A DNA stretch of 64,000 bases from Ignavibacteriales bacterium (lineage in GTDB: Bacteria; Bacteroidota; Ignavibacteria; UBA10030; SZUA-254): contig JACRMQ010000004.1 of assembly GCA_016214905.1 (NCBI GenBank), forward strand, positions 62,001 through 126,000. The letters are read 5' to 3'. The notes beneath the pieces are model-generated. The model had not been told where the DNA came from. It did not search any database and saw only the letters and a program-made list of their open reading frames with translations. Below are positions 1-64,000 of this stretch, piece by piece; positions within the stretch are counted from its first letter, which is position 1, and each line of letters starts with the position of its first letter. The position numbers were made by a program, and so were the translations under genes.

Positions 1-1052
1 GTGGCTGTATGGCTGCTGCTGCGGGTGGTTTTACAGCAGTATGTTGTATGCCGAACACCAATCCGGTTATTGACGATGAATCTCTGGTCAGAGGGATTAT
101 CGAAAAAGCAAAAAGCGTCAATGGAGGAATTGTTGATATTTATCCAATAGCAGCAATAACAAAATCGCGGGAAGGAAAAGAGCTTTCACCTATGATGGAA
201 CTGGCTGATGCCGGAGCAATTGCATTTTCTGATGATGGTTCTTCCGTTGATAATGCTGAAGTATTAAGACGAGCAATGGAATATTCTACGATGGTTAACA
301 AACCGATTATTCAACATGCCGAAGACCGCGAATTGGCTAAAGGTGGTGTTATGAATGAGGGTTTTGTTTCAACAACTCTCGGTATGCCACCCATACCGTC
401 GATTGCTGAAACTGTTGTTCTCGCACGTGATCTCTTGATTGCCGGCTTGACAGGAGCTAAATATCATGCGGCTCATATCAGCACAAGAAAATCGGTTGAG
501 TTGATTCGCGATGCAAAAAGAGCAGGAATATTCGCAAGCTGTGAAGTTACACCTCATCATTTTACTCTGACGGATGAAGTTGTTCGATCGTTCGATACTA
601 ATACAAAAATGAGCCCGCCATTACGATCACATGATGATTTGTTGGCTTTGAAAGAAGGATTGCGCGATGGAATAATAGATGTGATTGCAACCGATCACGC
701 GCCTCATTCTTTTGATGAAAAACAAGTCGAATATTTATTCGCGCCATTTGGAATTGTGGGACTTGAAACCGCAATCGCTTTAGCGATAACAGAGTTAGTG
801 AAAACAGGATATCTCTCTCTCGTTCAACTTGTTGAAAAATATTCGATCAATCCAAGAAAGATTTTGAATCTCCCGCCGGTTATGATCAAGGTAGGAGAGA
901 GAGCTAACATGACAATCATCAATCCCGATACAAAATGGATTGTTTATGTTGATAAATTCAAATCCAAATCAAAAAATTCTCCATTTAATGGACGGACCCT
1001 CATAGGTAAAGCAGTTGGGATTTTCAACAATGGTAAGCTTTTGATGCACTAA
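1..1052 (+). CDS. pyrC: Dihydroorotase, 5'-truncated by the window edge
   Basis: Dihydroorotase interconverts carbamoyl-aspartate and dihydroorotate in de novo pyrimidine synthesis (cytosol, zinc-dependent amidohydrolase fold). The reading frame is open from the first bases, so the start and the first metal-binding HxH motif lie upstream; the ATG at position 9 is internal. Visible family signatures are GGFTAVCCMPNTNP near the left edge, the His in QHAEDREL, the His pair in YHAAHIS, and the catalytic-region motif VIATDHAPHS about 120 residues before the end. The C-terminus matches class I bacterial enzymes. No neighbouring pyrimidine gene lies inside the window. Identity is secure; only completeness is unknown. 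Confidence 0.95.
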   Translation, partial: GCMAAAAGGFTAVCCMPNTNPVIDDESLVRGIIEKAKSVNGGIVDIYPIAAITKSREGKELSPMMELADAGAIAFSDDGSSVDNAEVLRRAMEYSTMVNKPIIQHAEDRELAKGGVMNEGFVSTTLGMPPIPSIAETVVLARDLLIAGLTGAKYHAAHISTRKSVELIRDAKRAGIFASCEVTPHHFTLTDEVVRSFDTNTKMSPPLRSHDDLLALKEGLRDGIIDVIATDHAPHSFDEKQVEYLFAPFGIVGLETAIALAITELVKTGYLSLVQLVEKYSINPRKILNLPPVMIKVGERANMTIINPDTKWIVYVDKFKSKSKNSPFNGRTLIGKAVGIFNNGKLLMH

Positions 1053-1064
1053 ATAGAATAGTGT

Positions 1065-1093
1065 CTGATATACTGAACTCTAAATTTTATATT
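1065..1093 (+). promoter_or_regulatory. Candidate promoter for the Fn3 lipoprotein gene
   Basis: CTGATA and TATATT separated by 17 bases in the short gap after pyrC, about 100 bases before the next start. It fits the TTGAnn-17-TATnTT pattern seen elsewhere in the window, but the -35 is weak. Confidence 0.3.
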
Positions 1094-1198
1094 TTTAGAC
1101 AGTGAGGATGTAAAATCCCCAATAAAATATCAGGATGAATGAATCCTTTTGGCATGTTCTTTGGTTTATATGTAGCTAAAGAAGAAAGGAGATTTATC

Positions 1199-2011
1199 AT
1201 GAAAACTATTATTGCCATTCTTAGTGCGATTGTAGTGTTATCTCAAATTGGTTGCGACGAGCATTTCTTGCAAGTCGATAACACCCCACCTCTATCACCA
1301 AAAGGATTATATGCGTTTGCAGGGGATGATTATGTTGAACTATCTTGGCTCGCGAACGGTGAAGCTGATCTTGAAGGATACAATATTTTTGTCAGCACAA
1401 CTCCAAGCGGTAAATATCAATATATCGGTTCAACAAAAAGTGAAGCGTATTATGATAAAGATGCGAGAAACGGTATAACTTATTATTATAAGCTGACATC
1501 ATATGATTACGACGGAAATGAAAGCATACTCAGCAAAGAGTATGCGTATGCTACTCCGCGTCCGGAAGGATTTGATGTGGATCTGAAAAATTATCGTGAC
1601 AATCCGAATTATGCCGGATACGATTTCTCCACAAACACAATCGGACCTTATGATGATCAATACACCGATTTGTTCTTTGAATATTTTGATGGCATCTATT
1701 ATTTCAATGTTTGGAATGATACAGAAATCCAAGATATGGGCTACACGAGTTCGCTTGATGAAATAGCACAATCTCCCACCCGAGGGTGGTCACCGACCGG
1801 AGATGTTCGCTTAATTGCGGGTCATACATATGTGTTAAAAACCTGGGATGCTCATTATGCAAAAGTTCGTGTGATTTCGTTATCTGCAAATCAGGTGATT
1901 TTTGATTGGGCATATCAATTACAGTCTGGCAATACATTTTTAAAGAAAATTGTTGCGAACGAAAGAGGAAAATTAAATGCAGCGAAAGGATTCAGTGACA
2001 GGCACAATTAA
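1199..2011 (+). CDS. Lipoprotein with fibronectin type III-like domain
   Basis: A predicted lipoprotein of about 270 residues. The start is placed at 1199 because a GAAAGGAG ribosome site lies just before it and the protein then begins with a clean signal peptide ending in the lipobox LSQIGC; an in-frame ATG at 1139 gives no sensible signal. After the Cys, residues about 30-115 read as an Fn3-like beta sandwich (PPLSPKGLYAF, YVELSWLAN, YNIFVST, YYYKLTSYD, GNES). The remaining half has no family I recognise and is rich in aromatic residues. It is probably anchored in the outer or inner membrane and may bind polymer or protein. Function unknown. Confidence 0.75.
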   Translation: MKTIIAILSAIVVLSQIGCDEHFLQVDNTPPLSPKGLYAFAGDDYVELSWLANGEADLEGYNIFVSTTPSGKYQYIGSTKSEAYYDKDARNGITYYYKLTSYDYDGNESILSKEYAYATPRPEGFDVDLKNYRDNPNYAGYDFSTNTIGPYDDQYTDLFFEYFDGIYYFNVWNDTEIQDMGYTSSLDEIAQSPTRGWSPTGDVRLIAGHTYVLKTWDAHYAKVRVISLSANQVIFDWAYQLQSGNTFLKKIVANERGKLNAAKGFSDRHN

Positions 2012-2023
2012 AAAACGGTCGGT

Positions 2024-2052
2024 TTGACTTTATTCTTTCTTTAGAGTATTTT
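2024..2052 (+). promoter_or_regulatory. Promoter TTGACT-17-TATTTT abutting the next start codon
   Basis: TTGACT (2024-2029), 17 bases, TATTTT (2047-2052). The -10 ends six bases before the ATG at 2059, which would put transcription start at or next to the start codon. Confidence 0.55.
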
Positions 2053-2058
2053 TGATTC

Positions 2059-2508
2059 ATGCACGATATGAATAAAATATCAATCACACTCTCTTTTTGG
2101 GTCTATTTTTGGTTCATGACAGTAATGGCTTTTGCTCAACCAACTGCAAATGTATCTCAATTTGCGACTGATGCAAGAAAATTGATTGCACTGACCGAAA
2201 TTGCGATAAAGCAAGGGGAGATGAATAACATATCATCTGCGTTGGGTCGTGAGGTGACAATAAATATCCGCAATGGTGAAAGTGGGTTGTTCAGCTCGAA
2301 TCAATCTGTTGTCATTCTTCAAAATTATTTCTCAACGAGAAGAATTGTGCAATTTGCTTTCACAACTAAACAGGATGATCGCGAATCATTTTATGCCACA
2401 GGAGGTGGGATATTTTCAATCAGGGGCCGTCGGGAACACTTTCAGATTTATGTCGGACTAACTATCAAGGATGGTCGCTTGGTTATTTCTCAATTTAATG
2501 TTTATTGA
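2059..2508 (+). CDS. Exported DUF4783-like protein
   Basis: A small exported protein of 149 residues with a signal peptide ending at MAFAQP. The mature part, with patterns such as NIRNGESGLFSSNQSVVILQNYF and a closing GRLVISQFNVY strand, resembles the DUF4783 family of Bacteroidota (NTF2/SnoaL-like cone fold, function unknown). The start could be 2059 or the ATG three codons later (2068); there is no ribosome site before either, and a strong promoter sits directly upstream, so a leaderless or near-leaderless message is possible. It is followed by the sensor kinase after 30 bases and may share its transcript. Family assignment is from memory of the motif pattern. Confidence 0.7.
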   Translation: MHDMNKISITLSFWVYFWFMTVMAFAQPTANVSQFATDARKLIALTEIAIKQGEMNNISSALGREVTINIRNGESGLFSSNQSVVILQNYFSTRRIVQFAFTTKQDDRESFYATGGGIFSIRGRREHFQIYVGLTIKDGRLVISQFNVY

Positions 2509-2538
2509 TGATTTATCTTTAGGATTGAATTCCTAATC

Positions 2539-5500
2539 ATGGGGAAAATCAAAAGAAAATATCTATTAATTCTGACCCTTTGTTTTGTTTCTATTATTGC
2601 ATTAACATTCATTTATGAATCCATCAATACTGATGCGACTAAAAGAAATTGGCAAAATATTTCTTCCGATATAAAAGATGAACAAAAGCGATATATTCAA
2701 AATGAATTTATTCAATTTCAGCAATCGATTCTAAATCAACTGGAGCAACTATCAACAGATAGGTTTGTTGTTACAGCTATAAACGCTAAGGATGATCAAG
2801 ATTCTCTATTTGATTATCTACTACGGGTCAAAAGCATTGGAACATCGATCGAGATATTCGATAGTAACAAAAATTCAGTCGCGTGGGTGAATGATTACGG
2901 TCCTCATATTCCACTTAAAAATATTGTTGATAGCGTCTCGATTACAATCATACAGAATCCTTTATTCACTTACATAGCGATAATTCGACCGATCATTGAT
3001 AACGGGAAAACGTCAGGTTATATTGCGGGGAAGCGGTTACTCGATGTCAATTTGCCGCTCAGTAATAGATTCATCAATGAGAAGACATTTAGCAATACTT
3101 TTGCGGGAAAATTATCGGTCACACCCGAATTTCAATTTTCAAACGTGAACCATGAATCAGCGTCTAATAATAATTATTCAATTCCACTTATTGGGCTCGA
3201 CAATGCGATATTGGGAGAAGCACATCTACCTGTTCCGACGATCGATGAATATCTGGAAGCATCATCCAACACTATAAATTTAATTAAAGGGATTTTAGAG
3301 ATAATTATATTTCTCCTGGTTATTGCTTTTTTAAAAGAAGTTATTCGAAAATTTTCGGATGCAATTCAATTCATTATAATCACAATCTTAATATGGTCGG
3401 CACGCTATTTATTGATTTGGACAAACGTTCCGAATCAACTATTCCCCGCTTGGTTTAATCCGAAATATTATGCATCACCATTCGGTTACGGAATAGCACA
3501 TTCACTTGGTGACTTATTTTTGTCGTCAATATTCGTAATGATAACCATTTTATTCTTGTGCTATTTTTATTTTAGCTATTATAAAACTCATGATAAAATA
3601 AGCAGTTATTCAAATAAATATTTAAAGATAATCAGTACCGCTCTTCTCGTCGTTATTTTTCTCTTAATAATTCGGGCAATGGCTGCGATATTCCGCAGCG
3701 CGGTGCGCGATTCAACAATCTCTCTAAACGATTTAACCACATTACTCCCCAACATAGAATCAACAGTTTTATTATTCGGACTGTTTTTCACTTTGTTTTC
3801 TATCGTTAGTCTACAAATGGTTATAATCGATTTAATACGTCGATTGATCAGTGATATCCTAAAGAAAAATAAAACACGGATATATGCCTGGACGGTAACC
3901 TGCATTATTTTATTGATGGGAGGAATAACATTCGGGTTAATTCAGAAGTCACCATTATTGTCTCTTGAGGCGCGAGCGGTTTTAACAATGGGACTAATCG
4001 CCGCAACATATATTGCAACTACCACGGCATATTCGAATTCAGGAGGAAATAGGTTACCAAGAGTTGGGATTGTTGTATTTATAACAGCGGTTCTGATCAT
4101 GATGCCGGTTTTACGGGTAGAAATGGAAAACAAAGAATGCGCATCGGTGGAGAACTTTTCAAGAGTGGTAATAAAACCTACCAATGATTGGTTATCGTAT
4201 CTTGTTGATCAAACTATAGCGGAATGCGTTGATAGTGATGCCGTTAAGACAATCAAAACTAACGATCGACAAGAATATTCTGTGCTTGCATTTAAAAAGT
4301 GGGCAAGAAGTTTATTGAGTACCGAAGGAAATATTTGTTCAATTAGATATTACAATTCGATAGGAGAGCCGATAAGCACTTTCAAAATTGGTGCTGCTAT
4401 CTCGATAACTGATGATTCAGCGATAAAAGATTCAATATTTTATTCGCGATCATATCAAGTTGATAGAAACATTCGCGGTGTTTTAACAAGGTGGCATATA
4501 AGAACATCTGTTATGACTGATGCTCGGAGTGATACGATTGGTTCGGTCAGGGTAGAGATAACCGGTAATAAATTAACACTACTTAAAGGTGAAATTCCTG
4601 AAATATTACGAACTTCATCAAGACAAACTCCGGTAGGATTGGAACAACCATTAATGTTAACTGAATATTTCAGAGATACGATTGTTTCTTCATCCGAGGA
4701 AACTTTTTACGCCGGGAGAACGCTTCAGACAGGGATTAAGGAGGAGATACAAAAACGTAACAACTTTTGGATTAAAGAAGAATTTGATGGTAAATATTAC
4801 GAAAGTTATTATTTCAAAGATGAAAATGATCCATCAGCCGAATCGATTTATAACATCCGGCGTCAGGAACCGGGATATTTTTTAAGCTTTTTCTGGTTTA
4901 TAAGAATAGGTTTTATTTTCCTAATACTCGGCGTATTCATTTTTATTGCTAATTATATCTGGAATATTTTTAATAAGAAAAATAAAATATTCAGTTTTGC
5001 CGAGAAATTACTTATATCATATCTAGTCGTGGCTGTCTTTCCTGTTTTATTTTTCAGTTATTACAACAAGCAAACAACAAACAAACGTGTTGAGGTAGAT
5101 TTGCAATCTCAATTGCAAGACCAAACAGAGATTGTAGTTACTGAACTGAAACGTCGGTTCGATATCAGCAATCCGGTTTCTATCTCGCGGGTTTATGATT
5201 CCGATTGTTCAAATATTGCAGAAGATATCAATATCGATTTCGATATTTACTCATCAACGGAATTGAGTTCCACGAGTATGCCGGAATTATATGATGCGGA
5301 GCTCCTAGATTCACATCTTGATGCTTCCGCGTATCAAGAGTTATTTATCAGAGGACGAATGTTCTGTTCGCAGAAAAAGGTATTAGGAAATCTGACTTAT
5401 GTCGTTGGGTACAGACCATTACACTCGGAGGATGGTAGAATTATCGGAGTTATTAGTGTACCCACACTGCTTAAGCAAAGTCAGCGGGATATGGAAATGG

Positions 5501-6414
5501 TGCAATCTAATGCTGTTTTGTTTTCGATTTTTGGAATTGTTTTCGCGATTTCAATCTTTTTAGGTTTGATATTGTCGCGTCAATTCGGTATTCCAATCCA
5601 AAACCTGATTGAGGCAACCCGTGAAATTGCCCGGGGTAATTTATCATATAAAAGAAAACTATTCCGCTCTGATGAATTAGGCGAATTAGACCGCGCTTTC
5701 GAAAAGATGTCTCATGATTTAAAAAACAAGCAAGATCAGTTGATAGTTGCTCAGAGGGAAGCGGCTTGGCGGGAGATGGCTAAGCAGGTAGCTCACGAAA
5801 TTAAAAATCCGCTTACTCCGATGAAGTTATCGCTTCAGCACCTTCGTGCGGCATTTCAGGATCGTGCAAAAAATTTAAGTGAGATCGTGGAAAAAGTAAC
5901 AAGTACGACACTTGAGCAGATCGAAACCCTTAGTAAGATTGCCACCGAATTTTCTCACATGGCGAAGATGCCTGCACGGAATATGCAAATGATAGATCTT
6001 CATCAAATTCTCAATGAATCCAAAAATCTTTTTGGCGAATATAAAGGTGTCATTATTAATCTTAATCTCAATGCATCACGATCTATCATCCGAGGAGATC
6101 ACGATGAGGTTCGGAGGGCATTTATCAATATTTTAAAGAACAGTGTCCAGGCATTGAAGGAAAAAGGAAAAATAACTATCAGTTCCGAAGATAGAAATGA
6201 AAACATCCAAATTAAAATCATTGATGATGGTCCCGGATTGAATAGCGAAGCGCTGGAGCACTTGTTTGAATTGAATTTTTCCACCAAGTCGGAAGGTATG
6301 GGAATCGGGTTGGCAATTGTGAAAAAGACAGTAACCGATTTCGGAGGAACCATAGAAATTCAAAGCAATCAAGGTGGTGGAGTGGTGGTCTCGATTATCT
6401 TTCCGCTGATATAA
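2539..6414 (+). CDS. Giant multi-span NtrY-like sensor histidine kinase
   Basis: A 1291-residue membrane histidine kinase. Order: one membrane segment near residues 9-27; an extracytoplasmic stretch to about 250; a bundle of six to eight hydrophobic segments (about 250-500); a second extracytoplasmic block (about 510-775); two further segments (about 780-845); a third outer loop; a segment near 990-1012; then HAMP, HisKA and HATPase domains. The phospho-acceptor His is in VAHEIKNPLTPMKLSL near residue 1085, the N box in INILKNSVQAL, G1 in DDGPGL and G2 in GMGIGLAIV. The H-box sequence is that of NtrY-type kinases. No response regulator is adjacent. The doubled sensor architecture is much longer than ordinary NtrY. 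It overlaps pgeF by one base (TAATG). Confidence 0.9.
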   Translation: MGKIKRKYLLILTLCFVSIIALTFIYESINTDATKRNWQNISSDIKDEQKRYIQNEFIQFQQSILNQLEQLSTDRFVVTAINAKDDQDSLFDYLLRVKSIGTSIEIFDSNKNSVAWVNDYGPHIPLKNIVDSVSITIIQNPLFTYIAIIRPIIDNGKTSGYIAGKRLLDVNLPLSNRFINEKTFSNTFAGKLSVTPEFQFSNVNHESASNNNYSIPLIGLDNAILGEAHLPVPTIDEYLEASSNTINLIKGILEIIIFLLVIAFLKEVIRKFSDAIQFIIITILIWSARYLLIWTNVPNQLFPAWFNPKYYASPFGYGIAHSLGDLFLSSIFVMITILFLCYFYFSYYKTHDKISSYSNKYLKIISTALLVVIFLLIIRAMAAIFRSAVRDSTISLNDLTTLLPNIESTVLLFGLFFTLFSIVSLQMVIIDLIRRLISDILKKNKTRIYAWTVTCIILLMGGITFGLIQKSPLLSLEARAVLTMGLIAATYIATTTAYSNSGGNRLPRVGIVVFITAVLIMMPVLRVEMENKECASVENFSRVVIKPTNDWLSYLVDQTIAECVDSDAVKTIKTNDRQEYSVLAFKKWARSLLSTEGNICSIRYYNSIGEPISTFKIGAAISITDDSAIKDSIFYSRSYQVDRNIRGVLTRWHIRTSVMTDARSDTIGSVRVEITGNKLTLLKGEIPEILRTSSRQTPVGLEQPLMLTEYFRDTIVSSSEETFYAGRTLQTGIKEEIQKRNNFWIKEEFDGKYYESYYFKDENDPSAESIYNIRRQEPGYFLSFFWFIRIGFIFLILGVFIFIANYIWNIFNKKNKIFSFAEKLLISYLVVAVFPVLFFSYYNKQTTNKRVEVDLQSQLQDQTEIVVTELKRRFDISNPVSISRVYDSDCSNIAEDINIDFDIYSSTELSSTSMPELYDAELLDSHLDASAYQELFIRGRMFCSQKKVLGNLTYVVGYRPLHSEDGRIIGVISVPTLLKQSQRDMEMVQSNAVLFSIFGIVFAISIFLGLILSRQFGIPIQNLIEATREIARGNLSYKRKLFRSDELGELDRAFEKMSHDLKNKQDQLIVAQREAAWREMAKQVAHEIKNPLTPMKLSLQHLRAAFQDRAKNLSEIVEKVTSTTLEQIETLSKIATEFSHMAKMPARNMQMIDLHQILNESKNLFGEYKGVIINLNLNASRSIIRGDHDEVRRAFINILKNSVQALKEKGKITISSEDRNENIQIKIIDDGPGLNSEALEHLFELNFSTKSEGMGIGLAIVKKTVTDFGGTIEIQSNQGGGVVVSIIFPLI

Positions 6415-7160
6415 TGATGGTTATTAAACCGAACGTTTTCTCTTTCGATCAAAAATTAGTCTGTGCTCTCAGCACAAGAGTTGGAGGTGTGTCGGCTGAA
6501 CCGTTTGGTATGAACCTTAGTTATAAAGTCGGAGATCGGATTGAAAATGTTACGATGAACCGTGAATTATTCTTTAAGCACATGGGTATTCCGCTTTCAT
6601 CAGTGGCAATACCGGGTCAAATTCACAGCGATAATATTCAGATAATTTCCGAATCCGGAGAATATCCCAACTGTGATGGCTTAATTACAAATTCCAAAAA
6701 TTTGTTTTTAGTTGTTACCGTCGCCGATTGCATACCGATAATGCTATACGATCATCGAGCTCAAGTATGTACCGCGATACACGCAGGATGGCGAGGGACA
6801 GAAAAAAGAATATTACTAAAAGCGATTGAGATATTACGCTCGAATTATTCGACAAGAATAAGCGACTTGTTCGCGTACCTTGGACCTTCCGCGCGAAAAT
6901 GTTGTTATCAGATTGGTGAAGAGGTTGCAGATAAATTTGATAAAAAATATATAAAACATGAGAAAGGTACAGGTCTAAAACTCGATTTAATTGGGATTAA
7001 CGTCGATATACTGAAAGAAGTCGGTGTGGAAGAAAATAAAATTGAAGTTGCTGAGTACTGTACGATCTGCAATCCGTCGTTATTTCATTCATATCGCAGA
7101 GATAAAGATTTATCGGGGCGGATGATGGCTGTAATTGGAATAAAACGCGAAGAAAACTGA
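6414..7160 (+). CDS. pgeF: Peptidoglycan editing factor / YfiH-type laccase-domain protein
   Basis: Member of the YfiH/PgeF family, multicopper-oxidoreductase-like cytosolic proteins; some members correct cell-wall precursors carrying the wrong amino acid at position 2, others act on purine nucleosides. The metal-site pattern is present: His in GQIHSDNI, Cys in VADCIPIML, His in AIHAGWRGTE. The GPSARKCCYQIGEEV stretch is also typical. Length 248 is normal. The ATG overlaps the kinase stop codon by one base, and a second ATG follows directly at 6417, so the two genes are translationally linked. Confidence 0.9.
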   Translation: MMVIKPNVFSFDQKLVCALSTRVGGVSAEPFGMNLSYKVGDRIENVTMNRELFFKHMGIPLSSVAIPGQIHSDNIQIISESGEYPNCDGLITNSKNLFLVVTVADCIPIMLYDHRAQVCTAIHAGWRGTEKRILLKAIEILRSNYSTRISDLFAYLGPSARKCCYQIGEEVADKFDKKYIKHEKGTGLKLDLIGINVDILKEVGVEENKIEVAEYCTICNPSLFHSYRRDKDLSGRMMAVIGIKREEN

Positions 7161-7174
7161 TTTCTTCCGGAAGA

Positions 7175-7203
7175 TTGTTATTGATTAGATATTTTCATAC
7201 ATT
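7175..7203 (+). promoter_or_regulatory. Candidate glmS promoter
   Basis: TTGTTA (7175-7180), 17 bases, TACATT (7198-7203), leaving about 35 bases of leader before glmS. I saw no glmS ribozyme-like structure in the leader. Confidence 0.4.
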
Positions 7204-7246
7204 TTTCAAACAGAAAATGTAGATCATTGGAAAATAGAAGAAGAAT

Positions 7247-9079
7247 ATGTGTGGAATTGTAGGATATATTGGAGAGAAAAACTCTTTACCGATATTAATT
7301 GAAGGATTAAGAAGATTAGAATACCGCGGGTACGACTCTGCAGGTGTGGCATTAATTCAGAATAAAGAATTGGTCTTGCATAAACAAGCCGGGAAAGTGA
7401 ATGAATTAGCCCGGCTCGTCGAAGGGCAAAATATTTTCGCTTCTTTGGGAGTTGGCCATACAAGATGGGCGACTCACGGTGAACCGAATGACGTAAATGC
7501 GCATCCGCATGGCGATTGCAATGATGAGATCGCAGTGATTCACAACGGGATCATTGAGAATTTTGCAACATTAAAACGAAAATTAGAACGCGACGGTCAT
7601 GTGATGCGAACAGACACCGATACTGAGGTAATCGCACACCTTATTGAAGAATTTTATAAAACCGAAAACGATTTATTCAAAGCCACACGTCTGGCTCTCC
7701 TCGAACTTCAGGGTACTTACGGTTTATTGGTCATCTCTAAAAATGAACCTGATAAAATTATTGCCGCTCGAAAAGGAAGTCCTTTGATGCTTGGTATCGG
7801 TGAGGGAGAAAATTATGTTGCTTCGGATGCTGCGGCACTTATCGATCACACAAGAAATGTTATCTACCTTAACGATGACGAGATTGTATCCGTTTCAAAA
7901 AAATCATTTTATATAAAAACCATACACGACAAGGAGATAATAAAAAAAGTAGAAAAGTTAACTTTTGATTTGGAGCAGATTGAAAAAGGCGGATTCGAAC
8001 ATTTCATGCTGAAAGAAATCCATGAGCAGCCCGAATCGATTCGCAATTCAATCAGGGGCCGTTTGCTTGTAGATGAAGGCATAGTGAAATTAGGCGGACT
8101 TGAACGTGGTCTTGATAAATTGTTACAGGCACCGAGAGTTTTAATAACTGCATGCGGTACATCGTGGCATGCGGCGCTGGTCGGGAAATATATGTTTGAA
8201 CAATTAGCACGAATTCCGGTTGAGGTAGATTATGCTTCAGAATTTCGATATCGAAATCCAATAGTTCATTCGGACGATGTTTTACTCGTAATTAGTCAAA
8301 GCGGAGAGACTGCCGATACTTTGGCTGCACTTCGGGAAGCAAAATCGAAAGGTGCATCTGTACTGGGATTGGTGAATGTGGTAGGCAGCACCATAGCCCG
8401 AGAAACAGATGCAGGTGTATTCATTCATGCCGGACCGGAAATCGGTGTCGCTTCAACAAAAGCATTCACTTCACAGTTGGTGGTTTTATCACTGATATCA
8501 ATTCTACTTGGCAAACATCGTGGTATGCCTGCCGATCAGGCAAAACTATTGGTGGAAGATCTTGCCTCCATCCCTTCTAAAATACAAAAGGTGTTGGAAA
8601 AAGTTGATCAGATAAAAAAGATTGCCAATGAGTTGAAAGATGCCAAGAATGTTCTTTTCTTAGGACGCGGAATAAATTTTCCAACCGCATTAGAGGGCGC
8701 TCTCAAGTTAAAAGAGATTTCGTACATTCATGCCGAAGGTTATCCGGCTGCTGAAATGAAACATGGTCCGATCGCCCTCATCGATGAAAAGATGCCTGTT
8801 GTTTTCATCGTTCCAAAAGATGCGATATACGAAAAAGTATTGAGTAACATGCAAGAAGTAAGAGCAAGAAAAGGACGTATAATTGCTATTGCAAATGAAG
8901 ATGATGATGAAGTGGAGAAGCTTGCCGAGTTTGTTATCAAAGTACCACGAACCTATAGTTATTTTGGACCGATTGTTAATGTCATCCCGTTACAGTTGCT
9001 TGCTTATTATATTGCTGTGGCGCGTGGGTGCAACGTCGATCAACCTCGCAATTTGGCGAAAAGTGTTACGGTCGAGTGA
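7247..9079 (+). CDS. glmS: Glutamine--fructose-6-phosphate aminotransferase (isomerizing)
   Basis: Makes glucosamine-6-phosphate from fructose-6-phosphate and glutamine, the entry step for peptidoglycan and LPS amino sugars. The catalytic Cys2 is exposed by the MCGIVGYIG start. The glutaminase half carries YRGYDSAG, HTRWATHGEPN and AVIHNGIIEN. Two SIS domains follow (TACGTSWHAAL, SQSGETADTLAAL, EGYPAAEMKHGPIALID) and the protein ends in the conserved PRNLAKSVTVE tail. Length 610 is standard. It stands alone between pgeF and the reductase gene, with its own candidate promoter. Confidence 0.98.
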   Translation: MCGIVGYIGEKNSLPILIEGLRRLEYRGYDSAGVALIQNKELVLHKQAGKVNELARLVEGQNIFASLGVGHTRWATHGEPNDVNAHPHGDCNDEIAVIHNGIIENFATLKRKLERDGHVMRTDTDTEVIAHLIEEFYKTENDLFKATRLALLELQGTYGLLVISKNEPDKIIAARKGSPLMLGIGEGENYVASDAAALIDHTRNVIYLNDDEIVSVSKKSFYIKTIHDKEIIKKVEKLTFDLEQIEKGGFEHFMLKEIHEQPESIRNSIRGRLLVDEGIVKLGGLERGLDKLLQAPRVLITACGTSWHAALVGKYMFEQLARIPVEVDYASEFRYRNPIVHSDDVLLVISQSGETADTLAALREAKSKGASVLGLVNVVGSTIARETDAGVFIHAGPEIGVASTKAFTSQLVVLSLISILLGKHRGMPADQAKLLVEDLASIPSKIQKVLEKVDQIKKIANELKDAKNVLFLGRGINFPTALEGALKLKEISYIHAEGYPAAEMKHGPIALIDEKMPVVFIVPKDAIYEKVLSNMQEVRARKGRIIAIANEDDDEVEKLAEFVIKVPRTYSYFGPIVNVIPLQLLAYYIAVARGCNVDQPRNLAKSVTVE

Positions 9080-9086
9080 TAAATTT

Positions 9087-9114
9087 TTGATTTAACCTCA
9101 AAATTTCCTATTTT
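9087..9114 (+). promoter_or_regulatory. Candidate promoter for the reductase / acyl-CoA dehydrogenase pair
   Basis: TTGATT (9087-9092), 16 bases, TATTTT (9109-9114), just after the glmS stop codon and about 45 bases before the next gene. Confidence 0.45.
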
Positions 9115-9159
9115 ATACCCCATTGTCTTAATTAATTTTAGTCAGAAAGGAATGTGTCT

Positions 9160-10005
9160 ATGACACGCGAACCTAGATTCAAATCGTCTGAGTGGGCACT
9201 CATTTTAGGTGCTTCAAGCGGATTCGGCGGTGCAACCGCGGTTGAGCTGGCTAGGAGAGGGATGAATATCTTTGGTGTTCATCTCGATCGGCAGGCAACG
9301 ATGCCTGCAGTTCAACAAATTCTGAAAGAAATTAAACATGCCGGCGCTAAAGCGGTTTTTTTTAATATAAACGCTGCCGATGCCATTAAACGAGCGGAAA
9401 CACTCGATGAAATCAAAGAACGATTTAATTTTGAACATGGAAGCACCGTTAAAGTACTTGTGCATTCATTAGCATTTGGAACTTTAAAACCATTCATCTG
9501 TAAGAAAGTTGAAGAAGAGATTACGCAAGCGCAGATGGAAATGACGCTCGACGTAATGGCGCATAGTTTGATATATTGGGTGCAGGGTTTATTGAGCAGG
9601 AATTTAATGCGTTCGGGGGGAAGAATTTTTGGATTAACAAGTTCAGGGGCTCACTCGGTAATTCCAACTTATGGAGCGGTTTCAGCTGCCAAAGCCGCAC
9701 TTGAATCACACATCCGACAACTTTCGATGGAATTAGGGCCTTTAGGAATTACCGCAAATGCTATACTCGCAGGTGTAACAGAAACACCGGCTCTTAAAAA
9801 GATTCCTGGTGCTGCTAATATGATTCAAGTGGCAAAATTGAAAAATCCTCAGCATCGGTTGACTCTGCCCGAAGATGTTGCGCGCGCCATAGCATTGTTA
9901 TCGCAGGATGATTCGTATTTCATCTCCGGTAACGTGATCGGAGTTGATGCCGGAGAGGATAAAGTAGGATATGTCAGTTTAAAAAGTAGTTCACACTCTG
10001 AATAA
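9160..10005 (+). CDS. SDR oxidoreductase with enoyl-ACP-reductase-type active site
   Basis: A Rossmann-fold NAD(P)H oxidoreductase of about 281 residues. The dinucleotide motif is GASSGFGGA near the N-terminus. The active-site segment reads TYGAVSAAKAALES, where Tyr and Lys are separated by six residues. That spacing is the hallmark of enoyl-ACP reductases of the FabI/FabL type; ordinary short-chain dehydrogenases have three. The start at 9160 (ATG) is preferred over an in-frame GTG at 9154 because the AGAAAGG site sits nine bases before the ATG. The acyl-CoA dehydrogenase gene 26 bases downstream supports a role in fatty-acyl metabolism. Whether it is the housekeeping enoyl reductase or a divergent relative cannot be told here. 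Confidence 0.8.
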   Translation: MTREPRFKSSEWALILGASSGFGGATAVELARRGMNIFGVHLDRQATMPAVQQILKEIKHAGAKAVFFNINAADAIKRAETLDEIKERFNFEHGSTVKVLVHSLAFGTLKPFICKKVEEEITQAQMEMTLDVMAHSLIYWVQGLLSRNLMRSGGRIFGLTSSGAHSVIPTYGAVSAAKAALESHIRQLSMELGPLGITANAILAGVTETPALKKIPGAANMIQVAKLKNPQHRLTLPEDVARAIALLSQDDSYFISGNVIGVDAGEDKVGYVSLKSSSHSE

Positions 10006-10031
10006 TCAATCACCAAAATAAAAGAGATATT

Positions 10032-11174
10032 ATGATTCAATTTGATTTTACCGATGAACAGAAAATGCTGCGTGATATGGTTCGCGATTTCACAATCGCG
10101 GAGATAAAACCTATCGCCGGGAAGATGGATGAAGAAGAACAGATGTCGAAAGATCTGATCGATAAAATTAGAGAAACAGGATTGTTGGGAACAGTTTTTC
10201 CAACAGAATATGGCGGCGGCGGTTTTGGTGAGGTTGGATATTGCATAGCTCAGGAAGAGGTTGCGCGCGGATGTTTATCAACGGCAACTTTTATAGGTGC
10301 TCATCAATCTATCGGTTCAAATGCGATTTATATCGGAGGAAGCGAAGAATTAAAAAGAAAATATTTAGTACCGCTCGCGGAAGGAAAATATATCGGAGCG
10401 TTCGGATTGACGGAAACCCAGGCAGGTTCCGATTCATTCAATCTAAGAACAAAAGCGCGTAGAGACGGCGATGATTGGATTATTAATGGTGAAAAAATTT
10501 GGATCACCAACGGACCTTTCGCAGATATCGTTTCGATATTCGCACGGACAGAAAGAGGTATAACTGCTTTCGTGGTTGAAACAAAATCTCCCGGATTTAA
10601 AGCCGGTGCCAAAGAAAAAAAGATGGGACTACGGTCAAGCGCAACCTCTACGTTAATGCTTGATAATGTCCGCGTTCCTAAGGAAAATATGATTGGAGAC
10701 GATGGACGCGGATTTCTCATCGCGATGAAAACGTTGGATGCGGGCAGATTAGGACTTGGCGCATGTTGTGTTGGTGCCTCAAAGGAATTGATGGAATTAT
10801 CAACTAAATTTGCCAAAGAACGAAAACAATTTGATCAGCCGATCTCGCAATTTCAAGGTATTCAATTCATGCTTGCAGAAATGGCAACCCTGATTTATGC
10901 AATGGAATCTGTCGTGTATCGCACAGCGGCAGCATACGACCGCGGAGAACAAATTTCACGCTATTCAGCTGCGGTTAAATTATTCTGTTCAGAGGGACTT
11001 GACAAAATAGTTGATCTGGCTGTTCAGATTCATGGTGGTATGGGTTATTCCAGAGAATTACCGATCGAGAGATTTTATCGGGATTCTCGCATAAATAGAA
11101 TATTTGAAGGTACGAGCGAAGTTCAAAAATTAATAATGGGGCGCGAAATTTTAAAACGCAACGGATCGTTTTAA
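10032..11174 (+). CDS. Acyl-CoA dehydrogenase
   Basis: FAD-dependent acyl-CoA dehydrogenase (short/medium-chain class), 380 residues, cytosolic, catalysing alpha,beta-dehydrogenation of acyl-CoA and passing electrons to ETF. Typical motifs are present: FGLTETQAGSDS and WIINGEKIWITNG in the middle beta domain, the FAD/ETF-contact region QIHGGMGYSRELPIERFYRD, and the catalytic base Glu in RIFEGTSEVQ. It follows the enoyl-reductase-like gene closely and probably shares its transcript. Substrate chain length cannot be read from the sequence; a butyryl- or branched-chain enzyme is possible. Confidence 0.93.
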   Translation: MIQFDFTDEQKMLRDMVRDFTIAEIKPIAGKMDEEEQMSKDLIDKIRETGLLGTVFPTEYGGGGFGEVGYCIAQEEVARGCLSTATFIGAHQSIGSNAIYIGGSEELKRKYLVPLAEGKYIGAFGLTETQAGSDSFNLRTKARRDGDDWIINGEKIWITNGPFADIVSIFARTERGITAFVVETKSPGFKAGAKEKKMGLRSSATSTLMLDNVRVPKENMIGDDGRGFLIAMKTLDAGRLGLGACCVGASKELMELSTKFAKERKQFDQPISQFQGIQFMLAEMATLIYAMESVVYRTAAAYDRGEQISRYSAAVKLFCSEGLDKIVDLAVQIHGGMGYSRELPIERFYRDSRINRIFEGTSEVQKLIMGREILKRNGSF

Positions 11175-11178
11175 AACT

Positions 11179-11206
11179 TTGTTTTTTCGTTCAACTTTCG
11201 TATATT
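11179..11206 (+). promoter_or_regulatory. Candidate promoter for the methyltransferase gene
   Basis: TTGTTT (11179-11184), 16 bases, TATATT (11201-11206), about 88 bases before the start codon. Confidence 0.4.
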
Positions 11207-11293
11207 CAAAACAATATTTGATGACTATTCTCATCCATCCGTAAGACTGGTAATCAAAAAATAATATTTAACGACTTCCATCAAGGAATCATC

Positions 11294-12439
11294 ATGGCAC
11301 AAAAGACAAAAAAGAAAGTACAGGCAAAGCGACCTGTGGCTAAACCGGAGCCGAAGGAATTTTCGATTGTCGATTTAGCTCGTGAACTTAATTCCTTTAA
11401 TGTTGATAATTATTGGGATCTCGGCAAATTTTTGGTCGACAAAGTTATGCCGACAGCCCGAAAACAGGGTATGTTCGAAGATCAGGTTCTCAAAATGATA
11501 TCTTCTCAACCCGGAATTAAATTTCCATTTTCGGTATTAAAACAGTGCCAACAATATTATTCATATTATCCCGATGTGAAGAAAAGATCATTACCGGAAG
11601 TCTTCTATTTCGATCTGGCTACAAAAATTGATGAATCCAAACGCCGCGATCAGTATGAAAAGATGGCGGTTGACTTCAAATGGACAATCTCTGATCTTCG
11701 TAAGAAAATTCATGATGATGATCTTGCAAAGCGGTTAGATGAACGGACAAAATATGGTTTCGATTTAAAAGAGCGAAATGTTTGGTCGTTCGATACCCCC
11801 GATCCAAGGTTTGGCAAGGTTAATTTTAAAGGACGATTGCCCGGTCAAATCATTGCAAACGCACTTTTTTATTACACAAAAAGTGGCGATTATATTATCG
11901 ATCCGTTCGCCGGGAGTGGTACCTTAGCCGATATTATAGATACGATTAGTTACTATCAGGATAGAAAATATAAGTTATACGATTCGAATCCCGTTGATGA
12001 GAGGATATCCAGAAATAATATTCTGCTCACAGGAATACCTGAACAATCGTCGGCAGTTGATTATATATTTTTAGATCCTCCGTCTGAATTTACTCAAAAA
12101 GATTCTTCATCTGATTTCGAAGTAAGTTTAGACGCGGCTCGTGCAGATTTTCTGCTGAAGTTTAAAGGTATAATCCGCGAGTGTTCACGTGTATTAAAAT
12201 CGGGTGGGAAAGTTTCTATAATTATTGAGCCGGCATTCGCAGGGAAAGAATTTATAGATTTTCCGAACGAAGTAACTCATCTTTTTAGAGAGATGGGATT
12301 CAAAGGGATTGGTAAAGTATATTTGCTGAAACGTTCGAGCGAAAGTGCCTTGAAAATGGCGGCCGGCATTGCAGAAGTAAAAGGTATCAGAGCATTAACT
12401 TCTGATTGTCGCGAGATGTTGACGTTCCAAAAATCGTAA
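11294..12439 (+). CDS. DNA methyltransferase, apparently orphan
   Basis: A 381-residue S-adenosylmethionine-dependent methyltransferase of the amino-methylating DNA type. The first 20 residues are Lys-rich; residues about 25-160 are a helical region with YWDLGKFLVDK, reminiscent of DUF1016-like N-terminal modules. The catalytic half has motif I as DPFAGSGT (near residue 200) followed by motif IV as FLDPPS (near residue 260), so Ser replaces the usual aromatic residue of DPPY/W/F. Later strands SGGKVSIII fit the fold. No restriction endonuclease, specificity subunit or Vsr gene is adjacent. It could be an orphan epigenetic methylase, a phage relic, or an RNA methylase. It has its own promoter and lies just before tRNA-Phe. 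Confidence 0.75.
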   Translation: MAQKTKKKVQAKRPVAKPEPKEFSIVDLARELNSFNVDNYWDLGKFLVDKVMPTARKQGMFEDQVLKMISSQPGIKFPFSVLKQCQQYYSYYPDVKKRSLPEVFYFDLATKIDESKRRDQYEKMAVDFKWTISDLRKKIHDDDLAKRLDERTKYGFDLKERNVWSFDTPDPRFGKVNFKGRLPGQIIANALFYYTKSGDYIIDPFAGSGTLADIIDTISYYQDRKYKLYDSNPVDERISRNNILLTGIPEQSSAVDYIFLDPPSEFTQKDSSSDFEVSLDAARADFLLKFKGIIRECSRVLKSGGKVSIIIEPAFAGKEFIDFPNEVTHLFREMGFKGIGKVYLLKRSSESALKMAAGIAEVKGIRALTSDCREMLTFQKS

Positions 12440-12446
12440 ATAAAAT
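12419..12446 (+). promoter_or_regulatory. Promoter for tRNA-Phe
   Basis: TTGACG (12419-12424), 16 bases, TAAAAT (12441-12446), ending eleven bases before the tRNA. It overlaps the 3' end of the methyltransferase gene. Confidence 0.6.
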
Positions 12447-12457
12447 TTTGTTTAACC

Positions 12458-12530
12458 GGACAGGTAGCTCAGTTGGTAGAGCAACGGCCTGAAAAGCCGT
12501 GTGTCGCCAGTTCAATTCTGGCCCTGTCCA
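12458..12530 (+). tRNA. tRNA-Phe (GAA)
   Basis: Cloverleaf seen directly: acceptor GGACAGG pairs with CCTGTCC, anticodon stem ACGGC/GCCGT encloses the loop CTGAAAA (anticodon GAA), and the T arm holds TTCAATT. 73 bases; no CCA is encoded. Confidence 0.97.
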
Positions 12531-12534
12531 CATG

Positions 12535-12571
12535 AAAGTGTTAGTAGACAATAACCTGCTAACACTTTTTT
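12535..12571 (+). terminator. Rho-independent terminator after tRNA-Phe
   Basis: A ten-pair stem AAAGTGTTAG / CTAACACTTT with a 14-base loop, running directly into a T tract, five bases after the tRNA. Confidence 0.75.
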
Positions 12572-12698
12572 AGTTTCAGCGAGGTGGGTCAACTTCAGAG
12601 ACTGTATCAAAGTATTCTCACCATAATAGCATATCTCTTGTTTGCCATTGAACGATTCAATGAATATATCACTCCAAAGACTGTCTTACTCCTTGAAT

Positions 12699-12734
12699 TT
12701 GATCATTTGAAACATTTATCGTATTATTACGATA
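12699..12734 (+). promoter_or_regulatory. arsR promoter with overlapping palindromic operator
   Basis: TTGATC (12699-12704), 17 bases, TATTAT (12722-12727). The -10 lies inside a perfect inverted repeat with arms TATCGTA and TACGATA (12717-12734) around TTAT. An ArsR-type repressor bound there would block the promoter, so autoregulation is likely. It also supports placing the arsR start at 12743. Confidence 0.65.
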
Positions 12735-12742
12735 CAAGACAT

Positions 12743-13057
12743 ATGGGTATATCGAAAAAAGAAGTGTTTAGTAAAAGTCAGAATCGGCTGGCCGATGTTG
12801 CAAAAGCACTCGGACATCCCGCGCGCATCGCAATTTTGCAATTTCTGGCAAAACAGAATGCATGTATCTGCGGCGATATTGTTGATAAGATTCCACTTTC
12901 ACAGGCAACAGTTTCGCAACATCTTGCAGAGTTGAAGCGATTGGGTCTTATTAAAGGTGAAATTGAAGGACCACGAATCTGTTATTGTATAGATCAAAAA
13001 GCATGGAATGAAGCAGAACAAGTACTGTCTCAATTCTTCAACGATATTAATAACTAG
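12743..13057 (+). CDS. arsR: ArsR-family metalloid-sensing repressor
   Basis: A winged-helix repressor of about 104 residues. The frame is open upstream to 12584, but the extra residues do not look like protein, they would span the promoter, and family length argues for the ATG at 12743. HTH features are clear: VAKALGHPARIAILQFL, LSQATVSQHLAELKRLGLIKGE and a wing reading GPRICYCID. The NACICGDIVDKI segment, with Cys-x-Cys at the start of the recognition helix region, matches the As(III)/Sb(III) site of classic ArsR (ELCVCDL). Downstream genes are arsM, an HMA protein and copA, so it probably controls the whole cluster from the palindrome overlapping its -10. Confidence 0.88.
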   Translation: MGISKKEVFSKSQNRLADVAKALGHPARIAILQFLAKQNACICGDIVDKIPLSQATVSQHLAELKRLGLIKGEIEGPRICYCIDQKAWNEAEQVLSQFFNDINN

Positions 13058-13120
13058 TTTTGAAAAATTGTTACATTGATGAATCGTATTATTGCGACCA
13101 AACCTAGAAGGAGAAATGAA

Positions 13121-13930
13121 ATGAAGACAGAACAAGAAATTAAAAAAATGGTTAAAGAGAAATACGGAGCTATAGCACAGCAATCGAATATTCAAAACCA
13201 ATCTTCGTGTTGCGGCAGCGGGTGTGATTGTTCCAATGTCGAGTTTTCAATTATGGCAGATGATTATACGAAACTTCCCGGTTATCTTCCAGAAGCTGAT
13301 CTTGCTCTTGGGTGCGGACTACCTACTCAATTTGCAAAGATTAAGTCAGGTGATACTGTAGTTGATCTTGGTGCAGGTGCTGGCAATGATTGCTTTGTTG
13401 CCCGATCTCTAACCGGTGAGACTGGGCGAGTAATCGGAATAGATATGACCGAGGCGATGATAGAAAAAGCACGATTAAATACTTTAAAGTTAGGTTATAC
13501 GAATGTGGAATTCAGATTTGGAGATATAGAGAAACTGCCTATTGAGGATAACACTGCTGATGTGGTTGTAAGTAATTGCGTGATGAACCTGGTACCTGAT
13601 AAGAAAAAAGCATTTGAAGAAACTTTTCGAATCATTAAAAGCGGTGGACATTTTAGCATATCGGATATTGTCTTGCAAGGGGAACTTCCAGATGATCTGC
13701 GTAATGAGGCTTCGTTGTATGCCGGTTGTATTTCCGGTGCTGTTCAGAAAGAAGAATACTTGGGTATAATCAAGGAAGTCGGATTTAGTAATATTGTTAT
13801 TCAAAAAGAAAAGAAGATTGATATACCCAACGAGGTTTTTGCGAAAATTCTAACAGTTGAACAAATAAGAGATTTTAAAAGAAGCCACCTTGGAATTTTT
13901 AGTATTACAGTTTATGCGGAGAAGCCATGA
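13121..13930 (+). CDS. arsM: Arsenite S-adenosylmethionine methyltransferase
   Basis: ArsM methylates As(III) using SAM, giving mono- to trimethylated (volatile) arsenicals. The start at 13121 follows an AAGGAG site; an in-frame ATG at 13076 lacks one. Features: a Cys-rich N-terminus (SSCCGSGCDCS), the SAM motif VVDLGAGAGNDCF, IGIDMTEAMIEKA, VVVSNCVMNLVPDK and YAGCISGA. The Cys residues in the latter three segments correspond to the three that bind arsenite in characterised enzymes. 269 residues, normal for bacterial ArsM. It sits 63 bases after arsR and overlaps the next gene by four bases (ATGA), indicating one operon. Confidence 0.93.
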   Translation: MKTEQEIKKMVKEKYGAIAQQSNIQNQSSCCGSGCDCSNVEFSIMADDYTKLPGYLPEADLALGCGLPTQFAKIKSGDTVVDLGAGAGNDCFVARSLTGETGRVIGIDMTEAMIEKARLNTLKLGYTNVEFRFGDIEKLPIEDNTADVVVSNCVMNLVPDKKKAFEETFRIIKSGGHFSISDIVLQGELPDDLRNEASLYAGCISGAVQKEEYLGIIKEVGFSNIVIQKEKKIDIPNEVFAKILTVEQIRDFKRSHLGIFSITVYAEKP

Positions 13931-14136
13931 AGACTTATCAATTAATCATCAATGGGATGAATTGCGGGCATTGCGTGAATTCCTTAAAAAAAGAATTACT
14001 AAAAATACCAAACATAAAAGTAAACGATGTAAGAGTCGGTTCAGCGGTAGTTGAACTTGAAGAATCAAACACTACCAAGGAAATATTAACTAAAGCCATT
14101 GAAACAGCCGGTTATGATGTTGTCTCTATTCAGTAA
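13927..14136 (+). CDS. Heavy-metal-associated (HMA) domain protein, copper-chaperone type
   Basis: A 69-residue single HMA domain (ferredoxin-like fold) with the metal motif GMNCGHCV near the N-terminus. It probably binds Cu(I), or another soft metal, in the cytosol and hands it to the P-type ATPase encoded 35 bases downstream. Its start overlaps the arsM stop by four bases, which couples it to an arsenic operon. CopZ-like by context; the ligand is inferred. Confidence 0.85.
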
Positions 14137-14171
14137 TAGCGAAAATAAATTGTTTGACTACTTTTGAAAGC

Positions 14172-16385
14172 ATGAAAGCAAATATCAAGACATTGATTAT
14201 TCCGGTTGAAGGTATGACGTGTGCAAGCTGTGTCAGCCGTGTTGAAAAAGTATTAAAGAATATTGACGGTGTCGAGTCTGCGAATGTGAATTTGGCTACA
14301 GAGAAAGTGACAATAACGATTGATTCGTCAATAGCAAAAACACAACAACTAATTGCCGCAGTCGAAGATGCAGGCTACAAGTTGATCCTTGATGAGGTGG
14401 TCGCATCCAAGGGCTCAAAATCTTCTGATTTCTATTCCAAACTTAAAAAAGAATTTATTCTGTGTGCAGTGTTAACAGTGCCAATCATGTTCATTAGTAT
14501 GGTAAGTATGACCGACTGGTTCATGAATATCTCACTGTTGGATATGAATGGAATCAATAAAATTCTGTTCATTGCGACATCCATTGTGATGTTGGTATCT
14601 GGGAAGAGATTCTTTTCAATTGCTTGGAAACTTGCAAAACATTTTGATGCCGACATGAACACGCTTGTTGCGGTCGGTACCGTAGTTGCCTATCTCTATA
14701 GCTCAATGACAGTATTATTTCCTAATTGGGTAATTCAATCGGGACACGAACCTCATCAATATTTTGATACGGCGGCGACAATTATCACGCTTATTCTTCT
14801 TGGGAAAACTCTCGAGGCACGTGCGAAACAGCGTGCATCCAATGCCATGAAAGAGTTAATGTCGATTCAACCAAAAATAGCGCGAGTTAAAAGAGATGAT
14901 GAATACCTCGAGATTGCAATTGATGATGTCATCACAGGAGATATCATTCTGGTTCGTCCCGGAGAGAAAATTCCGGTTGATGGTATAATTGAAAAAGGAG
15001 AAACTTCAATCGATGAATCGATGATGACCGGCGAGAGTATTCCTGTCTCAAAATCTGTTTCCGATAAAGTAATCGGTGGATCGATAAACACAACGGGAAG
15101 CATTGAGTTCCGAACCACCGCGGTCGGAAAAGATACGGTGCTATCTCAAATTGTTCGATTGGTTGAAGAGGCGCAAGGATCGAAAGCACCGATTCAATCG
15201 CTCGCCGATAAAATAGCCGGAATATTCGTTCCCGTCGTTCTTGGAATATCAATTATCACTTTTATAATCTGGCTTATGGTTGGTGCTGAATTTAATATTG
15301 CGATGATTAACTCGATTGCTGTACTAATTATCGCTTGTCCGTGCGCATTAGGACTTGCAACACCAACTGCGATTATCGTAGGAACGGGAAAAGGTGCTTC
15401 AATTGGAGTGTTGATTAAAAATGCTGAAAGTTTAGAACGAGCCGGGAATATCGATGTCGTTGTATTCGATAAAACCGGAACGCTAACTGAAGGAAAACCT
15501 TTAGTGTCAAATATCAGAACATTTAATAATTTTCAGGAAGAATTAGTTTTGCGGTTATCTGCATCGGTCGGGCATAATTCCGAGCATCCGCTATCGAAAG
15601 CAATAGTAGAACTATCTCAACAAAGAAATATGAAATTGTCTACCGTGGATAGTTTTCTTTCCAGTTCGGGATATGGTATAATCGGTGATGTGGATGGACG
15701 GAATATTATTATAGGAAATTCAGCATTCATTGAAAAATATTCTATAAGGATTGTTGATGCAGAGAAAATTGTTAAAGATCTTGAAAGTGAAGGAAAGACT
15801 ATTGTATATGTTGGCATTGACAAAATATTAGCGGGTATCATTTCCATATCTGATAAGATTCGAAGTACGTCTAAAGAAGCTGTCCAATCACTGCATAAGG
15901 TTGGGATAGATGTCGTACTTCTGACCGGTGACAATGAAACTACCGCGAAAACTATTGCAAAAGAAGTTGGTATCACGAAGGTAATTGCCAATGTTCTTCC
16001 GGATTTAAAAGCGCAGCATATTCGAAATCTGCAATCAGAAAAAAAGATCGTTGCCATGGTTGGCGATGGAGTTAATGACGCACCTGCTCTTGCCCAGGCA
16101 GATGTGAGCATTGCTATGAGTTCCGGGACAGATGTTGCGCTTGAAACTGCCGACATTGCAATTATGAGACATGACCTGAGAAGTGTAGCCAGGTCGATTC
16201 AACTTTCCAAGTCGACGTTGAGAACTATAAGACAAAATCTGTTTTGGGCTTTCGTTTATAATATTATCGGGATTCCACTTTCAGCATTTGGGATGTTAAA
16301 TCCAACATTCGCGGCTGGAGCGATGGCATTCAGTTCGGTAAGTGTTGTGACAAATTCACTGCGGTTGAAATCAAAAAATATATGA
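14172..16385 (+). CDS. copA: P1B-type copper-transporting ATPase
   Basis: A heavy-metal exporting ATPase of about 737 residues in the inner membrane. One N-terminal HMA domain ([11 protein letters not shown]), about eight membrane helices, the intramembrane metal site [12 protein letters not shown], the phosphorylation site DKTGTLTEG, the SEHPL nucleotide-binding motif and the hinge [15 protein letters not shown] are all present. CPC plus the C-terminal membrane residues ([20 protein letters not shown]) indicates Cu(I)/Ag(I). The start could be TTG 14154 or ATG 14172; neither has a good ribosome site, and I chose the ATG. Last gene of the arsR-arsM-HMA-copA cluster. Confidence 0.95.
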
Positions 16386-16718
16386 CGAATGTGATGAATG
16401 TTCCAAATATTTAATCCAATCTGAATGAGAGAAATGTTCTTACTTTTCACTCAAAATTGGTGACGAATCAGAGAGATTACCAGACTTCCAGACTGCTAAT
16501 CAATTGACTACTTAATTCGGTTAATTGTAACATTTTTCATCTTTACTCGAATAATTGGAACCGGCAAATTTCTAATTTTGTTGGCTTTCTTATATTCGAC
16601 TAAATAAAGATGATTGATGTACACAATTTTTCAACCGATCAATCAAAAAGGTAGGTATTCTTTGAAGAATGGTGTGTCAAAAAAACAACCATAATTCAAT
16701 ACAACAAAGGAGATAATC
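16386..16718. other. 333-base intergenic region
   Basis: No convincing gene or RNA. A TATATT with a poor -35 lies near 16591, and the AAAGGAG ribosome site of the next gene is at its right end. A, T-rich throughout. Confidence 0.5.
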
Positions 16719-17468
16719 ATGCGAAGATTAATATTAAGTTTAATGATAATTGCTTTACCGGTTGCGACTCTCGTGGCTCAGACAGCAGACGAAATTATCA
16801 CAAAATATATAAAAACGGTGGGAGGATCGAAGAATATCCAGGCGGCAAAGACACTCGTCCGCACGGGTAAATTTATCGGAGGTGGTGGATTCGAAGCCGC
16901 AATCCGGTCGGAGAATAAACGTCCGAATCTTGTAAGGGAAGAATTTACCATACAGGGAATGACCGGAGTAAATGTGTATGACGGGAAAACCGGATGGAAG
17001 ATAGAACCATGGTCGGGTAAACGGGATCCGGAATCCCTTGGTGAGGAGGAAATGAAACAAATAATCGAAAGCTCTGATTTTGATGGACCACTCGTCGATT
17101 ATCAGAAAAAAGGGAATACTGTAAAATTAGTCGGTGTGGAACCTGTAGAGGGAACGGACGCACTTAAACTTGAAGTGAAACTGGCGAGCGGTGATGTTCA
17201 TTATTATTACATGGACACTGATTATTACGTACCGATTAAGATTGGGATTAAGAGGACTATCCGCGGTGAAGATCGTGAGTATGAAATATCACTCGGGGAT
17301 TATAAGGAGGTAGATGGATGGTATCTTCCATTTTCATTTGAAGCTAACGCGAAGGGAAGCCAGGATAGATCCAAAGTAACATACGATAAAATCGAAGTCA
17401 ATATTCCTATTAAAGATGACCGGTTCATGAAACCAGATGCTCCATCTAATTCAACTCAGGGCAAATAA
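16719..17468 (+). CDS. Exported LolA-like (outer-membrane lipoprotein sorting fold) protein
   Basis: A periplasmic protein of 249 residues with a signal peptide cut after LVAQ. The pattern TADEIITKYIKTVGGSKNIQ, then short strands ending in GVNVYDGKTGWKIEPW and WYLPFSFEA, is that of the LolA/LolB-like superfamily common in Bacteroidota and Acidobacteria, which binds acyl chains in a half-barrel. It is preceded by a good AAAGGAG site. The next gene, 80 bases on, encodes a big Asp-box protein; the pair may be cotranscribed. Specific role unknown. Confidence 0.75.
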   Translation: MRRLILSLMIIALPVATLVAQTADEIITKYIKTVGGSKNIQAAKTLVRTGKFIGGGGFEAAIRSENKRPNLVREEFTIQGMTGVNVYDGKTGWKIEPWSGKRDPESLGEEEMKQIIESSDFDGPLVDYQKKGNTVKLVGVEPVEGTDALKLEVKLASGDVHYYYMDTDYYVPIKIGIKRTIRGEDREYEISLGDYKEVDGWYLPFSFEANAKGSQDRSKVTYDKIEVNIPIKDDRFMKPDAPSNSTQGK

Positions 17469-17548
17469 ACTACTTTGAAAATAAATTCAACAGACCTCTC
17501 GGTGATTGAATTTTAAGAAAGATAATTTCATACAATAAGGAAATGAAA

Positions 17549-20500
17549 ATGAGAAAGATAAAATATTCCTGTATAATACAAGCAATCGTGATTAGTTTAC
17601 TTATCGTTGTTACACTACAAGCGCAGCAAAAAACACCACCTGTAAAGATTGATCCGGAGACATTTTCCGGACTTGGTGCACGCAATATTGGTTCCGCAGC
17701 AATGAGTGGCCGTATATCAGCGTTCGATGCTGTGCAGGAAGGACAACGATTGACACTCTACGTCGGAAGTGCAAGCGGTGGGGTGTGGAAATCAGTAAAT
17801 GGTGGTACTACTTACAAACCGGTATTCGATAAACAGCCGGTGCAATCAATCGGTGCCGTAACGATCGACCCGACGAATTCAAAAGTTATCTGGGTCGGGA
17901 CCGGAGAATCCTGGGTACGCAACAGCGTTTCGATTGGTGATGGTGTTTACAAGTCTACCGATGGTGGTGAAAACTGGACAAATATGGGTTTGAAAGAATC
18001 TGAGCGTATTGCAAAAATCCTTGTTGATCCGACCGATGCAAATGTTGTTTATGTTGCGGCAACCGGAAAATTGTGGAGCGACAGCGATGAACGTGGTGTT
18101 TATAAAACCACCGATGGAGGAAAAACATGGACTAAGATACTTAAGGGTGCAAATCTTTCTACTGGATGCGCAATGCTTTCTATGGACAAACAAAATCCTA
18201 AAACAATATATGCCTGTATGTGGGATTTCCGGAGGAAAGGATGGACATTCCGATCAGGTGGTGAAAACGCAAATGCTTTCAGTGGAAGCGGTCTGTTCAA
18301 AACAACAGACGGTGGAGCGTCGTGGACAGAACTAACAGATGCGAATGCGAAAGGTCTTCCATCTAAACCATGGGGGAGACCAGCCGTGGTGGTTGCTCCA
18401 TCAAATTCTAATGTTGTTTACGCGTTCATAGAGGCCGAGCCGCCAAAGAACGGTCTTTATCGTTCTGATGACGGTGGTTTAACTTGGCAAGCACTCGACC
18501 GCAGTCAGAGTATGCTCTGGCGACCATTTTATTTTGCCAACCTAATCGTTGATCCGAAGAATGAGAAAAAAATCTATAAAACTGACGGACCGCTTATCAT
18601 GAGCACAGATGGTGGTAAAAGTTTCAGTGGAATATCTGGTGGGGCTCACGGCGATTTTCACGATGTCTGGATAAATCCGGACAATACAGACCACGTGATT
18701 ACCGGTGATGACGGCGGCATGTGGTACTCATACGATGGTGCCAACAGGTGGTGGAAGGGTGATAACCTACCTATCTCTCAGTTCTACCATGTCAGCGTTG
18801 ATATGGACAGACCATATCATGTTTATGGTGGATTACAAGATAACAGTTCCTGGGTAGGTGCATCGCAGTATCCTGGCGGTATCACTAATAATCAATGGGA
18901 AAATATGTATGGTGGTGATGGTTTTTGGATGTTCGTTGATCCATTCGATCCGGATTATATCTATGCGGAAGCTCAGGGAGGAGAGATAGGACGTGTGAAC
19001 CGTAAGACTCATGAGATTCGCAATATCAAACCACTTCCACAGTATAAAGAAGGGAAGCTGCGCTTCAATTGGAATACGCCTATTCATATTAGTCCAACAC
19101 AAAATGGAACCGTTTATCTCGGCGCCCAATTTCTGTTCCGCTCACGCGATCAGGGGCAGACGTGGGAACGTATTTCACCAGATCTGACAACCAACGATCC
19201 GGAGAAACAAAAGCAGGAGCTTTCAGGTGGTGTTACAGTTGATAACTCATCAGCCGAGATGCACACAACAATTTTCGCAATTGCGGAATCACCGCTAAAT
19301 TCTAACCTCATCTGGGTTGGAACGGATGACGGTAACCTTCAACTCACGCATGATGGAGGAAAGACATGGACGAACGTTGTAGGAAATATTCAGGGCTTAC
19401 CGAAATATGCGTGGGTATCTTCAATTGAACCGAGCCATCTCAGCGAAGGAACCGCTTATGCAACATTCGATCTGCATATGTTCGGCGATATGCGACCATA
19501 TGTTTTTAAAACAAATGATTTTGGAAAAACATGGTCTCAAGTTGTTCCTCTGGAGTCAGCGGTTCGCGGTTTCGCGCATGTCATCAAAGAAGATTTAGTA
19601 AACAAAGATCTTTTATTTTTAGGGACAGAATTCGGTCTATGGATTACACTCGACGGTGGAATTCAGTGGGCACAGTATAAAGGTGGTGACTTTCCGAATG
19701 TGGCAGTTCACGATTTGGTAATCCACCCTCGGGATAACGATCTGGTAGTAGCAACACACGGCCGGGGAATCTGGATCATCGATGATATCACACCGTTGCG
19801 GGCATTGACTCCGGAAATATTGGCACAAGACGTTGCATTCATAACAACTGAATCGACTATCCAAAGAATTCCAGCCGGTGGTGGTTGGGCGAACGGAGAC
19901 GCTGCTTTTGTTGGCCCAAATTCTACAGATGATGCAACTATTACCTATTATCAGAAGAAGCGCCATATCTTTGGCGATCTGAAGATCGAAGTGTTCGATC
20001 AGAATGGGAAATTGCTCGGAACCATTCCTAGCAGTAAGCGCAGAGGATTGAGTCGGATGACATGGTCGATGCGGATGAAACCACCCAAAGCTCCAACAGC
20101 TGCAACAGCCGCTTTCGGTGCATCGGTTGGTCCGCGCGTGTTACCTGGAGAATATACCGTTAAGATGACCAAAGACAAAAAAGTTTATTCTACCAAACTG
20201 ACGGTTGTTCCTGATCCGCGGTCAAAACACACAGCGTTTGATAGACAATCACAACTTGATCTCTCGTTGAAGCTTGCAGGTATGTTGAATGATATGACGT
20301 ATGTTGTCGATAGGATTAATGGTGTCCGTTTGGCGCTCGAAGAGCGGGCATCGAAACTTTCATCAAATGCCGCACTTAGTCAACAGTTTCATAAAGCATC
20401 GGGACAAGTGGAAGAACTCAGGAAAAAGATTGTCGCTACCAAAGAAGGCGGAATGATTACCGGTGAAGAGCGGCTTCGTGAATTTTTAGTCGATCTCTAC

Positions 20501-20713
20501 AGTAGTGTTGTAAACTATGAAGGCCGTCCTTCGCAAACGCAGGTTGAACGTGCAGATGCGGTCAAAAAGGAACTCGCAGATGTTGTGAAGGAATTTGATG
20601 ACTGGAGCAGAAAAGAACTGGACGATTTAAACACGATTCTCATTAATAATAAACTTGATCCTGTTAAATCACTTACTCGTGAAGAATGGGAGAAGAGTGA
20701 CACAAAGCAGTAA
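17549..20713 (+). CDS. Large exported Asp-box (BNR / sortilin-like) repeat protein
   Basis: An exported protein of about 1054 residues. A signal peptide (ending TLQAQQ) precedes a beta-propeller region with about nine Asp-box motifs of the type S-x-D-G-G-x-x-W (STDGGENW, TTDGGKTW, TTDGGASW, SDDGGLTW, THDGGKTW and others). This is the VPS10/sortilin-like glycosidase-fold family widespread in Bacteroidota and Acidobacteria. The last 150 residues are charged and helical, without a sorting tail. The ATG at 17549 is preferred over 17543 because AAGG lies eight bases before it. No catalytic sialidase residues are obvious, so it may be a binding or chaperone-like protein rather than an enzyme. Confidence 0.85.
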   Translation: MRKIKYSCIIQAIVISLLIVVTLQAQQKTPPVKIDPETFSGLGARNIGSAAMSGRISAFDAVQEGQRLTLYVGSASGGVWKSVNGGTTYKPVFDKQPVQSIGAVTIDPTNSKVIWVGTGESWVRNSVSIGDGVYKSTDGGENWTNMGLKESERIAKILVDPTDANVVYVAATGKLWSDSDERGVYKTTDGGKTWTKILKGANLSTGCAMLSMDKQNPKTIYACMWDFRRKGWTFRSGGENANAFSGSGLFKTTDGGASWTELTDANAKGLPSKPWGRPAVVVAPSNSNVVYAFIEAEPPKNGLYRSDDGGLTWQALDRSQSMLWRPFYFANLIVDPKNEKKIYKTDGPLIMSTDGGKSFSGISGGAHGDFHDVWINPDNTDHVITGDDGGMWYSYDGANRWWKGDNLPISQFYHVSVDMDRPYHVYGGLQDNSSWVGASQYPGGITNNQWENMYGGDGFWMFVDPFDPDYIYAEAQGGEIGRVNRKTHEIRNIKPLPQYKEGKLRFNWNTPIHISPTQNGTVYLGAQFLFRSRDQGQTWERISPDLTTNDPEKQKQELSGGVTVDNSSAEMHTTIFAIAESPLNSNLIWVGTDDGNLQLTHDGGKTWTNVVGNIQGLPKYAWVSSIEPSHLSEGTAYATFDLHMFGDMRPYVFKTNDFGKTWSQVVPLESAVRGFAHVIKEDLVNKDLLFLGTEFGLWITLDGGIQWAQYKGGDFPNVAVHDLVIHPRDNDLVVATHGRGIWIIDDITPLRALTPEILAQDVAFITTESTIQRIPAGGGWANGDAAFVGPNSTDDATITYYQKKRHIFGDLKIEVFDQNGKLLGTIPSSKRRGLSRMTWSMRMKPPKAPTAATAAFGASVGPRVLPGEYTVKMTKDKKVYSTKLTVVPDPRSKHTAFDRQSQLDLSLKLAGMLNDMTYVVDRINGVRLALEERASKLSSNAALSQQFHKASGQVEELRKKIVATKEGGMITGEERLREFLVDLYSSVVNYEGRPSQTQVERADAVKKELADVVKEFDDWSRKELDDLNTILINNKLDPVKSLTREEWEKSDTKQ

Positions 20714-20754
20714 AACCACACCTGTAAATAAATAGAAATCTTTCTATTCAAAAT

Positions 20755-20788
20755 CAAAAAACCCAGCTTGTTATGGCTGGGTTTTTTA
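20755..20788. terminator. Bidirectional terminator between convergent genes
   Basis: Stem ACCCAGC/GCTGGGT (20761-20782) flanked by an A run on the left and a T run on the right, so it can end transcription both from the Asp-box gene and from the polymerase operon on the other strand. Confidence 0.85.
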
Positions 20789-20871
20789 TTGGTTTAAAAC
20801 TATTTATACTGATCTGCGATCCATGTCGTGTTGATCTGGAATATTTGTTTTTAACAACACAATTTTAACAA

Positions 20872-23187
20872 TCACATATCAATAAACATCTGTGGTATTT
20901 CGTAACTATCGGTGGTTAAATATAAAACCGGTTTTCGCTTCTTAATCTTAACAACTTTATAATAACTTTCCAATTTCGCAAGATCATATCCAAAAGGAGA
21001 GAGAAGGGTTTCAACCGCTTTAAATAACAGTTCGGTATATTTTTCAATATCATATCCGTCTTCGTGTTGATAGGTTAATAAGCTTTTCGCTTTTTGTGGA
21101 TCGCGTTTTCCCGTTTGATCGATAATTACATATTCAATTACTTCTCCCGCTTGAATATTTACACCAAATTGCGCAAGTTCACGAACCACCATCGCGTTGA
21201 CATTATTGTTTGCATATTCGCCGGCATCTTTTTGAACTCTACGTCTGAGCACCAACTCTCTTGGATCAACATTACCATTACGTAACTTGCGAAGGTAAAA
21301 TTCTGCTTCCCGCAAAAGCTCAGGAACTAATTCGTGAATATCGGAAATACTTTTTGCTTCAGAAAGCATCTCAAGCAATTGTGCCTGCATTTTTTTAACG
21401 TAGGGCGGTGAGTCTTTTCGCCGTGTTTCTATACCGCGCATTTTGATTTCACCATGATCGTACCAACCTACGTATTTTTGCGCTGCCGGAATACCGGGAT
21501 CAATCTTCGAGCTTGGAAAAAGAATCCAATTGTAAATCCCCTCCAGAGAAATATTAACTCCAACTACATTTTTGATCTGTTGGGCTAACTTCTCGTAATC
21601 TGAATGTAATGCACCCGGTTTTTTCAGCCAAATGCAATCTATGATAGCGTGAATAAGGTGGTAATCATTTGCCTCAGCGATCTCTTTAGCTGTGAGAAGA
21701 GCTTCGCGTGAAAAAGCGTTCACTGATTCGTGCGCTTCAATTCGTCCGAAGCGCGCGTTTTTGTATCCAAGATAACCGAAGCAAGTAACCAACATCCACT
21801 TCAGCGCATTCTGACGGCGTTCGTATTTTTGGTGCTCGGCAAGTGTTGTTGCCGCTTTTTTCTTTGCTTTGTAGTAAGCACGTTTTTCGAGAACAGGTTT
21901 AAGTGTTATCGGTACTATGCCGCGCCGCTTTTCGCAAATCGTGTAACCAAGTTCCGGTACTTTGTTGTTGCAACAACATTTGCAATTAATTGTTTCAGGA
22001 CTTATGTTATGCATCTCCATCAAGCTTGGATACATGCTGGCAAAATCAAGCTCGGCAACATTCTCATGATAGCCGAGTTCGGGCATGAAAACGAGTCCGC
22101 CACGGTCGCTCAGTAATAATTCATCGGCAGTTTTGAAATCTTCGCCTTCTTTCTTTTCAGCAGGTATGAGGATGTTGTTTCGGTACGCGTAACTCATCTG
22201 CATGCTTGCCAGTCCTGTGCCGATAGCCGCGCGTGACTGTTTTTGCATAGGAAGCTGCGTAAGTCTTGCAAGCTCGATGACACCTTCAATGTCAGATTCA
22301 CCCATGATAAAACTATTTTCAGAATCCATGTGCCATCGTCCTGCCAGCATAAACGCGGCATCACGGTGGATTACTTGTCCATACGTCCAATAACTTCGTT
22401 CTTTGGTATGGAAATACCCCTGTGATTGATCGCGGTTCAATAAAAGAGGGATATGGCATTTTATTGATGCATTAAGAAGTGTTGGAAAGAGTGTGGCATC
22501 GCCCCAATCGGAAATTATGAGGTCGGGGTCGTAATTGTATAAGTGCCAGTTGATAGAATTAAGAACTTCCGCCGGATCATTTTGCTCGATGGCGTATGTG
22601 CTGCCTTCGTAACCGATTTCGAGATTCAGTGAACGGGAAAATTTTGCTGAAAATTCCGTGTTCTGCAATTTCATGATCCGCAGATCGGGTACATGATAAT
22701 TACAGGCATCGAATTTATCTTCAATAATAATCTGTTTAAGTATGTTGTTCTCGTCTATGCGAAATTTACAACGAGCGAGAGGAAATACCTCTCGGTCGTA
22801 TAAATACATTTGCGCAACGGGAATATTGCTGTTATAGAAAACAAAGTGTGGGAAATATTTCTGAAGCGTCCAGACGCAGTTGTTCAGTTGAAGCGGATTG
22901 TGGACGGTGATTTTTGTTACATCCCATTCTTCGCCGGAAAATAATTCCAATTTCTTTTCTCTTCCTATTGTTACTGGAAGTTTGAAACGCTGTGCCAGAG
23001 TCAATAACCGTTTCATGTCGGAAGTTCCAAGTTTCATGTAGAATGATGGATGAAACGGATCAAAGCAGTTGTATGCTTTTCCGTTGTCGCCGATTATCCA
23101 GATAACCATGCCGTTGCGGATAGGATAGAGGTCGAAGAAATAACCATGTAAATAGTGGGTGGTGAACTGTGAGTGCTGAATTGTCAT
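20872..23187 (-). CDS. Divergent B-family DNA polymerase (PolB2-like) with altered catalytic motif
   Basis: A 771-residue B-family polymerase. Motif A is intact (ELDFASMYPSLM, Asp381). Motif B reads ALKWMLVTCFGYLG (about 462-475). Motif C, normally YGDTDS, reads HAIIDC (513-518): the first catalytic Asp is gone and only Asp517 remains. In the exonuclease domain the Exo I DxE is NLE (188-190), so proofreading is doubtful. A Cys cluster (402, 404-406, 418) after motif A could hold a metal. These changes match a family found in archaea and some bacteria, where activity has been questioned. It is the third gene of a minus-strand operon with a RecA-like protein and a small protein, which suggests translesion or damage-repair synthesis rather than replication. 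Confidence 0.88.
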   Translation of the reverse strand: MTIQHSQFTTHYLHGYFFDLYPIRNGMVIWIIGDNGKAYNCFDPFHPSFYMKLGTSDMKRLLTLAQRFKLPVTIGREKKLELFSGEEWDVTKITVHNPLQLNNCVWTLQKYFPHFVFYNSNIPVAQMYLYDREVFPLARCKFRIDENNILKQIIIEDKFDACNYHVPDLRIMKLQNTEFSAKFSRSLNLEIGYEGSTYAIEQNDPAEVLNSINWHLYNYDPDLIISDWGDATLFPTLLNASIKCHIPLLLNRDQSQGYFHTKERSYWTYGQVIHRDAAFMLAGRWHMDSENSFIMGESDIEGVIELARLTQLPMQKQSRAAIGTGLASMQMSYAYRNNILIPAEKKEGEDFKTADELLLSDRGGLVFMPELGYHENVAELDFASMYPSLMEMHNISPETINCKCCCNNKVPELGYTICEKRRGIVPITLKPVLEKRAYYKAKKKAATTLAEHQKYERRQNALKWMLVTCFGYLGYKNARFGRIEAHESVNAFSREALLTAKEIAEANDYHLIHAIIDCIWLKKPGALHSDYEKLAQQIKNVVGVNISLEGIYNWILFPSSKIDPGIPAAQKYVGWYDHGEIKMRGIETRRKDSPPYVKKMQAQLLEMLSEAKSISDIHELVPELLREAEFYLRKLRNGNVDPRELVLRRRVQKDAGEYANNNVNAMVVRELAQFGVNIQAGEVIEYVIIDQTGKRDPQKAKSLLTYQHEDGYDIEKYTELLFKAVETLLSPFGYDLAKLESYYKVVKIKKRKPVLYLTTDSYEIPQMFIDM

Positions 23188-23244
23188 AAGATTAAGTCAA
23201 AATGTAAAACTAAAAAAATTACTCTCTAAAAATTACTCTCTGCT

Positions 23245-23586
23245 CTATGCCCTAAACTCATCGCCGGCAACGGATATTGGTTGATCACTCTGTTCTTCCA
23301 ATAATCCATTTTTCCATTCGCATGAAACCGACTTCATTTTTCCGATGCCTAATTTATTTTCAAGTAATTTCATTTTCTTATACATTTCAAGCATCATTGC
23401 CATTAAAATTGTTTCCATCGGTACTTCGTTTGCGATGAAAGCTCCGGCAGCGAGGTGAAGTTTTGGTGCGCGCCATAGTTCATCAAATAACTGTTGATCT
23501 TCTTTTCTTAATCCTCTGCGAAATTTACTCCATGCATCTCTGTTTTTGTCGATGACTAGCGTGAATGTATCGTTGTTTCGTCCCAT
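23245..23586 (-). CDS. Small helical partner protein of the PolB cassette
   Basis: A 113-residue protein, charged and helical, with the segments WSKFRRGLRKEDQQLFDELW and PMETILMAMMLEMYKKMKLLE. No domain I can name. Similar small proteins with an FRRxLRKEDQ-type core accompany this class of polymerase in my recollection, which I cannot verify here. Its first 31 bases overlap the end of the RecA-like gene in another frame, and polB starts 57 bases after it, so the three genes form one transcription unit. A role as adaptor between polymerase and the RecA-like protein is inference from the arrangement. Confidence 0.75.
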   Translation of the reverse strand: MGRNNDTFTLVIDKNRDAWSKFRRGLRKEDQQLFDELWRAPKLHLAAGAFIANEVPMETILMAMMLEMYKKMKLLENKLGIGKMKSVSCEWKNGLLEEQSDQPISVAGDEFRA

Positions 23587-24203
23587 AATTGTTTTTTCCT
23601 TTCTTCTTTCAATCGAAATCCATTTTCAGTTATATCTAAAATTGTCGCATCATCCACTGCGTCTTTCACAAGTTTAAAGATGTTCTCTTTGCCTTTTGGC
23701 GGGTTTGCCACTTCAATATCGGCGATGAGAATATGATGATTTTGCTTAACCAGTTCTCTAAGTGTTTGCAAAATTCGATGCAGACTTTGCTGACACTCGT
23801 GTGGCTTTACCTGTTCATCGTAATACGTGTCCAGAAGTCCCAAGATGACCACAATTTGGCAATGATGGGTTGCAAGGAAGCGTGGAAGCTTTGTGGTGAT
23901 TGCCGCCTCTGTTTGAAATGCGGTGAACGCGCGGGTTACGTGCGTTCGATGCAGCAGGACTTTCGCCGGAATGCCAAGGTAGGCCGCAACCTTCGAGAGT
24001 GTGTAGCTGTTGAATCGCACCGCGCCATCGATTACTGCAATTGGCTGTTGTGTTGCACTGCCGATAATAAGCCCGACGGTAAATACAGATGAATGCCCGT
24101 GTAGTAAATGAAGCTTAGCCGGTTGTTTTTGAAACTGTCGGGCAATGATGCTGAATTCAGCAATGTCTTGAATTTTGGCGATATGTGTGAATTTACTTAA
24201 CAC
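23556..24203 (-). CDS. RecA/RadA-fold protein lacking Walker A and B (predicted inactive ATPase)
   Basis: 215 residues, GTG start. The order of segments is that of a RecA/RadA core: a strand-loop at LHLLHGHSSVFT where the P-loop should be, AVIDGAVRFNSYTLSKVAAYLG (the DTEGSF-like region), THVTRAFTAFQ (compare IHVARAF in RadA), a hydrophobic strand CQIVVILGLLD where Walker B belongs, and RILQTLRELVKQNHHILIADIEV. The GKT and the Walker B Asp are both missing, so ATP hydrolysis is unlikely. ImuA in bacterial mutasomes is likewise a RecA-related non-recombinase, which is the best analogy. First gene of the operon, directly behind a palindromic promoter. Confidence 0.8.
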   Translation of the reverse strand: MLSKFTHIAKIQDIAEFSIIARQFQKQPAKLHLLHGHSSVFTVGLIIGSATQQPIAVIDGAVRFNSYTLSKVAAYLGIPAKVLLHRTHVTRAFTAFQTEAAITTKLPRFLATHHCQIVVILGLLDTYYDEQVKPHECQQSLHRILQTLRELVKQNHHILIADIEVANPPKGKENIFKLVKDAVDDATILDITENGFRLKEERKKQLWDETTIHSR

Positions 24204-24228
24204 TCAGAATTTAGAACTCTCTGTTTTT

Positions 24229-24279
24229 ATAATACGACAAAAATGTCTATTTGTCAAGTGTCAAATAGATAAAAATGTC
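24229..24279 (-). promoter_or_regulatory. Strong promoter of the PolB cassette with two palindromic operators
   Basis: Read on the minus strand: TTGACA (24252-24257), 17 bases, TATTAT (24229-24234), a near-consensus promoter about 25 bases from the GTG start. Between -35 and -10 lies a perfect GACA-N4-TGTC palindrome (24236-24247). A near-copy with one mismatch (plus strand GATA-N4-TGTC, 24268-24279) lies 32 bases away. Between them is an eight-base-arm palindrome TCTATTTG-N8-CAAATAGA (24246-24269) overlapping the -35. This looks like a tightly repressed promoter, as in LexA-type control. Confidence 0.75.
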
Positions 24280-24509
24280 ATATATCAGTTAAATTTCTGA
24301 GGTTCTATTTTTAATACACTCTGAACTGGGAGATGGAGTGAAATGGTGGAAAGAAACAGTTAAAAACAGGACAAAACTGTAAGCAAAAACGGGAAAAGCA
24401 TGCAGGGAAATTCAAGGTGTGTGGCTTAGCGCACATTCTTCGTACTCAGAACTCCTTAATATATTCCAGTTATAAGTTGTCTTATCTTAACCTTTTTTCA
24501 AATGCAATT

Positions 24510-24674
24510 ATGAATGATATCGTGATAATAATCTTAATCGTTTCAATCGTATCAGTTATATATTGGTATGTTCCGATTTTTCTTCTGAACTATCTTTCCT
24601 CATCAAAAGTGAAAGAACAAAAATCAAAGCGAAAATTGACTGATATTATTCAGCGATTGGCAACTTTTTTATAG
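24510..24674 (+). CDS. Possible small single-span membrane protein
   Basis: A 54-residue frame starting with MNDIVIIILIVSIVSVIYW, one strong membrane helix, then a basic tail. Longer upstream starts exist but read poorly. No ribosome site or homologue that I recognise; it may be chance. Confidence 0.3.
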   Translation: MNDIVIIILIVSIVSVIYWYVPIFLLNYLSSSKVKEQKSKRKLTDIIQRLATFL

Positions 24675-24766
24675 ATTGTTATAATTTAATGTAATATCAG
24701 TAAAAATTGCTCCCAGACGACCATTCGGTCTTTTAAACAGCATTTCTCCCCATTTTAATTGTTTCC

Positions 24767-24795
24767 TTGCTACTTCAGAATATTTTTCTTATATT
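24767..24795 (+). promoter_or_regulatory. Promoter for tRNA-Lys and tRNA-Leu
   Basis: TTGCTA (24767-24772), 17 bases, TATATT (24790-24795), 40 bases before tRNA-Lys. tRNA-Leu follows 77 bases after tRNA-Lys with no obvious promoter of its own. Confidence 0.55.
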
Positions 24796-24835
24796 TTTAA
24801 GCCCATTTAGATTTTTTTGAATAATGGGTCATTTA

Positions 24836-24907
24836 GAGCCCGTAGCTCAGGGGTAGAGCATCTGCCTTTTAAGCAGAGGGCCGTTGGTTCAATTCCAACC
24901 GGGCTCA
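24836..24907 (+). tRNA. tRNA-Lys (UUU)
   Basis: Acceptor GAGCCCG/CGGGCTC, anticodon stem TCTGC/GCAGA with loop CTTTTAA (anticodon TTT), T-loop TTCAATT. 72 bases, no encoded CCA. Confidence 0.97.
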
Positions 24908-24984
24908 CAAACCAATCCAAAAATTAAAACCTAAAATTGAAAAGAAATATTTTCTTTTGAAATTTTGATTTTTCGATTGATTTT

Positions 24985-25068
24985 GCGCGAGTGGTGGAAC
25001 TGGCAGACACACCATCTTGAGGGGGTGGCGCCCGGAAGGGCATGCGAGTTCAAGTCTCGCCTCGCGCA
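24985..25068 (+). tRNA. tRNA-Leu (GAG)
   Basis: Acceptor GCGCGAG/CTCGCGC, anticodon stem CCATC/GGTGG with loop TTGAGGG (anticodon GAG), a long variable arm (GCGCCCGGAAGGGC) and T-loop TTCAAGT. 84 bases. Confidence 0.95.
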
Positions 25069-25088
25069 CACCATTAATAAAATAATGC

Positions 25089-25117
25089 TTGACTTTGTGA
25101 TGCTTGTTTCCTATCTT
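25089..25117 (+). promoter_or_regulatory. Promoter TTGACT-17-TATCTT close to a start codon
   Basis: TTGACT (25089-25094), 17 bases, TATCTT (25112-25117). The -10 ends nine bases before the ATG at 25127, so the leader would be only a few bases. It also argues against the longer upstream frame, which would run through tRNA-Leu. Confidence 0.6.
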
Positions 25118-25126
25118 TCGAATGTC

Positions 25127-25546
25127 ATGAAAATACCACGTTTTCAATATTATTTCATCTTACTGATTCTCTCTGCAAATATTACGATTGCTGATGTAAT
25201 TAAATCTGGATCAATGAATGCTGTGAGTGATGGTGTTAATGTCACGCTCCGATGGGTCAGCGAAAACGAATCAAATGTTATCAGTTATGAAGTGCTTAGA
25301 AGCACTAATCCTCAGAGCGGGTTTATCGCTATTGCAGCACTCAATCCTACAGGTCCTGCTATATATGAATTCGTTGATAACACAGCTTTCAAAAAAATTA
25401 CAACGGTTTATTGTTATCGTATTAAAGTTAAATTCACAACCGGAGAAAGTTATTTCCCGGCGCTTAATGAACCACCGATAACTGTCGATCATAACGTCTC
25501 TGGTGTGCGGAGAACCTGGGGTAGCATCAAGGCGATGTTCAGATAA
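25127..25546 (+). CDS. Small exported Fn3-like protein
   Basis: 139 residues. The frame is open back to 24965, but that would cover tRNA-Leu; the ATG at 25127 gives a good signal peptide (FILLILSANITIADV). The mature part reads as a single fibronectin-like beta sandwich (GVNVTLRWVSENESNVISYEV, SGFIAIAAL, YCYRIKVKF). No sorting tail is visible. A terminator follows directly. Function unknown; similar small modules in this group are usually secreted or surface-bound. Confidence 0.65.
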   Translation: MKIPRFQYYFILLILSANITIADVIKSGSMNAVSDGVNVTLRWVSENESNVISYEVLRSTNPQSGFIAIAALNPTGPAIYEFVDNTAFKKITTVYCYRIKVKFTTGESYFPALNEPPITVDHNVSGVRRTWGSIKAMFR

Positions 25547-25572
25547 GAAAACAAAATAGATTTAAAATCTCT

Positions 25573-25609
25573 AAAGAGCGAAGATTTTTATCCCGCTCTT
25601 TTTTTTTAA
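25573..25609 (+). terminator. Rho-independent terminator
   Basis: Stem AAAGAGCG / CGCTCTTT with a 13-base loop followed by a long T run, right after the Fn3-like gene and before maf. Confidence 0.8.
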
Positions 25610-25617
25610 TGTGATAA

Positions 25618-26214
25618 ATGATGATAATCAAAAAACAACTTATACTCGCATCGCGCTCACCGAGGCGACAGATATTACTTAAGCAATTAGGTCTAAAATT
25701 CGATGTTGTTGAAAGTGGTGTTGATGAAGATATCGACCACATCCAGATACCTATCGAGCATGTAACAATACTGTCACAGCAAAAAGCTATTGCTGTTGGT
25801 AAGCAAGTGGAGAATGGATTTGTGATCGGCGCTGATACGATAGTAGTTCTTGATGGAAGAATTTTAGGGAAACCGGAAGATGCTAATGATGCGATTAAGA
25901 TGTTGGGTTTATTGAGCGACCGGATACATAAAGTGTTCACGGGATTTACGATACTCGATCGACCTTCGAATAAAATCTATTCGGATTATGAAATGACAGA
26001 TGTAACGTTCAGAAAAATCTTCGATGATGAAATAAAAGAATATGTCCGATCCGGTTCTCCATTAGATAAAGCGGGTGCTTATGGTATTCAAGATGATTAC
26101 GGTGCGGTTTTTGTGAAGAAAATTGATGGATGTTTTTACAATGTAGTTGGATTTCCACTCACAAAGTTTTATCTTGCAATAGAAAAATTCCAAACAGAAT
26201 TAGGTTTACTCTAA
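25618..26214 (+). CDS. maf: Maf-family nucleoside triphosphate pyrophosphatase
   Basis: Maf proteins hydrolyse non-canonical or excess NTPs (dTTP, UTP, modified pyrimidines) to monophosphates and are linked to septum formation. The N-terminal signature LILASRSPRRQILLKQLGL, the catalytic-region VIGADTIVVLDGRILGKP and SPLDKAGAYGIQD are all present. 198 residues, standard. Two ATGs in tandem (25618, 25621) leave the exact start open. It precedes the B12-binding gene by nine bases and is probably cotranscribed. Confidence 0.95.
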   Translation: MMIIKKQLILASRSPRRQILLKQLGLKFDVVESGVDEDIDHIQIPIEHVTILSQQKAIAVGKQVENGFVIGADTIVVLDGRILGKPEDANDAIKMLGLLSDRIHKVFTGFTILDRPSNKIYSDYEMTDVTFRKIFDDEIKEYVRSGSPLDKAGAYGIQDDYGAVFVKKIDGCFYNVVGFPLTKFYLAIEKFQTELGLL

Positions 26215-26223
26215 AGGTTCTTT

Positions 26224-26631
26224 ATGAAAAATAAAATAAGAGTAGTTGTTGCAAAAGTCGGGCTTGATGGACATGACCGTGGTGCGAAAGTTATTGCGGC
26301 GGCACTCCGCGATGCCGGTATGGAGGTTATATACACAGGATTAAGAAAAACACCCGAGATGGTTGTTGAAGCTGCACTCCAGGAAGATGCCGATGCTATC
26401 GGTGTGAGTATACTAAGCGGTGCGCATATGACGATATTTCCGAAGATACTTAATTTAATGAAAGAGAAAGGTATCGGAGATGTTTTGTTGTTCGGTGGCG
26501 GAATTATTCCTGAACAGGATATCATAAGTTTAAAGAATCTCGGTGTTGGTCAGTTATTTACACCCGGTGCATCCACCCTGGATATTGTCGCGTACGTTAA
26601 AGATTGGATTGCGAAAAAGAATAAAAACTAA
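26224..26631 (+). CDS. B12-binding subunit of methylmalonyl-CoA mutase type
   Basis: 135 residues forming one cobalamin-binding Rossmann-like domain. The DxHxxG motif that places the cobalt-coordinating His reads [18 protein letters not shown] and [12 protein letters not shown] complete the corrin pocket. Very close to the C-terminal domain of methylmalonyl-CoA mutase. As a separate small subunit it must work with a catalytic subunit encoded elsewhere, since none is in the window. Isobutyryl- or ethylmalonyl-CoA mutase cannot be excluded. Confidence 0.92.
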
Positions 26632-28989
26632 TTATTCGGAAAATTCCTCGTCAAGCAAAATGCGAGGTTCGCTGAATTGTTGTTCCGGCTCCTCCTCGTA
26701 CCTGGTTTGAAATTCAGATTCAACGATTCGGGATTGTAATCTGATATCGGCAGGAGAAAATCCGAATAAATCTGATTCTGAAAATATATTTTGGAAATCT
26801 TCTTCATTAAAAAGCAATTCAAATTTTTTTGCAAACTCGTTCAATCTTTTAATGTAATAATCAACATCTTCGTCCGGTGAATTGACATCCCATTCCTCAG
26901 TCAATTTGAACTTCTCGGTCTCTCTCCTGGATTCTGTCGCTCCGGCGACATAGTATGAAATTACATCTCCACTTTTCCAATTCAATCCGGCCGCGAGTGC
27001 AACTTCGTATCCTGTAGTTTTATTTCTTCTTCCCGATTTAATGAGATTACTATATTCGTCCGCATTATCCCGCAATATTTCTGTTTTTGATAGTAACCGG
27101 ATCGGTATTTTATGATGTAATATTCGATTCTTGTAATCACAAAAAATAAGATGCAACCTTCGAAAATCTTTTTGCAAAAGTGCCTCAACAGCTTGCCTGA
27201 TAAAATGTCGACCGAATGGTTCCAGATTACGCGATGTAAATCCCGATCCTTTCAGTATGATCTTGTCATCGTAAGAGATTAATGCATAATTTCTTTTTTT
27301 ATAACTGAACATTCGTTTGAATCTGTTCTTGATGGTAATGCAAATAACGCAACCCAATTCGTTTGAGATGTTACTCACGAACAATGATTCTTCCTCGATA
27401 TCACTAACTGATGCGGGCGGAACAATATATGCCTGTTCTGAGTCGATCATTAAGACAGTTCCTCCGCGATCATTGATGAGAGTTATTAATTTTTGAATCA
27501 ATTCGATACTTTGGTTTGTAATCGAATCGTGCGCCGAAAAATCATTGAATAAAGCCCGCGGATTTCCGGTGTATTCATAAAACGTATTTATTAATGATGT
27601 GATTACGGAATAATGATCCGAATTCATTATTGAAAGGTCATTTTCCATATCCTTTTTTATTTCGAAAAGAGTTTTCAGTAGCTCACGAAATGCATTCAAA
27701 TTATCATGCTTGAAATTAAGATTATTTTCCATCATGAGATTGGGAAAGATTGACTCGATATCCAGGCATATCACAGGTTCAAATATTCCTTGATAAAATA
27801 TCTCTTCGTAATTCTTGATTGAGGTGCTGCCGGTCGATGGTCTGGGAACAGAATGTTTCTGACGTATATATTCTCTCAAAACAATCGATTCGATTTTTGT
27901 GGATATATTTGTCCTTGCAACTGTATCGTAATTAAAAGGAACAATTTGTGTCAAGAGAAATAGTTTTGAAGAAAGAAGAGAAGATATTTTAGCAATCTCA
28001 TTAATATTGTTTTTTGAATTCTCTATTACTGTTTCCGGTTCAGTGTCCCATACCCGGCTTACCTGTATCGGATTCAAATGTGTCCTGATCTCGGGTGACA
28101 ATCCAAGGGAAGACGAGATCGATTTTATGGATAAATCCGCCGGGGAAATTCGCCGGTCGGCATGCAACTGTACAAGATGCAAAATATCGATAACATGTCT
28201 ACCATGAATTTCTATGGAAAAATATTCAGTAAACCTATCATGGGATGAAAATTTATTTTCAAGAAACCTGGGGACAGAACCGTCGCGCCCGATAGCGAAT
28301 TCGATATCATGTAATTCACACCGCGATGAAATATACGGTAAGACATAGTTATAAAGGTCGTATCCCTCAATAACATCGGGATCAATCTCGTTGATAATTT
28401 TGGTGAATTCAATCAGGATATCTTTTTCAGATTTACGGCGGCATGTTAATATTTTCTCGAAACCGAAATTGCTTTTGAGAGTAATTACAAGAATCCGATC
28501 TTCGGGGCGCATCGGATTCCATGTTTTATTTCCGCTTTTAATATTAATCTGGATATCGATTTGAAGCCGGTGCAAATCAGAAAAAAGCATCCCTTTAAAA
28601 AGTGTTCTACCCGTTTGCTTTAAAAATTGAGCAACTGGGTCGGTACGTAGATGTATCACCGGAAGTTCGTGGTAATTACTTATCTTTGATGGAGCGTTCT
28701 CGTTATACTTACTCAAAACGTAGTGAACTCCATTCCACATTTCCGACCAACATGAAAAAGCGGCAAGATAACGAAAATAATTATCGCCGCTTAATTCTTT
28801 TATCCAATGCTTATGCGGAAAGTTTTTTAAATAGACAGAATTTGAAATAAAGAAGAAAGGATAAAAATTAGCATCTTCCGAAACGATTTTATCGTCAATA
28901 CGTTTATAAAGCCGCATTGAGCGATCGCTTGAAGGATGAACTGCAACGATTTTTTCTTCAGGGTTAGAACCGTAAAGAAGTTCGTTCAT
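26632..28989 (-). CDS. Second, highly degenerate B-family DNA polymerase homologue
   Basis: 785 residues, recognisable as B-family polymerase only by its key motifs. Motif A is VICLDIESIFPNLMM (Asp410). The motif B region reads SVITSLINTFYEYTG (461-475), without the usual Lys and Asn-Ser. Motif C reads LMIDSEQ (513-519), keeping one Asp (516) like the polymerase at 20872. Exo I is DIQ (145-147) and Exo II is IEGYDLYNYVLPY, where the acidic residues of a working exonuclease are missing. The last 40 residues are acidic. It is the last gene behind nfeD and slipin, 12 bases after slipin. It may be a structural or regulatory relic of a polymerase, or a very divergent enzyme. Confidence 0.72.
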   Translation of the reverse strand: MNELLYGSNPEEKIVAVHPSSDRSMRLYKRIDDKIVSEDANFYPFFFISNSVYLKNFPHKHWIKELSGDNYFRYLAAFSCWSEMWNGVHYVLSKYNENAPSKISNYHELPVIHLRTDPVAQFLKQTGRTLFKGMLFSDLHRLQIDIQINIKSGNKTWNPMRPEDRILVITLKSNFGFEKILTCRRKSEKDILIEFTKIINEIDPDVIEGYDLYNYVLPYISSRCELHDIEFAIGRDGSVPRFLENKFSSHDRFTEYFSIEIHGRHVIDILHLVQLHADRRISPADLSIKSISSSLGLSPEIRTHLNPIQVSRVWDTEPETVIENSKNNINEIAKISSLLSSKLFLLTQIVPFNYDTVARTNISTKIESIVLREYIRQKHSVPRPSTGSTSIKNYEEIFYQGIFEPVICLDIESIFPNLMMENNLNFKHDNLNAFRELLKTLFEIKKDMENDLSIMNSDHYSVITSLINTFYEYTGNPRALFNDFSAHDSITNQSIELIQKLITLINDRGGTVLMIDSEQAYIVPPASVSDIEEESLFVSNISNELGCVICITIKNRFKRMFSYKKRNYALISYDDKIILKGSGFTSRNLEPFGRHFIRQAVEALLQKDFRRLHLIFCDYKNRILHHKIPIRLLSKTEILRDNADEYSNLIKSGRRNKTTGYEVALAAGLNWKSGDVISYYVAGATESRRETEKFKLTEEWDVNSPDEDVDYYIKRLNEFAKKFELLFNEEDFQNIFSESDLFGFSPADIRLQSRIVESEFQTRYEEEPEQQFSEPRILLDEEFSE

Positions 28990-29001
28990 TGTATTCCGAA
29001 A

Positions 29002-29763
29002 TCACGATTTTCTCGCACGCTCGAGGAACGGTTCGATGATGTCCATCGGTAATGGGAAAATTATTGTGGAATTTTTATCGGCACCGATTTCTGTGAGCGT
29101 TTGCAAATATCGTAATTGTAATGCGATTGGTGTCTCGCTGATAATTCTTGCCGCATCCGAAAGTTTTTGACTTGCTTGGAATTCACCTTCGGCATGAACA
29201 ACTTTCGCTCTCCGCTCACGCTCGGCTTCTGCCTGCTTCGCCATTGCCCGCTGCATTTCAATTGGAAGATCGATCTGTTTCACTTCGACGTTCGATACTT
29301 TGATACCCCATGGTTCGGTGTGTTCATCTATAATCTGTTGTAACATGCGATTGATTTTATCTCGTTGTGCCAGAAGTTCATCGAGCTCCGATTGTCCCAG
29401 AATACTCCGGAGAGTAGTTTGCGAGAGTTGAGATGTGGCAAACAGGAAGTTTTCCACTTCGACTATGGCTTTCTCCGGTTGTACCACGCGGAAATATAAA
29501 ACCGCATTGACTTTTATGGAAACGTTATCTTTGGTGATGATGTCTTGTGGTGGGACATCCAATACAACTGTTCTCAAGCTTACTTTCACCATCCGATCGA
29601 TAATAGGTATCAGGAATATGATTCCGGGACCCTTTGCACCCATTAATCTGCCTAATCTGAAAATTACACCGCGTTCATATTCTCTCAACACGCGAATGGC
29701 ATTCGATAAAATTATAACACCGAATAAGACTATTACGACAAGAAATACTGATACAGTTTCCAT
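29002..29763 (-). CDS. Slipin (SPFH/stomatin-like membrane protein)
   Basis: 253 residues: one N-terminal membrane segment ([20 protein letters not shown]), the SPFH domain beginning [16 protein letters not shown] and including [19 protein letters not shown], then a helical tail with [19 protein letters not shown]. It forms oligomers on the membrane and usually pairs with NfeD; the nfeD gene lies 21 bases upstream in the same direction. A GGAGAG ribosome site precedes the ATG. Confidence 0.95.
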
Positions 29764-29784
29764 GGTACTCTCCGTTAAAATGAT

Positions 29785-31068
29785 CTAATCAATTTTTCTT
29801 ACTTTTAATTTTAAATTTTCTATTTCTTCAACTCGAACTTTGGACCCTTGATTTATGAATTCCGCACGGCTTATTGCTTTCCAGATTTCGCCATGAACTT
29901 TTACTAATCCTTCAGGTTGTAAATCACTAAATACTTCACCGACTTCGCCTATGAGTCCTTCCATGCCGGTTGTGGTTTTTCGTTTTTGTGCTTTTATCCC
30001 CATACCGATCGCGAATACGAAGAATGCAACAGTAAGGAGAATTGTTATCAATATTATTTCCCAAGATACAAATATGACTTCTATAAACGAACTTGTTTGA
30101 AATAACATTATCGATCCTAATGATAAAGATACAATTCCGCCGATGGTCAGTAATCCGTGGCTAACGACCTTAATTTCTAAAAGAAAGAGAACAATTGCAA
30201 ATAAGATTAATGCGAGCCCTGCATAGTTTATCGGCAGGGTGTGCATTGAGTAAAAAGCCAACACAATGCAAATAAAACCTACTATACCGGGTAAAATTGA
30301 TCCGGGATTATAAAGTTCGAATAGCAATCCATAAAAACCGAGCATCATCAGAATGTATGCAATATTCGGATCTGAGAGTATATCTAATATTTTTTGTTGA
30401 AATGATTTATCGAAATTTGTTATGACCGCATCTTTTGTTTCTAAAGTTTTTACACCGCTTGCCGTTTCAATAGTTTTGTGATCGATTAATTTTAATAATT
30501 CCTGAATGCTCACCGCAATCGTATCTATTACACCTAAATTTATTGCTTCTTTTTCAGTGATTGAAATACTTTTACGAACTGCATCTTCAGCCCACTTAAT
30601 GTTCCGATGACGTTTTTCACTTATAGTTCTGATAAAAGCAGCGGCATCATTCGTTGCTTTTTCAATCATCACTGAATCTTTTTGCTCACCTAGAGTTACC
30701 GGATGCGCGGCGCCGATGTTCGTACCGGGTGCCATGACCGCGATATTAGCGGCGAGAGTTACAAAAACACCAGCCGAGGCGGCTTGTGATCCTGCCGGAG
30801 ATACATAGACAATTATCGGAATACGTGAAGATAAAATATCTGACACTATGATACGTGTAGATTTAAGAAGCCCTCCGGGTGTATTCAAATTGATTATTAA
30901 ACATTCTGCGTTGTTTTCAGTCGCATGAGTGATCGCATCATGAATATAATCAGCTGACGCCGGATTGATCGCACCATCAATCGTGATAGCGTGGACAATG
31001 GATTGTTGAGAATAAGTGAAGTTACTAAGGAGTGCATATAATAGAAATATTATTTGTAATTTTTTCAT
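29785..31068 (-). CDS. nfeD: NfeD-family membrane serine protease
   Basis: 427 residues: signal peptide, ClpP-like serine protease domain (NTPGGLLKSTRIIV, catalytic Ser in SPAGSQAASAG, Lys in VRKSISITEKEAINLG), four to five membrane helices, and a C-terminal NfeD OB-fold (LIGEVGEVFSDLQPEGLVKVHGEIWKA). This is the full-length form (NfeD1b-like) that cleaves the C-terminal hydrophobic region of its slipin partner in characterised pairs. Transcribed ahead of slipin and the degenerate polymerase. Confidence 0.95.
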   Translation of the reverse strand: MKKLQIIFLLYALLSNFTYSQQSIVHAITIDGAINPASADYIHDAITHATENNAECLIINLNTPGGLLKSTRIIVSDILSSRIPIIVYVSPAGSQAASAGVFVTLAANIAVMAPGTNIGAAHPVTLGEQKDSVMIEKATNDAAAFIRTISEKRHRNIKWAEDAVRKSISITEKEAINLGVIDTIAVSIQELLKLIDHKTIETASGVKTLETKDAVITNFDKSFQQKILDILSDPNIAYILMMLGFYGLLFELYNPGSILPGIVGFICIVLAFYSMHTLPINYAGLALILFAIVLFLLEIKVVSHGLLTIGGIVSLSLGSIMLFQTSSFIEVIFVSWEIILITILLTVAFFVFAIGMGIKAQKRKTTTGMEGLIGEVGEVFSDLQPEGLVKVHGEIWKAISRAEFINQGSKVRVEEIENLKLKVRKID

Positions 31069-31137
31069 ATAAGTTGAAAAATTACTCGGGTTAATGCATC
31101 TTGAGATTTTCTCTCTGCATATATAACTATAATTCTT

Positions 31138-31208
31138 GCGGAAAGGGTGGGATTCTCCGCCAGAGGCGGATCAGCCTTCGGCTGAGAACCCATGTTCCGC
31201 TTTTGATA
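31138..31208 (-). pseudogene. Broken copy of the tRNA-Ser(GGA) 3' end, split by a double hairpin
   Basis: The first 18 bases (31138-31155) are identical to the acceptor/T-arm end of the intact tRNA-Ser at 31442. Then come 30 inserted bases (31156-31185) made of two back-to-back hairpins, TCCGCC-AGA-GGCGGA and TCAGCC-TTC-GGCTGA. Homology then resumes (GAACCCA, then CCGCTTTTGA). The insert falls exactly inside the T-loop (TTC|GAA). Confidence 0.8.
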
Positions 31209-31440
31209 ATACTCCATCAAGGAATTTTCTTCCTCGTCCAGATTTCAAAAAGATTTCTCTCTTCCTGGCTGAATATTTATCTTCGTATGTCTCATGATAA
31301 ATAATTATCCAGGGAATACCTGATTTAGTGAAATCTGTTTTACCAGCATTATGTTCTTTGAAACGCTTATTAAGGTCTTCTGTGAAACCGATATATCGTT
31401 TTTTAAGCTTATCGCTCCATAAAACATAAACATGATACAT
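31171..31440 (-). CDS. Minimal GIY-YIG nuclease domain protein next to tRNA-Ser
   Basis: 89 residues, a single GIY-YIG domain: YHVYVLWS, RYIGFTEDLNKRFKEHN (catalytic Tyr and Arg), and REIFLKSGRGRKF (metal-binding Glu). Single-domain proteins of this URI/YhbQ type are widespread; their role is unsettled. Unusual here: the ATG lies one base after the 3' end of tRNA-Ser, so no separate leader exists, and the last 11 residues (SKAEHGFSAEG) and the stop codon are encoded by a broken copy of the tRNA plus hairpin insert. The gene is bracketed by direct copies of the tRNA 3' end, as an integrated element would be. Confidence 0.85.
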   Translation of the reverse strand: MYHVYVLWSDKLKKRYIGFTEDLNKRFKEHNAGKTDFTKSGIPWIIIYHETYEDKYSARKREIFLKSGRGRKFLDGVLSKAEHGFSAEG

Positions 31441-31441
31441 G

Positions 31442-31529
31442 CGGAAAGGGTGGGATTCGAACCCACGGACCGCTTTTGACGGTCACACACTTTCCAGGCG
31501 TGCCAATTCAACCACTCTTGCACCTTTCC
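31442..31529 (-). tRNA. tRNA-Ser (GGA)
   Basis: On the minus strand: acceptor GGAAAGG/CCTTTCC, anticodon stem CACGC/GTGTG with loop CTGGAAA (anticodon GGA), long variable arm, T-arm GTGGG-TTCGAAT-CCCAC. 88 bases, no encoded CCA. The GIY-YIG start codon follows after a single base. Confidence 0.96.
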
Positions 31530-31540
31530 GTTCTGGGTTC

Positions 31541-31569
31541 AATATAAGTGAAATCCACGAAAAAGCCAA
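31541..31569 (-). promoter_or_regulatory. Promoter for tRNA-Ser(GGA)
   Basis: On the minus strand TTGGCT (31564-31569), 17 bases, TATATT (31541-31546), 11 bases before the tRNA. It would also transcribe the GIY-YIG gene and possibly nfeD beyond. Confidence 0.6.
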
Positions 31570-31618
31570 AAGTTTTATCGAGTCATTTCAATCCTATTTA
31601 GATTAAATGTATCGAGTT

Positions 31619-31647
31619 TTGAGTTTTTCGAAAAAATAATATATATT
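31619..31647 (+). promoter_or_regulatory. Promoter of the secretion/outer-membrane cluster
   Basis: TTGAGT (31619-31624), 17 bases, TATATT (31642-31647), about 39 bases before the first gene of a run of six tightly spaced genes. Confidence 0.6.
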
Positions 31648-31685
31648 AAGCTTCATTAAACGACCATCTACCGATTACTCTTATA

Positions 31686-33893
31686 ATGAGATTACTAAAA
31701 AATTACCGCAATAGTTTTGTTCCTATCCTCCTGATAATTTCTTTTTTTTCTGCTTATTCCCAAGAGGAAACGATCCTAAATAAACCATCAGTCGACGTTG
31801 AAAGAAAGTTTACAAGCGTTGGTAACATTGGATTAACAATAACTAATTTTGGGACGTTAGGAACCAGAAACAGTTTTTGGCCCACACAACCTTCTTGTGA
31901 GTATCCGCGTGGGTCACGAATAGAACATATCTATCAAGGTGGGATTTGGATTGGTGCTCAGATGAAAACATTCGATCCGCTCGATTCAAGGAATGGTCAG
32001 ATTTTAGTATCTACCGCCGCAAGCGACCGGACAACACGGTCATCACTACAACATCTAATTGACGGGTATGAATACAATTCCACGATCACCGATTCGATAA
32101 CCGAGCTTTCTACTTTAACTGATGATCGCCCAATTTCCGCGCAATTTTCCGCTGGGGCAGTCAGTCATCAGGATTTCGTTTCAGATTACACCGACAAGTT
32201 CACGCGTGTTCCGACTACCGGAGATACCATCACCAATCATATCCCGTTGGGGTTGAAGGTGCACCACGAAAGTTATTCATGGAATTTTCCGTTTGCCGAC
32301 TTTTTTGTAATCCTTCGCTATGTCATTTCTAATGCGAGTGTGGCAGATACATTAGATTCTGTATATGTTGGTATATGGGTGAATGCACCTGTGCGGAATA
32401 CTAATTTAGTGAGGCCCGGAACGCCAGGGTATTTTCTATATACCGCACACGGATTTGATCCTGCAAACCGTATGGCTTATTCATTCGATTTCAGCGGCAC
32501 TCCCGGCGGACCACCTGCCGATAGTTATCTAGGGATGAAACTTCTCGGTACAACTCCATTTCCATTCGGAATAGATTCACTAGGACAGTTACAGAATCAA
32601 ACATTTTACAATGCATGGGAATACCGTTTAGAAAGCACAGATCCAACTTATAACTCTCCTCAATATGATTATTCAGATGTTCCTTCGTTAAGCAGATATA
32701 CTCGTTTAAAAACGATGATGGATACATCTGCGTTGAGCGGATTAAGAACAAGAATTCCGGCAAAGTATGGATACAATTATCTTATTTCTACCGGTCCTTT
32801 CAACCGTCTTAATCCCGGCGATTCTGTTGAGGTTGTGTTCGCCGTTGTTTGTGCGAAAAAATTCGGGACGGCAGCAGCAAGTAACGATTTGCCGATTCAA
32901 AGAAAAAATTTGTACACCAACGCAAGTTGGGCACAAAAAGCATATAACGGTGAAGATACCAATGGTAATAATATTTTAGATGAAGATGAAGATATCGCAA
33001 CACGCGATTCACTTGGTCTTCGTTACGAGCCGGATAATAAAATCACACGTTATTTACTTCCGGCGCCGCCGCGACGACCCAGAGTACACGCAGAGGTTGA
33101 CGATCAGAACGTAGTTTTATACTGGGATAAATCGTCAGAAAGTTCAATAGACCCGGTAACCGGAGAAAAAGATTTTGAAGGATATAGAATTTACAGATCG
33201 AATACAGGATCGGATTTCCTGAATCACGAAGATTTTTTATTAAATTTATCGACAGTGGGTGAATTCGATATTAAAGACAGCATCGGTTATGATACCGGTT
33301 TAAATAGGATTGCCCTCGATACTCCAATAACGTTTCCGGGTGATTCGGTAAAATATTATTACAGATTTCCACCTGCGGGTGCTGAAATAAAACATTTAAA
33401 CGGATGGCAATATCTCTATGGAATTTCGGCGTTCGACCGAGGCGACACAGTTAACAATGTTCCAAGTTTAGAAAGCTCCAAATCGTGGAACAGGATTATT
33501 CCGGGCACAAAACCGACTTCAGATAAATCAATAAATATCGGTGTGTATCCAAATCCGTATTATGTTAATGCTTATTGGGATGCAACGCGCGAACGGTTAC
33601 GTAAAATCTATTTCTACAATCTTCCGGCCCGATGTGAAATTCGTATCTATACACTCGCCGGAGATGTGGTTACTATTCTCGAACATGACGCAAGAACTTA
33701 TCGGGGTGACGGAATTGAATGGTTCAATCAATTTGGCGATCCGAATAACAAAGCGAACTTTGCGGGTGGCGAACATGCGTGGGATTTAATCACTCGCTAT
33801 GATCAAGCTGTTGCAACCGGTCTTTATCTCTTTACGGTAGAAGATAAAGAGTCAGGCGATGTTAAACGCGGTAAATTTATGATTATTAAATAA
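31686..33893 (+). CDS. Large exported protein with C-terminal sorting-like domain
   Basis: 735 residues with a signal peptide (ending FSAYSQ). No enzymatic domain recognised. Residues about 460-540 are Fn3-like (VDDQNVVLYWDKSSE, FEGYRIYRS). The end is a beta domain starting INIGVYPNPYYVNAYWD and closing ATGLYLFTVEDKESGDVKRGKFMIIK, the variant of the type IX-style C-terminal domain seen in Ignavibacteria and related phyla. A DEDED acidic stretch precedes. It heads a cluster with a repeat lipoprotein, TonB receptor, PorV-like protein and NHL lipoprotein, so it is probably a surface protein exported with their help. Confidence 0.78.
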   Translation: MRLLKNYRNSFVPILLIISFFSAYSQEETILNKPSVDVERKFTSVGNIGLTITNFGTLGTRNSFWPTQPSCEYPRGSRIEHIYQGGIWIGAQMKTFDPLDSRNGQILVSTAASDRTTRSSLQHLIDGYEYNSTITDSITELSTLTDDRPISAQFSAGAVSHQDFVSDYTDKFTRVPTTGDTITNHIPLGLKVHHESYSWNFPFADFFVILRYVISNASVADTLDSVYVGIWVNAPVRNTNLVRPGTPGYFLYTAHGFDPANRMAYSFDFSGTPGGPPADSYLGMKLLGTTPFPFGIDSLGQLQNQTFYNAWEYRLESTDPTYNSPQYDYSDVPSLSRYTRLKTMMDTSALSGLRTRIPAKYGYNYLISTGPFNRLNPGDSVEVVFAVVCAKKFGTAAASNDLPIQRKNLYTNASWAQKAYNGEDTNGNNILDEDEDIATRDSLGLRYEPDNKITRYLLPAPPRRPRVHAEVDDQNVVLYWDKSSESSIDPVTGEKDFEGYRIYRSNTGSDFLNHEDFLLNLSTVGEFDIKDSIGYDTGLNRIALDTPITFPGDSVKYYYRFPPAGAEIKHLNGWQYLYGISAFDRGDTVNNVPSLESSKSWNRIIPGTKPTSDKSINIGVYPNPYYVNAYWDATRERLRKIYFYNLPARCEIRIYTLAGDVVTILEHDARTYRGDGIEWFNQFGDPNNKANFAGGEHAWDLITRYDQAVATGLYLFTVEDKESGDVKRGKFMIIK

Positions 33894-33901
33894 ATATGTA
33901 T

Positions 33902-36595
33902 ATGAAACCGATTCTTGTTACAATTCCTATATTGCTACTGCTCTTAACAGGATGTCCCAAAAATGTACCGGATAACCCGTTGGCAAATAAATCACCAAAT
34001 ACTTTTCTCTGGCTTTTCCCCGATTCAACACTTGCCGATGGTACGAGCAAACAGCATATAAAATGGTGGGGGGATGATCCAGATGGAGTAATCAAAGGTT
34101 ATTTATTCTCTTTCGATACTGTCAGATATTATGATTCTACAGGGATTATTGATCCGCTTCATGAGATAGGTTGGAGATGGAGAGAAGGACAAGATACGAT
34201 CATCGCATTCCCATTAGAGCGTAAGCGGCAAACATTTTATGTCGCTGTAAAAGCAGTGGATAATAACTTGGCCACTTCACTCGACGACCAGGCGCTGATA
34301 AGATTTGTCAATGGTGACGCATATTGGGATAAAAATGAAAATGGTTCATTTGATGGAAACGATGTTAAGGTAACATTTCCGGCTAATTCGCTTGATCCGA
34401 CAGCCGCTACACTCGATATGCCCACTCTGAATCAGCCACCAACTGTGGTGTTTTCTCCAAATCCTGCGAATCCGACTGTACCGATGGCACAGCCCGAAAC
34501 GACTTACACAGCAGTTACATTCGCCTGGGTGGGAACAGATCCTGATGGTGATAAAACTATTGTTGAATATCAGATAGCATTAAATGATTTGAATGACACA
34601 ACCAGATTAGTTACTCTAAATGCGAACAATATCAGAGTTCCCGGTAATGATTTTAGATTATCAAATGATTACATTTCACTAATAACTCTTTATGTACCGC
34701 GCAGTAGGAGCGATGCATCAAGCGGTGAAGTCGATGCTGATATTTACAGCGGTTCATTTTTGAAGAGACAAAAAATCGGTACGATCCGCGGATTAAAACT
34801 CGATAGTTTAAATATATTTTATCTTAGGGGAAAAGATATCGCCGGCGATTACAGTCCGTTTATTAGGACTCCCGATCCGGGTAAGAAATGGTTCGTTAAA
34901 AAACCGCAAACAAAATTGTTAGGGATCATCGATTATAATAATAGCGATAGTACAATCGCAAGAAATACATACAGAAAAACATTTTCGAATATAGTTCTTC
35001 CATCCGGAACGGTCAGCAATTATGACGAATTGAATATTGGAAGAGGAGTAACTCTTCAACAGAAAAAAGATGCTTCGGATGGCAGAGCCAATCCGCAGTA
35101 CGGTGTTCTCGTACCACCATTCATCGACCCTGCTTTTACATATACATTGTTTCTTTTTGATTATGTTTTCTGGTACACCGATGTTTATCCAAGCTTACCG
35201 GTCGCTCAATTTTCTTTATTCCATTATTACAGCACTTTGTTTGATGGACATAAAGGTAGAGTGATATTCTCTACATCATTTGAATACAGACCTGATCCAT
35301 TAAATGTTATAAACGACTTCGCTCCGTTAGACAGCATCAGCGCTGTCAATCTTGCAAGCTTTCCTCTGCAGTTACCTCGGTTTGGAGATTCTCGCGTTCT
35401 AGGAGGGTCGATGCTGATTCCGGATTCATCTGAAAGCGATAACATTTATCCGCCACTAAGATTTAATCTGGATAAATACAGTCATTTAGTTTACATTCGA
35501 CCTATATACCGTAGAGCAGACGCGAGATATATATATCATCTTCAAGAAGATGAACAACTTCCAAAGCGTTATTCTTATACGAAAGCGCTCAATGAATTAA
35601 AATCTGTCGCGATCACGAACGGTGCGATGACCGTTTGCGGAACATCGGGTTTAATTCTCAACTCTACTACTGGTGGAGACACATGGAGTCCACAAAAGAG
35701 CGGAACTCAATATACTTTGAATTCCATCCAACTCTTCGATAATCTGAATGGCACTATTGTAGGAGATTCCGGTACAATTCTTCGTACAAATAACGGCGGT
35801 ATGAATTGGACGAGTCAATCAATTCTTACTTACGAAACTTTGGCGGCTGTTGATTTTATAAATTCATCCGCCGGATTGATCGTTGGTTCCCACGGACTCG
35901 TGATACGTACGACCGATGGCGGAGTAAAATGGGATTCATACTCAAGCAGCACAAGAAAAACTTTGCGTGGAGTTGATTATTATGATGCTTCGAACGCTAT
36001 TGCAGTAGGAGATAGTGTGATAATCAAATCGACAGATGGCGGTCTTACGTGGCACACAACAGGTCCGGCAAACCGTACATTGTATGCTGTTCGGTATTTG
36101 AATTCTTCAACGGTTTTTGCGATCGGTGCGAACGGTACATTATTGCGTTCAACCGATGGAGGAGACCAGTGGAATCCGCAACCGGGTCTTTCAGGCCAGT
36201 TACGTTCAATCTTTTTCTTGGATCAAAATAACGGGTGGATATCGGGCAGAGATGGAATTCTTTTCGTAACCTCCGACGGTGGACAAACTTGGACTTCTCA
36301 ATCTGGTTTGGGAATCGGGCTTACTCAACATCTTAATTCGGTTCAATTTTTATCGCCGGAGATCGGTATTTGCACAGGCACCGGTTCGGTGATAATGCGA
36401 ACCACTAACGGTGGTTTGACTTGGACAACGCAACCAAAAGGTTATATTGATCTTGCTGTGATTGATGGAACAAAAAATTTCGTATTTGTGGCTCTTCCAC
36501 TTCATCTGCTGAATGGGAATCCCACTGTCAATGAGGACGGAGGTTATTTAAAACCGTTCTTCGAACATATCCTCCTGAAGGAGTTTGCGCAATGA
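33902..36595 (+). CDS. Lipoprotein with seven Ycf48/Asp-box repeats
   Basis: About 897 residues. Signal peptide with lipobox LLLLLTGC; the start could also be 33896. The N-terminal two thirds hold Fn3/Ig-like segments (VKWDPDG-type: IKWWGDDPDGVIKGYLF, FAWVGTDPDGDKTIVEYQI). The last third is a Ycf48-like beta-propeller with Asp-box motifs TNNGGMNW, TTDGGVKW, STDGGLTW, STDGGDQW, TSDGGQTW and TTNGGLTW. Its stop overlaps the next start by four bases (ATGA). Likely surface lipoprotein; partner of the TonB receptor by context only. Confidence 0.8.
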   Translation: MKPILVTIPILLLLLTGCPKNVPDNPLANKSPNTFLWLFPDSTLADGTSKQHIKWWGDDPDGVIKGYLFSFDTVRYYDSTGIIDPLHEIGWRWREGQDTIIAFPLERKRQTFYVAVKAVDNNLATSLDDQALIRFVNGDAYWDKNENGSFDGNDVKVTFPANSLDPTAATLDMPTLNQPPTVVFSPNPANPTVPMAQPETTYTAVTFAWVGTDPDGDKTIVEYQIALNDLNDTTRLVTLNANNIRVPGNDFRLSNDYISLITLYVPRSRSDASSGEVDADIYSGSFLKRQKIGTIRGLKLDSLNIFYLRGKDIAGDYSPFIRTPDPGKKWFVKKPQTKLLGIIDYNNSDSTIARNTYRKTFSNIVLPSGTVSNYDELNIGRGVTLQQKKDASDGRANPQYGVLVPPFIDPAFTYTLFLFDYVFWYTDVYPSLPVAQFSLFHYYSTLFDGHKGRVIFSTSFEYRPDPLNVINDFAPLDSISAVNLASFPLQLPRFGDSRVLGGSMLIPDSSESDNIYPPLRFNLDKYSHLVYIRPIYRRADARYIYHLQEDEQLPKRYSYTKALNELKSVAITNGAMTVCGTSGLILNSTTGGDTWSPQKSGTQYTLNSIQLFDNLNGTIVGDSGTILRTNNGGMNWTSQSILTYETLAAVDFINSSAGLIVGSHGLVIRTTDGGVKWDSYSSSTRKTLRGVDYYDASNAIAVGDSVIIKSTDGGLTWHTTGPANRTLYAVRYLNSSTVFAIGANGTLLRSTDGGDQWNPQPGLSGQLRSIFFLDQNNGWISGRDGILFVTSDGGQTWTSQSGLGIGLTQHLNSVQFLSPEIGICTGTGSVIMRTTNGGLTWTTQPKGYIDLAVIDGTKNFVFVALPLHLLNGNPTVNEDGGYLKPFFEHILLKEFAQ

Positions 36596-39495
36596 CCAAT
36601 GCTAAAATTAAATATCAGATATTTTTTATTTTGTTGATATCGTTGTCTTCAGTATTGATTTCATTTTCGCAGACGACAGGTAAAGGGACGATTAAAGGAA
36701 CAGTCAGCGATATGAAGGGAAAAGAAACATTGCCAAGCGCTAACATTACCGTGAAAGGAACATATTACGGAGCGGTGAGCAGTTTCGATGGTACATTCAC
36801 GATAACCAACATCAATCCGGGAACATATACAGTTGAAGTATCATTGCTTGGCTATAAAACAGTCCAGTTCACAGGTTATAAAGTAACGGCTGGTGAAACT
36901 ACTACAATGGATGTTAAAATGGAAGAAACTGTTCTAAGCCTGGGACAGGAAGTAGTTATCATCGGCGAGAAGCCTTTATTCAATATCGAAGAAACCCAAA
37001 GTACCAGATCAATATCGAGTGAAGATATAAAAGTCGCAGCTGTTCAAACGGTAAAAGATGTTGTCTCGATGCAGGCGGGTGTTGTTCAATCGGATAATGA
37101 AATTCATATCAGAGGCGGACGCACATACGAGAATTCATATTTGTTGGATGGTATTTCTGTTCAAGACGCATTAGGTGGAACAGGTTTCGGCTTACAACTC
37201 AGCCCCGGGGCAATTCAAGAAGTAGAAGTTATTACAGGGGGTTATAACGCGGAATACGGACAGGCAACTTCAGGCGTTGTCAACATTACAACAAAAGAGG
37301 GATCTACGAAATATTCAGGTTCTGCAGGATACCGTCGCGATAATTTGGGATTTAATAAAAATGATTTGTCTAACGGTAACACAGATATTTATGAACTGAG
37401 CTTAAGCGGACCCGAGCCGATAACGTCGCAGATACTGCCGATGTTTAATTTGAACATTCCCGGGACGGTAAGTTTCTTCGGGACCTTCTACGCCAATTTT
37501 GCTGATGGTTATACACGATGGGTGGAGAAATTGCAGAGTGGAAAGCCGGTTGGTTATGAAAGTAGGGTGCCGAAGCAACTTTATTCATCATTCTTCCCCG
37601 GTCAAACATTCCTGTCCCCACGTCGTAGTAACAATTGGTCGTGGTTAACTAAATTGACATGGAAACCTACATCTACTTTGAAACTTTCTTATGGATATTC
37701 AAGTTCAATAGCAATCGATCAGAATTCGCAAACAGTTCAGGCGACATTGGAACGTGTCGAACCAAATCCCGGATATCAATTTGATTTTCAGAACATTCCG
37801 GATAGTTCCAATACATTTGCCCAACGGAATATTCAGCACTCGTTATCCTTCACGCACACTCTCAGTTCAAAAACATTTTACGAACTGAAATTCAGCCGGT
37901 ACACCGCTCATGTTCGCGGAGATGCGAACGGAAAATCTTATGAATATTATACGGAACCGAAAGATATTATTACACTTCCGATCGAATATTATAATTTAAA
38001 CAGAGATACAATCGGTGTAATACCCGGTGATGGTTTTTACGATCTTGGAAATCCTACGCGATGGCGCGATCATTATTTGAGTGAGTATACATTCAAAGGA
38101 GATTTAACGAATCATTTCACCGAAAAGCATAAATTTAAAACCGGTTTTGAAGCACGATTTCAATATATGCAAATGATCGATCTTGTCGCCCCTTGGTATA
38201 AACCACTCGGTTTGAATTACGATATTTATCAGGTCAAACCTGCGCAAGGAGCTTTGTATGCTCAGGATAATATTGTGTTAAAAGGAATGATACTTAATTT
38301 TGGTTTGCGATTCGATTATTGGTTCCCCGGAAAATTTGTCGATTCAACATTAAATCTTCCATCTGATTCGATAAATGTGTCTCCGCAAATTCAGAAAGCA
38401 TATTTTGATGAAACATATAATCTGTTCGGAAGAAGATGGAAAGCGAGAATAAGTCCGCGCATCGGAATTTCACATCCCGTATCCGATAATCAGACATTAT
38501 TTTTCTCTTATGGTCATTTTTCAAAGTTACCCAGACCTCAGTTTATCTATTCTAAGTTAGCAAAAACAAGCGCGAAGTCGACATTCCAAACGATAGGAAA
38601 TCCGAACCTGAATCCTGAAACAACTGTCTCATACGAGCTTGGCTTGCGGAATCAGTTGAGCGACAAGTATGTTCTTACGGTCACCGCATATTATAAAGAT
38701 ATATTTGATTACATCACCGCACGTTCAGTCCGTGTACAAGCATCAAGACTTTCAAGCGGTTCATACACCACATATATTAATCAGGATTACAGCCGCGTAC
38801 GCGGTGTTGAAGTTGAGTTCAAAGGCAGGTACAGCGAATGGTTGCGCGGTACATTCTCCGGATCGTATTCTATCGCAACCGGGAAAAGTTCCGCCGCCGA
38901 TGAAGCAGTTTATAATCTCCAATTAGGTCTCGAAGAAAATATTAAAGAAGTTCCTATGATTTTCGATAGACCTCTTCAGCTAAGTTTAAATCTCAATCTT
39001 AATTGCAGAAAGAACGAACCATTCTTCGGTTTTGGCAAAGGTATTTTAGACGATTATAATATGTTTGTACGCTTCTTCTATCAATCCGGAAAACGGTATA
39101 CACCGCAAATATTGGTCGGGTATGATAAGAATAATCTTTCACCATATTTTGCCGATCTACTTGGTAGGCCAATTTACATTCCTGACTATAAACATCCATA
39201 TGCCAGTACGTCTGAAAATTGGTTCTACATCGACTTGAATTTTGAAAAGTATATTGATATCAACATCGGGAAACTCGCGTTATCGTTCGAGATACAAAAT
39301 CTATTAAACAGAAAAAATTCTCAGATCATCAATCCAATAACGGGAAGAGCGTACGAATATGGTGACCCAACCGTTCAATCGGCGAACGATCCTATTTATC
39401 CTGATTTGACTTATCCTGTCAGTCCATATCCATATAATCCTGCGCGATATCTTACACCGCGTACCTATCGACTTGGTCTTGAGTTCCGGTTTTAA
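36592..39495 (+). CDS. TonB-dependent outer-membrane receptor with carboxypeptidase-like N-domain
   Basis: 967 residues. Signal peptide, then a CarboxypepD_reg-like domain (GTIKGTVSDMKGKETLPSAN, SFDGTFTITNINPGTYTVEV), a plug (IHIRGGRTYENSYLLDG, ITGGYNAEYGQATSGVVNI) and a 22-strand-type barrel ending in the Phe-terminated strand RTYRLGLEFRF. Such receptors take up large ligands through the outer membrane using TonB energy; here, as often in this phylum, one is encoded within a group of exported proteins. Substrate unknown. Overlaps the preceding gene by four bases and is followed after three bases by the PorV-like gene. Confidence 0.93.
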   Translation: MTNAKIKYQIFFILLISLSSVLISFSQTTGKGTIKGTVSDMKGKETLPSANITVKGTYYGAVSSFDGTFTITNINPGTYTVEVSLLGYKTVQFTGYKVTAGETTTMDVKMEETVLSLGQEVVIIGEKPLFNIEETQSTRSISSEDIKVAAVQTVKDVVSMQAGVVQSDNEIHIRGGRTYENSYLLDGISVQDALGGTGFGLQLSPGAIQEVEVITGGYNAEYGQATSGVVNITTKEGSTKYSGSAGYRRDNLGFNKNDLSNGNTDIYELSLSGPEPITSQILPMFNLNIPGTVSFFGTFYANFADGYTRWVEKLQSGKPVGYESRVPKQLYSSFFPGQTFLSPRRSNNWSWLTKLTWKPTSTLKLSYGYSSSIAIDQNSQTVQATLERVEPNPGYQFDFQNIPDSSNTFAQRNIQHSLSFTHTLSSKTFYELKFSRYTAHVRGDANGKSYEYYTEPKDIITLPIEYYNLNRDTIGVIPGDGFYDLGNPTRWRDHYLSEYTFKGDLTNHFTEKHKFKTGFEARFQYMQMIDLVAPWYKPLGLNYDIYQVKPAQGALYAQDNIVLKGMILNFGLRFDYWFPGKFVDSTLNLPSDSINVSPQIQKAYFDETYNLFGRRWKARISPRIGISHPVSDNQTLFFSYGHFSKLPRPQFIYSKLAKTSAKSTFQTIGNPNLNPETTVSYELGLRNQLSDKYVLTVTAYYKDIFDYITARSVRVQASRLSSGSYTTYINQDYSRVRGVEVEFKGRYSEWLRGTFSGSYSIATGKSSAADEAVYNLQLGLEENIKEVPMIFDRPLQLSLNLNLNCRKNEPFFGFGKGILDDYNMFVRFFYQSGKRYTPQILVGYDKNNLSPYFADLLGRPIYIPDYKHPYASTSENWFYIDLNFEKYIDINIGKLALSFEIQNLLNRKNSQIINPITGRAYEYGDPTVQSANDPIYPDLTYPVSPYPYNPARYLTPRTYRLGLEFRF

Positions 39496-39498
39496 TTT

Positions 39499-40524
39499 AT
39501 GAAAAATATAATGTTAAATAGATTATTTGTTATCTCTTTTGTGATTGGATTTGCAATTCAATTTTCTCATGGTCAATTAATTCCCAATTTAGGCGGACAA
39601 CGCGCCGGCATTTCGGCATTTCAGTTTTTGAAGATTGGAGTCGGCGCTCGCGCAGTTGGAGTCGGAGAAAGCTTCATCGCGATGGCGAACGACGTTACCG
39701 CACTTTATTGGAATCCGGCAGGATTGACACAATTCAATGAAAATCAAATTACCTTCTCACACACCGAATATTTGGTAGACTTGAAGCACGAGTTTTTCGG
39801 TGGTGTATATCATCTCACAACATCCGACGCGATTGGTGTTTCATTGACATCTCTTTATACCGATCCGATGGAAATTACGACCGAAACTTTACCTAAAGGA
39901 ACCGGGCGCTATTTTAAATTCGGTGATTTAGCTTTCGGTCTGAGTTATGCGAGGAGAATGACAGACCAATTCAGCTTCGGGATTACAATCAAATATATTG
40001 AAGAGACACTAGATATATTGAAGATGCGCGGAACTATGGTAGACCTTGGCACTTACTACTGGACCGGCTTGGGTTCTTCACGTTTTGCCATTGTGATAAC
40101 AAATTTTGGCGGAGATGTTGCTCCATCCGGTAGTGTAACAACGTTCGATGGCAGTAAGGTGAATTCATTCCAATCGTTCTCACCGCCGACCCAATTTAAA
40201 ATCGGGTTCGCCATGGAACCGTACGAAACAGAAACGCATAAAATTACCACTTCCATCGAATTAAATCATCCGAACGACAATGCGGAAAACGTTCATCTCG
40301 GAGCGGAATATAAATGGGAGGATTGGTTATTCGTTCGCGCAGGATTCAAAAGAACCATCGGCGAAACTTTGTTAGGCAGAGATAACGCCGCTTCAAATGA
40401 TATAAGTTTCGGTGTCGGGGTTCTCGTTCCTGTTCTTACATCGAAGGTCGGATTTGATTATTCATTTTCGAATTACAATCTTCTCGGCACCGTTCATAGA
40501 ATTTCAGTAAACCTGGCATATTAA
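39499..40524 (+). CDS. PorV/PorQ-family outer-membrane protein
   Basis: 341 residues with a signal peptide (QFSHGQ). The N-terminal GVGARAVGVGESFIAMANDVTALYWNPAGL block is the family signature (FadL-like barrel). PorV shuttles type IX secretion substrates to the surface machinery in characterised species. Located between a TonB receptor and an NHL lipoprotein, with one- to three-base gaps, and near a gene whose product has a sorting domain; a secretion role is therefore plausible. Confidence 0.88.
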   Translation: MKNIMLNRLFVISFVIGFAIQFSHGQLIPNLGGQRAGISAFQFLKIGVGARAVGVGESFIAMANDVTALYWNPAGLTQFNENQITFSHTEYLVDLKHEFFGGVYHLTTSDAIGVSLTSLYTDPMEITTETLPKGTGRYFKFGDLAFGLSYARRMTDQFSFGITIKYIEETLDILKMRGTMVDLGTYYWTGLGSSRFAIVITNFGGDVAPSGSVTTFDGSKVNSFQSFSPPTQFKIGFAMEPYETETHKITTSIELNHPNDNAENVHLGAEYKWEDWLFVRAGFKRTIGETLLGRDNAASNDISFGVGVLVPVLTSKVGFDYSFSNYNLLGTVHRISVNLAY

Positions 40525-40525
40525 A

Positions 40526-41713
40526 ATGACTAAGTATTTATTCATACTCATACTTTCAATAACCATCTTTATGATTTGCCTTGGTGGTTGTGAACAAAAA
40601 ATAACTCCCCCAACTGCCAAATCTTCCGGCACTAATCGTCTGGGAGACACAAGTTACGTGGAAATCTCTCCACCTTGGAGCGTCCCCGGAAGTCCAAGAG
40701 CGTTACTCATCGGGAATGATCAGCTAATGTATGTCGCTGATTATGAGAATAATCAGATTCATATGATGGATGCAGGCGGAACGATCTTGATGAGTCGTAG
40801 TATATTACATCCGTTGGCGCTTGCGCAAAATTCAAAACTTGATCTTTATGTCTGTGCGGAAGTTGTGAATCCTAAAACGCTCGACACGATGGGAGCGATT
40901 TACAGAATAAATCTTGTCAGATGGGACACAGTCTACATCGCGGGAATTAAGATAGATACGCTCTTACACGATACATCATACGTTTATCGAGATACATCAT
41001 ATTTTTATAATCATAATATTGCCGATGCTCATATGCGGCTCATCTATTCGGAGCCGGCTAGGCCACAAAGACGGTTTGTCGGAATCGGAATCTTACCCAA
41101 AAACGGTTTCCTTGTCGCCCGAACCGGACCGGATAATAGCAGCTTCGTTGATCCTGACACACGCGTGTTGCGATTCAAACCAAACGAAGAATTCGAAACA
41201 CCCATTGGAGATCTTGTCACACGTGCCAGCGGCGGAACTGCAATTACCGATATAAGAGCTTTAACCGGATTGATGGTATTTCCTTCGAGCAGTGATTTTA
41301 TCCTGACGCAAAACAGTATGCAAGACGCATTTGGTGCTATCTGGATGGTCTATTATGAAACAAATGATTTTATCGGATGGAGACCCAAATACGATCCTTC
41401 AATTTCATCTCAAAGCGGTACAGACATTGTAAGACCGAGACGATTCCTGAATGCCACAGCGGCGGCGTATGATAAACGACGAAGGGAAATATTCGTTGTT
41501 GATTCGGAATTAGACAGCGTGGTTAAATTTAGTCTGCTCGGACAATTTAAATCGGAATCTTTCGGCAAAGCAATTACCGCCCAGAATGGACTCCCGGCAA
41601 TTTCTCATCCGTCCGGTATCGCATACTCCAACGATTGTACTCTTTACATTGCTGATACAGGTAATAAACTAATTCGGAGATTTCGTCTTTCAACACAACT
41701 TCAGTGTAATTGA
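40526..41713 (+). CDS. NHL-repeat lipoprotein
   Basis: 395 residues with lipobox MICLGGCEQ. The mature part is a beta-propeller with NHL-like blades (GNDQLMYVADYENNQIHMMD, REIFVVDSELDSVVKFSLLG, CTLYIADTGNKLIRRF). Starts one base after the PorV-like gene. Probably outer-membrane anchored; function unknown. Confidence 0.78.
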   Translation: MTKYLFILILSITIFMICLGGCEQKITPPTAKSSGTNRLGDTSYVEISPPWSVPGSPRALLIGNDQLMYVADYENNQIHMMDAGGTILMSRSILHPLALAQNSKLDLYVCAEVVNPKTLDTMGAIYRINLVRWDTVYIAGIKIDTLLHDTSYVYRDTSYFYNHNIADAHMRLIYSEPARPQRRFVGIGILPKNGFLVARTGPDNSSFVDPDTRVLRFKPNEEFETPIGDLVTRASGGTAITDIRALTGLMVFPSSSDFILTQNSMQDAFGAIWMVYYETNDFIGWRPKYDPSISSQSGTDIVRPRRFLNATAAAYDKRRREIFVVDSELDSVVKFSLLGQFKSESFGKAITAQNGLPAISHPSGIAYSNDCTLYIADTGNKLIRRFRLSTQLQCN

Positions 41714-41717
41714 CCAT

Positions 41718-42794
41718 ATGAAAAAATTATTACTTCTCCTCCTGATTGTCGGGATGTGCGGTGTTTTATATCCTCAATCTTCTAATATAATAGGAACATA
41801 TTCAATAGTCGGGTGGGATTCAGCCACCGGCGATTTAGGAATTGCAGTTCAATCAAAATTCCTTGGTGTTGGCGCTGTTGTTCCTTACGCAAAAGCGGGT
41901 GTTGGCGCAATTGCTACTCAGGCATTTGCCAATACATCATTTGGTCCGAAAGGATTATCACTTCTGGAAACAGGTTTAAGCGCGCAAGAGGTTGTGTCAT
42001 TGTTGTTAGCCGGCGATTCGGCAATCTCAGAACGTCAAATAGGAATTGTTGACGCACGTGGTAATGCTTTTTCCCACACCGGATCAAAATGTGTAAACTA
42101 TGCAGGTCAAATTACCGGTAAAGGATATACCGTACAAGGAAATATTCTTACCGGACGAGAAGTTGTGGAAGGAATGGCGCATGCATTTGAAAATACGGGT
42201 GGTGACCTTGCCGATCGACTCTTAAGTGCCCTTGAAGCAGGCGAGAGGGCAGGTGGTGATAAGCGTGGCAGACAATCTGCGGTGTTATTAGTTGTGAGAG
42301 ACAAAGGCGGTTACGCCGGAATGAACGATAGGTTCATCGATATACGCGTAGATGATGATACACTGCCTTTGGTTCAATTACGTCGCATATATAATCTGTG
42401 GCAATCGACATATTTATTTGAAGCGAGGTTCAGAACAATTGCCGAGTTCGAGAAACAAAAAAAATATATAGCGGCAGATGTTGAGCGGAAAAGAGTAACA
42501 GAGCAATTTAACGCTCAGTTGCGCAGCCGACCTGATGATCCGAAAATGCTCAACCAGATTGCATTGTTTTTAACGACGAATAATATCGATAAAATTCAAG
42601 CATTAGAAATTGCAAAGAGAGCTGCACGCTTAGCTCCCGCAGATTTGAACGTGCTAAATACATTAGCCGAATGCCATTACCAGCTTCAGCATTATGATGA
42701 AGCGATTGCAATTCAATCAGAGCTTGTTGCAAAAGATCCATCGAATGATTTATTCTGGAAACAGTTGCAAAAAATTAAAGAAGCGAAACACTAG
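41718..42794 (+). CDS. Exported DUF1028 protein with TPR-like tail
   Basis: 358 residues: signal peptide (GVLYPQSS), then the DUF1028 domain (SIVGWDSATGDLGIAVQSK, VGAIATQAFANTSFGPKGL, GNAFSHTGSKC), an Ntn-hydrolase-like fold of unknown chemistry, and about 90 C-terminal residues of helical repeat (ALEIAKRAARLAPADLNVLN, TLAECHYQLQHYDEAIAIQ), TPR-like. It follows the NHL lipoprotein after four bases and closes the six-gene cluster. The predicted export is a little unusual, as many DUF1028 proteins appear cytosolic. Confidence 0.85.
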   Translation: MKKLLLLLLIVGMCGVLYPQSSNIIGTYSIVGWDSATGDLGIAVQSKFLGVGAVVPYAKAGVGAIATQAFANTSFGPKGLSLLETGLSAQEVVSLLLAGDSAISERQIGIVDARGNAFSHTGSKCVNYAGQITGKGYTVQGNILTGREVVEGMAHAFENTGGDLADRLLSALEAGERAGGDKRGRQSAVLLVVRDKGGYAGMNDRFIDIRVDDDTLPLVQLRRIYNLWQSTYLFEARFRTIAEFEKQKKYIAADVERKRVTEQFNAQLRSRPDDPKMLNQIALFLTTNNIDKIQALEIAKRAARLAPADLNVLNTLAECHYQLQHYDEAIAIQSELVAKDPSNDLFWKQLQKIKEAKH

Positions 42795-42831
42795 GATAAA
42801 AATCGTTCAGGAACAGATAGCCGATAAAATT

Positions 42832-42907
42832 TTGCAACTCAAACGATAAATTAGCACATTAATACAATAAAAAATTAAGTTACATCCACGGAGAGGTGGG
42901 TGAGTGG
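42832..42907 (+). repeat. Direct repeat copy A: tRNA-Ser promoter plus 5' part of tRNA
   Basis: 76 bases matching 43498-43573 with three mismatches. It contains TTGCAA-17-CACATT, the decayed form of the functional copy's TTGCAA-17-TACATT, followed by the first 18 bases of tRNA-Ser. Confidence 0.9.
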
Positions 42908-43041
42908 TCGGTTCAAATCGAAGATTTGAACAAGATCTCGTCCCGCAAAAGCGGGACGGACTTAAACCAACGGTTTGTTCGATTCCGCAATGCGGAATCG
43001 GAATCTCGTTCCGCTTCGAAGCGGAACGGACTAGACCGCTC
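42890..43041 (+). pseudogene. tRNA-Ser(GCT) pseudogene broken by two 53-base double-hairpin inserts
   Basis: tRNA bases 1-18 (42890-42907) are followed by insert 1 (42908-42960), tRNA bases CTTAAACCAACGGTTTG (42961-42977), insert 2 (42978-43030), then the decayed continuation CTAGACCG. Insert 1 lies in the D-loop; insert 2 splits the anticodon (G|CT). Both inserts are exactly 53 bases, with two hairpins each, an ATCTC linker and a terminal GGA. The 3' half of the tRNA is only faintly recognisable (near 43082-43120). Confidence 0.8.
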
Positions 43042-43149
43042 AAGAAGAATAAGCAGTTGGCGAATAGTTATCGGGAAGATTGTATCGAGAGGGTTCATGA
43101 AAAGCAGAATATTCTTTCCATAAAAAGAATTTAATTATAAACAGGGTAA

Positions 43150-43440
43150 ATGAAATATTTTGTTTATATAATATATTCGCAGAAGTTTAAAAGAACCTAT
43201 GTAGGCCAAACCCGTAATCTTGAAAATCGTTTAAGCTTTCACAATTATGGTAAAGTGAGGTCGACAAAATATTATCGCCCGTGGCTTCTCTTGTACTATG
43301 AAGAATTTGCTACTCGTTCTGAAGCGATGAATCGTGAAAGGTGGTATAAAACTCCAACTGGTAGAAAAATGATTGGGGAGTTGATAATGAAGATGAAACC
43401 TAACTCCCTGGCCATCATGGCGAATAATAGAAGAGAGTGA
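43150..43440 (+). CDS. Minimal GIY-YIG nuclease domain protein next to tRNA-Ser(GCT)
   Basis: 96 residues: KYFVYIIYS, TYVGQTRNLENRLSFHN (catalytic Tyr and Arg) and MNRERWYKTPTGRKM (Glu of the active site). Same single-domain type as the gene at 31171, but clearly a different sequence. A GGGTAAATG start follows the broken tRNA-Ser; the intact tRNA-Ser and its promoter copy begin 58 bases after the stop. The gene therefore lies inside a 666-base unit bounded by direct repeats of the tRNA promoter region. Confidence 0.88.
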   Translation: MKYFVYIIYSQKFKRTYVGQTRNLENRLSFHNYGKVRSTKYYRPWLLLYYEEFATRSEAMNRERWYKTPTGRKMIGELIMKMKPNSLAIMANNRRE

Positions 43441-43497
43441 TAGAAAAATTAGTTAACCACCCCTTGATTAGCAAAGACAATTCCGTAAAATGGAATC

Positions 43498-43526
43498 TTG
43501 CAACTCAAACGATAAATTAGTACATT
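43498..43526 (+). promoter_or_regulatory. Promoter of intact tRNA-Ser(GCT)
   Basis: TTGCAA (43498-43503), 17 bases, TACATT (43521-43526), 29 bases before the tRNA. The duplicated upstream copy has CACATT instead, so only this one looks active. Confidence 0.6.
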
Positions 43527-43555
43527 ATTACAACAAAAAATTAAGTTACATCCAC

Positions 43556-43645
43556 GGAGAGGTGGGTGAGTGGCTTAAACCAACGGTTTGCTAAACCGTC
43601 GTACGGGGTCAACCTGTACCGAGAGTTCAAATCTCTCCCTCTCCG
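43556..43645 (+). tRNA. tRNA-Ser (GCT)
   Basis: Acceptor GGAGAGG/CCTCTCC, anticodon stem ACGGT/ACCGT with loop TTGCTAA (anticodon GCT), long variable arm (GTACGGGGTCAACCTGTAC), T-loop TTCAAAT. 90 bases, no encoded CCA. Confidence 0.96.
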
Positions 43646-43655
43646 CACTAAATTT

Positions 43656-43686
43656 AACTCCGATCAATACACTGATCGGAGTTTTT
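43656..43686 (+). terminator. Terminator after tRNA-Ser(GCT)
   Basis: An 11-pair stem AACTCCGATCA / TGATCGGAGTT with a six-base loop and a following T run. Confidence 0.85.
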
Positions 43687-43817
43687 CATTTGGAGGCATC
43701 TATTCCTTTAAGTGTAATTTTGACATTAATTTGACTATTAATTAACTTACGGTTGCTAAAACTATTATTTGTATGTCATTGGTTTATCTGCCTTAATCAT
43801 CAAAATACGGAGTATTT

Positions 43818-44405
43818 ATGAGATTAAAATTAGTTTTTATTTTTGCGGTCAGTTTAATGTTATGCCAAAATGCATTCGCTCAAGTTCGTACGGAGGAAAA
43901 AAAGAAAACAGTAACGGAGCAGAAAGGTGATACTACCATTACGCGCTCAACTATTATCTCCGAAAGCGAAGATATCACTCCGCGCCACCATATGATCGTA
44001 ATTAATCCTCTTAAGTTTTTACTCTTTTACAATATTTCTTATTATCAATCTGTATCTGATAATATCGGTATCGGTGCGGGTGTACAAGCCCCGACTATAG
44101 GTGGTATAAATGGATTTGGATTGAATGCTGAAATCCGCTTTTATCCCTCTCAAAAATCATTACGTGGTTTCTATTTGACTCCGAACATTTCCTACAACAG
44201 ATTATACCACGATAATCAAGACAACGCACTATCTGTCACATCTATCGGAGGATTAGTCGGCTGGCAGTGGTTCCCGGGTGATGATTTTGCAATGGGTCTC
44301 GGTATAGGAATCGACCATTACATCGCATCGAAAAAAGATTCGGATATCGGGGATTACGATGGTAATGCGCCGGCTCTTCGTTTTGATATTGGATATGGTT
44401 GGTAA
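43818..44405 (+). CDS. Small outer-membrane beta-barrel protein
   Basis: 195 residues. Signal peptide MRLKLVFIFAVSLMLC...AFAQ, a charged linker (EEKKKTVTEQKGDTT), then alternating strands with aromatic ends (FLLFYNISYYQSVSDNIGIGAGV, FYLTPNISYNRLYHD, FAMGLGIGIDHYIASKKD) and a terminal RFDIGYGW. An OmpW/OmpA-like eight-strand barrel is the best description; no family name is certain. Single gene between two terminators. Confidence 0.75.
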   Translation: MRLKLVFIFAVSLMLCQNAFAQVRTEEKKKTVTEQKGDTTITRSTIISESEDITPRHHMIVINPLKFLLFYNISYYQSVSDNIGIGAGVQAPTIGGINGFGLNAEIRFYPSQKSLRGFYLTPNISYNRLYHDNQDNALSVTSIGGLVGWQWFPGDDFAMGLGIGIDHYIASKKDSDIGDYDGNAPALRFDIGYGW

Positions 44406-44490
44406 CTAGATATAAACCGTGCACGGAATTATATCAAAAAAGAATATGTTATAATTAGTGTACGTTAAAGATAACGTATCTGGCGGACAT

Positions 44491-44529
44491 AACCTTCATC
44501 ATGGATCTATCCGTGTTGAAGGTTTTTTA
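44491..44529 (+). terminator. Rho-independent terminator
   Basis: Stem AACCTTCA / TGAAGGTT (44491-44498, 44517-44524) ending in a T run; possibly bidirectional, since the response regulator ends just beyond on the other strand. Confidence 0.75.
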
Positions 44530-44543
44530 TTTGTAGCAGATAA

Positions 44544-44912
44544 TTACTCTTTCAAAACATTTTCAATATTGTAGAGTAGATATCCCATTTCATACGGCTT
44601 CCCGATAACTTCATCGGCTCCGAGATCTTTGCATTTTTGGATATTCGTCAAATCGGCGTAGGCAGTTAGAACTATAACTTTCGTTTTAGGGAAAGTTCGT
44701 TTGGAAAACTTTAGAAAATCAAAACCATCGATGTACGGCATCTTTAAATCCAGTATGATGAGCTTAAATGCTATACCGTACGCAAGTGGTATCGCCTCAT
44801 AACCGGATGATGCTTCTCTGATATCATATCCTTGTTCAGTAAGCTCCGATGCTAATATCTCCCTGAGCTGCCGATCGTCATCCACCACGAGTATCTTGTT
44901 AATTTCTTCCAT
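44544..44912 (-). CDS. Single-domain response regulator (CheY-like)
   Basis: 122 residues, a lone receiver domain: acidic pair DDD near residue 12, phospho-acceptor Asp in LIILDLKMP, Thr/Ser switch in VLTAYAD, Lys in VIGKPYE. No output domain and no kinase beside it; the only kinase in the window is at 2539, far away. It could relay to another protein by contact. Divergent to the arsenic operon, with 224 bases between them containing several inverted repeats. Confidence 0.92.
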   Translation of the reverse strand: MEEINKILVVDDDRQLREILASELTEQGYDIREASSGYEAIPLAYGIAFKLIILDLKMPYIDGFDFLKFSKRTFPKTKVIVLTAYADLTNIQKCKDLGADEVIGKPYEMGYLLYNIENVLKE

Positions 44913-44950
44913 TCAATTCAATCCATTCTTTTTAATACGATTGATAATAT

Positions 44951-45040
44951 TCAGAATCAACGACTTAAACAAACAGATTCTGATTTAGATCACTTTCAAT
45001 CATCCTATGAATTTATCTTAAGTAAATTCAATCTAAATCA
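44951..45040. promoter_or_regulatory. Cluster of inverted repeats between response regulator and ars operon
   Basis: Three perfect inverted repeats overlap here: TCAGAATC / GATTCTGA (44951-44958, 44976-44983), TGATTTAGAT / ATCTAAATCA (44981-44990, 45031-45040) and TGAATTTA / TAAATTCA (45008-45015, 45023-45030). They lie upstream of the ars promoter and could be operator sites; no regulator gene is adjacent. Confidence 0.5.
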
Positions 45041-45086
45041 TAATCAAAATCGTTTAGAATAATGATAAAATACACATTCTGATCTT

Positions 45087-45115
45087 TTGATTTCCGCTGT
45101 AATAATTATTATCTT
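45087..45115 (+). promoter_or_regulatory. Promoter of the arsC-acr3 operon
   Basis: TTGATT (45087-45092), 17 bases, TATCTT (45110-45115), 21 bases before arsC. Confidence 0.6.
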
Positions 45116-45136
45116 AACGATCAAATAAATCTACTC

Positions 45137-45562
45137 ATGAAATTGATGAAAATATTAATACTTTGCACAGGCAATTCCTGCCGGAGCCAAATAGCGGAGG
45201 GATTTTTAAAATCGTTCGATTCGAGCGTCGAGGTGTTTTCTGCGGGAACGAATCCGGCAACCAACGTTCATCCGATAGCAATTAGAGTAATGGAAGAAAT
45301 CGGTATCGATTTGAGTAAGAACTTTCCGAAGAATGTCGGCATGTATCTCGGCGAATCATTCGATTATGTTATTACAGTATGTGATAACGCCAAGGAAAGC
45401 TGTCCGGTTATTACGGGAGAGGTGAAACACCGGCTTCATATCGGATTCGAAGACCCTGCCGAAGCAAGAGGGACTCAGAAAGAAATTGTTTCCGCATTCA
45501 GAAAAGTTAGGGATGAAATAAAGATGAAATTATTTGAATTTTATAGATCAATTAGTAAATGA
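45137..45562 (+). CDS. arsC: Arsenate reductase, low-molecular-weight phosphatase type
   Basis: 141 residues. The P-loop CTGNSCRSQIAEGFL holds the nucleophilic Cys and Arg; later DPAEARGTQKEI and the buried Cys pair region VCDNAKESCPVI fit thioredoxin-coupled ArsC (S. aureus type), which reduces arsenate to arsenite for export. An ATG at 45146 is an alternative start. First gene of an operon with two thiol-redox proteins, a permease, CcdA and ACR3. Confidence 0.93.
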   Translation: MKLMKILILCTGNSCRSQIAEGFLKSFDSSVEVFSAGTNPATNVHPIAIRVMEEIGIDLSKNFPKNVGMYLGESFDYVITVCDNAKESCPVITGEVKHRLHIGFEDPAEARGTQKEIVSAFRKVRDEIKMKLFEFYRSISK

Positions 45563-45569
45563 GGCATAA

Positions 45570-45830
45570 ATGAATACGATAAAAGTTTATGGCAGCGGCT
45601 GTTCCAATTGTGTCAAACTTGAAGCGATGTGCAAAGAAGTTGTTCGCGAGTTGAGTATAGACGCGACAGTTGAAAAGGTCTCCGATATGAAGGAGATCAT
45701 GAAAGCCGGAATCTTATCTACACCCGGTTTGGAAATCAACGGTAAAATTGTTTCAAGCGGAAAGTTACCTGTAAAATCGACACTCGTTCATTGGATTATG
45801 AACGCTCTTGCCGAAGCAGAAAATAAATGA
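45570..45830 (+). CDS. Small thioredoxin-like redox protein (TM0996/MTH895 type)
   Basis: 86 residues with the redox pair in GSGCSNCVKLE near the N-terminus and the cis-Pro region LSTPGLEINGK. Such proteins often accompany ArsP-like permeases and ArsC in arsenic operons and may supply reducing equivalents. Its stop overlaps the permease start by four bases (ATGA). Confidence 0.88.
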   Translation: MNTIKVYGSGCSNCVKLEAMCKEVVRELSIDATVEKVSDMKEIMKAGILSTPGLEINGKIVSSGKLPVKSTLVHWIMNALAEAENK

Positions 45831-46846
45831 AAGCGAACTCTAAGTTTATTTATATCGCGGGAGGATTTCTGATTTGGATTCTTGTATATTTTCAAATCGG
45901 GAGAGTCGCGGATTATTTGACGTATTCCATCCTTGAGTTGGAGAGAGGAACGCGCCTTACTGAAGCAATTCGATTTTTTATCTACGAAGTCCCAAAAGTA
46001 CTTCTTCTCCTTATATTGATTGTGTTCGTAGTAGGAATAATCAGAAGTTACTTTTCGCCTGAACGTACACGGAGGATACTCGGTGGTAAGAAATTGTTTG
46101 TCGGAAATGTTTTAGCAAGCATGCTCGGTATTGTAACTCCGTTTTGCTCATGCTCGGCGATCCCTTTGTTTCTCGGTTTTGTTGAAAGCGGAGTTCCCCT
46201 CGGTGTAACGTTCTCTTTTTTAATAGCCGCACCAATGATAAACGAAGTTGCTCTCGTTTTACTTTTTGGTTTGTTCGGATGGAAAACAGCGCTACTTTAT
46301 ATGTCAACCGGATTATTAATAGCAATTGTTTCCGGTTTCATCATTGGCAAGTTGAAACTAGAAAAATATGTTGAACCATGGGTGTATGAAATAAAATCGG
46401 GCCAGACGCAAATTGCTGAACAAACGATCACTTTCTCAGACAGGGTGGATGCCGGTATCATGGCGGTAAAAGATATTGTTTCGAAAGTATGGATTTACAT
46501 TGTAATCGGAATCGGCGTTGGAGCCGGTATACACGGATATGTGCCTGAAAACTTCATGGCTTCATTGATGGGTAAATCGGTGTGGTGGTCTGTGCCTATT
46601 GCCGTTATCATCGGTGTGCCGATGTATTCCAATGCCACCGGAATAATTCCGATTGTTCAGGCACTTCTGGAAAAAGGCGCATCGCTTGGAACCGTGCTCG
46701 CTTTCATGATGAGTGTTATAGGATTATCGCTCCCTGAAACGATTATACTTAAAAAAGTTCTTAAACTGCAACTGATCTTTATTTTTGTCGGTATTGTTGC
46801 CGTTGGGATTATTATCGTCGGTTATATTTTCAATCTTGTTTACTAA
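45827..46846 (+). CDS. UPF0718 / ArsP-like permease
   Basis: 339 residues with eight to ten membrane helices. The paired-Cys motif TPFCSCSAIPLFLGF and the later PMYSNATGIIPIVQALLEKG are characteristic of the DUF318/UPF0718 permeases. Some members (ArsP) export trivalent organoarsenicals; this one sits with arsC and ACR3, and an ArsM is encoded elsewhere in the window, so methylated arsenic is a plausible substrate. Confidence 0.88.
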   Translation: MKANSKFIYIAGGFLIWILVYFQIGRVADYLTYSILELERGTRLTEAIRFFIYEVPKVLLLLILIVFVVGIIRSYFSPERTRRILGGKKLFVGNVLASMLGIVTPFCSCSAIPLFLGFVESGVPLGVTFSFLIAAPMINEVALVLLFGLFGWKTALLYMSTGLLIAIVSGFIIGKLKLEKYVEPWVYEIKSGQTQIAEQTITFSDRVDAGIMAVKDIVSKVWIYIVIGIGVGAGIHGYVPENFMASLMGKSVWWSVPIAVIIGVPMYSNATGIIPIVQALLEKGASLGTVLAFMMSVIGLSLPETIILKKVLKLQLIFIFVGIVAVGIIIVGYIFNLVY

Positions 46847-46858
46847 GAAAGAGATTGT

Positions 46859-47248
46859 ATGAATAAGAATTATTTAAATTTCCTTTTTGCATTAATTATA
46901 ATGTGGTTTACTACCGGATTTCAGATTCAGAAGGATAATCCCATCAAACCGAAAGTAACTTTTATTGAACTCGGCTCTGTCAATTGTATACCATGTAAAA
47001 AGATGCAGCCCATTATGAAATCAATTGAAGAAAAATACGGTTCACAGGTTAAAGTGATCTTTCATGATGTTTGGAAGGATGATCAAAAACATTACGCGAA
47101 AGAATTTGGAATTAAATTGATTCCAACGCAAATATTTCTCGATCAAAACGGAAAGGAAATATTCAGACATGAAGGATTCTATCCGGAAAAGGAAATCGAT
47201 ACTCTGCTCCAATCTAAAGGATTAGCGCTTGTAAAAAAGAAAAAATGA
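46859..47248 (+). CDS. Exported thioredoxin-like protein
   Basis: 129 residues: N-terminal signal/anchor (FLFALIIMWFTTGF), then a thioredoxin fold with the active site VNCIPCKKMQPIM and cis-Pro KLIPTQIFLD. It probably works in the periplasm with the CcdA-like protein encoded next (one base gap), passing electrons across the membrane. Confidence 0.9.
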   Translation: MNKNYLNFLFALIIMWFTTGFQIQKDNPIKPKVTFIELGSVNCIPCKKMQPIMKSIEEKYGSQVKVIFHDVWKDDQKHYAKEFGIKLIPTQIFLDQNGKEIFRHEGFYPEKEIDTLLQSKGLALVKKKK

Positions 47249-47249
47249 T

Positions 47250-47948
47250 ATGATCGAAGAATTATTTACAACTCTTTACGATGCAATGACCGGCGCGGTT
47301 TGGCTTGCTGTTGCCGCTTCTTTCAGCTGGGGCGTATTGAGTATTCTTCTCTCTCCATGCCATTTATCGAGTATTCCACTTGTTGTCGGATTTATTAGCT
47401 CGCAAGAAAAAATGTCCGTTGCAAGAACATTCAATATATCTCTTATCTTTTCAACAGGGATCTTAATTACAATTACTTTAATCGGTATTATAACCGCTTC
47501 CATGGGAAGATTAATGGGCGATATCGGAGGAATCGGTAATTATCTTGTGGCAGCGATTTTCTTTTTGGTAGGTTTATATCTTTTAGATATCATAAAACTA
47601 AATTGGAGTCACGGAGTAAAGAAAACTAAATCAAAAGGAATCCTCGCTGCATTAATTCTTGGATTGTTGTTTGGTTTGGCTGTTGGACCGTGCACTTTCG
47701 CCTATATGGCTCCTGTACTCGGAGTAGTGTTCCAAACCGCACAAGTGAGTTATATACTTGCCGTAATCCTTCTTTTGGCATTCGGAGTTGGACATTGTTC
47801 CGTTATCGTTGGAGCCGGAACATTAACGGGAAAGGTTCAGAAATATTTGAACTGGAGCGAAGAATCGAAAGCAATTATTCGGCTGAAAAGAGTTTGCGGA
47901 GTTTTGGTAATACTGGGTGGAATCTATTTAATCTATAATAATTTTTAA
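47250..47948 (+). CDS. CcdA/DsbD-type membrane electron carrier
   Basis: 232 residues, six membrane helices. The two redox Cys lie in equivalent half-repeats, [11 protein letters not shown] and [12 protein letters not shown]. CcdA moves reducing power from cytosolic thioredoxin to exported thiol proteins; the partner is the thioredoxin-like protein encoded one base upstream. Its presence inside an arsenic operon suggests thiol maintenance for metalloid handling. Confidence 0.9.
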
Positions 47949-47959
47949 GAGAATTCATC

Positions 47960-49012
47960 ATGAGCACTTTAACAAAACGTCTTTCGTTCCTCGATAGGTA
48001 TCTGACGTTGTGGATATTCCTTGCAATGTTCGTCGGTGTATTTTCCGGATACCTTTTTCCGGGCATCGTCGATTTTTGGAATTCATTTCAAAGCGGGACT
48101 ACAAATATTCCTATCGCCATCGGATTGATATTGATGATGTATCCGCCTCTGGCAAAAGTTAAATACGAGGAATTAGGTGACGTTTTTAAAAATGTGAAGG
48201 TCTTGTCTCTTTCCCTCGTACAGAATTGGATAATTGGACCTGTGTTGATGTTCCTGCTTGCAATAATATTCTTGCAGGATTATCCTGAATATATGGCGGG
48301 ATTAATCCTGATAGGTCTAGCACGTTGTATAGCAATGGTTATAGTATGGAACGAGCTTGCGAAAGGAGATACCGAATACGCAGCGGGACTTGTCGCTTTT
48401 AATTCCATCTTCCAGGTATTGTTCTTTTCACTGTATGCGTATATGTTTTTGACTGTGTTTCCTTCGTTGCTTGGTTTGAAGACATTCAGCGTCGATATCA
48501 CCATCAGTCAAATTGCGGAATCTGTTTTTATTTATCTAGGTATTCCTTTCATAGCCGGAATAATTACACGTTTCATCTTTCTCAAATTGAAAAGCAAGCA
48601 ATGGTACGAACAGAAATTCATTCCTAAGATATCGCCGATAACTTTATTCGCGCTGCTGTTTACAATATTCGTGATGTTCTCATTAAAGGGGGAGTATATT
48701 GTAAGAATACCGCTTGATGTAGTGAGGATTGCAATTCCATTACTGATATATTTCATAATAATGTTTTTAGTGTCATTTTATTTGGGGAAAAAGCTCGGTG
48801 CCGATTATTCCAAAACTGCGACACTCTCATTCACGGCTGCGAGCAATAATTTTGAACTTGCCATAGCTGTGGCTGTTGCGGTATTCGGGATAAATTCGGG
48901 TGAGGCATTCGCCGCAGTCATCGGTCCATTGGTGGAGGTGCCGGTATTGATAAGTTTAGTCAATCTCGCTTTATATTTCAGAAAGAAATATTTTCAGGTA
49001 GAAGCCGCGTAG
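47960..49012 (+). CDS. acr3: ACR3-family arsenite exporter
   Basis: 350 residues, ten membrane helices. The essential Cys in [18 protein letters not shown] and the Glu in the later [16 protein letters not shown] segment are both present, as is the early [17 protein letters not shown]. Exports As(III) using the proton gradient. Last gene of the operon. No arsR accompanies this locus; the only ArsR in the window is at 12743. Confidence 0.95.
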
Positions 49013-49103
49013 ATGTGATTATTATTCTTTTTCGTCTCCTCTTCGAAGGATCCCTTCGGGACTTACAAAGGAGGGGAGTTTGAATTAAAAGATTTATACC
49101 TTA

Positions 49104-49142
49104 CTTTCTCTTTGAAGAGAAAGTAACTCCGCCGGAGGCGGA
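49104..49142. repeat. Double-hairpin module
   Basis: CTTTCTCT-TTGA-AGAGAAAG, four bases, then TCCGCC-GGA-GGCGGA. The second hairpin has the same arms as one in the tRNA-Ser insert at 31156. Confidence 0.7.
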
Positions 49143-49158
49143 TAAAAAAGAGAACATT

Positions 49159-49290
49159 CCGCAATCATAAACAGCGGCTGAGGATAGCAGTTAGCATTCA
49201 AGGCGATTCCATCTCTTGTTCTGGGCGATATTAAAATGGAATCGCAAAGCGAAATTTGATAATGGCTGATTGACAACCGTATGATTGCGG
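49159..49290. repeat. Nested long inverted repeats
   Basis: Outer arms CCGCAATCATA (49159-49169) and TATGATTGCGG (49280-49290) enclose inner arms GCGATTCCAT (49203-49212) and ATGGAATCGC (49236-49245). Both are perfect. The region could fold as a branched RNA or cruciform. Confidence 0.6.
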
Positions 49291-49602
49291 AGGCAGTTAT
49301 AAAAAAGAAAATGCACCACACCTTGCATCCTCTTCATGCGAAAGAGGGGATTGAGGGGAGGTTGATTTACTGTTGCATGGATATATTATTTTGTTTTTAC
49401 GCACACCTTTGTGGGGCTAACCAATAAATAAGATTTAGGTGGTAATCGCAACCTTTGCCAGAGGTATTCCTTTGGGACAGGTTGCGTTACTTTTTGTTGA
49501 GAGGGAGTTCTTTGTTGGGAGGGAGTTCTACTCCCGACCTGTAGACCATTAGTTTTGGTCGGGAGCAAAGCTACCTCCCAGCATGTAGAACTTAACAACA
49601 TT

Positions 49603-50064
49603 GTAATAATTCCTTTCGGCATTGCGACAGAAGCTAAAAGGATTGCGATGATCCCTTTAGATATTACGACAGAAGCTAAAAGGATTGCGACGATCCCTTT
49701 AGATATTACGGCAGAAGCTAAAAGGATTGCGATGATCCCTTTCGACATTATGACAAAAGCTAAAAGGATTGCGACGATCCCTTTAGATATTACGACAGAA
49801 GCTATAAGGATCACGACGATTCCTTTCTGTATTGCGGCAAAGCATAACTGAACCGCGATGAAACATAGATGAATTGCGACAAAACATACATGTTTTGCCA
49901 TGATGCATACATGAATTGCGACAGAACATATATGCATTGCCTCGATGCATACATGAACTACGATAAAGCATAAATGTTTTCCCTCAATGCATACATGAAC
50001 TACGATAAAGCATACATGTTTTGCCTCGATGCATATATGAATTGCGGCGATTCAAGTAAGGTTT
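49603..50064. repeat. 21-bp tandem array, 22 units, no indels
   Basis: Every 21 bases a GCGAC/ACGAY-type start and an ATT-type end recur; for example GCGACAG at 49624, GCGATGA at 49645, GCCTCGA at 50023 and GCGGCGA at 50044 are all in phase. Left units alternate between AGAAGCTAAAAGG and GATCCCTTTAGAT cores, giving a 42-bp super-unit; right units carry CATACATG cores. The period equals two DNA turns, or seven codons. Confidence 0.85.
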
Positions 50065-50240
50065 ATGCCCAAAACGAACTGTTTTTAAGCAAGGCGATAT
50101 TGACCCCTCTAAATTATGCAATAATTGGGGGTATGGAAAAATGCTTGATTTAGGGGGTAATGAAACGCGATGGGTGAAAAAACAGAATTTAAGCTCCTCA
50201 AAGAAATATTAAGAAGTTGAATAGAAAGGCGAAAGATAGC

Positions 50241-50269
50241 TTGACAATAAACCGCAGGTTTTGTAATTT
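50241..50269 (+). promoter_or_regulatory. Near-consensus promoter
   Basis: TTGACA (50241-50246), 17 bases, TAATTT (50264-50269), about 150 bases before the start of the exported Asp-box protein, leaving a leader of about 140 bases. Confidence 0.6.
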
Positions 50270-50418
50270 GCATACTACGATTTTGATGGGTAGAAAGACG
50301 GGAACTTACGCATAAGGATTTTATTATGGAGATATAACGGCATGCGTGAGTATGATGATGATCTTACATGTTATGTGCAATTGCCCCTGCTTTAATTTGC
50401 CAGAAAGGAGTTTACATT

Positions 50419-52401
50419 ATGCGTAATTTTTCTACTATGTTTTTTATTTGCCTGCTCACTTTGCTATTTGCAGGCACACTTTCCGCCCAATGGGTGCAAA
50501 CATCTCTTGATAGTGTCGGCGTTAATTGTTTCGCTGTCTTGGGTACAAATCTCTTTGTCGGTGCCGATAGCGGCGGAGTGTTTCGCTCCACCGACGATGG
50601 TGACAATTGGCAAGATGTGAATTCAGGTCTCATAGATTTTGACGTTCGTTCTTTTGCAACAATGGGTACCAAACTCTTTGCCGGTACGTATGGCAGGGGC
50701 GTATTCCTCTCGACTGATGATGGTACTAGCTGGAATGCAGTCAACACCGGGCTGACTAACAAGTATGTGAGGTCGTTTATTGTTTTCGGAACCGATCTTT
50801 TTGCGGGAACCGGAAGCAATACGAGCGGATATGTTTTTCTTTCTACTGACGAAGGCGCAAATTGGACTGAGGTCAGTTCGGGTCTGCCAAATACACCCAT
50901 CTATTCTCTTGCTGTTCAGGGATCGAATTTGTTTGCGGGGACTGGTGGCTATGCTCATGGTTATGGTGTGTATATTTCCACAGATCACGGAGGAAGTTGG
51001 AGTGCTGCAAACTCAGGGTTACCAAGCGACACTAGAGTATATGCTCTTGCCGCCAAAGAATCAACCCTCTTTGCTGGAACCGATGATGGCATATATCTTT
51101 CCACCGACAACGGCGGGAGCTGGACGGCACTCAATGCAGGTCTACCTATACTTGTGCGTGGACGTGCTCTTGCCATCGATAGTACAAATCTTTTTGCAGG
51201 CATTGCTAAACCTTCTGGGGATAAGGGTGTCTACTTTTCCACTAACACTGGTACAACATGGACCGAAGTAAACTTGGGTCTCACCGATCTTGGAATTCGA
51301 TCCCTTATCGTTCATGGTTCAAATCTTTATGCCGGTACAACAACTGGTGGAGTATACAGAAGACCCTTAAGCGAGTTTTTCATCCATACAATTACTGCAA
51401 GTGCAGGACCGTACGGCACAATCAAAGCCTCGGGATTAGTAACGGTAGAAAACGGAGGCAGTATGAACTTTACAATCACGCCTAATGATGGTTACTATGT
51501 TGATAGTCTGATAGTCAATGATTTAAAAACTGATTCGACAACAAGCTACACATTCTTAAACGTTACAGGCAACCATACGATTCGTGCTACGTTTGCCATG
51601 TGCCTGTCAACCCAGGACATTAATGTCAATAGTAAATGGAACATTGTCTCGGTACCTTCTAATGTAACTGATTATAGCGTGGGGAACCTCTTTCCCAGTG
51701 CACTCACTCTTGCATATGCTTACATGGATGGATATTACGAGGAATCAAGACTTATTAATGGAGCCGGTTACTGGTTGAAGTTTAACGGATCACAAAGTAT
51801 ACAGATAACAGGGTGCGATCTATCTTCAGTTTCGATTGACGTGATACCCGGCTGGAATCTCATCGGATCTATTGGTGTGCCCGTTGCGACTAACTCCATC
51901 ACTTCATATCCTCAGAGCTTGATTACTTCCGGGTTCTTTGGGTATAGGGAAGGATATTTTATTACAGATACAATACAACCGGGGAGTGGATATTGGGTGA
52001 AGGTAAATGAAGATGGAACATTATTCTTGAATGCATCTTTGAGTTCGACAAATGCCGTAAATATAATCAGGATTGTACCATCAGGAGATCAACCCCCCGA
52101 AGCGCCAAATGAGAACGAAACAGTGAATATTATACCGCCGACATACGGTCTGTCACAAAATTATCCGAATCCATTCAATCCAACCACGACATTCGCATTT
52201 ACCCTTCCATCTACCTCTTTTGTTTCATTAAAGGTGTTCGACGTGTTAGGAAGAGAAGTGGATACGATTCTTTCAAAAGAGTTGGCTGCCGGAGCTTATT
52301 CACAGCAATGGAATACCCAGGATATATCGAGCGGAATATATTTTTATCGGCTACAAGCAGGTAATTATGTTGAAACGAAGAAACTCGTTTTGGTGCGGTG
52401 A
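50419..52401 (+). CDS. Secreted Asp-box protein with C-terminal sorting domain
   Basis: 660 residues. The start is at 50419, after an AGAAAGGAG site; the frame extends to 50368 without signal features. Order: signal peptide (FAGTLSAQ); six Asp-box repeats (STDDGDNW, STDDGTSW, STDEGANW, STDHGGSW, STDNGGSW, STNTGTTW), each followed by an LFAGT strand; an InlB/bacterial-repeat-like module (GPYGTIKASGLVTV, TITPNDGYYVDSL); a region with two WNIVSVPSN/WNLIGSIG-like blocks; and the tail LSQNYPNPFNPTTTFAFTLP...KKLVLVR, a type IX-style sorting domain. Surface or secreted; binding target unknown. Confidence 0.88.
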   Translation: MRNFSTMFFICLLTLLFAGTLSAQWVQTSLDSVGVNCFAVLGTNLFVGADSGGVFRSTDDGDNWQDVNSGLIDFDVRSFATMGTKLFAGTYGRGVFLSTDDGTSWNAVNTGLTNKYVRSFIVFGTDLFAGTGSNTSGYVFLSTDEGANWTEVSSGLPNTPIYSLAVQGSNLFAGTGGYAHGYGVYISTDHGGSWSAANSGLPSDTRVYALAAKESTLFAGTDDGIYLSTDNGGSWTALNAGLPILVRGRALAIDSTNLFAGIAKPSGDKGVYFSTNTGTTWTEVNLGLTDLGIRSLIVHGSNLYAGTTTGGVYRRPLSEFFIHTITASAGPYGTIKASGLVTVENGGSMNFTITPNDGYYVDSLIVNDLKTDSTTSYTFLNVTGNHTIRATFAMCLSTQDINVNSKWNIVSVPSNVTDYSVGNLFPSALTLAYAYMDGYYEESRLINGAGYWLKFNGSQSIQITGCDLSSVSIDVIPGWNLIGSIGVPVATNSITSYPQSLITSGFFGYREGYFITDTIQPGSGYWVKVNEDGTLFLNASLSSTNAVNIIRIVPSGDQPPEAPNENETVNIIPPTYGLSQNYPNPFNPTTTFAFTLPSTSFVSLKVFDVLGREVDTILSKELAAGAYSQQWNTQDISSGIYFYRLQAGNYVETKKLVLVR

Positions 52402-52709
52402 AGGGTCAACTGCACATAACGCTGCGCGGGAAAAACGAACGTGCGAGCGAACGGCTCTCCTTCTTTTGGAGAGACGATTCGAGCGAGCATGGAGTTTTTC
52501 CCGATGTTCCGCGCCGTTCGCGAAGCGAAGAAGCGGAACGAGGGTGAAACCCGCGCAGCTTTCCGCAGCCGTCTATGAGCGAGCGACGTTTTTCTGTCCC
52601 GCGAATTATTCGATCTATAAGAGTTCCTCTGTCTTCACTCGCGGGGCAGTCGCGAGCGAATGGCTGCGGAACAGCAATAAAAATGTATCACATATAAGGA
52701 AAATACTCA
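52402..52709. other. 308-base intergenic region with compound inverted repeats
   Basis: Much more GC-rich than its surroundings. Two multi-armed palindromic structures stand side by side (see the repeat entry). A frame of 135 codons through it is judged spurious. Confidence 0.6.
52421..52671. repeat. Two adjacent compound inverted repeats
   Basis: Structure 1: GCTGCGCGGG (52421-52430) pairs with CCCGCGCAGC (52550-52559); inside, GGGAAAAAC pairs with GTTTTTCCC (52494-52502) and GTTCCGC with GCGGAAC. Structure 2: TTCCGCAGCC (52561-52570) pairs with GGCTGCGGAA (52662-52671); inside, CTGTCCCGCG (52594-52603) pairs with CGCGGGGCAG (52640-52649). No transposase is adjacent. Confidence 0.7.
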
Positions 52710-53189
52710 ATGAAACGATTATCACAGTTACGTTTAGTATTCATCATCTACTTCCTTGTCAAGATAACAATTGATATTGCTGCCGGTGGACGCATCAGCA
52801 GCGGACTGACGAGCTACTTAACACCGGATACCTTTTATACTCTTGCTATAGTTGGCAACGTTATTCTCTTCCTCATCAGCTTGCTGTTATTCTACTTTCT
52901 TTTAGACAAAAAATGTTGGGCAAGAATTGTACTCATAATTATTGGGTGGTTAGCCGTGGTCGACTTCTTTTCAAGTATGATGTCTTCAACAGCAGGAATA
53001 GAATTATTAAACCGCATTGATCCATCTACGAATTGGGAAGCAATCGTACAAATAGATCGAGTTACCGATTTCGTCGGTTTTCTATTCTGGGGCTACACAA
53101 TATTCATCCTACAATTTAATACTGATGTGAAGAAATTATTTTCGCCTGAATGCAAAGAATCGAAACCAAAAGAAGATAAAATAGAGTAA
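52710..53189 (+). CDS. Four-helix membrane protein of unknown function
   Basis: 159 residues with four hydrophobic segments (LRLVFIIYFLVKITIDIAA, YTLAIVGNVILFLISLLLFYFLL, WARIVLIIIGWLAVVDFFSSM, VGFLFWGYTIFILQF) and a charged tail (CKESKPKEDKIE). Not a family I recognise. It lies 70 bases before a serine hydrolase gene in the same direction. Confidence 0.65.
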   Translation: MKRLSQLRLVFIIYFLVKITIDIAAGGRISSGLTSYLTPDTFYTLAIVGNVILFLISLLLFYFLLDKKCWARIVLIIIGWLAVVDFFSSMMSSTAGIELLNRIDPSTNWEAIVQIDRVTDFVGFLFWGYTIFILQFNTDVKKLFSPECKESKPKEDKIE

Positions 53190-53259
53190 TCAGATGATGA
53201 AGAAACATTGTAGAGAAGAGAATATTTTAATATTTGAATAATATTCGTTAGAATATATA

Positions 53260-54804
53260 ATGAAAATTACCTCTCTCACACTTTGTTTCGTAATAGCCGT
53301 TTTGTTCATCAGAAATGGCTATGACGATGCAGTAGCTCAGGAGTATCCAAAAGACCAGATCCAAGCAAGTCAAAATAGCGATACTCACAACCGACACGTT
53401 ACCGCGCTAAATTCTCCTGCTTATCTTAATCTTTCTTCTGATCTTGATTCGTTCATCGTTGCAACAATGAATACATATCATATTCCCGGAGTATCGGCAT
53501 CTATAATCAGAGACGGTAAAATTATTTGGACAGGCGCATACGGTTATGCGAACATTGAAAATAATATAAAAGTTACCGATTCAACATTATTTCTTGTTGC
53601 ATCTCTTTCAAAACCTGTTACGGCTACCGCCCTTATGCAACTCTGGGAATCGGGTCGGTTTAAATTAGATGAGGATGTCAATCGCTATCTTCCTTTTCAA
53701 GTACGGAATCCTTTATACCCGAATGATTCAATAACATTTCGAATGATCTTAACGCATACTTCGAGCATTTTAGATAATTGGACGATCCTTTACTCGATTA
53801 CTACCTGGGGGAGCGACTCTCCCATACCGCTTAATTATTTTCTTAACAATTATCTTTCACCGGGTGGTGCATATTGGAATGCATCTAATTATAATACTCT
53901 GGCACCACTGCAATCATATAATTACTCGAATGTCGGTGCTACACTGATTGGTGGTTTAGTTGAGACTATTGCCAACACTCCCTTTGAAAAATACTGCCAC
54001 GATTCTATATTCGTTCCGTTAGGTATGAATAACACATCGTTTTTTTTGAATAACTTAGATACAAACAATATAGCGTTACCATATTACTACAGCGGAGGAA
54101 CATACCAATCGTACGGACATTATGGAAATCCAATTTATCCCGCTGCTCATTTAAGAACGAGCGCACCACAATTAGCCCGTTTCTTAATCGCTTTTATGCA
54201 GAATGGACAAATAGATGGAATTAGAATTTTAGACAGCAGCACTGTTGATTCGATGACAACCGTTCAATACCCTGCTCTTCAAAATGAGCAAGGATTGATA
54301 TGGTTCATCTACTCATCAACAACACCCGGGTTTGGAACGTATAAATTCTGTGGTCATAACGGGTCATATCCCGGCATTAGAACCGGAATGGACTATACGC
54401 TTGAAAAAGACAAACACATTGGTGTTGTGGTCTTAACGAACGGAGAATCGGATGCCGGAAGGAACATCATTTGGGATGCCCTCTATCGTTTCGGCGACAC
54501 TGTACAAACCAGTATAGTTGACGATTTAAACAAACTTCCGGAACAATTTTATTTATCGGACAATTATCCGAATCCGTTCAATCCAAGCACCACCATTGAA
54601 TACCAATTGCCGCACAGGTCATTTGTAATGCTCAAAGTATATGATGTACTTGGCAGGGAGGTGATGATGTTGAGAAACGAAAATGAAGAACCAGGGTACA
54701 AATCGGTAAAGTGGGATGCGAATGGATTACCGAGTGGTGTTTATTATTATCGTTTGCAGGCGGAAGATTATATTGAAACTAAGAAATTATTGTTACTAAA
54801 ATAA
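53260..54804 (+). CDS. Exported beta-lactamase-fold serine hydrolase with sorting domain
   Basis: 514 residues. Signal peptide (DDAVAQ), then a class C beta-lactamase/esterase-like domain: catalytic SxxK in ASLSKPVTATALMQLWE, the Tyr motif in YNYSNVGATLIGGLVE, and HNG (in FCGHNGSYPG) replacing KTG. Such domains are often peptidases or esterases rather than true lactamases. The tail YLSDNYPNPFNPSTTIEYQLP...KKLLLLK is a type IX-style sorting domain, so the enzyme is exported to the surface or beyond. A tandem MK start at 53260 has little ribosome-site support. Confidence 0.9.
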   Translation: MKITSLTLCFVIAVLFIRNGYDDAVAQEYPKDQIQASQNSDTHNRHVTALNSPAYLNLSSDLDSFIVATMNTYHIPGVSASIIRDGKIIWTGAYGYANIENNIKVTDSTLFLVASLSKPVTATALMQLWESGRFKLDEDVNRYLPFQVRNPLYPNDSITFRMILTHTSSILDNWTILYSITTWGSDSPIPLNYFLNNYLSPGGAYWNASNYNTLAPLQSYNYSNVGATLIGGLVETIANTPFEKYCHDSIFVPLGMNNTSFFLNNLDTNNIALPYYYSGGTYQSYGHYGNPIYPAAHLRTSAPQLARFLIAFMQNGQIDGIRILDSSTVDSMTTVQYPALQNEQGLIWFIYSSTTPGFGTYKFCGHNGSYPGIRTGMDYTLEKDKHIGVVVLTNGESDAGRNIIWDALYRFGDTVQTSIVDDLNKLPEQFYLSDNYPNPFNPSTTIEYQLPHRSFVMLKVYDVLGREVMMLRNENEEPGYKSVKWDANGLPSGVYYYRLQAEDYIETKKLLLLK

Positions 54805-54827
54805 GTCCAAATAAAAAATAATCTTTT

Positions 54828-55349
54828 ATGCAAAATAGTTATATAGTTTTGCTCGTTATCTTTCTTGTCTGTGTATCTCTAAGAACCGGATATGAATTAC
54901 TAAAAGAGGCAAGAAAGATTGATCCGGAGAATAAACTTATCTTCACGCTCATCTTTAGTACGATGTGCGCCTTGTGGGTAAGCTGGTTTGCGCTTTGTAC
55001 GTTGGATCCTGCATTATTTAACATACCGAAGATGGTGCGATGGAGTGGTCTTGGACTTCATATCGCCGGGATGATTTTAGCGGTTGGAGCGCTTATCCAA
55101 CTTAAAGGTTTGGAGAACATCAAGCATCTTGTCACCAATGGATTCTTCAGCAAAATAAGGCATCCGATGTATACAGGTTTTTGTTTTTGGATTATCGGAT
55201 GGAGCTTATTCAATAATGCCGTGGTCAGCCTTCTTGTTGGAATGATCGGAATGGTAAATATATTTTATTGGAGACATTTAGAGGAGACAAGATTGCTGAG
55301 ACAGTTCGGGGATACATATCGCCGATATCGACTGACGACCTGGTTTTAA
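54828..55349 (+). CDS. ICMT-like membrane methyltransferase family protein
   Basis: 173 residues with four to five membrane helices and the C-terminal signature FFSKIRHPMYTGFCFWIIGW ... FYWRHLEETRLLRQFGDTYRRYR. This is the isoprenylcysteine/phospholipid methyltransferase-like fold (RHPxY for SAM binding, EE..L..FG..Y..Y). Bacterial substrates are mostly unknown. 23 bases after the hydrolase gene, so probably the same transcript. Confidence 0.87.
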   Translation: MQNSYIVLLVIFLVCVSLRTGYELLKEARKIDPENKLIFTLIFSTMCALWVSWFALCTLDPALFNIPKMVRWSGLGLHIAGMILAVGALIQLKGLENIKHLVTNGFFSKIRHPMYTGFCFWIIGWSLFNNAVVSLLVGMIGMVNIFYWRHLEETRLLRQFGDTYRRYRLTTWF

Positions 55350-55481
55350 ATAAGAATCGGAGAATAATATTCAGGTGGATAATGTTATGACATACATCAC
55401 CGACAAAATAAATTCGAATATATAAATTTGAACAGAGGCTTACATTAAGCCCCAGTTGTCGATATCAAGATGTGATAAGAC

Positions 55482-55512
55482 AAAATCCCGAACCAGAGTA
55501 GTTCGGGATTTT
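55482..55512. terminator. Bidirectional-type terminator
   Basis: A 12-pair stem AAAATCCCGAAC / GTTCGGGATTTT with a seven-base loop, A-rich before and T-rich after. Confidence 0.8.
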
Positions 55513-55724
55513 ATTTTATGGATCAAGATTTTTACGTGTTATGTCTTGTGTTATACCAGCAATCATTTTAATTATTTTGGGCGATTAAGTAAAATATTTC
55601 AACAATTACCTTTTTCTTTTTACAAACCTAATGAATTTTACAAAGAATCTGAGATTTTAATGAGATGATTGAGTATGTTACTTAATCATTGCCGATAAAT
55701 CCGTATTCATCTTGAAGAATATCT

Positions 55725-55753
55725 TTGTTTTTTTTAAAATATAGTGGTATCTT
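55725..55753 (+). promoter_or_regulatory. Promoter of gltX-glnS
   Basis: TTGTTT (55725-55730), 17 bases, TATCTT (55748-55753), giving a leader of about 55 bases. Confidence 0.5.
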
Positions 55754-55784
55754 CCAATCGGCTACGCTGTAATAGAAAATCTTC

Positions 55785-55808
55785 AGTCCCCGCCATAGGG
55801 GACTTTTT
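55785..55808 (+). terminator. Terminator-like hairpin inside the gltX leader
   Basis: Stem AGTCCCC / GGGGACT with a six-base loop and a T5 tract, ending seven bases before the gltX ATG. It lies downstream of the likely promoter, so it could act as an attenuator. No ribosome site is visible between it and the ATG. Confidence 0.6.
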
Positions 55809-55814
55809 ATTATC

Positions 55815-57272
55815 ATGAATAATTTAAATCAAATACGAGTCAGATTTGCTCCGAGTCCAACGGGTTACTTACATGTCGGTGGACTACGCACGGCGTTATA
55901 TAACTATCTCTTTGCTCGAAAGAACAAAGGTGTATTCGTACTCCGCATAGAAGACACAGATCGCGCAAGATATGTTGAGGGTGCTGTGGAAAATCTAATT
56001 GACACGCTACATTGGTGCGGTCTCGATTATGATGAAGGACCGAATAAAGAAGGAGAGTTCGGTCCGTACATTCAATCTGAACGTTTAAAAATATATCATG
56101 AGTACGCGGAACGATTGATACAAACCGGTCATGCATATAACTGCTTTTGTACATCCGCTCGGATAGAAGAATTACGTGAAGAACAACAGAAGCGAAACGA
56201 CCAAACGAAATATGATAAACATTGTTTGAAACTCTCGAAGGATGATGTTCAATCCAAGTTGAAAGAAAATATTCCTCACGTAGTGCGATTGAATGTAAAT
56301 AGCGATAAGAAGGTAATTGTGGATGATATCATTCGCGGAAGAGTGGAGTTCGATAGCAATTTAATTGATGATCAGGTTTTGATAAAGAGTGACGGATACC
56401 CAACATATCATCTCGCAAATGTTGTGGACGATCATCTGATGAAAATTAGTCATGTGATACGTGGTGAAGAATGGCTTCCATCCACACCAAAACATGTTTT
56501 ACTCTACGAAGCGTTCGGTTGGGAATTACCACTATTTGCGCATCTTCCATTGCTTCTGAATCCTGACAAATCCAAGCTTAGCAAAAGGCAGGGTGATGTT
56601 GCGGTTGAAGATTACCGGACGAAAGGTTATCTGAGAGAATCGCTCGTCAATTTTGTTGCGCTTCTCGGCTGGAATCCCGGAACAGAGCAGGAAATATTTT
56701 CGCTTGAAGGTTTAATGAATTCATTTTCTTTGGAAAGTGTCAATAAAGCCGGCGCGGTTTTCAATATCGAAAAATTGAATGCTTTTAACTTTGAGCATCT
56801 GCGTTTAAAAAGCGATAAAGATGTTCTTGCAATATTGAAAGAACTTCTTGGGAAATCGAAATTTGCCAATCACAATTGGAGCGATGACTCGTTATTGCTG
56901 ATTATCGAAGCCATGCGGCCGAGAATATCATTCGTGAAAGATATAATCGAAAACAGTCATTATTTTTTCGAAGCACCCTTGACGTACGATGAGGAGGTTT
57001 TGAAAAAGAGATGGAAGGAAGATTCGTCTCAGCAATTGGAAATATTGATCGAAGAGTTTTCAAAATTAAACAACCCTTCTAAAGAGCAATACGAAGAAGC
57101 CCTTCACACTGCTGCGAATAAATTGGCGATAGGAAATGGAAAACTTATACACGGTGTCCGGCTCGCTGTATCGGGAGTCGGCGGTGGACCAGGTTTATAT
57201 GATATGCTTTATATTTTAGGGAAAGATGAAACGATAAGAAGAATCAGAACTGCAATTGAAAGATTGAAATAA
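55815..57272 (+). CDS. gltX: Glutamate--tRNA ligase
   Basis: 485 residues, class I aminoacyl-tRNA synthetase. The HIGH-type motif is in [20 protein letters not shown] and the KMSKS-type motif in [14 protein letters not shown]; the C-terminal anticodon-binding helical domain is complete ([19 protein letters not shown]). Because glnS follows with a one-base overlap, this enzyme presumably charges only tRNA-Glu. Its leader holds a terminator-like hairpin immediately before the ATG. Confidence 0.97.
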
Positions 57273-58972
57273 TGATCGAGAGTGACCCAATAGAGAAATC
57301 AGATTCTGCGGCGCCAAAGCCGACTAATTTTATACGCGATATAATCGATGAAGATTTAAAAACTAATAAATATGAGGGACGTGTTCACACACGATTTCCT
57401 CCTGAACCAAACGGTTACCTTCACATCGGGCATGCGAAATCTATCTGTCTGAATTTCGGAATAGCACGTGATTATAACGGTCTAACAAATTTACGGTTCG
57501 ATGATACAAATCCATCGAAGGAGGAAATCGAATATGTAGAATCAATCAAAGAAGATGTGAAGTGGCTTGGATTTGATTGGGGATACAGGGAATATTACGC
57601 ATCGGATTATTTCGATCAGTTGTACGCATATGCGATTCAATTAATCAAAAAAGGTGTAGCTTATGTGTGTGAATTGACGGGTGATCAGATTCGTGAGTAC
57701 AGGGGAACACTCACAGCACCCGGGAAAGATAGTCCGTACCGCAACAGAAGCATTGGAGAGAACCTCGATTTATTCGAACGGATGAAAAATGGAGAATTCC
57801 CGGATGGTTCAAAAACACTTCGCGCTAAAATCGATATGTCATCACCGAATATCAATATGCGCGACCCGATAATCTACCGCATTCTTCATGAGGCACACGA
57901 CCGTACCGGTGATAAATGGTGCATCTATCCGATGTATGATTGGGCGCATGGGCAATCTGATTCGATTGAAAAAATTACTCATTCGATCTGCACGCTCGAA
58001 TTCGAAGATCACAGACCTTTGTATGATTGGTTTATAGAACAGCTTGGCATCTATCATCCGCAGCAGATTGAATTCGCGCGTTTAAATTTAAGCTATACCG
58101 TAATGAGCAAACGGCGTCTGCTTCAATTGGTGGAGGATAGAAATGTAACCGGCTGGGACGATCCAAGAATGCCAACAATATGCGGATTGCGGCGGCGGGG
58201 TTATACGCCGGAATCTATCAGGTATTTTGCTGAACGCATCGGTATTGCCAAGCGTGAAAATATGATCGACGTAGCGCTGTTGGAAGATAGTTTACGTGAA
58301 GATTTAAACAAGCGTTCTTTGAGAACGATGGCAGTTCTAAAACCTTTGAAAGTGATCATCGATAATTATCCGGACGGCAAAGTTGAATTGCTCGACGCGG
58401 TAAATAATCCTGAAGATGAAAAGATGGGAACGAGGAAGATACCGTTCTCGAAAGTATTATACATCGAGCAAGATGATTTTATGGAAGATCCGCCGAAGAA
58501 ATTCTTCCGTCTCACTCCCGGGAATGAAGTACGCCTCCGCTATGCATACATCATAAAATGTGTCGGTGTTGTGAAGAATCCGGTTACGGGAGAGATTACG
58601 GAACTTCATTGCACTTACGATCCTGAAACGAAGAGCGGTGCGGGTCAATCTCAGCGCAAAGTGAAAGGAACAATACATTGGGTATCTGCGTCACATACTG
58701 TTGGTGCCGAAGTTCGTTTATACGACAGGTTGTTCAATGTTGAAAACCCGAGCGGAGACGATTGGAAAAGCCATCTCAATCCGGCGTCACTTACAATATT
58801 ATCGAATTGTAAAATGGAGCAATCTTTGATAAACGCGAAAAAGCAAGATCGTTTTCAATTCGAGCGTCTCGGATATTTTTGCGTAGATCACGATTCAACC
58901 CCCGCGAATCTTATTTTCAACAGAACAGTTACATTAAAAGACACCTGGGCTAAGATTGCGAAATTGTCATAA
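57272..58972 (+). CDS. glnS: Glutamine--tRNA ligase
   Basis: 566 residues, class I synthetase. HIGH motif in [22 protein letters not shown]-type motif in [11 protein letters not shown], the active-site stretch [18 protein letters not shown], and the C-terminal beta-barrel anticodon domain ([13 protein letters not shown]). The gene shares one base with the gltX stop, so both synthetases are translated from one message. A GlnRS means glutamine can be charged directly, without a GatCAB amidotransferase. Confidence 0.97.
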
Positions 58973-59014
58973 GATGCAGGATGAATTACTTGAATCGATT
59001 AAGATCACGAAAAG

Positions 59015-59043
59015 CTTGACTATCTGATCAGAAAATTATATAT
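59015..59043 (+). promoter_or_regulatory. Promoter of the folB operon
   Basis: TTGACT, 17 bases, TATATT, ending about 21 bases before folB; one of the best matches to the local consensus. Confidence 0.6.
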
Positions 59044-59064
59044 TTTCCAGTACGAATAAATACC

Positions 59065-59436
59065 ATGCCCCAGAAAGATATCATCAGAATAAAGAATGCT
59101 TCGTTTTACGCCTATCATGGCGTTGCGTCTGACGAGCAAAATTTAGGCGGTAAGTTTGAAGTTGATGTTGAAATTCATGCCGATTTATCGGCATCATTCG
59201 ACACCGACGAGTTGAAGGAAACGGTGAATTACGAATCGGTTTATTCGTTCATTAAAAATGCTGTTACACGCCGGAAGCATTATTTGTTAGAGTCGCTCGC
59301 GTCCGAGATAGCACGCGGTTTATTGAAAGAATTTCAGGTGATCGATCTGGTGAGAGTCACTGTTCGGAAACCGCATCCGCCTGTTAAAGGTGTTATTGAT
59401 TATGTAGAAGTTGAAGTAGTGGAACCACGTTCATAA
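59065..59436 (+). CDS. folB: Dihydroneopterin aldolase
   Basis: 123 residues. FolB splits dihydroneopterin to 6-hydroxymethyl-dihydropterin and glycolaldehyde in folate synthesis. Signatures: ASFYAYHGVASDEQNLGGKFEVDVE, VNYESVYSFIK, and the active-site Lys region VRKPHPPVKGVIDYVEVEV. It is followed by folK after four bases, the next enzyme of the pathway. Confidence 0.95.
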   Translation: MPQKDIIRIKNASFYAYHGVASDEQNLGGKFEVDVEIHADLSASFDTDELKETVNYESVYSFIKNAVTRRKHYLLESLASEIARGLLKEFQVIDLVRVTVRKPHPPVKGVIDYVEVEVVEPRS

Positions 59437-59440
59437 AAAA

Positions 59441-59947
59441 ATGTATCAGGTATATTTAGGATTAGGAACTAACCTCGGCGACCGCATAGATAATTTATCT
59501 CGCGCGGTTGATGAGATAACGAAAATCGGACCGGTTGATGCAGTCTCTTCAATATATGAGACGGAACCTGTTGGTATGATTGAAGGGGAAAACTTTCTCA
59601 ATCTCGTTCTGTCTATCAAAACCACAGATGATCCGCCTTTACTTCTCGTGAGGTTGAAAAAGATAGAGAAGAAAATCGGTGGGCGGCCGCATCATCACAT
59701 GCAATCGAGAATAATTGATATCGATGTTTTACTTTACCGTGGGTTTGAATATAAAGATCATACGGTACAAGTTCCGCATCCTCAGTTGCATTCGAGACGT
59801 TTCACCCTAGAACCATTGAACGAGATAGCTCCGACTGCCATCCACCCGACAATGGAAAAAACGATTGCAACACTTCTTCGCCAATGCAGAGACCAGCACA
59901 AAGTAATTAAAAGCGAATATCAATTGGCTCAAATGATTCACCAATAA
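59441..59947 (+). CDS. folK: 2-amino-4-hydroxy-6-hydroxymethyldihydropteridine pyrophosphokinase
   Basis: 168 residues. Transfers pyrophosphate from ATP to the pterin made by FolB. Motifs: YLGLGTNLGDR at the N-terminus, YETEPVG, and the signature RIIDIDVLLY, followed by VPHPQLHSRRFTLEPLNEI. Immediately downstream of folB in one operon. Confidence 0.96.
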   Translation: MYQVYLGLGTNLGDRIDNLSRAVDEITKIGPVDAVSSIYETEPVGMIEGENFLNLVLSIKTTDDPPLLLVRLKKIEKKIGGRPHHHMQSRIIDIDVLLYRGFEYKDHTVQVPHPQLHSRRFTLEPLNEIAPTAIHPTMEKTIATLLRQCRDQHKVIKSEYQLAQMIHQ

Positions 59948-59958
59948 CGGACTATAAA

Positions 59959-60636
59959 TTGCGACCTCCCATACAAACACTTATTGAACAATCCGAACTG
60001 CGGCACATAGCTGTAGAAGGCGTGATCGGTGCCGGAAAAACAAGTCTGACAAAAATGTTAGCTGAACACTTATCCGGGAAAATTGTTCTTGAAAAATTCG
60101 AGGAGAATCCTTTTCTTCCGAAATTTTACGAAGATCCCGAACGGTTCGCTTTTCAGACACAAATATTTTTCCTCCTGAACAGATACAAGCAGCAGCAGGA
60201 ATTGGTTCAGGCGGATTTGTTCCATCGTTTTCTAATCACCGATTATATATTCGAAAAAGATAAAATATTCGCCTATCTTAACCTCGAAGACGATGAGCTC
60301 AAACTATATGAAAGCGTTCTAACCGCTATCGAACACACGATACCAACACCCGATCTCGTTGTTTATCTTCAATCGAGTGTATCGCGGCTGATGAATAACA
60401 TTCGCCAGCGGGGAAGAGATATCGAGCGGAACATGTCGGAACAATATATCCGCGATCTGAATGAAGCGTATAATTATTTCTTCTTCAGATATAAATCGGC
60501 TCCTCTGCTGATCGTCAATTCATCACAGATCGATTTTGTACATAATGAAGCAGAGTTCGAAGATTTACTGTACGAAATATTCCGTCCGGGCAAAGCACCA
60601 GTGGAATATTATAATCCTGCGAGCTTACAACGATAG
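59959..60636 (+). CDS. Deoxynucleoside kinase
   Basis: 225 residues, TTG start. P-loop in AVEGVIGAGKTSLTKML; FEENPFLPKFYEDPERFAFQTQIFFLLNRY is the substrate-binding region; the DYIFEKDKIFA stretch follows; LQSSVSRLMNNIRQRGRDIE forms the Arg-rich lid. This is the bacterial dGK/dAK-like family that phosphorylates deoxyadenosine and deoxyguanosine (salvage). A GGA seven bases before the TTG gives weak ribosome-site support. In line with the folate genes (11 bases after folK). Confidence 0.92.
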   Translation: MRPPIQTLIEQSELRHIAVEGVIGAGKTSLTKMLAEHLSGKIVLEKFEENPFLPKFYEDPERFAFQTQIFFLLNRYKQQQELVQADLFHRFLITDYIFEKDKIFAYLNLEDDELKLYESVLTAIEHTIPTPDLVVYLQSSVSRLMNNIRQRGRDIERNMSEQYIRDLNEAYNYFFFRYKSAPLLIVNSSQIDFVHNEAEFEDLLYEIFRPGKAPVEYYNPASLQR

Positions 60637-60648
60637 AAAGTATTTCTT

Positions 60649-60867
60649 ATGTTCAAATATATTCTCTGGGTTTTGCTGTTATATTTTGGATGGAAGATCG
60701 TTCAAGCATTTTTCAGAATGAATACAAGAACGACTCGCAAATCTGAGGATGATGTAAACTTTCAGCATCTCGAAGAAGCTCAGTTCGAGGATATTACCGA
60801 TGATACTCAATCGGCTGAACCTGCTAAAAAAGAAAATAATCTCACCGACGAGCAACCGCCTAAATAA
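60649..60867 (+). CDS. Small single-span membrane protein (DUF4834-like)
   Basis: 72 residues: one N-terminal helix ([21 protein letters not shown]), a basic turn, then an acidic tail ([19 protein letters not shown]). The layout matches the DUF4834 family of Bacteroidota, function unknown. It follows the kinase gene by 12 bases. Confidence 0.7.
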
Positions 60868-60879
60868 ATCAACATCATT

Positions 60880-60908
60880 TTGATTCTTCGAAGAACATTA
60901 ATTATCTT
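60880..60908 (+). promoter_or_regulatory. nadA promoter abutting the start codon
   Basis: TTGATT (60880-60885), 17 bases, TATCTT (60903-60908). The -10 ends six bases before the GTG at 60915, the same geometry as at 2047-2059, so the message may be leaderless. Confidence 0.55.
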
Positions 60909-60914
60909 TTAATA

Positions 60915-61895
60915 GTGGATAAACAAAAGATAAATAATAATTCTATCGATATGAATGCATCCGGTTTGATACCGTTGGATCTCGAATCAGAAATCAATAA
61001 ACTCAAGAAAGAGTTAAATGCGGTTTTACTCGCTCATTATTATCAGGAATCCGAGATACAGGATATTGCAGATTTTGTCGGCGATAGCTTAGAGCTATCA
61101 AGAAAAGCCGCATCCACAGATGCCGACGTTATTGTTTTTGCGGGAGTGCATTTCATGGCTGAGACGGCTAAGATACTCAGTCCGCAAAAACAGGTTCTCA
61201 TCCCAGATATGAATGCAGGATGTTCATTAGCCGAAGGTTGTCCTGCTCCTTTATTTAAGCAATGGAGGGATGCTCATCCCGGATACGTTTCTATTACTTA
61301 CATAAATTGCTCGGCTGAAGTCAAAGCATTGAGCGATATTATTTGCACCTCAAGCAATGCTGAAAAAATAATCCGACAAATTCCTGCTGATAAAAAAATA
61401 CTATTCGCTCCCGACAAAAATCTGGGAAATTATTTGAAGAAAAAAACTGGTCGCGATATGGAGATATGGCAGGGGACATGCGTTGTTCACGAAACATTCA
61501 GTTTGAAAAAGCTTATTCATTTGAAATCGCTTTATCCTGACGCGAAGATAATTGCTCATCCTGAATGCGAGGAACCTGTACTGGATCAATCATCATTCAT
61601 CGGCTCAACAAGCGCGTTGCTAAAGCATGTTCAGCAATCTGCAGATAAAACATTCATCGTTGCAACGGAGACCGGAATAATTCATCAAATGGAGAAAGCT
61701 TGTCCCGAAAAAACATTCATTCCAGCCCCGCCCGAAGAAAGTTGCGCCTGCAATCAATGTCCATATATGAAGTTGAACACGATGGAAAAAGTTTACCTCT
61801 GCATGAAAAACAGAACGCCTGAAATGATTCTATCTGATGAGCTGATTAGGAAAGCAGCCATCCCTATAAAGAGGATGATGGAAATGAGCGGGTGA
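60915..61895 (+). CDS. nadA: Quinolinate synthase
   Basis: 326 residues, GTG start. NadA condenses iminoaspartate with dihydroxyacetone phosphate to quinolinate in NAD synthesis, using a 4Fe-4S cluster. The three cluster Cys are in [21 protein letters not shown] and [37 protein letters not shown] is the N-terminal signature. nadB and nadC are not nearby. Confidence 0.96.
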
Positions 61896-61928
61896 GTAGT
61901 GAGTATGTTAGTAGTTGAGTAAATTAGT

Positions 61929-61953
61929 TGGGAGGGAGTTTCGCTCCCTCCCA
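61929..61953. repeat. Perfect 10-bp-arm hairpin
   Basis: TGGGAGGGAG / CTCCCTCCCA around TTTCG, between nadA and the last gene. It lacks a T tract, so terminator function is uncertain. Related GGGAG/CTCCC hairpins occur near 49516-49582. Confidence 0.6.
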
Positions 61954-61974
61954 GTGTGAAGAGAATGAAAGATA

Positions 61975-64000
61975 ATGCAAAAACTGAATCATTTTAGATA
62001 TTTATTTATTTTCATATTTTTACAAGGGATAGATCTTAGCGCTCAGGTAACGGGACGATTAACCATCAGATGTTTTACTTCTATTGATTCCACACCAATA
62101 TTCAATTATTCAGCGTTGTTAAAGAATGGTTCAGGAATACCGCTTGATTCTTCTTTCTCAGGAGAATCAAATGAGATACAATTCAGTGTAGATATAACAT
62201 CGATACAAAATGAAAATTATAATTTGTCTGGTTTTAACCTAGAAGATAATTATCCAAATCCCGCAAATCCAAGTACAGTAATAAAGTTCGAAATCGGTCA
62301 ATCATCTCAAACATCGCTTGAGATATATAACATACTCGGTCAGAAAGTTCGCACGATCATCAATAATCATCTCTCATCAGGTTCTTATAGAGCTTTATGG
62401 TACGGAGAAAACGATGATGGTATTCCGACTGCTAACGGAGTATATTTTTATAAACTTGTTTCTGGTTCGAATCAGGCAGCGAAGAAGCTCGTTTATTTTG
62501 GTGGCGGTTCTGGCGGATTGTTGTCTACATATCACCAAATCGAGAATCGGAATATTCCTTCGCATTATTTAAACGAGTATAGTCTCCATTACTTTGTTAG
62601 CCTTATCTCAACTAACCTAACTTTTCCCATGTTTGAAGATACAAGTTTGAGTATTGATATTTTGTCTGATACTTTAATGAACGTTTATCTTACACCATTT
62701 CCGATAGTACCACTATTTGATACGATTCCTAATTTTAATTTGATGGAGGATGATACACATGCCGATACATGTAGCATAGATTTATGGTTATATGCTACCG
62801 GCTTCGAGAAAAACGGTCAGATTTCATCTGATTCATTATTGCTATTTAGATTGTTACCTTATGACTCGAGCAAAGCACAGCTCGGCATTCGAAATAATCA
62901 GATTCTTTATGTCAAGGGTTTGACATCAGACTCAAATGGTGTGACAGAAGCAACAGTTGAAGTCGAGTCACCTAATGGCGGAGTTGCACGACAAAAAGTT
63001 CATGTGATTGTTGATCCTCAAAGAGATATCAGAGTCGTTGCTAAAGATTACCAAGGCAAAAATGTCGATGCCTGGATAATGGCAAAAAATGAGCTTGGCG
63101 ATTCAGTTACTGCAAGAAGTGGAGAACTATGGAGTCAATATCCAGTTGTTCACAGCACATCAAGAAAGGGAGGCACAACAGGAAACAAAGGTGGCGGAAA
63201 ATATCGCAATAGTCCAGCAGACAGCATTGCACATGTTCAAATAAGGCCGAGCGACGGAGACACACTTTATACTCGTTTACTAAATGATCCAAAATGGATT
63301 AAAGTTGGATATTTGCCAGGCGATAAAGATACAATGGGTGTGTATATGTTCCCAGCACCACCAAGAAATGTTTCAGGATCATTGGTTGACTTTGAAAACA
63401 ACCCCAGAAATGGGATAATCATGGCCACCAATGATTTAGGAGACACAATAAGGGCTTTAACAGACTCAGCAGGACATTTTGCTTTAGTTATCCCTCGAGG
63501 GAATTATGTTGATTTAAAGGGGCATATTATCAATCCAAATCATCCAGGTGGATTTATTAGAACAATGCCAAGAATAGAGGGAACTCGGGACACATCTGGA
63601 GTCTTAATTGATGTCGTTCCGGATTTAGCAGATAGTGTTTATATTGATAGGGATACAATGAGGCTTGCAGCATATTTTGCAAATTTCAGATCTGGCTCAG
63701 GAATGCCTTTTGAAGGATTGAAAAAAGGATCTGCCGAGTTTGACCATATCTCTAGCAGAGCTTGGACTGGAGATACATTATTTGCAGACGAACAAGACTC
63801 AATTGATGCAATAACTACCAGAAATATCGATCCATTAATTGGTTTACCATCGATAAAATATCATGTTCCACAAGATAGTTTGACCAATGGTGCTGTGCCG
63901 GGTGCTGTTACATGGGTAAAAAAGAAAGACATCGCCGGCGCATCCGAAAGAGTTAATGTAGATCCTGAGCAAGATGGGCAATATTATACTTTGGTGAGGT
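61975..64000 (+). CDS. Large exported protein with an internal FlgD/sorting-like domain (3' end beyond window)
   Basis: The frame is open from the ATG at 61975 to the right edge (675 codons, no stop). Signal peptide MQKLNHFRYLFIFIFLQG...LSAQ. Residues about 85-175 form a FlgD-like / type IX-style domain (LEDNYPNPANPSTVIKFEIG, LEIYNILGQKVRTI, GVYFYKLVSGSNQAAKKLVYFGG). That domain normally closes a protein; here about 500 residues follow, with carboxypeptidase-regulatory-like segments (DYQGKNVDAWIMAKNE, VSGSLVDFENNPRNGIIMATND). The frame reads VDPEQDGQYYTLVR at the edge, which could open a further domain. Function cannot be assigned without the C-terminus. Confidence 0.8.
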   Translation, partial: MQKLNHFRYLFIFIFLQGIDLSAQVTGRLTIRCFTSIDSTPIFNYSALLKNGSGIPLDSSFSGESNEIQFSVDITSIQNENYNLSGFNLEDNYPNPANPSTVIKFEIGQSSQTSLEIYNILGQKVRTIINNHLSSGSYRALWYGENDDGIPTANGVYFYKLVSGSNQAAKKLVYFGGGSGGLLSTYHQIENRNIPSHYLNEYSLHYFVSLISTNLTFPMFEDTSLSIDILSDTLMNVYLTPFPIVPLFDTIPNFNLMEDDTHADTCSIDLWLYATGFEKNGQISSDSLLLFRLLPYDSSKAQLGIRNNQILYVKGLTSDSNGVTEATVEVESPNGGVARQKVHVIVDPQRDIRVVAKDYQGKNVDAWIMAKNELGDSVTARSGELWSQYPVVHSTSRKGGTTGNKGGGKYRNSPADSIAHVQIRPSDGDTLYTRLLNDPKWIKVGYLPGDKDTMGVYMFPAPPRNVSGSLVDFENNPRNGIIMATNDLGDTIRALTDSAGHFALVIPRGNYVDLKGHIINPNHPGGFIRTMPRIEGTRDTSGVLIDVVPDLADSVYIDRDTMRLAAYFANFRSGSGMPFEGLKKGSAEFDHISSRAWTGDTLFADEQDSIDAITTRNIDPLIGLPSIKYHVPQDSLTNGAVPGAVTWVKKKDIAGASERVNVDPEQDGQYYTLVR

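Follow-up and report, generated by a model that had tools for sequence, protein, structure and literature searches.

On the minus strand of the window, the 64,000-nucleotide stretch of an Ignavibacteriales genome that was analysed (GCA_016214905.1, contig JACRMQ010000004.1, positions 62,001 to 126,000), an intact tRNA-Ser(GGA) gene, a host gene left whole, occupies positions 31441..31529 (ARAGORN; Rfam RF00005, 50.6 bits at 31442-31529). It is abutted by a gene for a single-domain GIY-YIG nuclease of 89 codons plus a stop (31171..31440, minus strand; open reading frame and Pfam PF01541, E 9e-13, residues 1-67), the ATG of which starts at 31440, the base right after the 3' end of the tRNA; beyond it, on the same strand, lies a partial copy of tRNA-Ser(GGA) (31138..31206; sequence and alignment score) that corresponds to the 3' part of the tRNA, i.e., the variable-arm side, the T arm, and the acceptor 3' strand. 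This layout, in which an 89-residue GIY-YIG gene follows the tRNA directly and the 3' part of the tRNA appears again, had been read from the letters alone in the original prediction and is confirmed by ARAGORN, Rfam, the open reading frames, Pfam, and alignment; the tRNA scored 52 against the region beyond the gene (locus L070), as opposed to 16 for the reverse-complemented region and 14 for a shuffled tRNA. Between the tRNA and its copy there is one open reading frame with a recognised domain, that of the GIY-YIG protein, the rest being short overlapping frames, and no gene for a site-specific recombinase was found in the unit with the frame list and Pfam. Rfam at gathering score matched no group I intron (Intron_gpI) in the window, its matches there being tRNAs only; by these same gathering-score matches and the frame list, the GIY-YIG gene is a separate frame that lies within neither an intron nor an intein.

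The direct repeat of the tRNA 3' end at 31138-31206 is broken by a 30-nt double hairpin inside the T loop of the copy (31156..31185, minus strand; pattern search, fold, and compensatory changes), a feature absent from the original prediction. Inserted at GGGTTC^GAATCC of the T loop, with GGGTTC on one side and GAATCCCACCCTTTCCGC on the other, the insert consists of two perfect 6-bp hairpins, the first of which closes with the three bases of the nuclease gene's stop codon (TGA, 31173-31171). Copy and insert together fold at -33.4 kcal/mol (z -4.3), a value that none of 200 shuffles equalled; the minimum-energy fold of the insert is one long hairpin, not two, and the form actually adopted is undecided.

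An AlphaFold2 model of residues 1-74 depicts one compact GIY-YIG domain (pLDDT 96.5), and no second domain that could provide long-site specificity is visible in the 89-residue protein (Pfam match at 1-67; 74 residues modelled). The closest solved structures by sequence are the UPF0213 proteins 1zg2 (E 5.8e-12) and 1ywl (E 1.2e-10), followed by Slx1 and I-TevI; Foldseek returned the same families weakly, with 1zg2 best at E 2.7e-3 and the I-TevI catalytic domain at E 0.057, so that the fold search yielded no match at E 0.001 or better. Phage and plasmid records held no protein relative at E 1e-4, PHROGs gave no match at 0.01, and the vehicle between cells remains unidentified. The window gene is under purifying selection: omega is 0.09 against each of two relatives (L044 and L043, dS 1.4 and 0.9), which appear to be the NfeD-site copies of genomes G010 and G002, respectively, and is 0.07 between the two (dS 1.6). 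These estimates are rough, as the dS of the window gene against its relatives is near saturation (0.9-1.4); an omega of 0.09 does not suit a decayed remnant, one of the two possibilities originally offered for this unit, and that possibility was rejected for the window copy. The 30-nt hairpin pair is identical in the window, L044, and L043 despite the high dS, and the hairpin copy has thus been more constant than silent sites, through function or gene conversion.

A second element lies on the plus strand of the window (42828-43646 as a whole) at an intact tRNA-Ser(GCT) (43556..43646; ARAGORN and Rfam). Its first part (42828..43038; repeats, sequence, and alignment) is a duplicate of the 5' flank and the 5' part of this tRNA, interrupted by double hairpins at 42908-42960, within the D loop, and, as read by eye, at 42978-43030, within the anticodon loop; a second GIY-YIG gene (43150..43440; E 2.7e-14 in a search with the first protein, and translation) stands between the interrupted copy and the intact gene, where the flank occurs a second time. 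The repeats comprise D1, 95% identical over 80 nt of the 5' flank, and D5, identical at 17/17 positions, and the alignment of the copy (L002), which contains a D-loop insert of 53 nt, scored 59 versus 23 and 16 for the controls. A third gene of the same genome, 35 nt after tRNA-Arg(TCG) (L003), looks decayed, with one TAA and a match that ends early; the short 3'-end repeat there scored 20, which is not above controls. The loci of the remaining two GIY-YIG genes of this genome (L004 and L005) contain no tRNA; both genes sit among repeated palindromes (for L004, CTGGATTCCCGC..GCGGGAATGACA).

The association with tRNA genes extends far beyond this genome. A search with the window protein yielded 27 loci in GTDB genomes, and an alignment (A1) of 25 proteins from these loci plus the two window proteins, picked irrespective of tRNAs, had matches at E 1e-12 in 167 of the 296 window-phylum genomes and in 130 of the 192 that share a phylum with L058 (its record is labelled Terrybacteria, here taken to belong to Patescibacteria); in both phyla, tRNA proximity was checked for part of the copies only. 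Hosts of the relatives belong to Bacteroidota, Ignavibacteriales, Cloacimonadota, Omnitrophota, Kiritimatiellae, and Patescibacteria groups, with up to 18 copies per genome. An intact tRNA identified by ARAGORN was observed within 250 nt at 19 of the 27 GTDB loci, at 87 of 110 loci of the window's phylum (among the matches listed), and at 18 of 30 loci of L058's phylum (the best 30 among the matches listed), which amounts to 123 of 166 distinct loci when L209, a duplicate of L058, is left out; in all 123 cases (123/123) the tRNA is on the same strand as the gene. The window-phylum set is made up of 30 loci, one a genome, and 80 more among the matches listed, nine further listed places not having been taken in, and includes the near-identical loci of two genomes (L175 and L176). 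Some of the 43 loci (of 166) without an intact tRNA that near lie at a contig edge. Given the 46 tRNA matches in the 3.3 Mb of the window's own genome, a random gene is estimated to have a same-strand tRNA at such a distance in about 1% of cases or fewer. By contrast, another single-domain GIY-YIG type, searched with L004 as the query in 40 related genomes, was tRNA-linked at none of 30 distinct loci (31 were read; L205 repeats L005), and the enrichment of the window's type next to tRNA genes, named beforehand as something that mobility should entail, is therefore borne out.

An intact tRNA followed by cargo and a 3'-end repeat is the classic layout of a conventional integrative element or phage relic, which would be moved by an integrase in trans into tRNA 3' ends, the partial copy serving as the attachment repeat, and the use of many tRNAs would also be in keeping with such an origin. 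This explanation is nevertheless highly improbable: integrase-type integration is disfavoured by the absence of a recombinase gene from the window's unit and by the 48 of 106 units that sit on the 5' side of their tRNA with a copy of its 5' part, which a 3'-end layout does not predict; moreover, hairpins in the repeat and the same-strand placement are left unexplained, and no phage or plasmid relatives were detected at E 1e-4.

The partial copy is likewise a regular component of these loci. For 106 of the 137 GTDB and window-phylum loci, together with L002 and L003 of the window's own genome, the intact tRNA was aligned to the region beyond the gene with long insertions charged at a fixed cost; at 100 of these 108 loci the score for a partial copy of the same tRNA exceeded all 216 controls (control maximum 25, observed median 55). 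The eight loci that did not pass are L003, L050, L052, L056, L076, L078, L079, and L128, of which L076 was scored at a truncated copy also held by L108, both having been kept as loci. The polarity is constant: of 54 copies whose tRNA lies upstream of the GIY-YIG gene, 47 extend to within 5 nt of the 3' end of that tRNA, and of 46 whose tRNA lies downstream, 44 begin at its 5' end. Insertions of at least 12 nt interrupt 83 of the 100 copies, and 83 of 109 insertions fold below -0.3 kcal/mol/nt, as compared with 0 of 109 control means. Loop classes, assigned only to the inserts below this cut-off (83/109), divide the hairpin insertions among the D loop (28), the T loop (20), the anticodon loop (15), and the variable region (2); the other 18 fall outside these, by alignment mostly in stems. 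T-loop insertions are located at TTC^ in 26 of 29 cases, including all 20 that pass the fold cut-off; the other three fold weakly.

The 30-nt inserts comprise two 6-bp hairpins and most of the 22-nt inserts two 4-bp hairpins, and their stems vary in a concerted manner. Across 11 inserts of 30 nt, all of the 132 cells are paired (100%) and 21 are changed on both sides; across 13 inserts of 22 nt, 95.2% of 104 cells are paired and 14 are changed on both sides; one-sided changes number zero in each set. The two sets together thus contain 35 double-changed cells out of 236, none changed on one side, 5 unpaired, and no G-U pairs. The former set represents 11 of 13 hairpin-forming inserts, with one identical and one out-of-phase insert (L046) dropped, and the latter 13 of 19 listed, with the identical L116 dropped along with L073, L082, L084, L118, and L127, which lack two 4-bp stems; this choice favours the pairing percentages and affects the zero one-sided changes less. 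The lack of G-U intermediates suggests, by inference, that the hairpins are of DNA-level origin or upkeep rather than products of RNA selection. The same observation bears on the proposal that the nuclease acts on tRNA itself, as a toxin-like or tRNA-cleaving module for which the partial copy provides a decoy RNA. Isotype-specific linkage and the loop-specific interruption of the copy would be compatible with an RNA target, but the absence of G-U pairs from 236 hairpin cells, albeit of chosen inserts, argues against RNA-level selection on the hairpins, and those relatives with solved structures that were found either are DNA nucleases or have no stated function; an RNA target is accordingly deemed very unlikely.

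Within the window's own genome, the 30-nt hairpin pair recurs, with at most 3 mismatches, at 7 places, which from flanks read by eye are three T loops of partial tRNA copies, two loops of other palindromes (L011 and L012), one coding gene (L009), and one intergenic site (L010). At tRNA-Thr(CGT) (L007 1343-1549) and tRNA-Pro(GGG) (L008 1369-1552), a T-arm copy follows the tRNA with the same double hairpin at TTC^, and no GIY-YIG gene was found at either by protein search; at L008 the terminator is duplicated as well. The non-tRNA palindromes that carry the double hairpin in their loop read GGGAGT..ACTCCC (L011 1486-1541) and GCAGAC..GTCTGC (L012 1492-1543), and the placement in L009 is apparently within the gene (by eye).

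Such distributions raise the possibility that what moves is the hairpin pair itself, the GIY-YIG protein being either its mobiliser or a bystander; palindromes would jump into hairpin loops, mostly tRNA arms, and partial duplications would persist since the intact copy is spared. In support of this possibility, the pair occupies non-tRNA sites (L009-L012) among its 7 own-genome places, tRNA copies at L007 and L008 carry it without a GIY-YIG gene, and stems that change by double substitutions only (21/132 and 14/104, none one-sided) are as expected of a DNA-level process. Left unexplained, however, are the same-strand GIY-YIG gene between two tRNA copies, a protein tree that tracks isotype (see below), and the lack of tRNA linkage in the other GIY-YIG type (0/30 distinct loci). 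A primarily hairpin-driven process is viewed as unlikely, though not negligible.

Target choice follows the protein. On the GIY-YIG protein tree, tRNA isotype (15 states, 106 rows) requires 26 changes as compared with a shuffled mean of 67 (minimum 60 of 300 shuffles), and the side of the tRNA requires 19 versus 35 shuffled; host group (99 rows; family code, or family/phylum for named records) requires 60 versus 73 shuffled (minimum 68 of 200). With fewer changes of isotype than of host group, protein lineages tend to keep their target isotype across host families, although support in the tree is sparse (stars on 7 of 132 inner branches; L069, a truncated GIY, excluded). The loop that holds the hairpin (56 rows) changes 18 times, which 2 of 500 within-side shuffles matched.

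Presence and absence were scored at the window's own site, where tRNA-Ser(GGA) neighbours an NfeD gene. Sixty relatives were searched, 52 genomes had an NfeD match, and 30 loci were read; tRNA-Ser(GGA) was observed within 900 nt upstream of NfeD and on the same strand at 16 of the 30, and the addition of G002 brings the scoreable genomes to 17. Seven of the 17 sites are filled and 10 are empty, with at least six changes on the NfeD tree; the gene is therefore not universal in relatives, and this comparison of empty and filled sites supports the mobility originally suspected. The filled sites carry the element on the 3' side of the tRNA in G000, G010, G058, and G002 and on the 5' side in G023, G028, and G033. 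G002 was scored as filled though its tRNA is off the contig, and G007 as empty though its 5' side is incompletely seen. Of the 60 relatives searched, G001 alone belongs to the same genus, and its site is empty; the nearest empty site is that of another species (NfeD 85-86% identical). In G058 the GIY-YIG gene is diverged (68 bits) and, by eye, other hairpins occupy the same T loop.

Tandem arrays of the unit were also observed. Five units stand behind tRNA-Leu in L090 (601-2637; identity 0.975-1.000), seven behind tRNA-Leu in L067 (1364-3859; 0.995-1.000), and eight in L168 (1001-3782; 0.852-0.954), identities being those of equal-length copies. The distribution, the arrays, and the presence/absence pattern uphold the view of the unit as a minimal tRNA-targeted mobile one, with the reservation that movement is inferred and was not observed. 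A different arrangement is seen in L056 (2360-2930), where the intact tRNA-Ser(TGA) by the GIY-YIG gene is flanked by the halves of a split tRNA-Ser, each with a hairpin at the anticodon; compared by eye, the intact and the split tRNA differ. The tRNA-Ser(TGA) looks, by eye, like a foreign replacement tRNA, a reading with which the alignment of tRNA and copy agrees (score 17, not above controls).

Other RNA genes are occupied as well. Rfam was run at gathering scores on 20 of the 31 tRNA-less loci among the first 137; the neighbour was a tmRNA at one locus and a group I intron at another, two loci overlapped RNase P RNA, and 16 had no match. At L106 (624-1228) the gene starts 12 nt after the tmRNA and, by eye, a hairpin-interrupted T-arm copy lies beyond; the near-identical L175 and L176 (515-1237) overlap the end of RNase P RNA; and at L054 the neighbouring group I intron splits a tRNA, as judged by eye. 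On the protein tree, 13 rows form a clade in which none has a tRNA within 250 nt. Its members include L151, L156, L161, L179, L121, L123, L174, and L053, with a C-terminus like GKRYxKNRLK, and the nine with flanks read show, by eye, short terminal inverted repeats such as CACCCCGTKAGA...TCTMACGGGGTGA. Pieces of a tyrosine recombinase gene (Pfam PF00589, 8e-15 to 2e-44) lie beside L151, L156, L161, and L179, and the element seems to interrupt such genes in these four.

The possibility that the nuclease is a host gene, for DNA repair or RNA processing, kept by tRNAs for co-expression, with the tRNA pieces arising as by-products of unequal recombination, may be weighed against these patterns. Purifying selection would be expected of such a gene, and its sequence and fold are closest to UPF0213 and Slx1; on the other hand, its presence is patchy, with at least six switches at one site, it reaches 18 copies per genome and forms tandem arrays at many different tRNAs, and copies exist at tmRNA and RNase P RNA loci. 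A host function is disfavoured on these grounds to the point of being scarcely credible.

The window feature is probably, then, one copy of a widespread, minimal, free-standing homing-type element specific to tRNA genes, a reading in which cleavage and transfer are inferences. The element would consist of a GIY-YIG gene within a tRNA transcription unit, shared transcription being itself inferred, and a partial, hairpin-interrupted copy of that tRNA. The nuclease is envisaged to recognise the genes for a single tRNA isotype and to cut them in a conserved loop, here the T loop GGTTC/GAATCC; a break in an element-free tRNA gene would be repaired from an element-bearing copy, thereby importing the nuclease gene. 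Repair of this kind, for which the evidence is its observed end product, would leave one whole tRNA gene and one partial copy. The hairpin pair, the position of which is established, may mark the cut site in the partial copy, and it could both protect that copy from cutting and stop it from acting as a tRNA. Expression of the gene from the tRNA's transcription unit, presumed from its observed strand, would account for the shared strand of the gene and every nearby tRNA, and recombination between tRNA repeats may yield the tandem arrays that were found. The intact tRNA by the gene keeps an uninterrupted T loop, and immunity of the donor site is thus not accounted for by sequence alone. Further points against the homing-type reading are the single visible domain of the protein, the hairpin-interrupted tRNA copies that lack a GIY-YIG gene, similar hairpins at non-tRNA sites, the loci without a nearby intact tRNA or without a copy above controls, and the hairpin insertions placed outside loops. 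Protection through a recoded intact tRNA was considered for the window copy only, by eye, and set aside; the differences fall in the variable arm and at the first T-stem position, not in the T loop. A broader and more speculative version of this homing-type reading is that a large, undescribed class of minimal homing elements exists in several bacterial phyla, each clade of which aims at a tRNA isotype, breaks the naive tRNA gene, and supplies a rescuing copy, i.e., a natural cleave-and-rescue system that measures 300-450 bp and has DNA hairpins formed where the loop is cut; this version is offered tentatively, as a possibility that falls short of being favoured. L056, judged by eye, would be its clearest case.

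Mobile DNA classically lands at tRNA genes, where the familiar guests are kilobases long and carry a recombinase; it is of interest that a gene of about 270 bp appears to use such a site alone, beside an essential gene that is left intact. That the arrangement recurs, across several bacterial groups, next to many different tRNA genes suggests a minimal selfish element of tRNA genes that has largely escaped notice. A single small protein makes two questions directly testable, namely how free-standing nucleases spread in bacterial chromosomes and where short bacterial double hairpins come from. For annotation, partial copies of tRNAs and the recurrent small GIY-YIG genes of these genomes seem to belong together as components of a single entity.

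Several known systems share features with this arrangement, no description of which in bacterial chromosomes was found in the literature; preprints and most subscription papers were outside the scope of that search, which is hence weak evidence of absence. Genomic islands at tRNA 3' ends have an intact tRNA at one end and a repeat of the tRNA end at the other, and the window element resembles them in both respects; unlike such islands, it has no recombinase, is about 300 bp long, belongs to a type that also occupies the 5' side of tRNAs, and contains hairpins in its repeat. The double-hairpin elements of organelles, in which two tandem short hairpins recur in a genome, are matched in the tandem pair and its conserved pairing, whereas the present hairpins are bacterial, are tied to partial tRNA copies by a nuclease gene, and, in the T loop, lie mostly exactly at TTC^. 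Among single-domain GIY-YIG proteins, those of UPF0213 (1zg2 and 1ywl) are the nearest solved relatives of the window protein by sequence; the single-domain type searched with L004, which is presumably of the UPF0213/YhbQ type, is not tRNA-linked (0/30 distinct loci), unlike that of the window. Characterised Seg-type homing endonucleases usually have a separate C-terminal DNA-binding domain. The window element shares with the Seg type a GIY-YIG domain, a location outside introns and inteins, and patchy presence with empty alleles, but its protein lacks that separate domain; because there is no second domain and cutting is untested, the element is described as one that works like a homing endonuclease and is not filed as a Seg protein.

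The closest functional parallel is SegB of phages T4 and T6, a free-standing GIY-YIG nuclease that is often encoded near tRNA genes of many isotypes, cuts within tRNA genes, and drives tandem amplification of a tRNA-nuclease unit (PMC13096335). Its motif RAWTSGAAC, present at 23 of 83 mapped cleavage sites, aids cutting and is not strictly required, and no favoured isotype is reported (PMC13096335). On the other strand the motif reads GTTCSAWTY, the T-loop sequence where the hairpins sit, a correspondence noticed after the hairpin sites had been mapped. SegB and the window's type have in common a GIY-YIG gene outside introns, proximity to tRNA genes of many isotypes, and tandem tRNA-nuclease units. 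Unlike SegB, the window element resides in a chromosome, lacks matches in the phage collection and in PHROGs, encodes about the catalytic domain only, and carries a hairpin-interrupted partial tRNA copy; in addition, the protein clades of its type follow isotype. A further parallel is provided by the rRNA genes of CPR bacteria, for which one study describes GIY-YIG-encoding insertion sequences that match no intron, its authors having doubted homing, and places the insertion sequences, all kinds together, mostly at the tops or bases of stem-loops (PMC11270868). In both cases GIY-YIG genes are associated with a gene for a structured RNA, with no recognised intron; the CPR insertions concern rRNA and are sparse, whereas the window's type is frequent, is found at tRNAs and also at tmRNA and RNase P RNA, and is accompanied by partial copies of the RNA gene and by fidelity to isotype.
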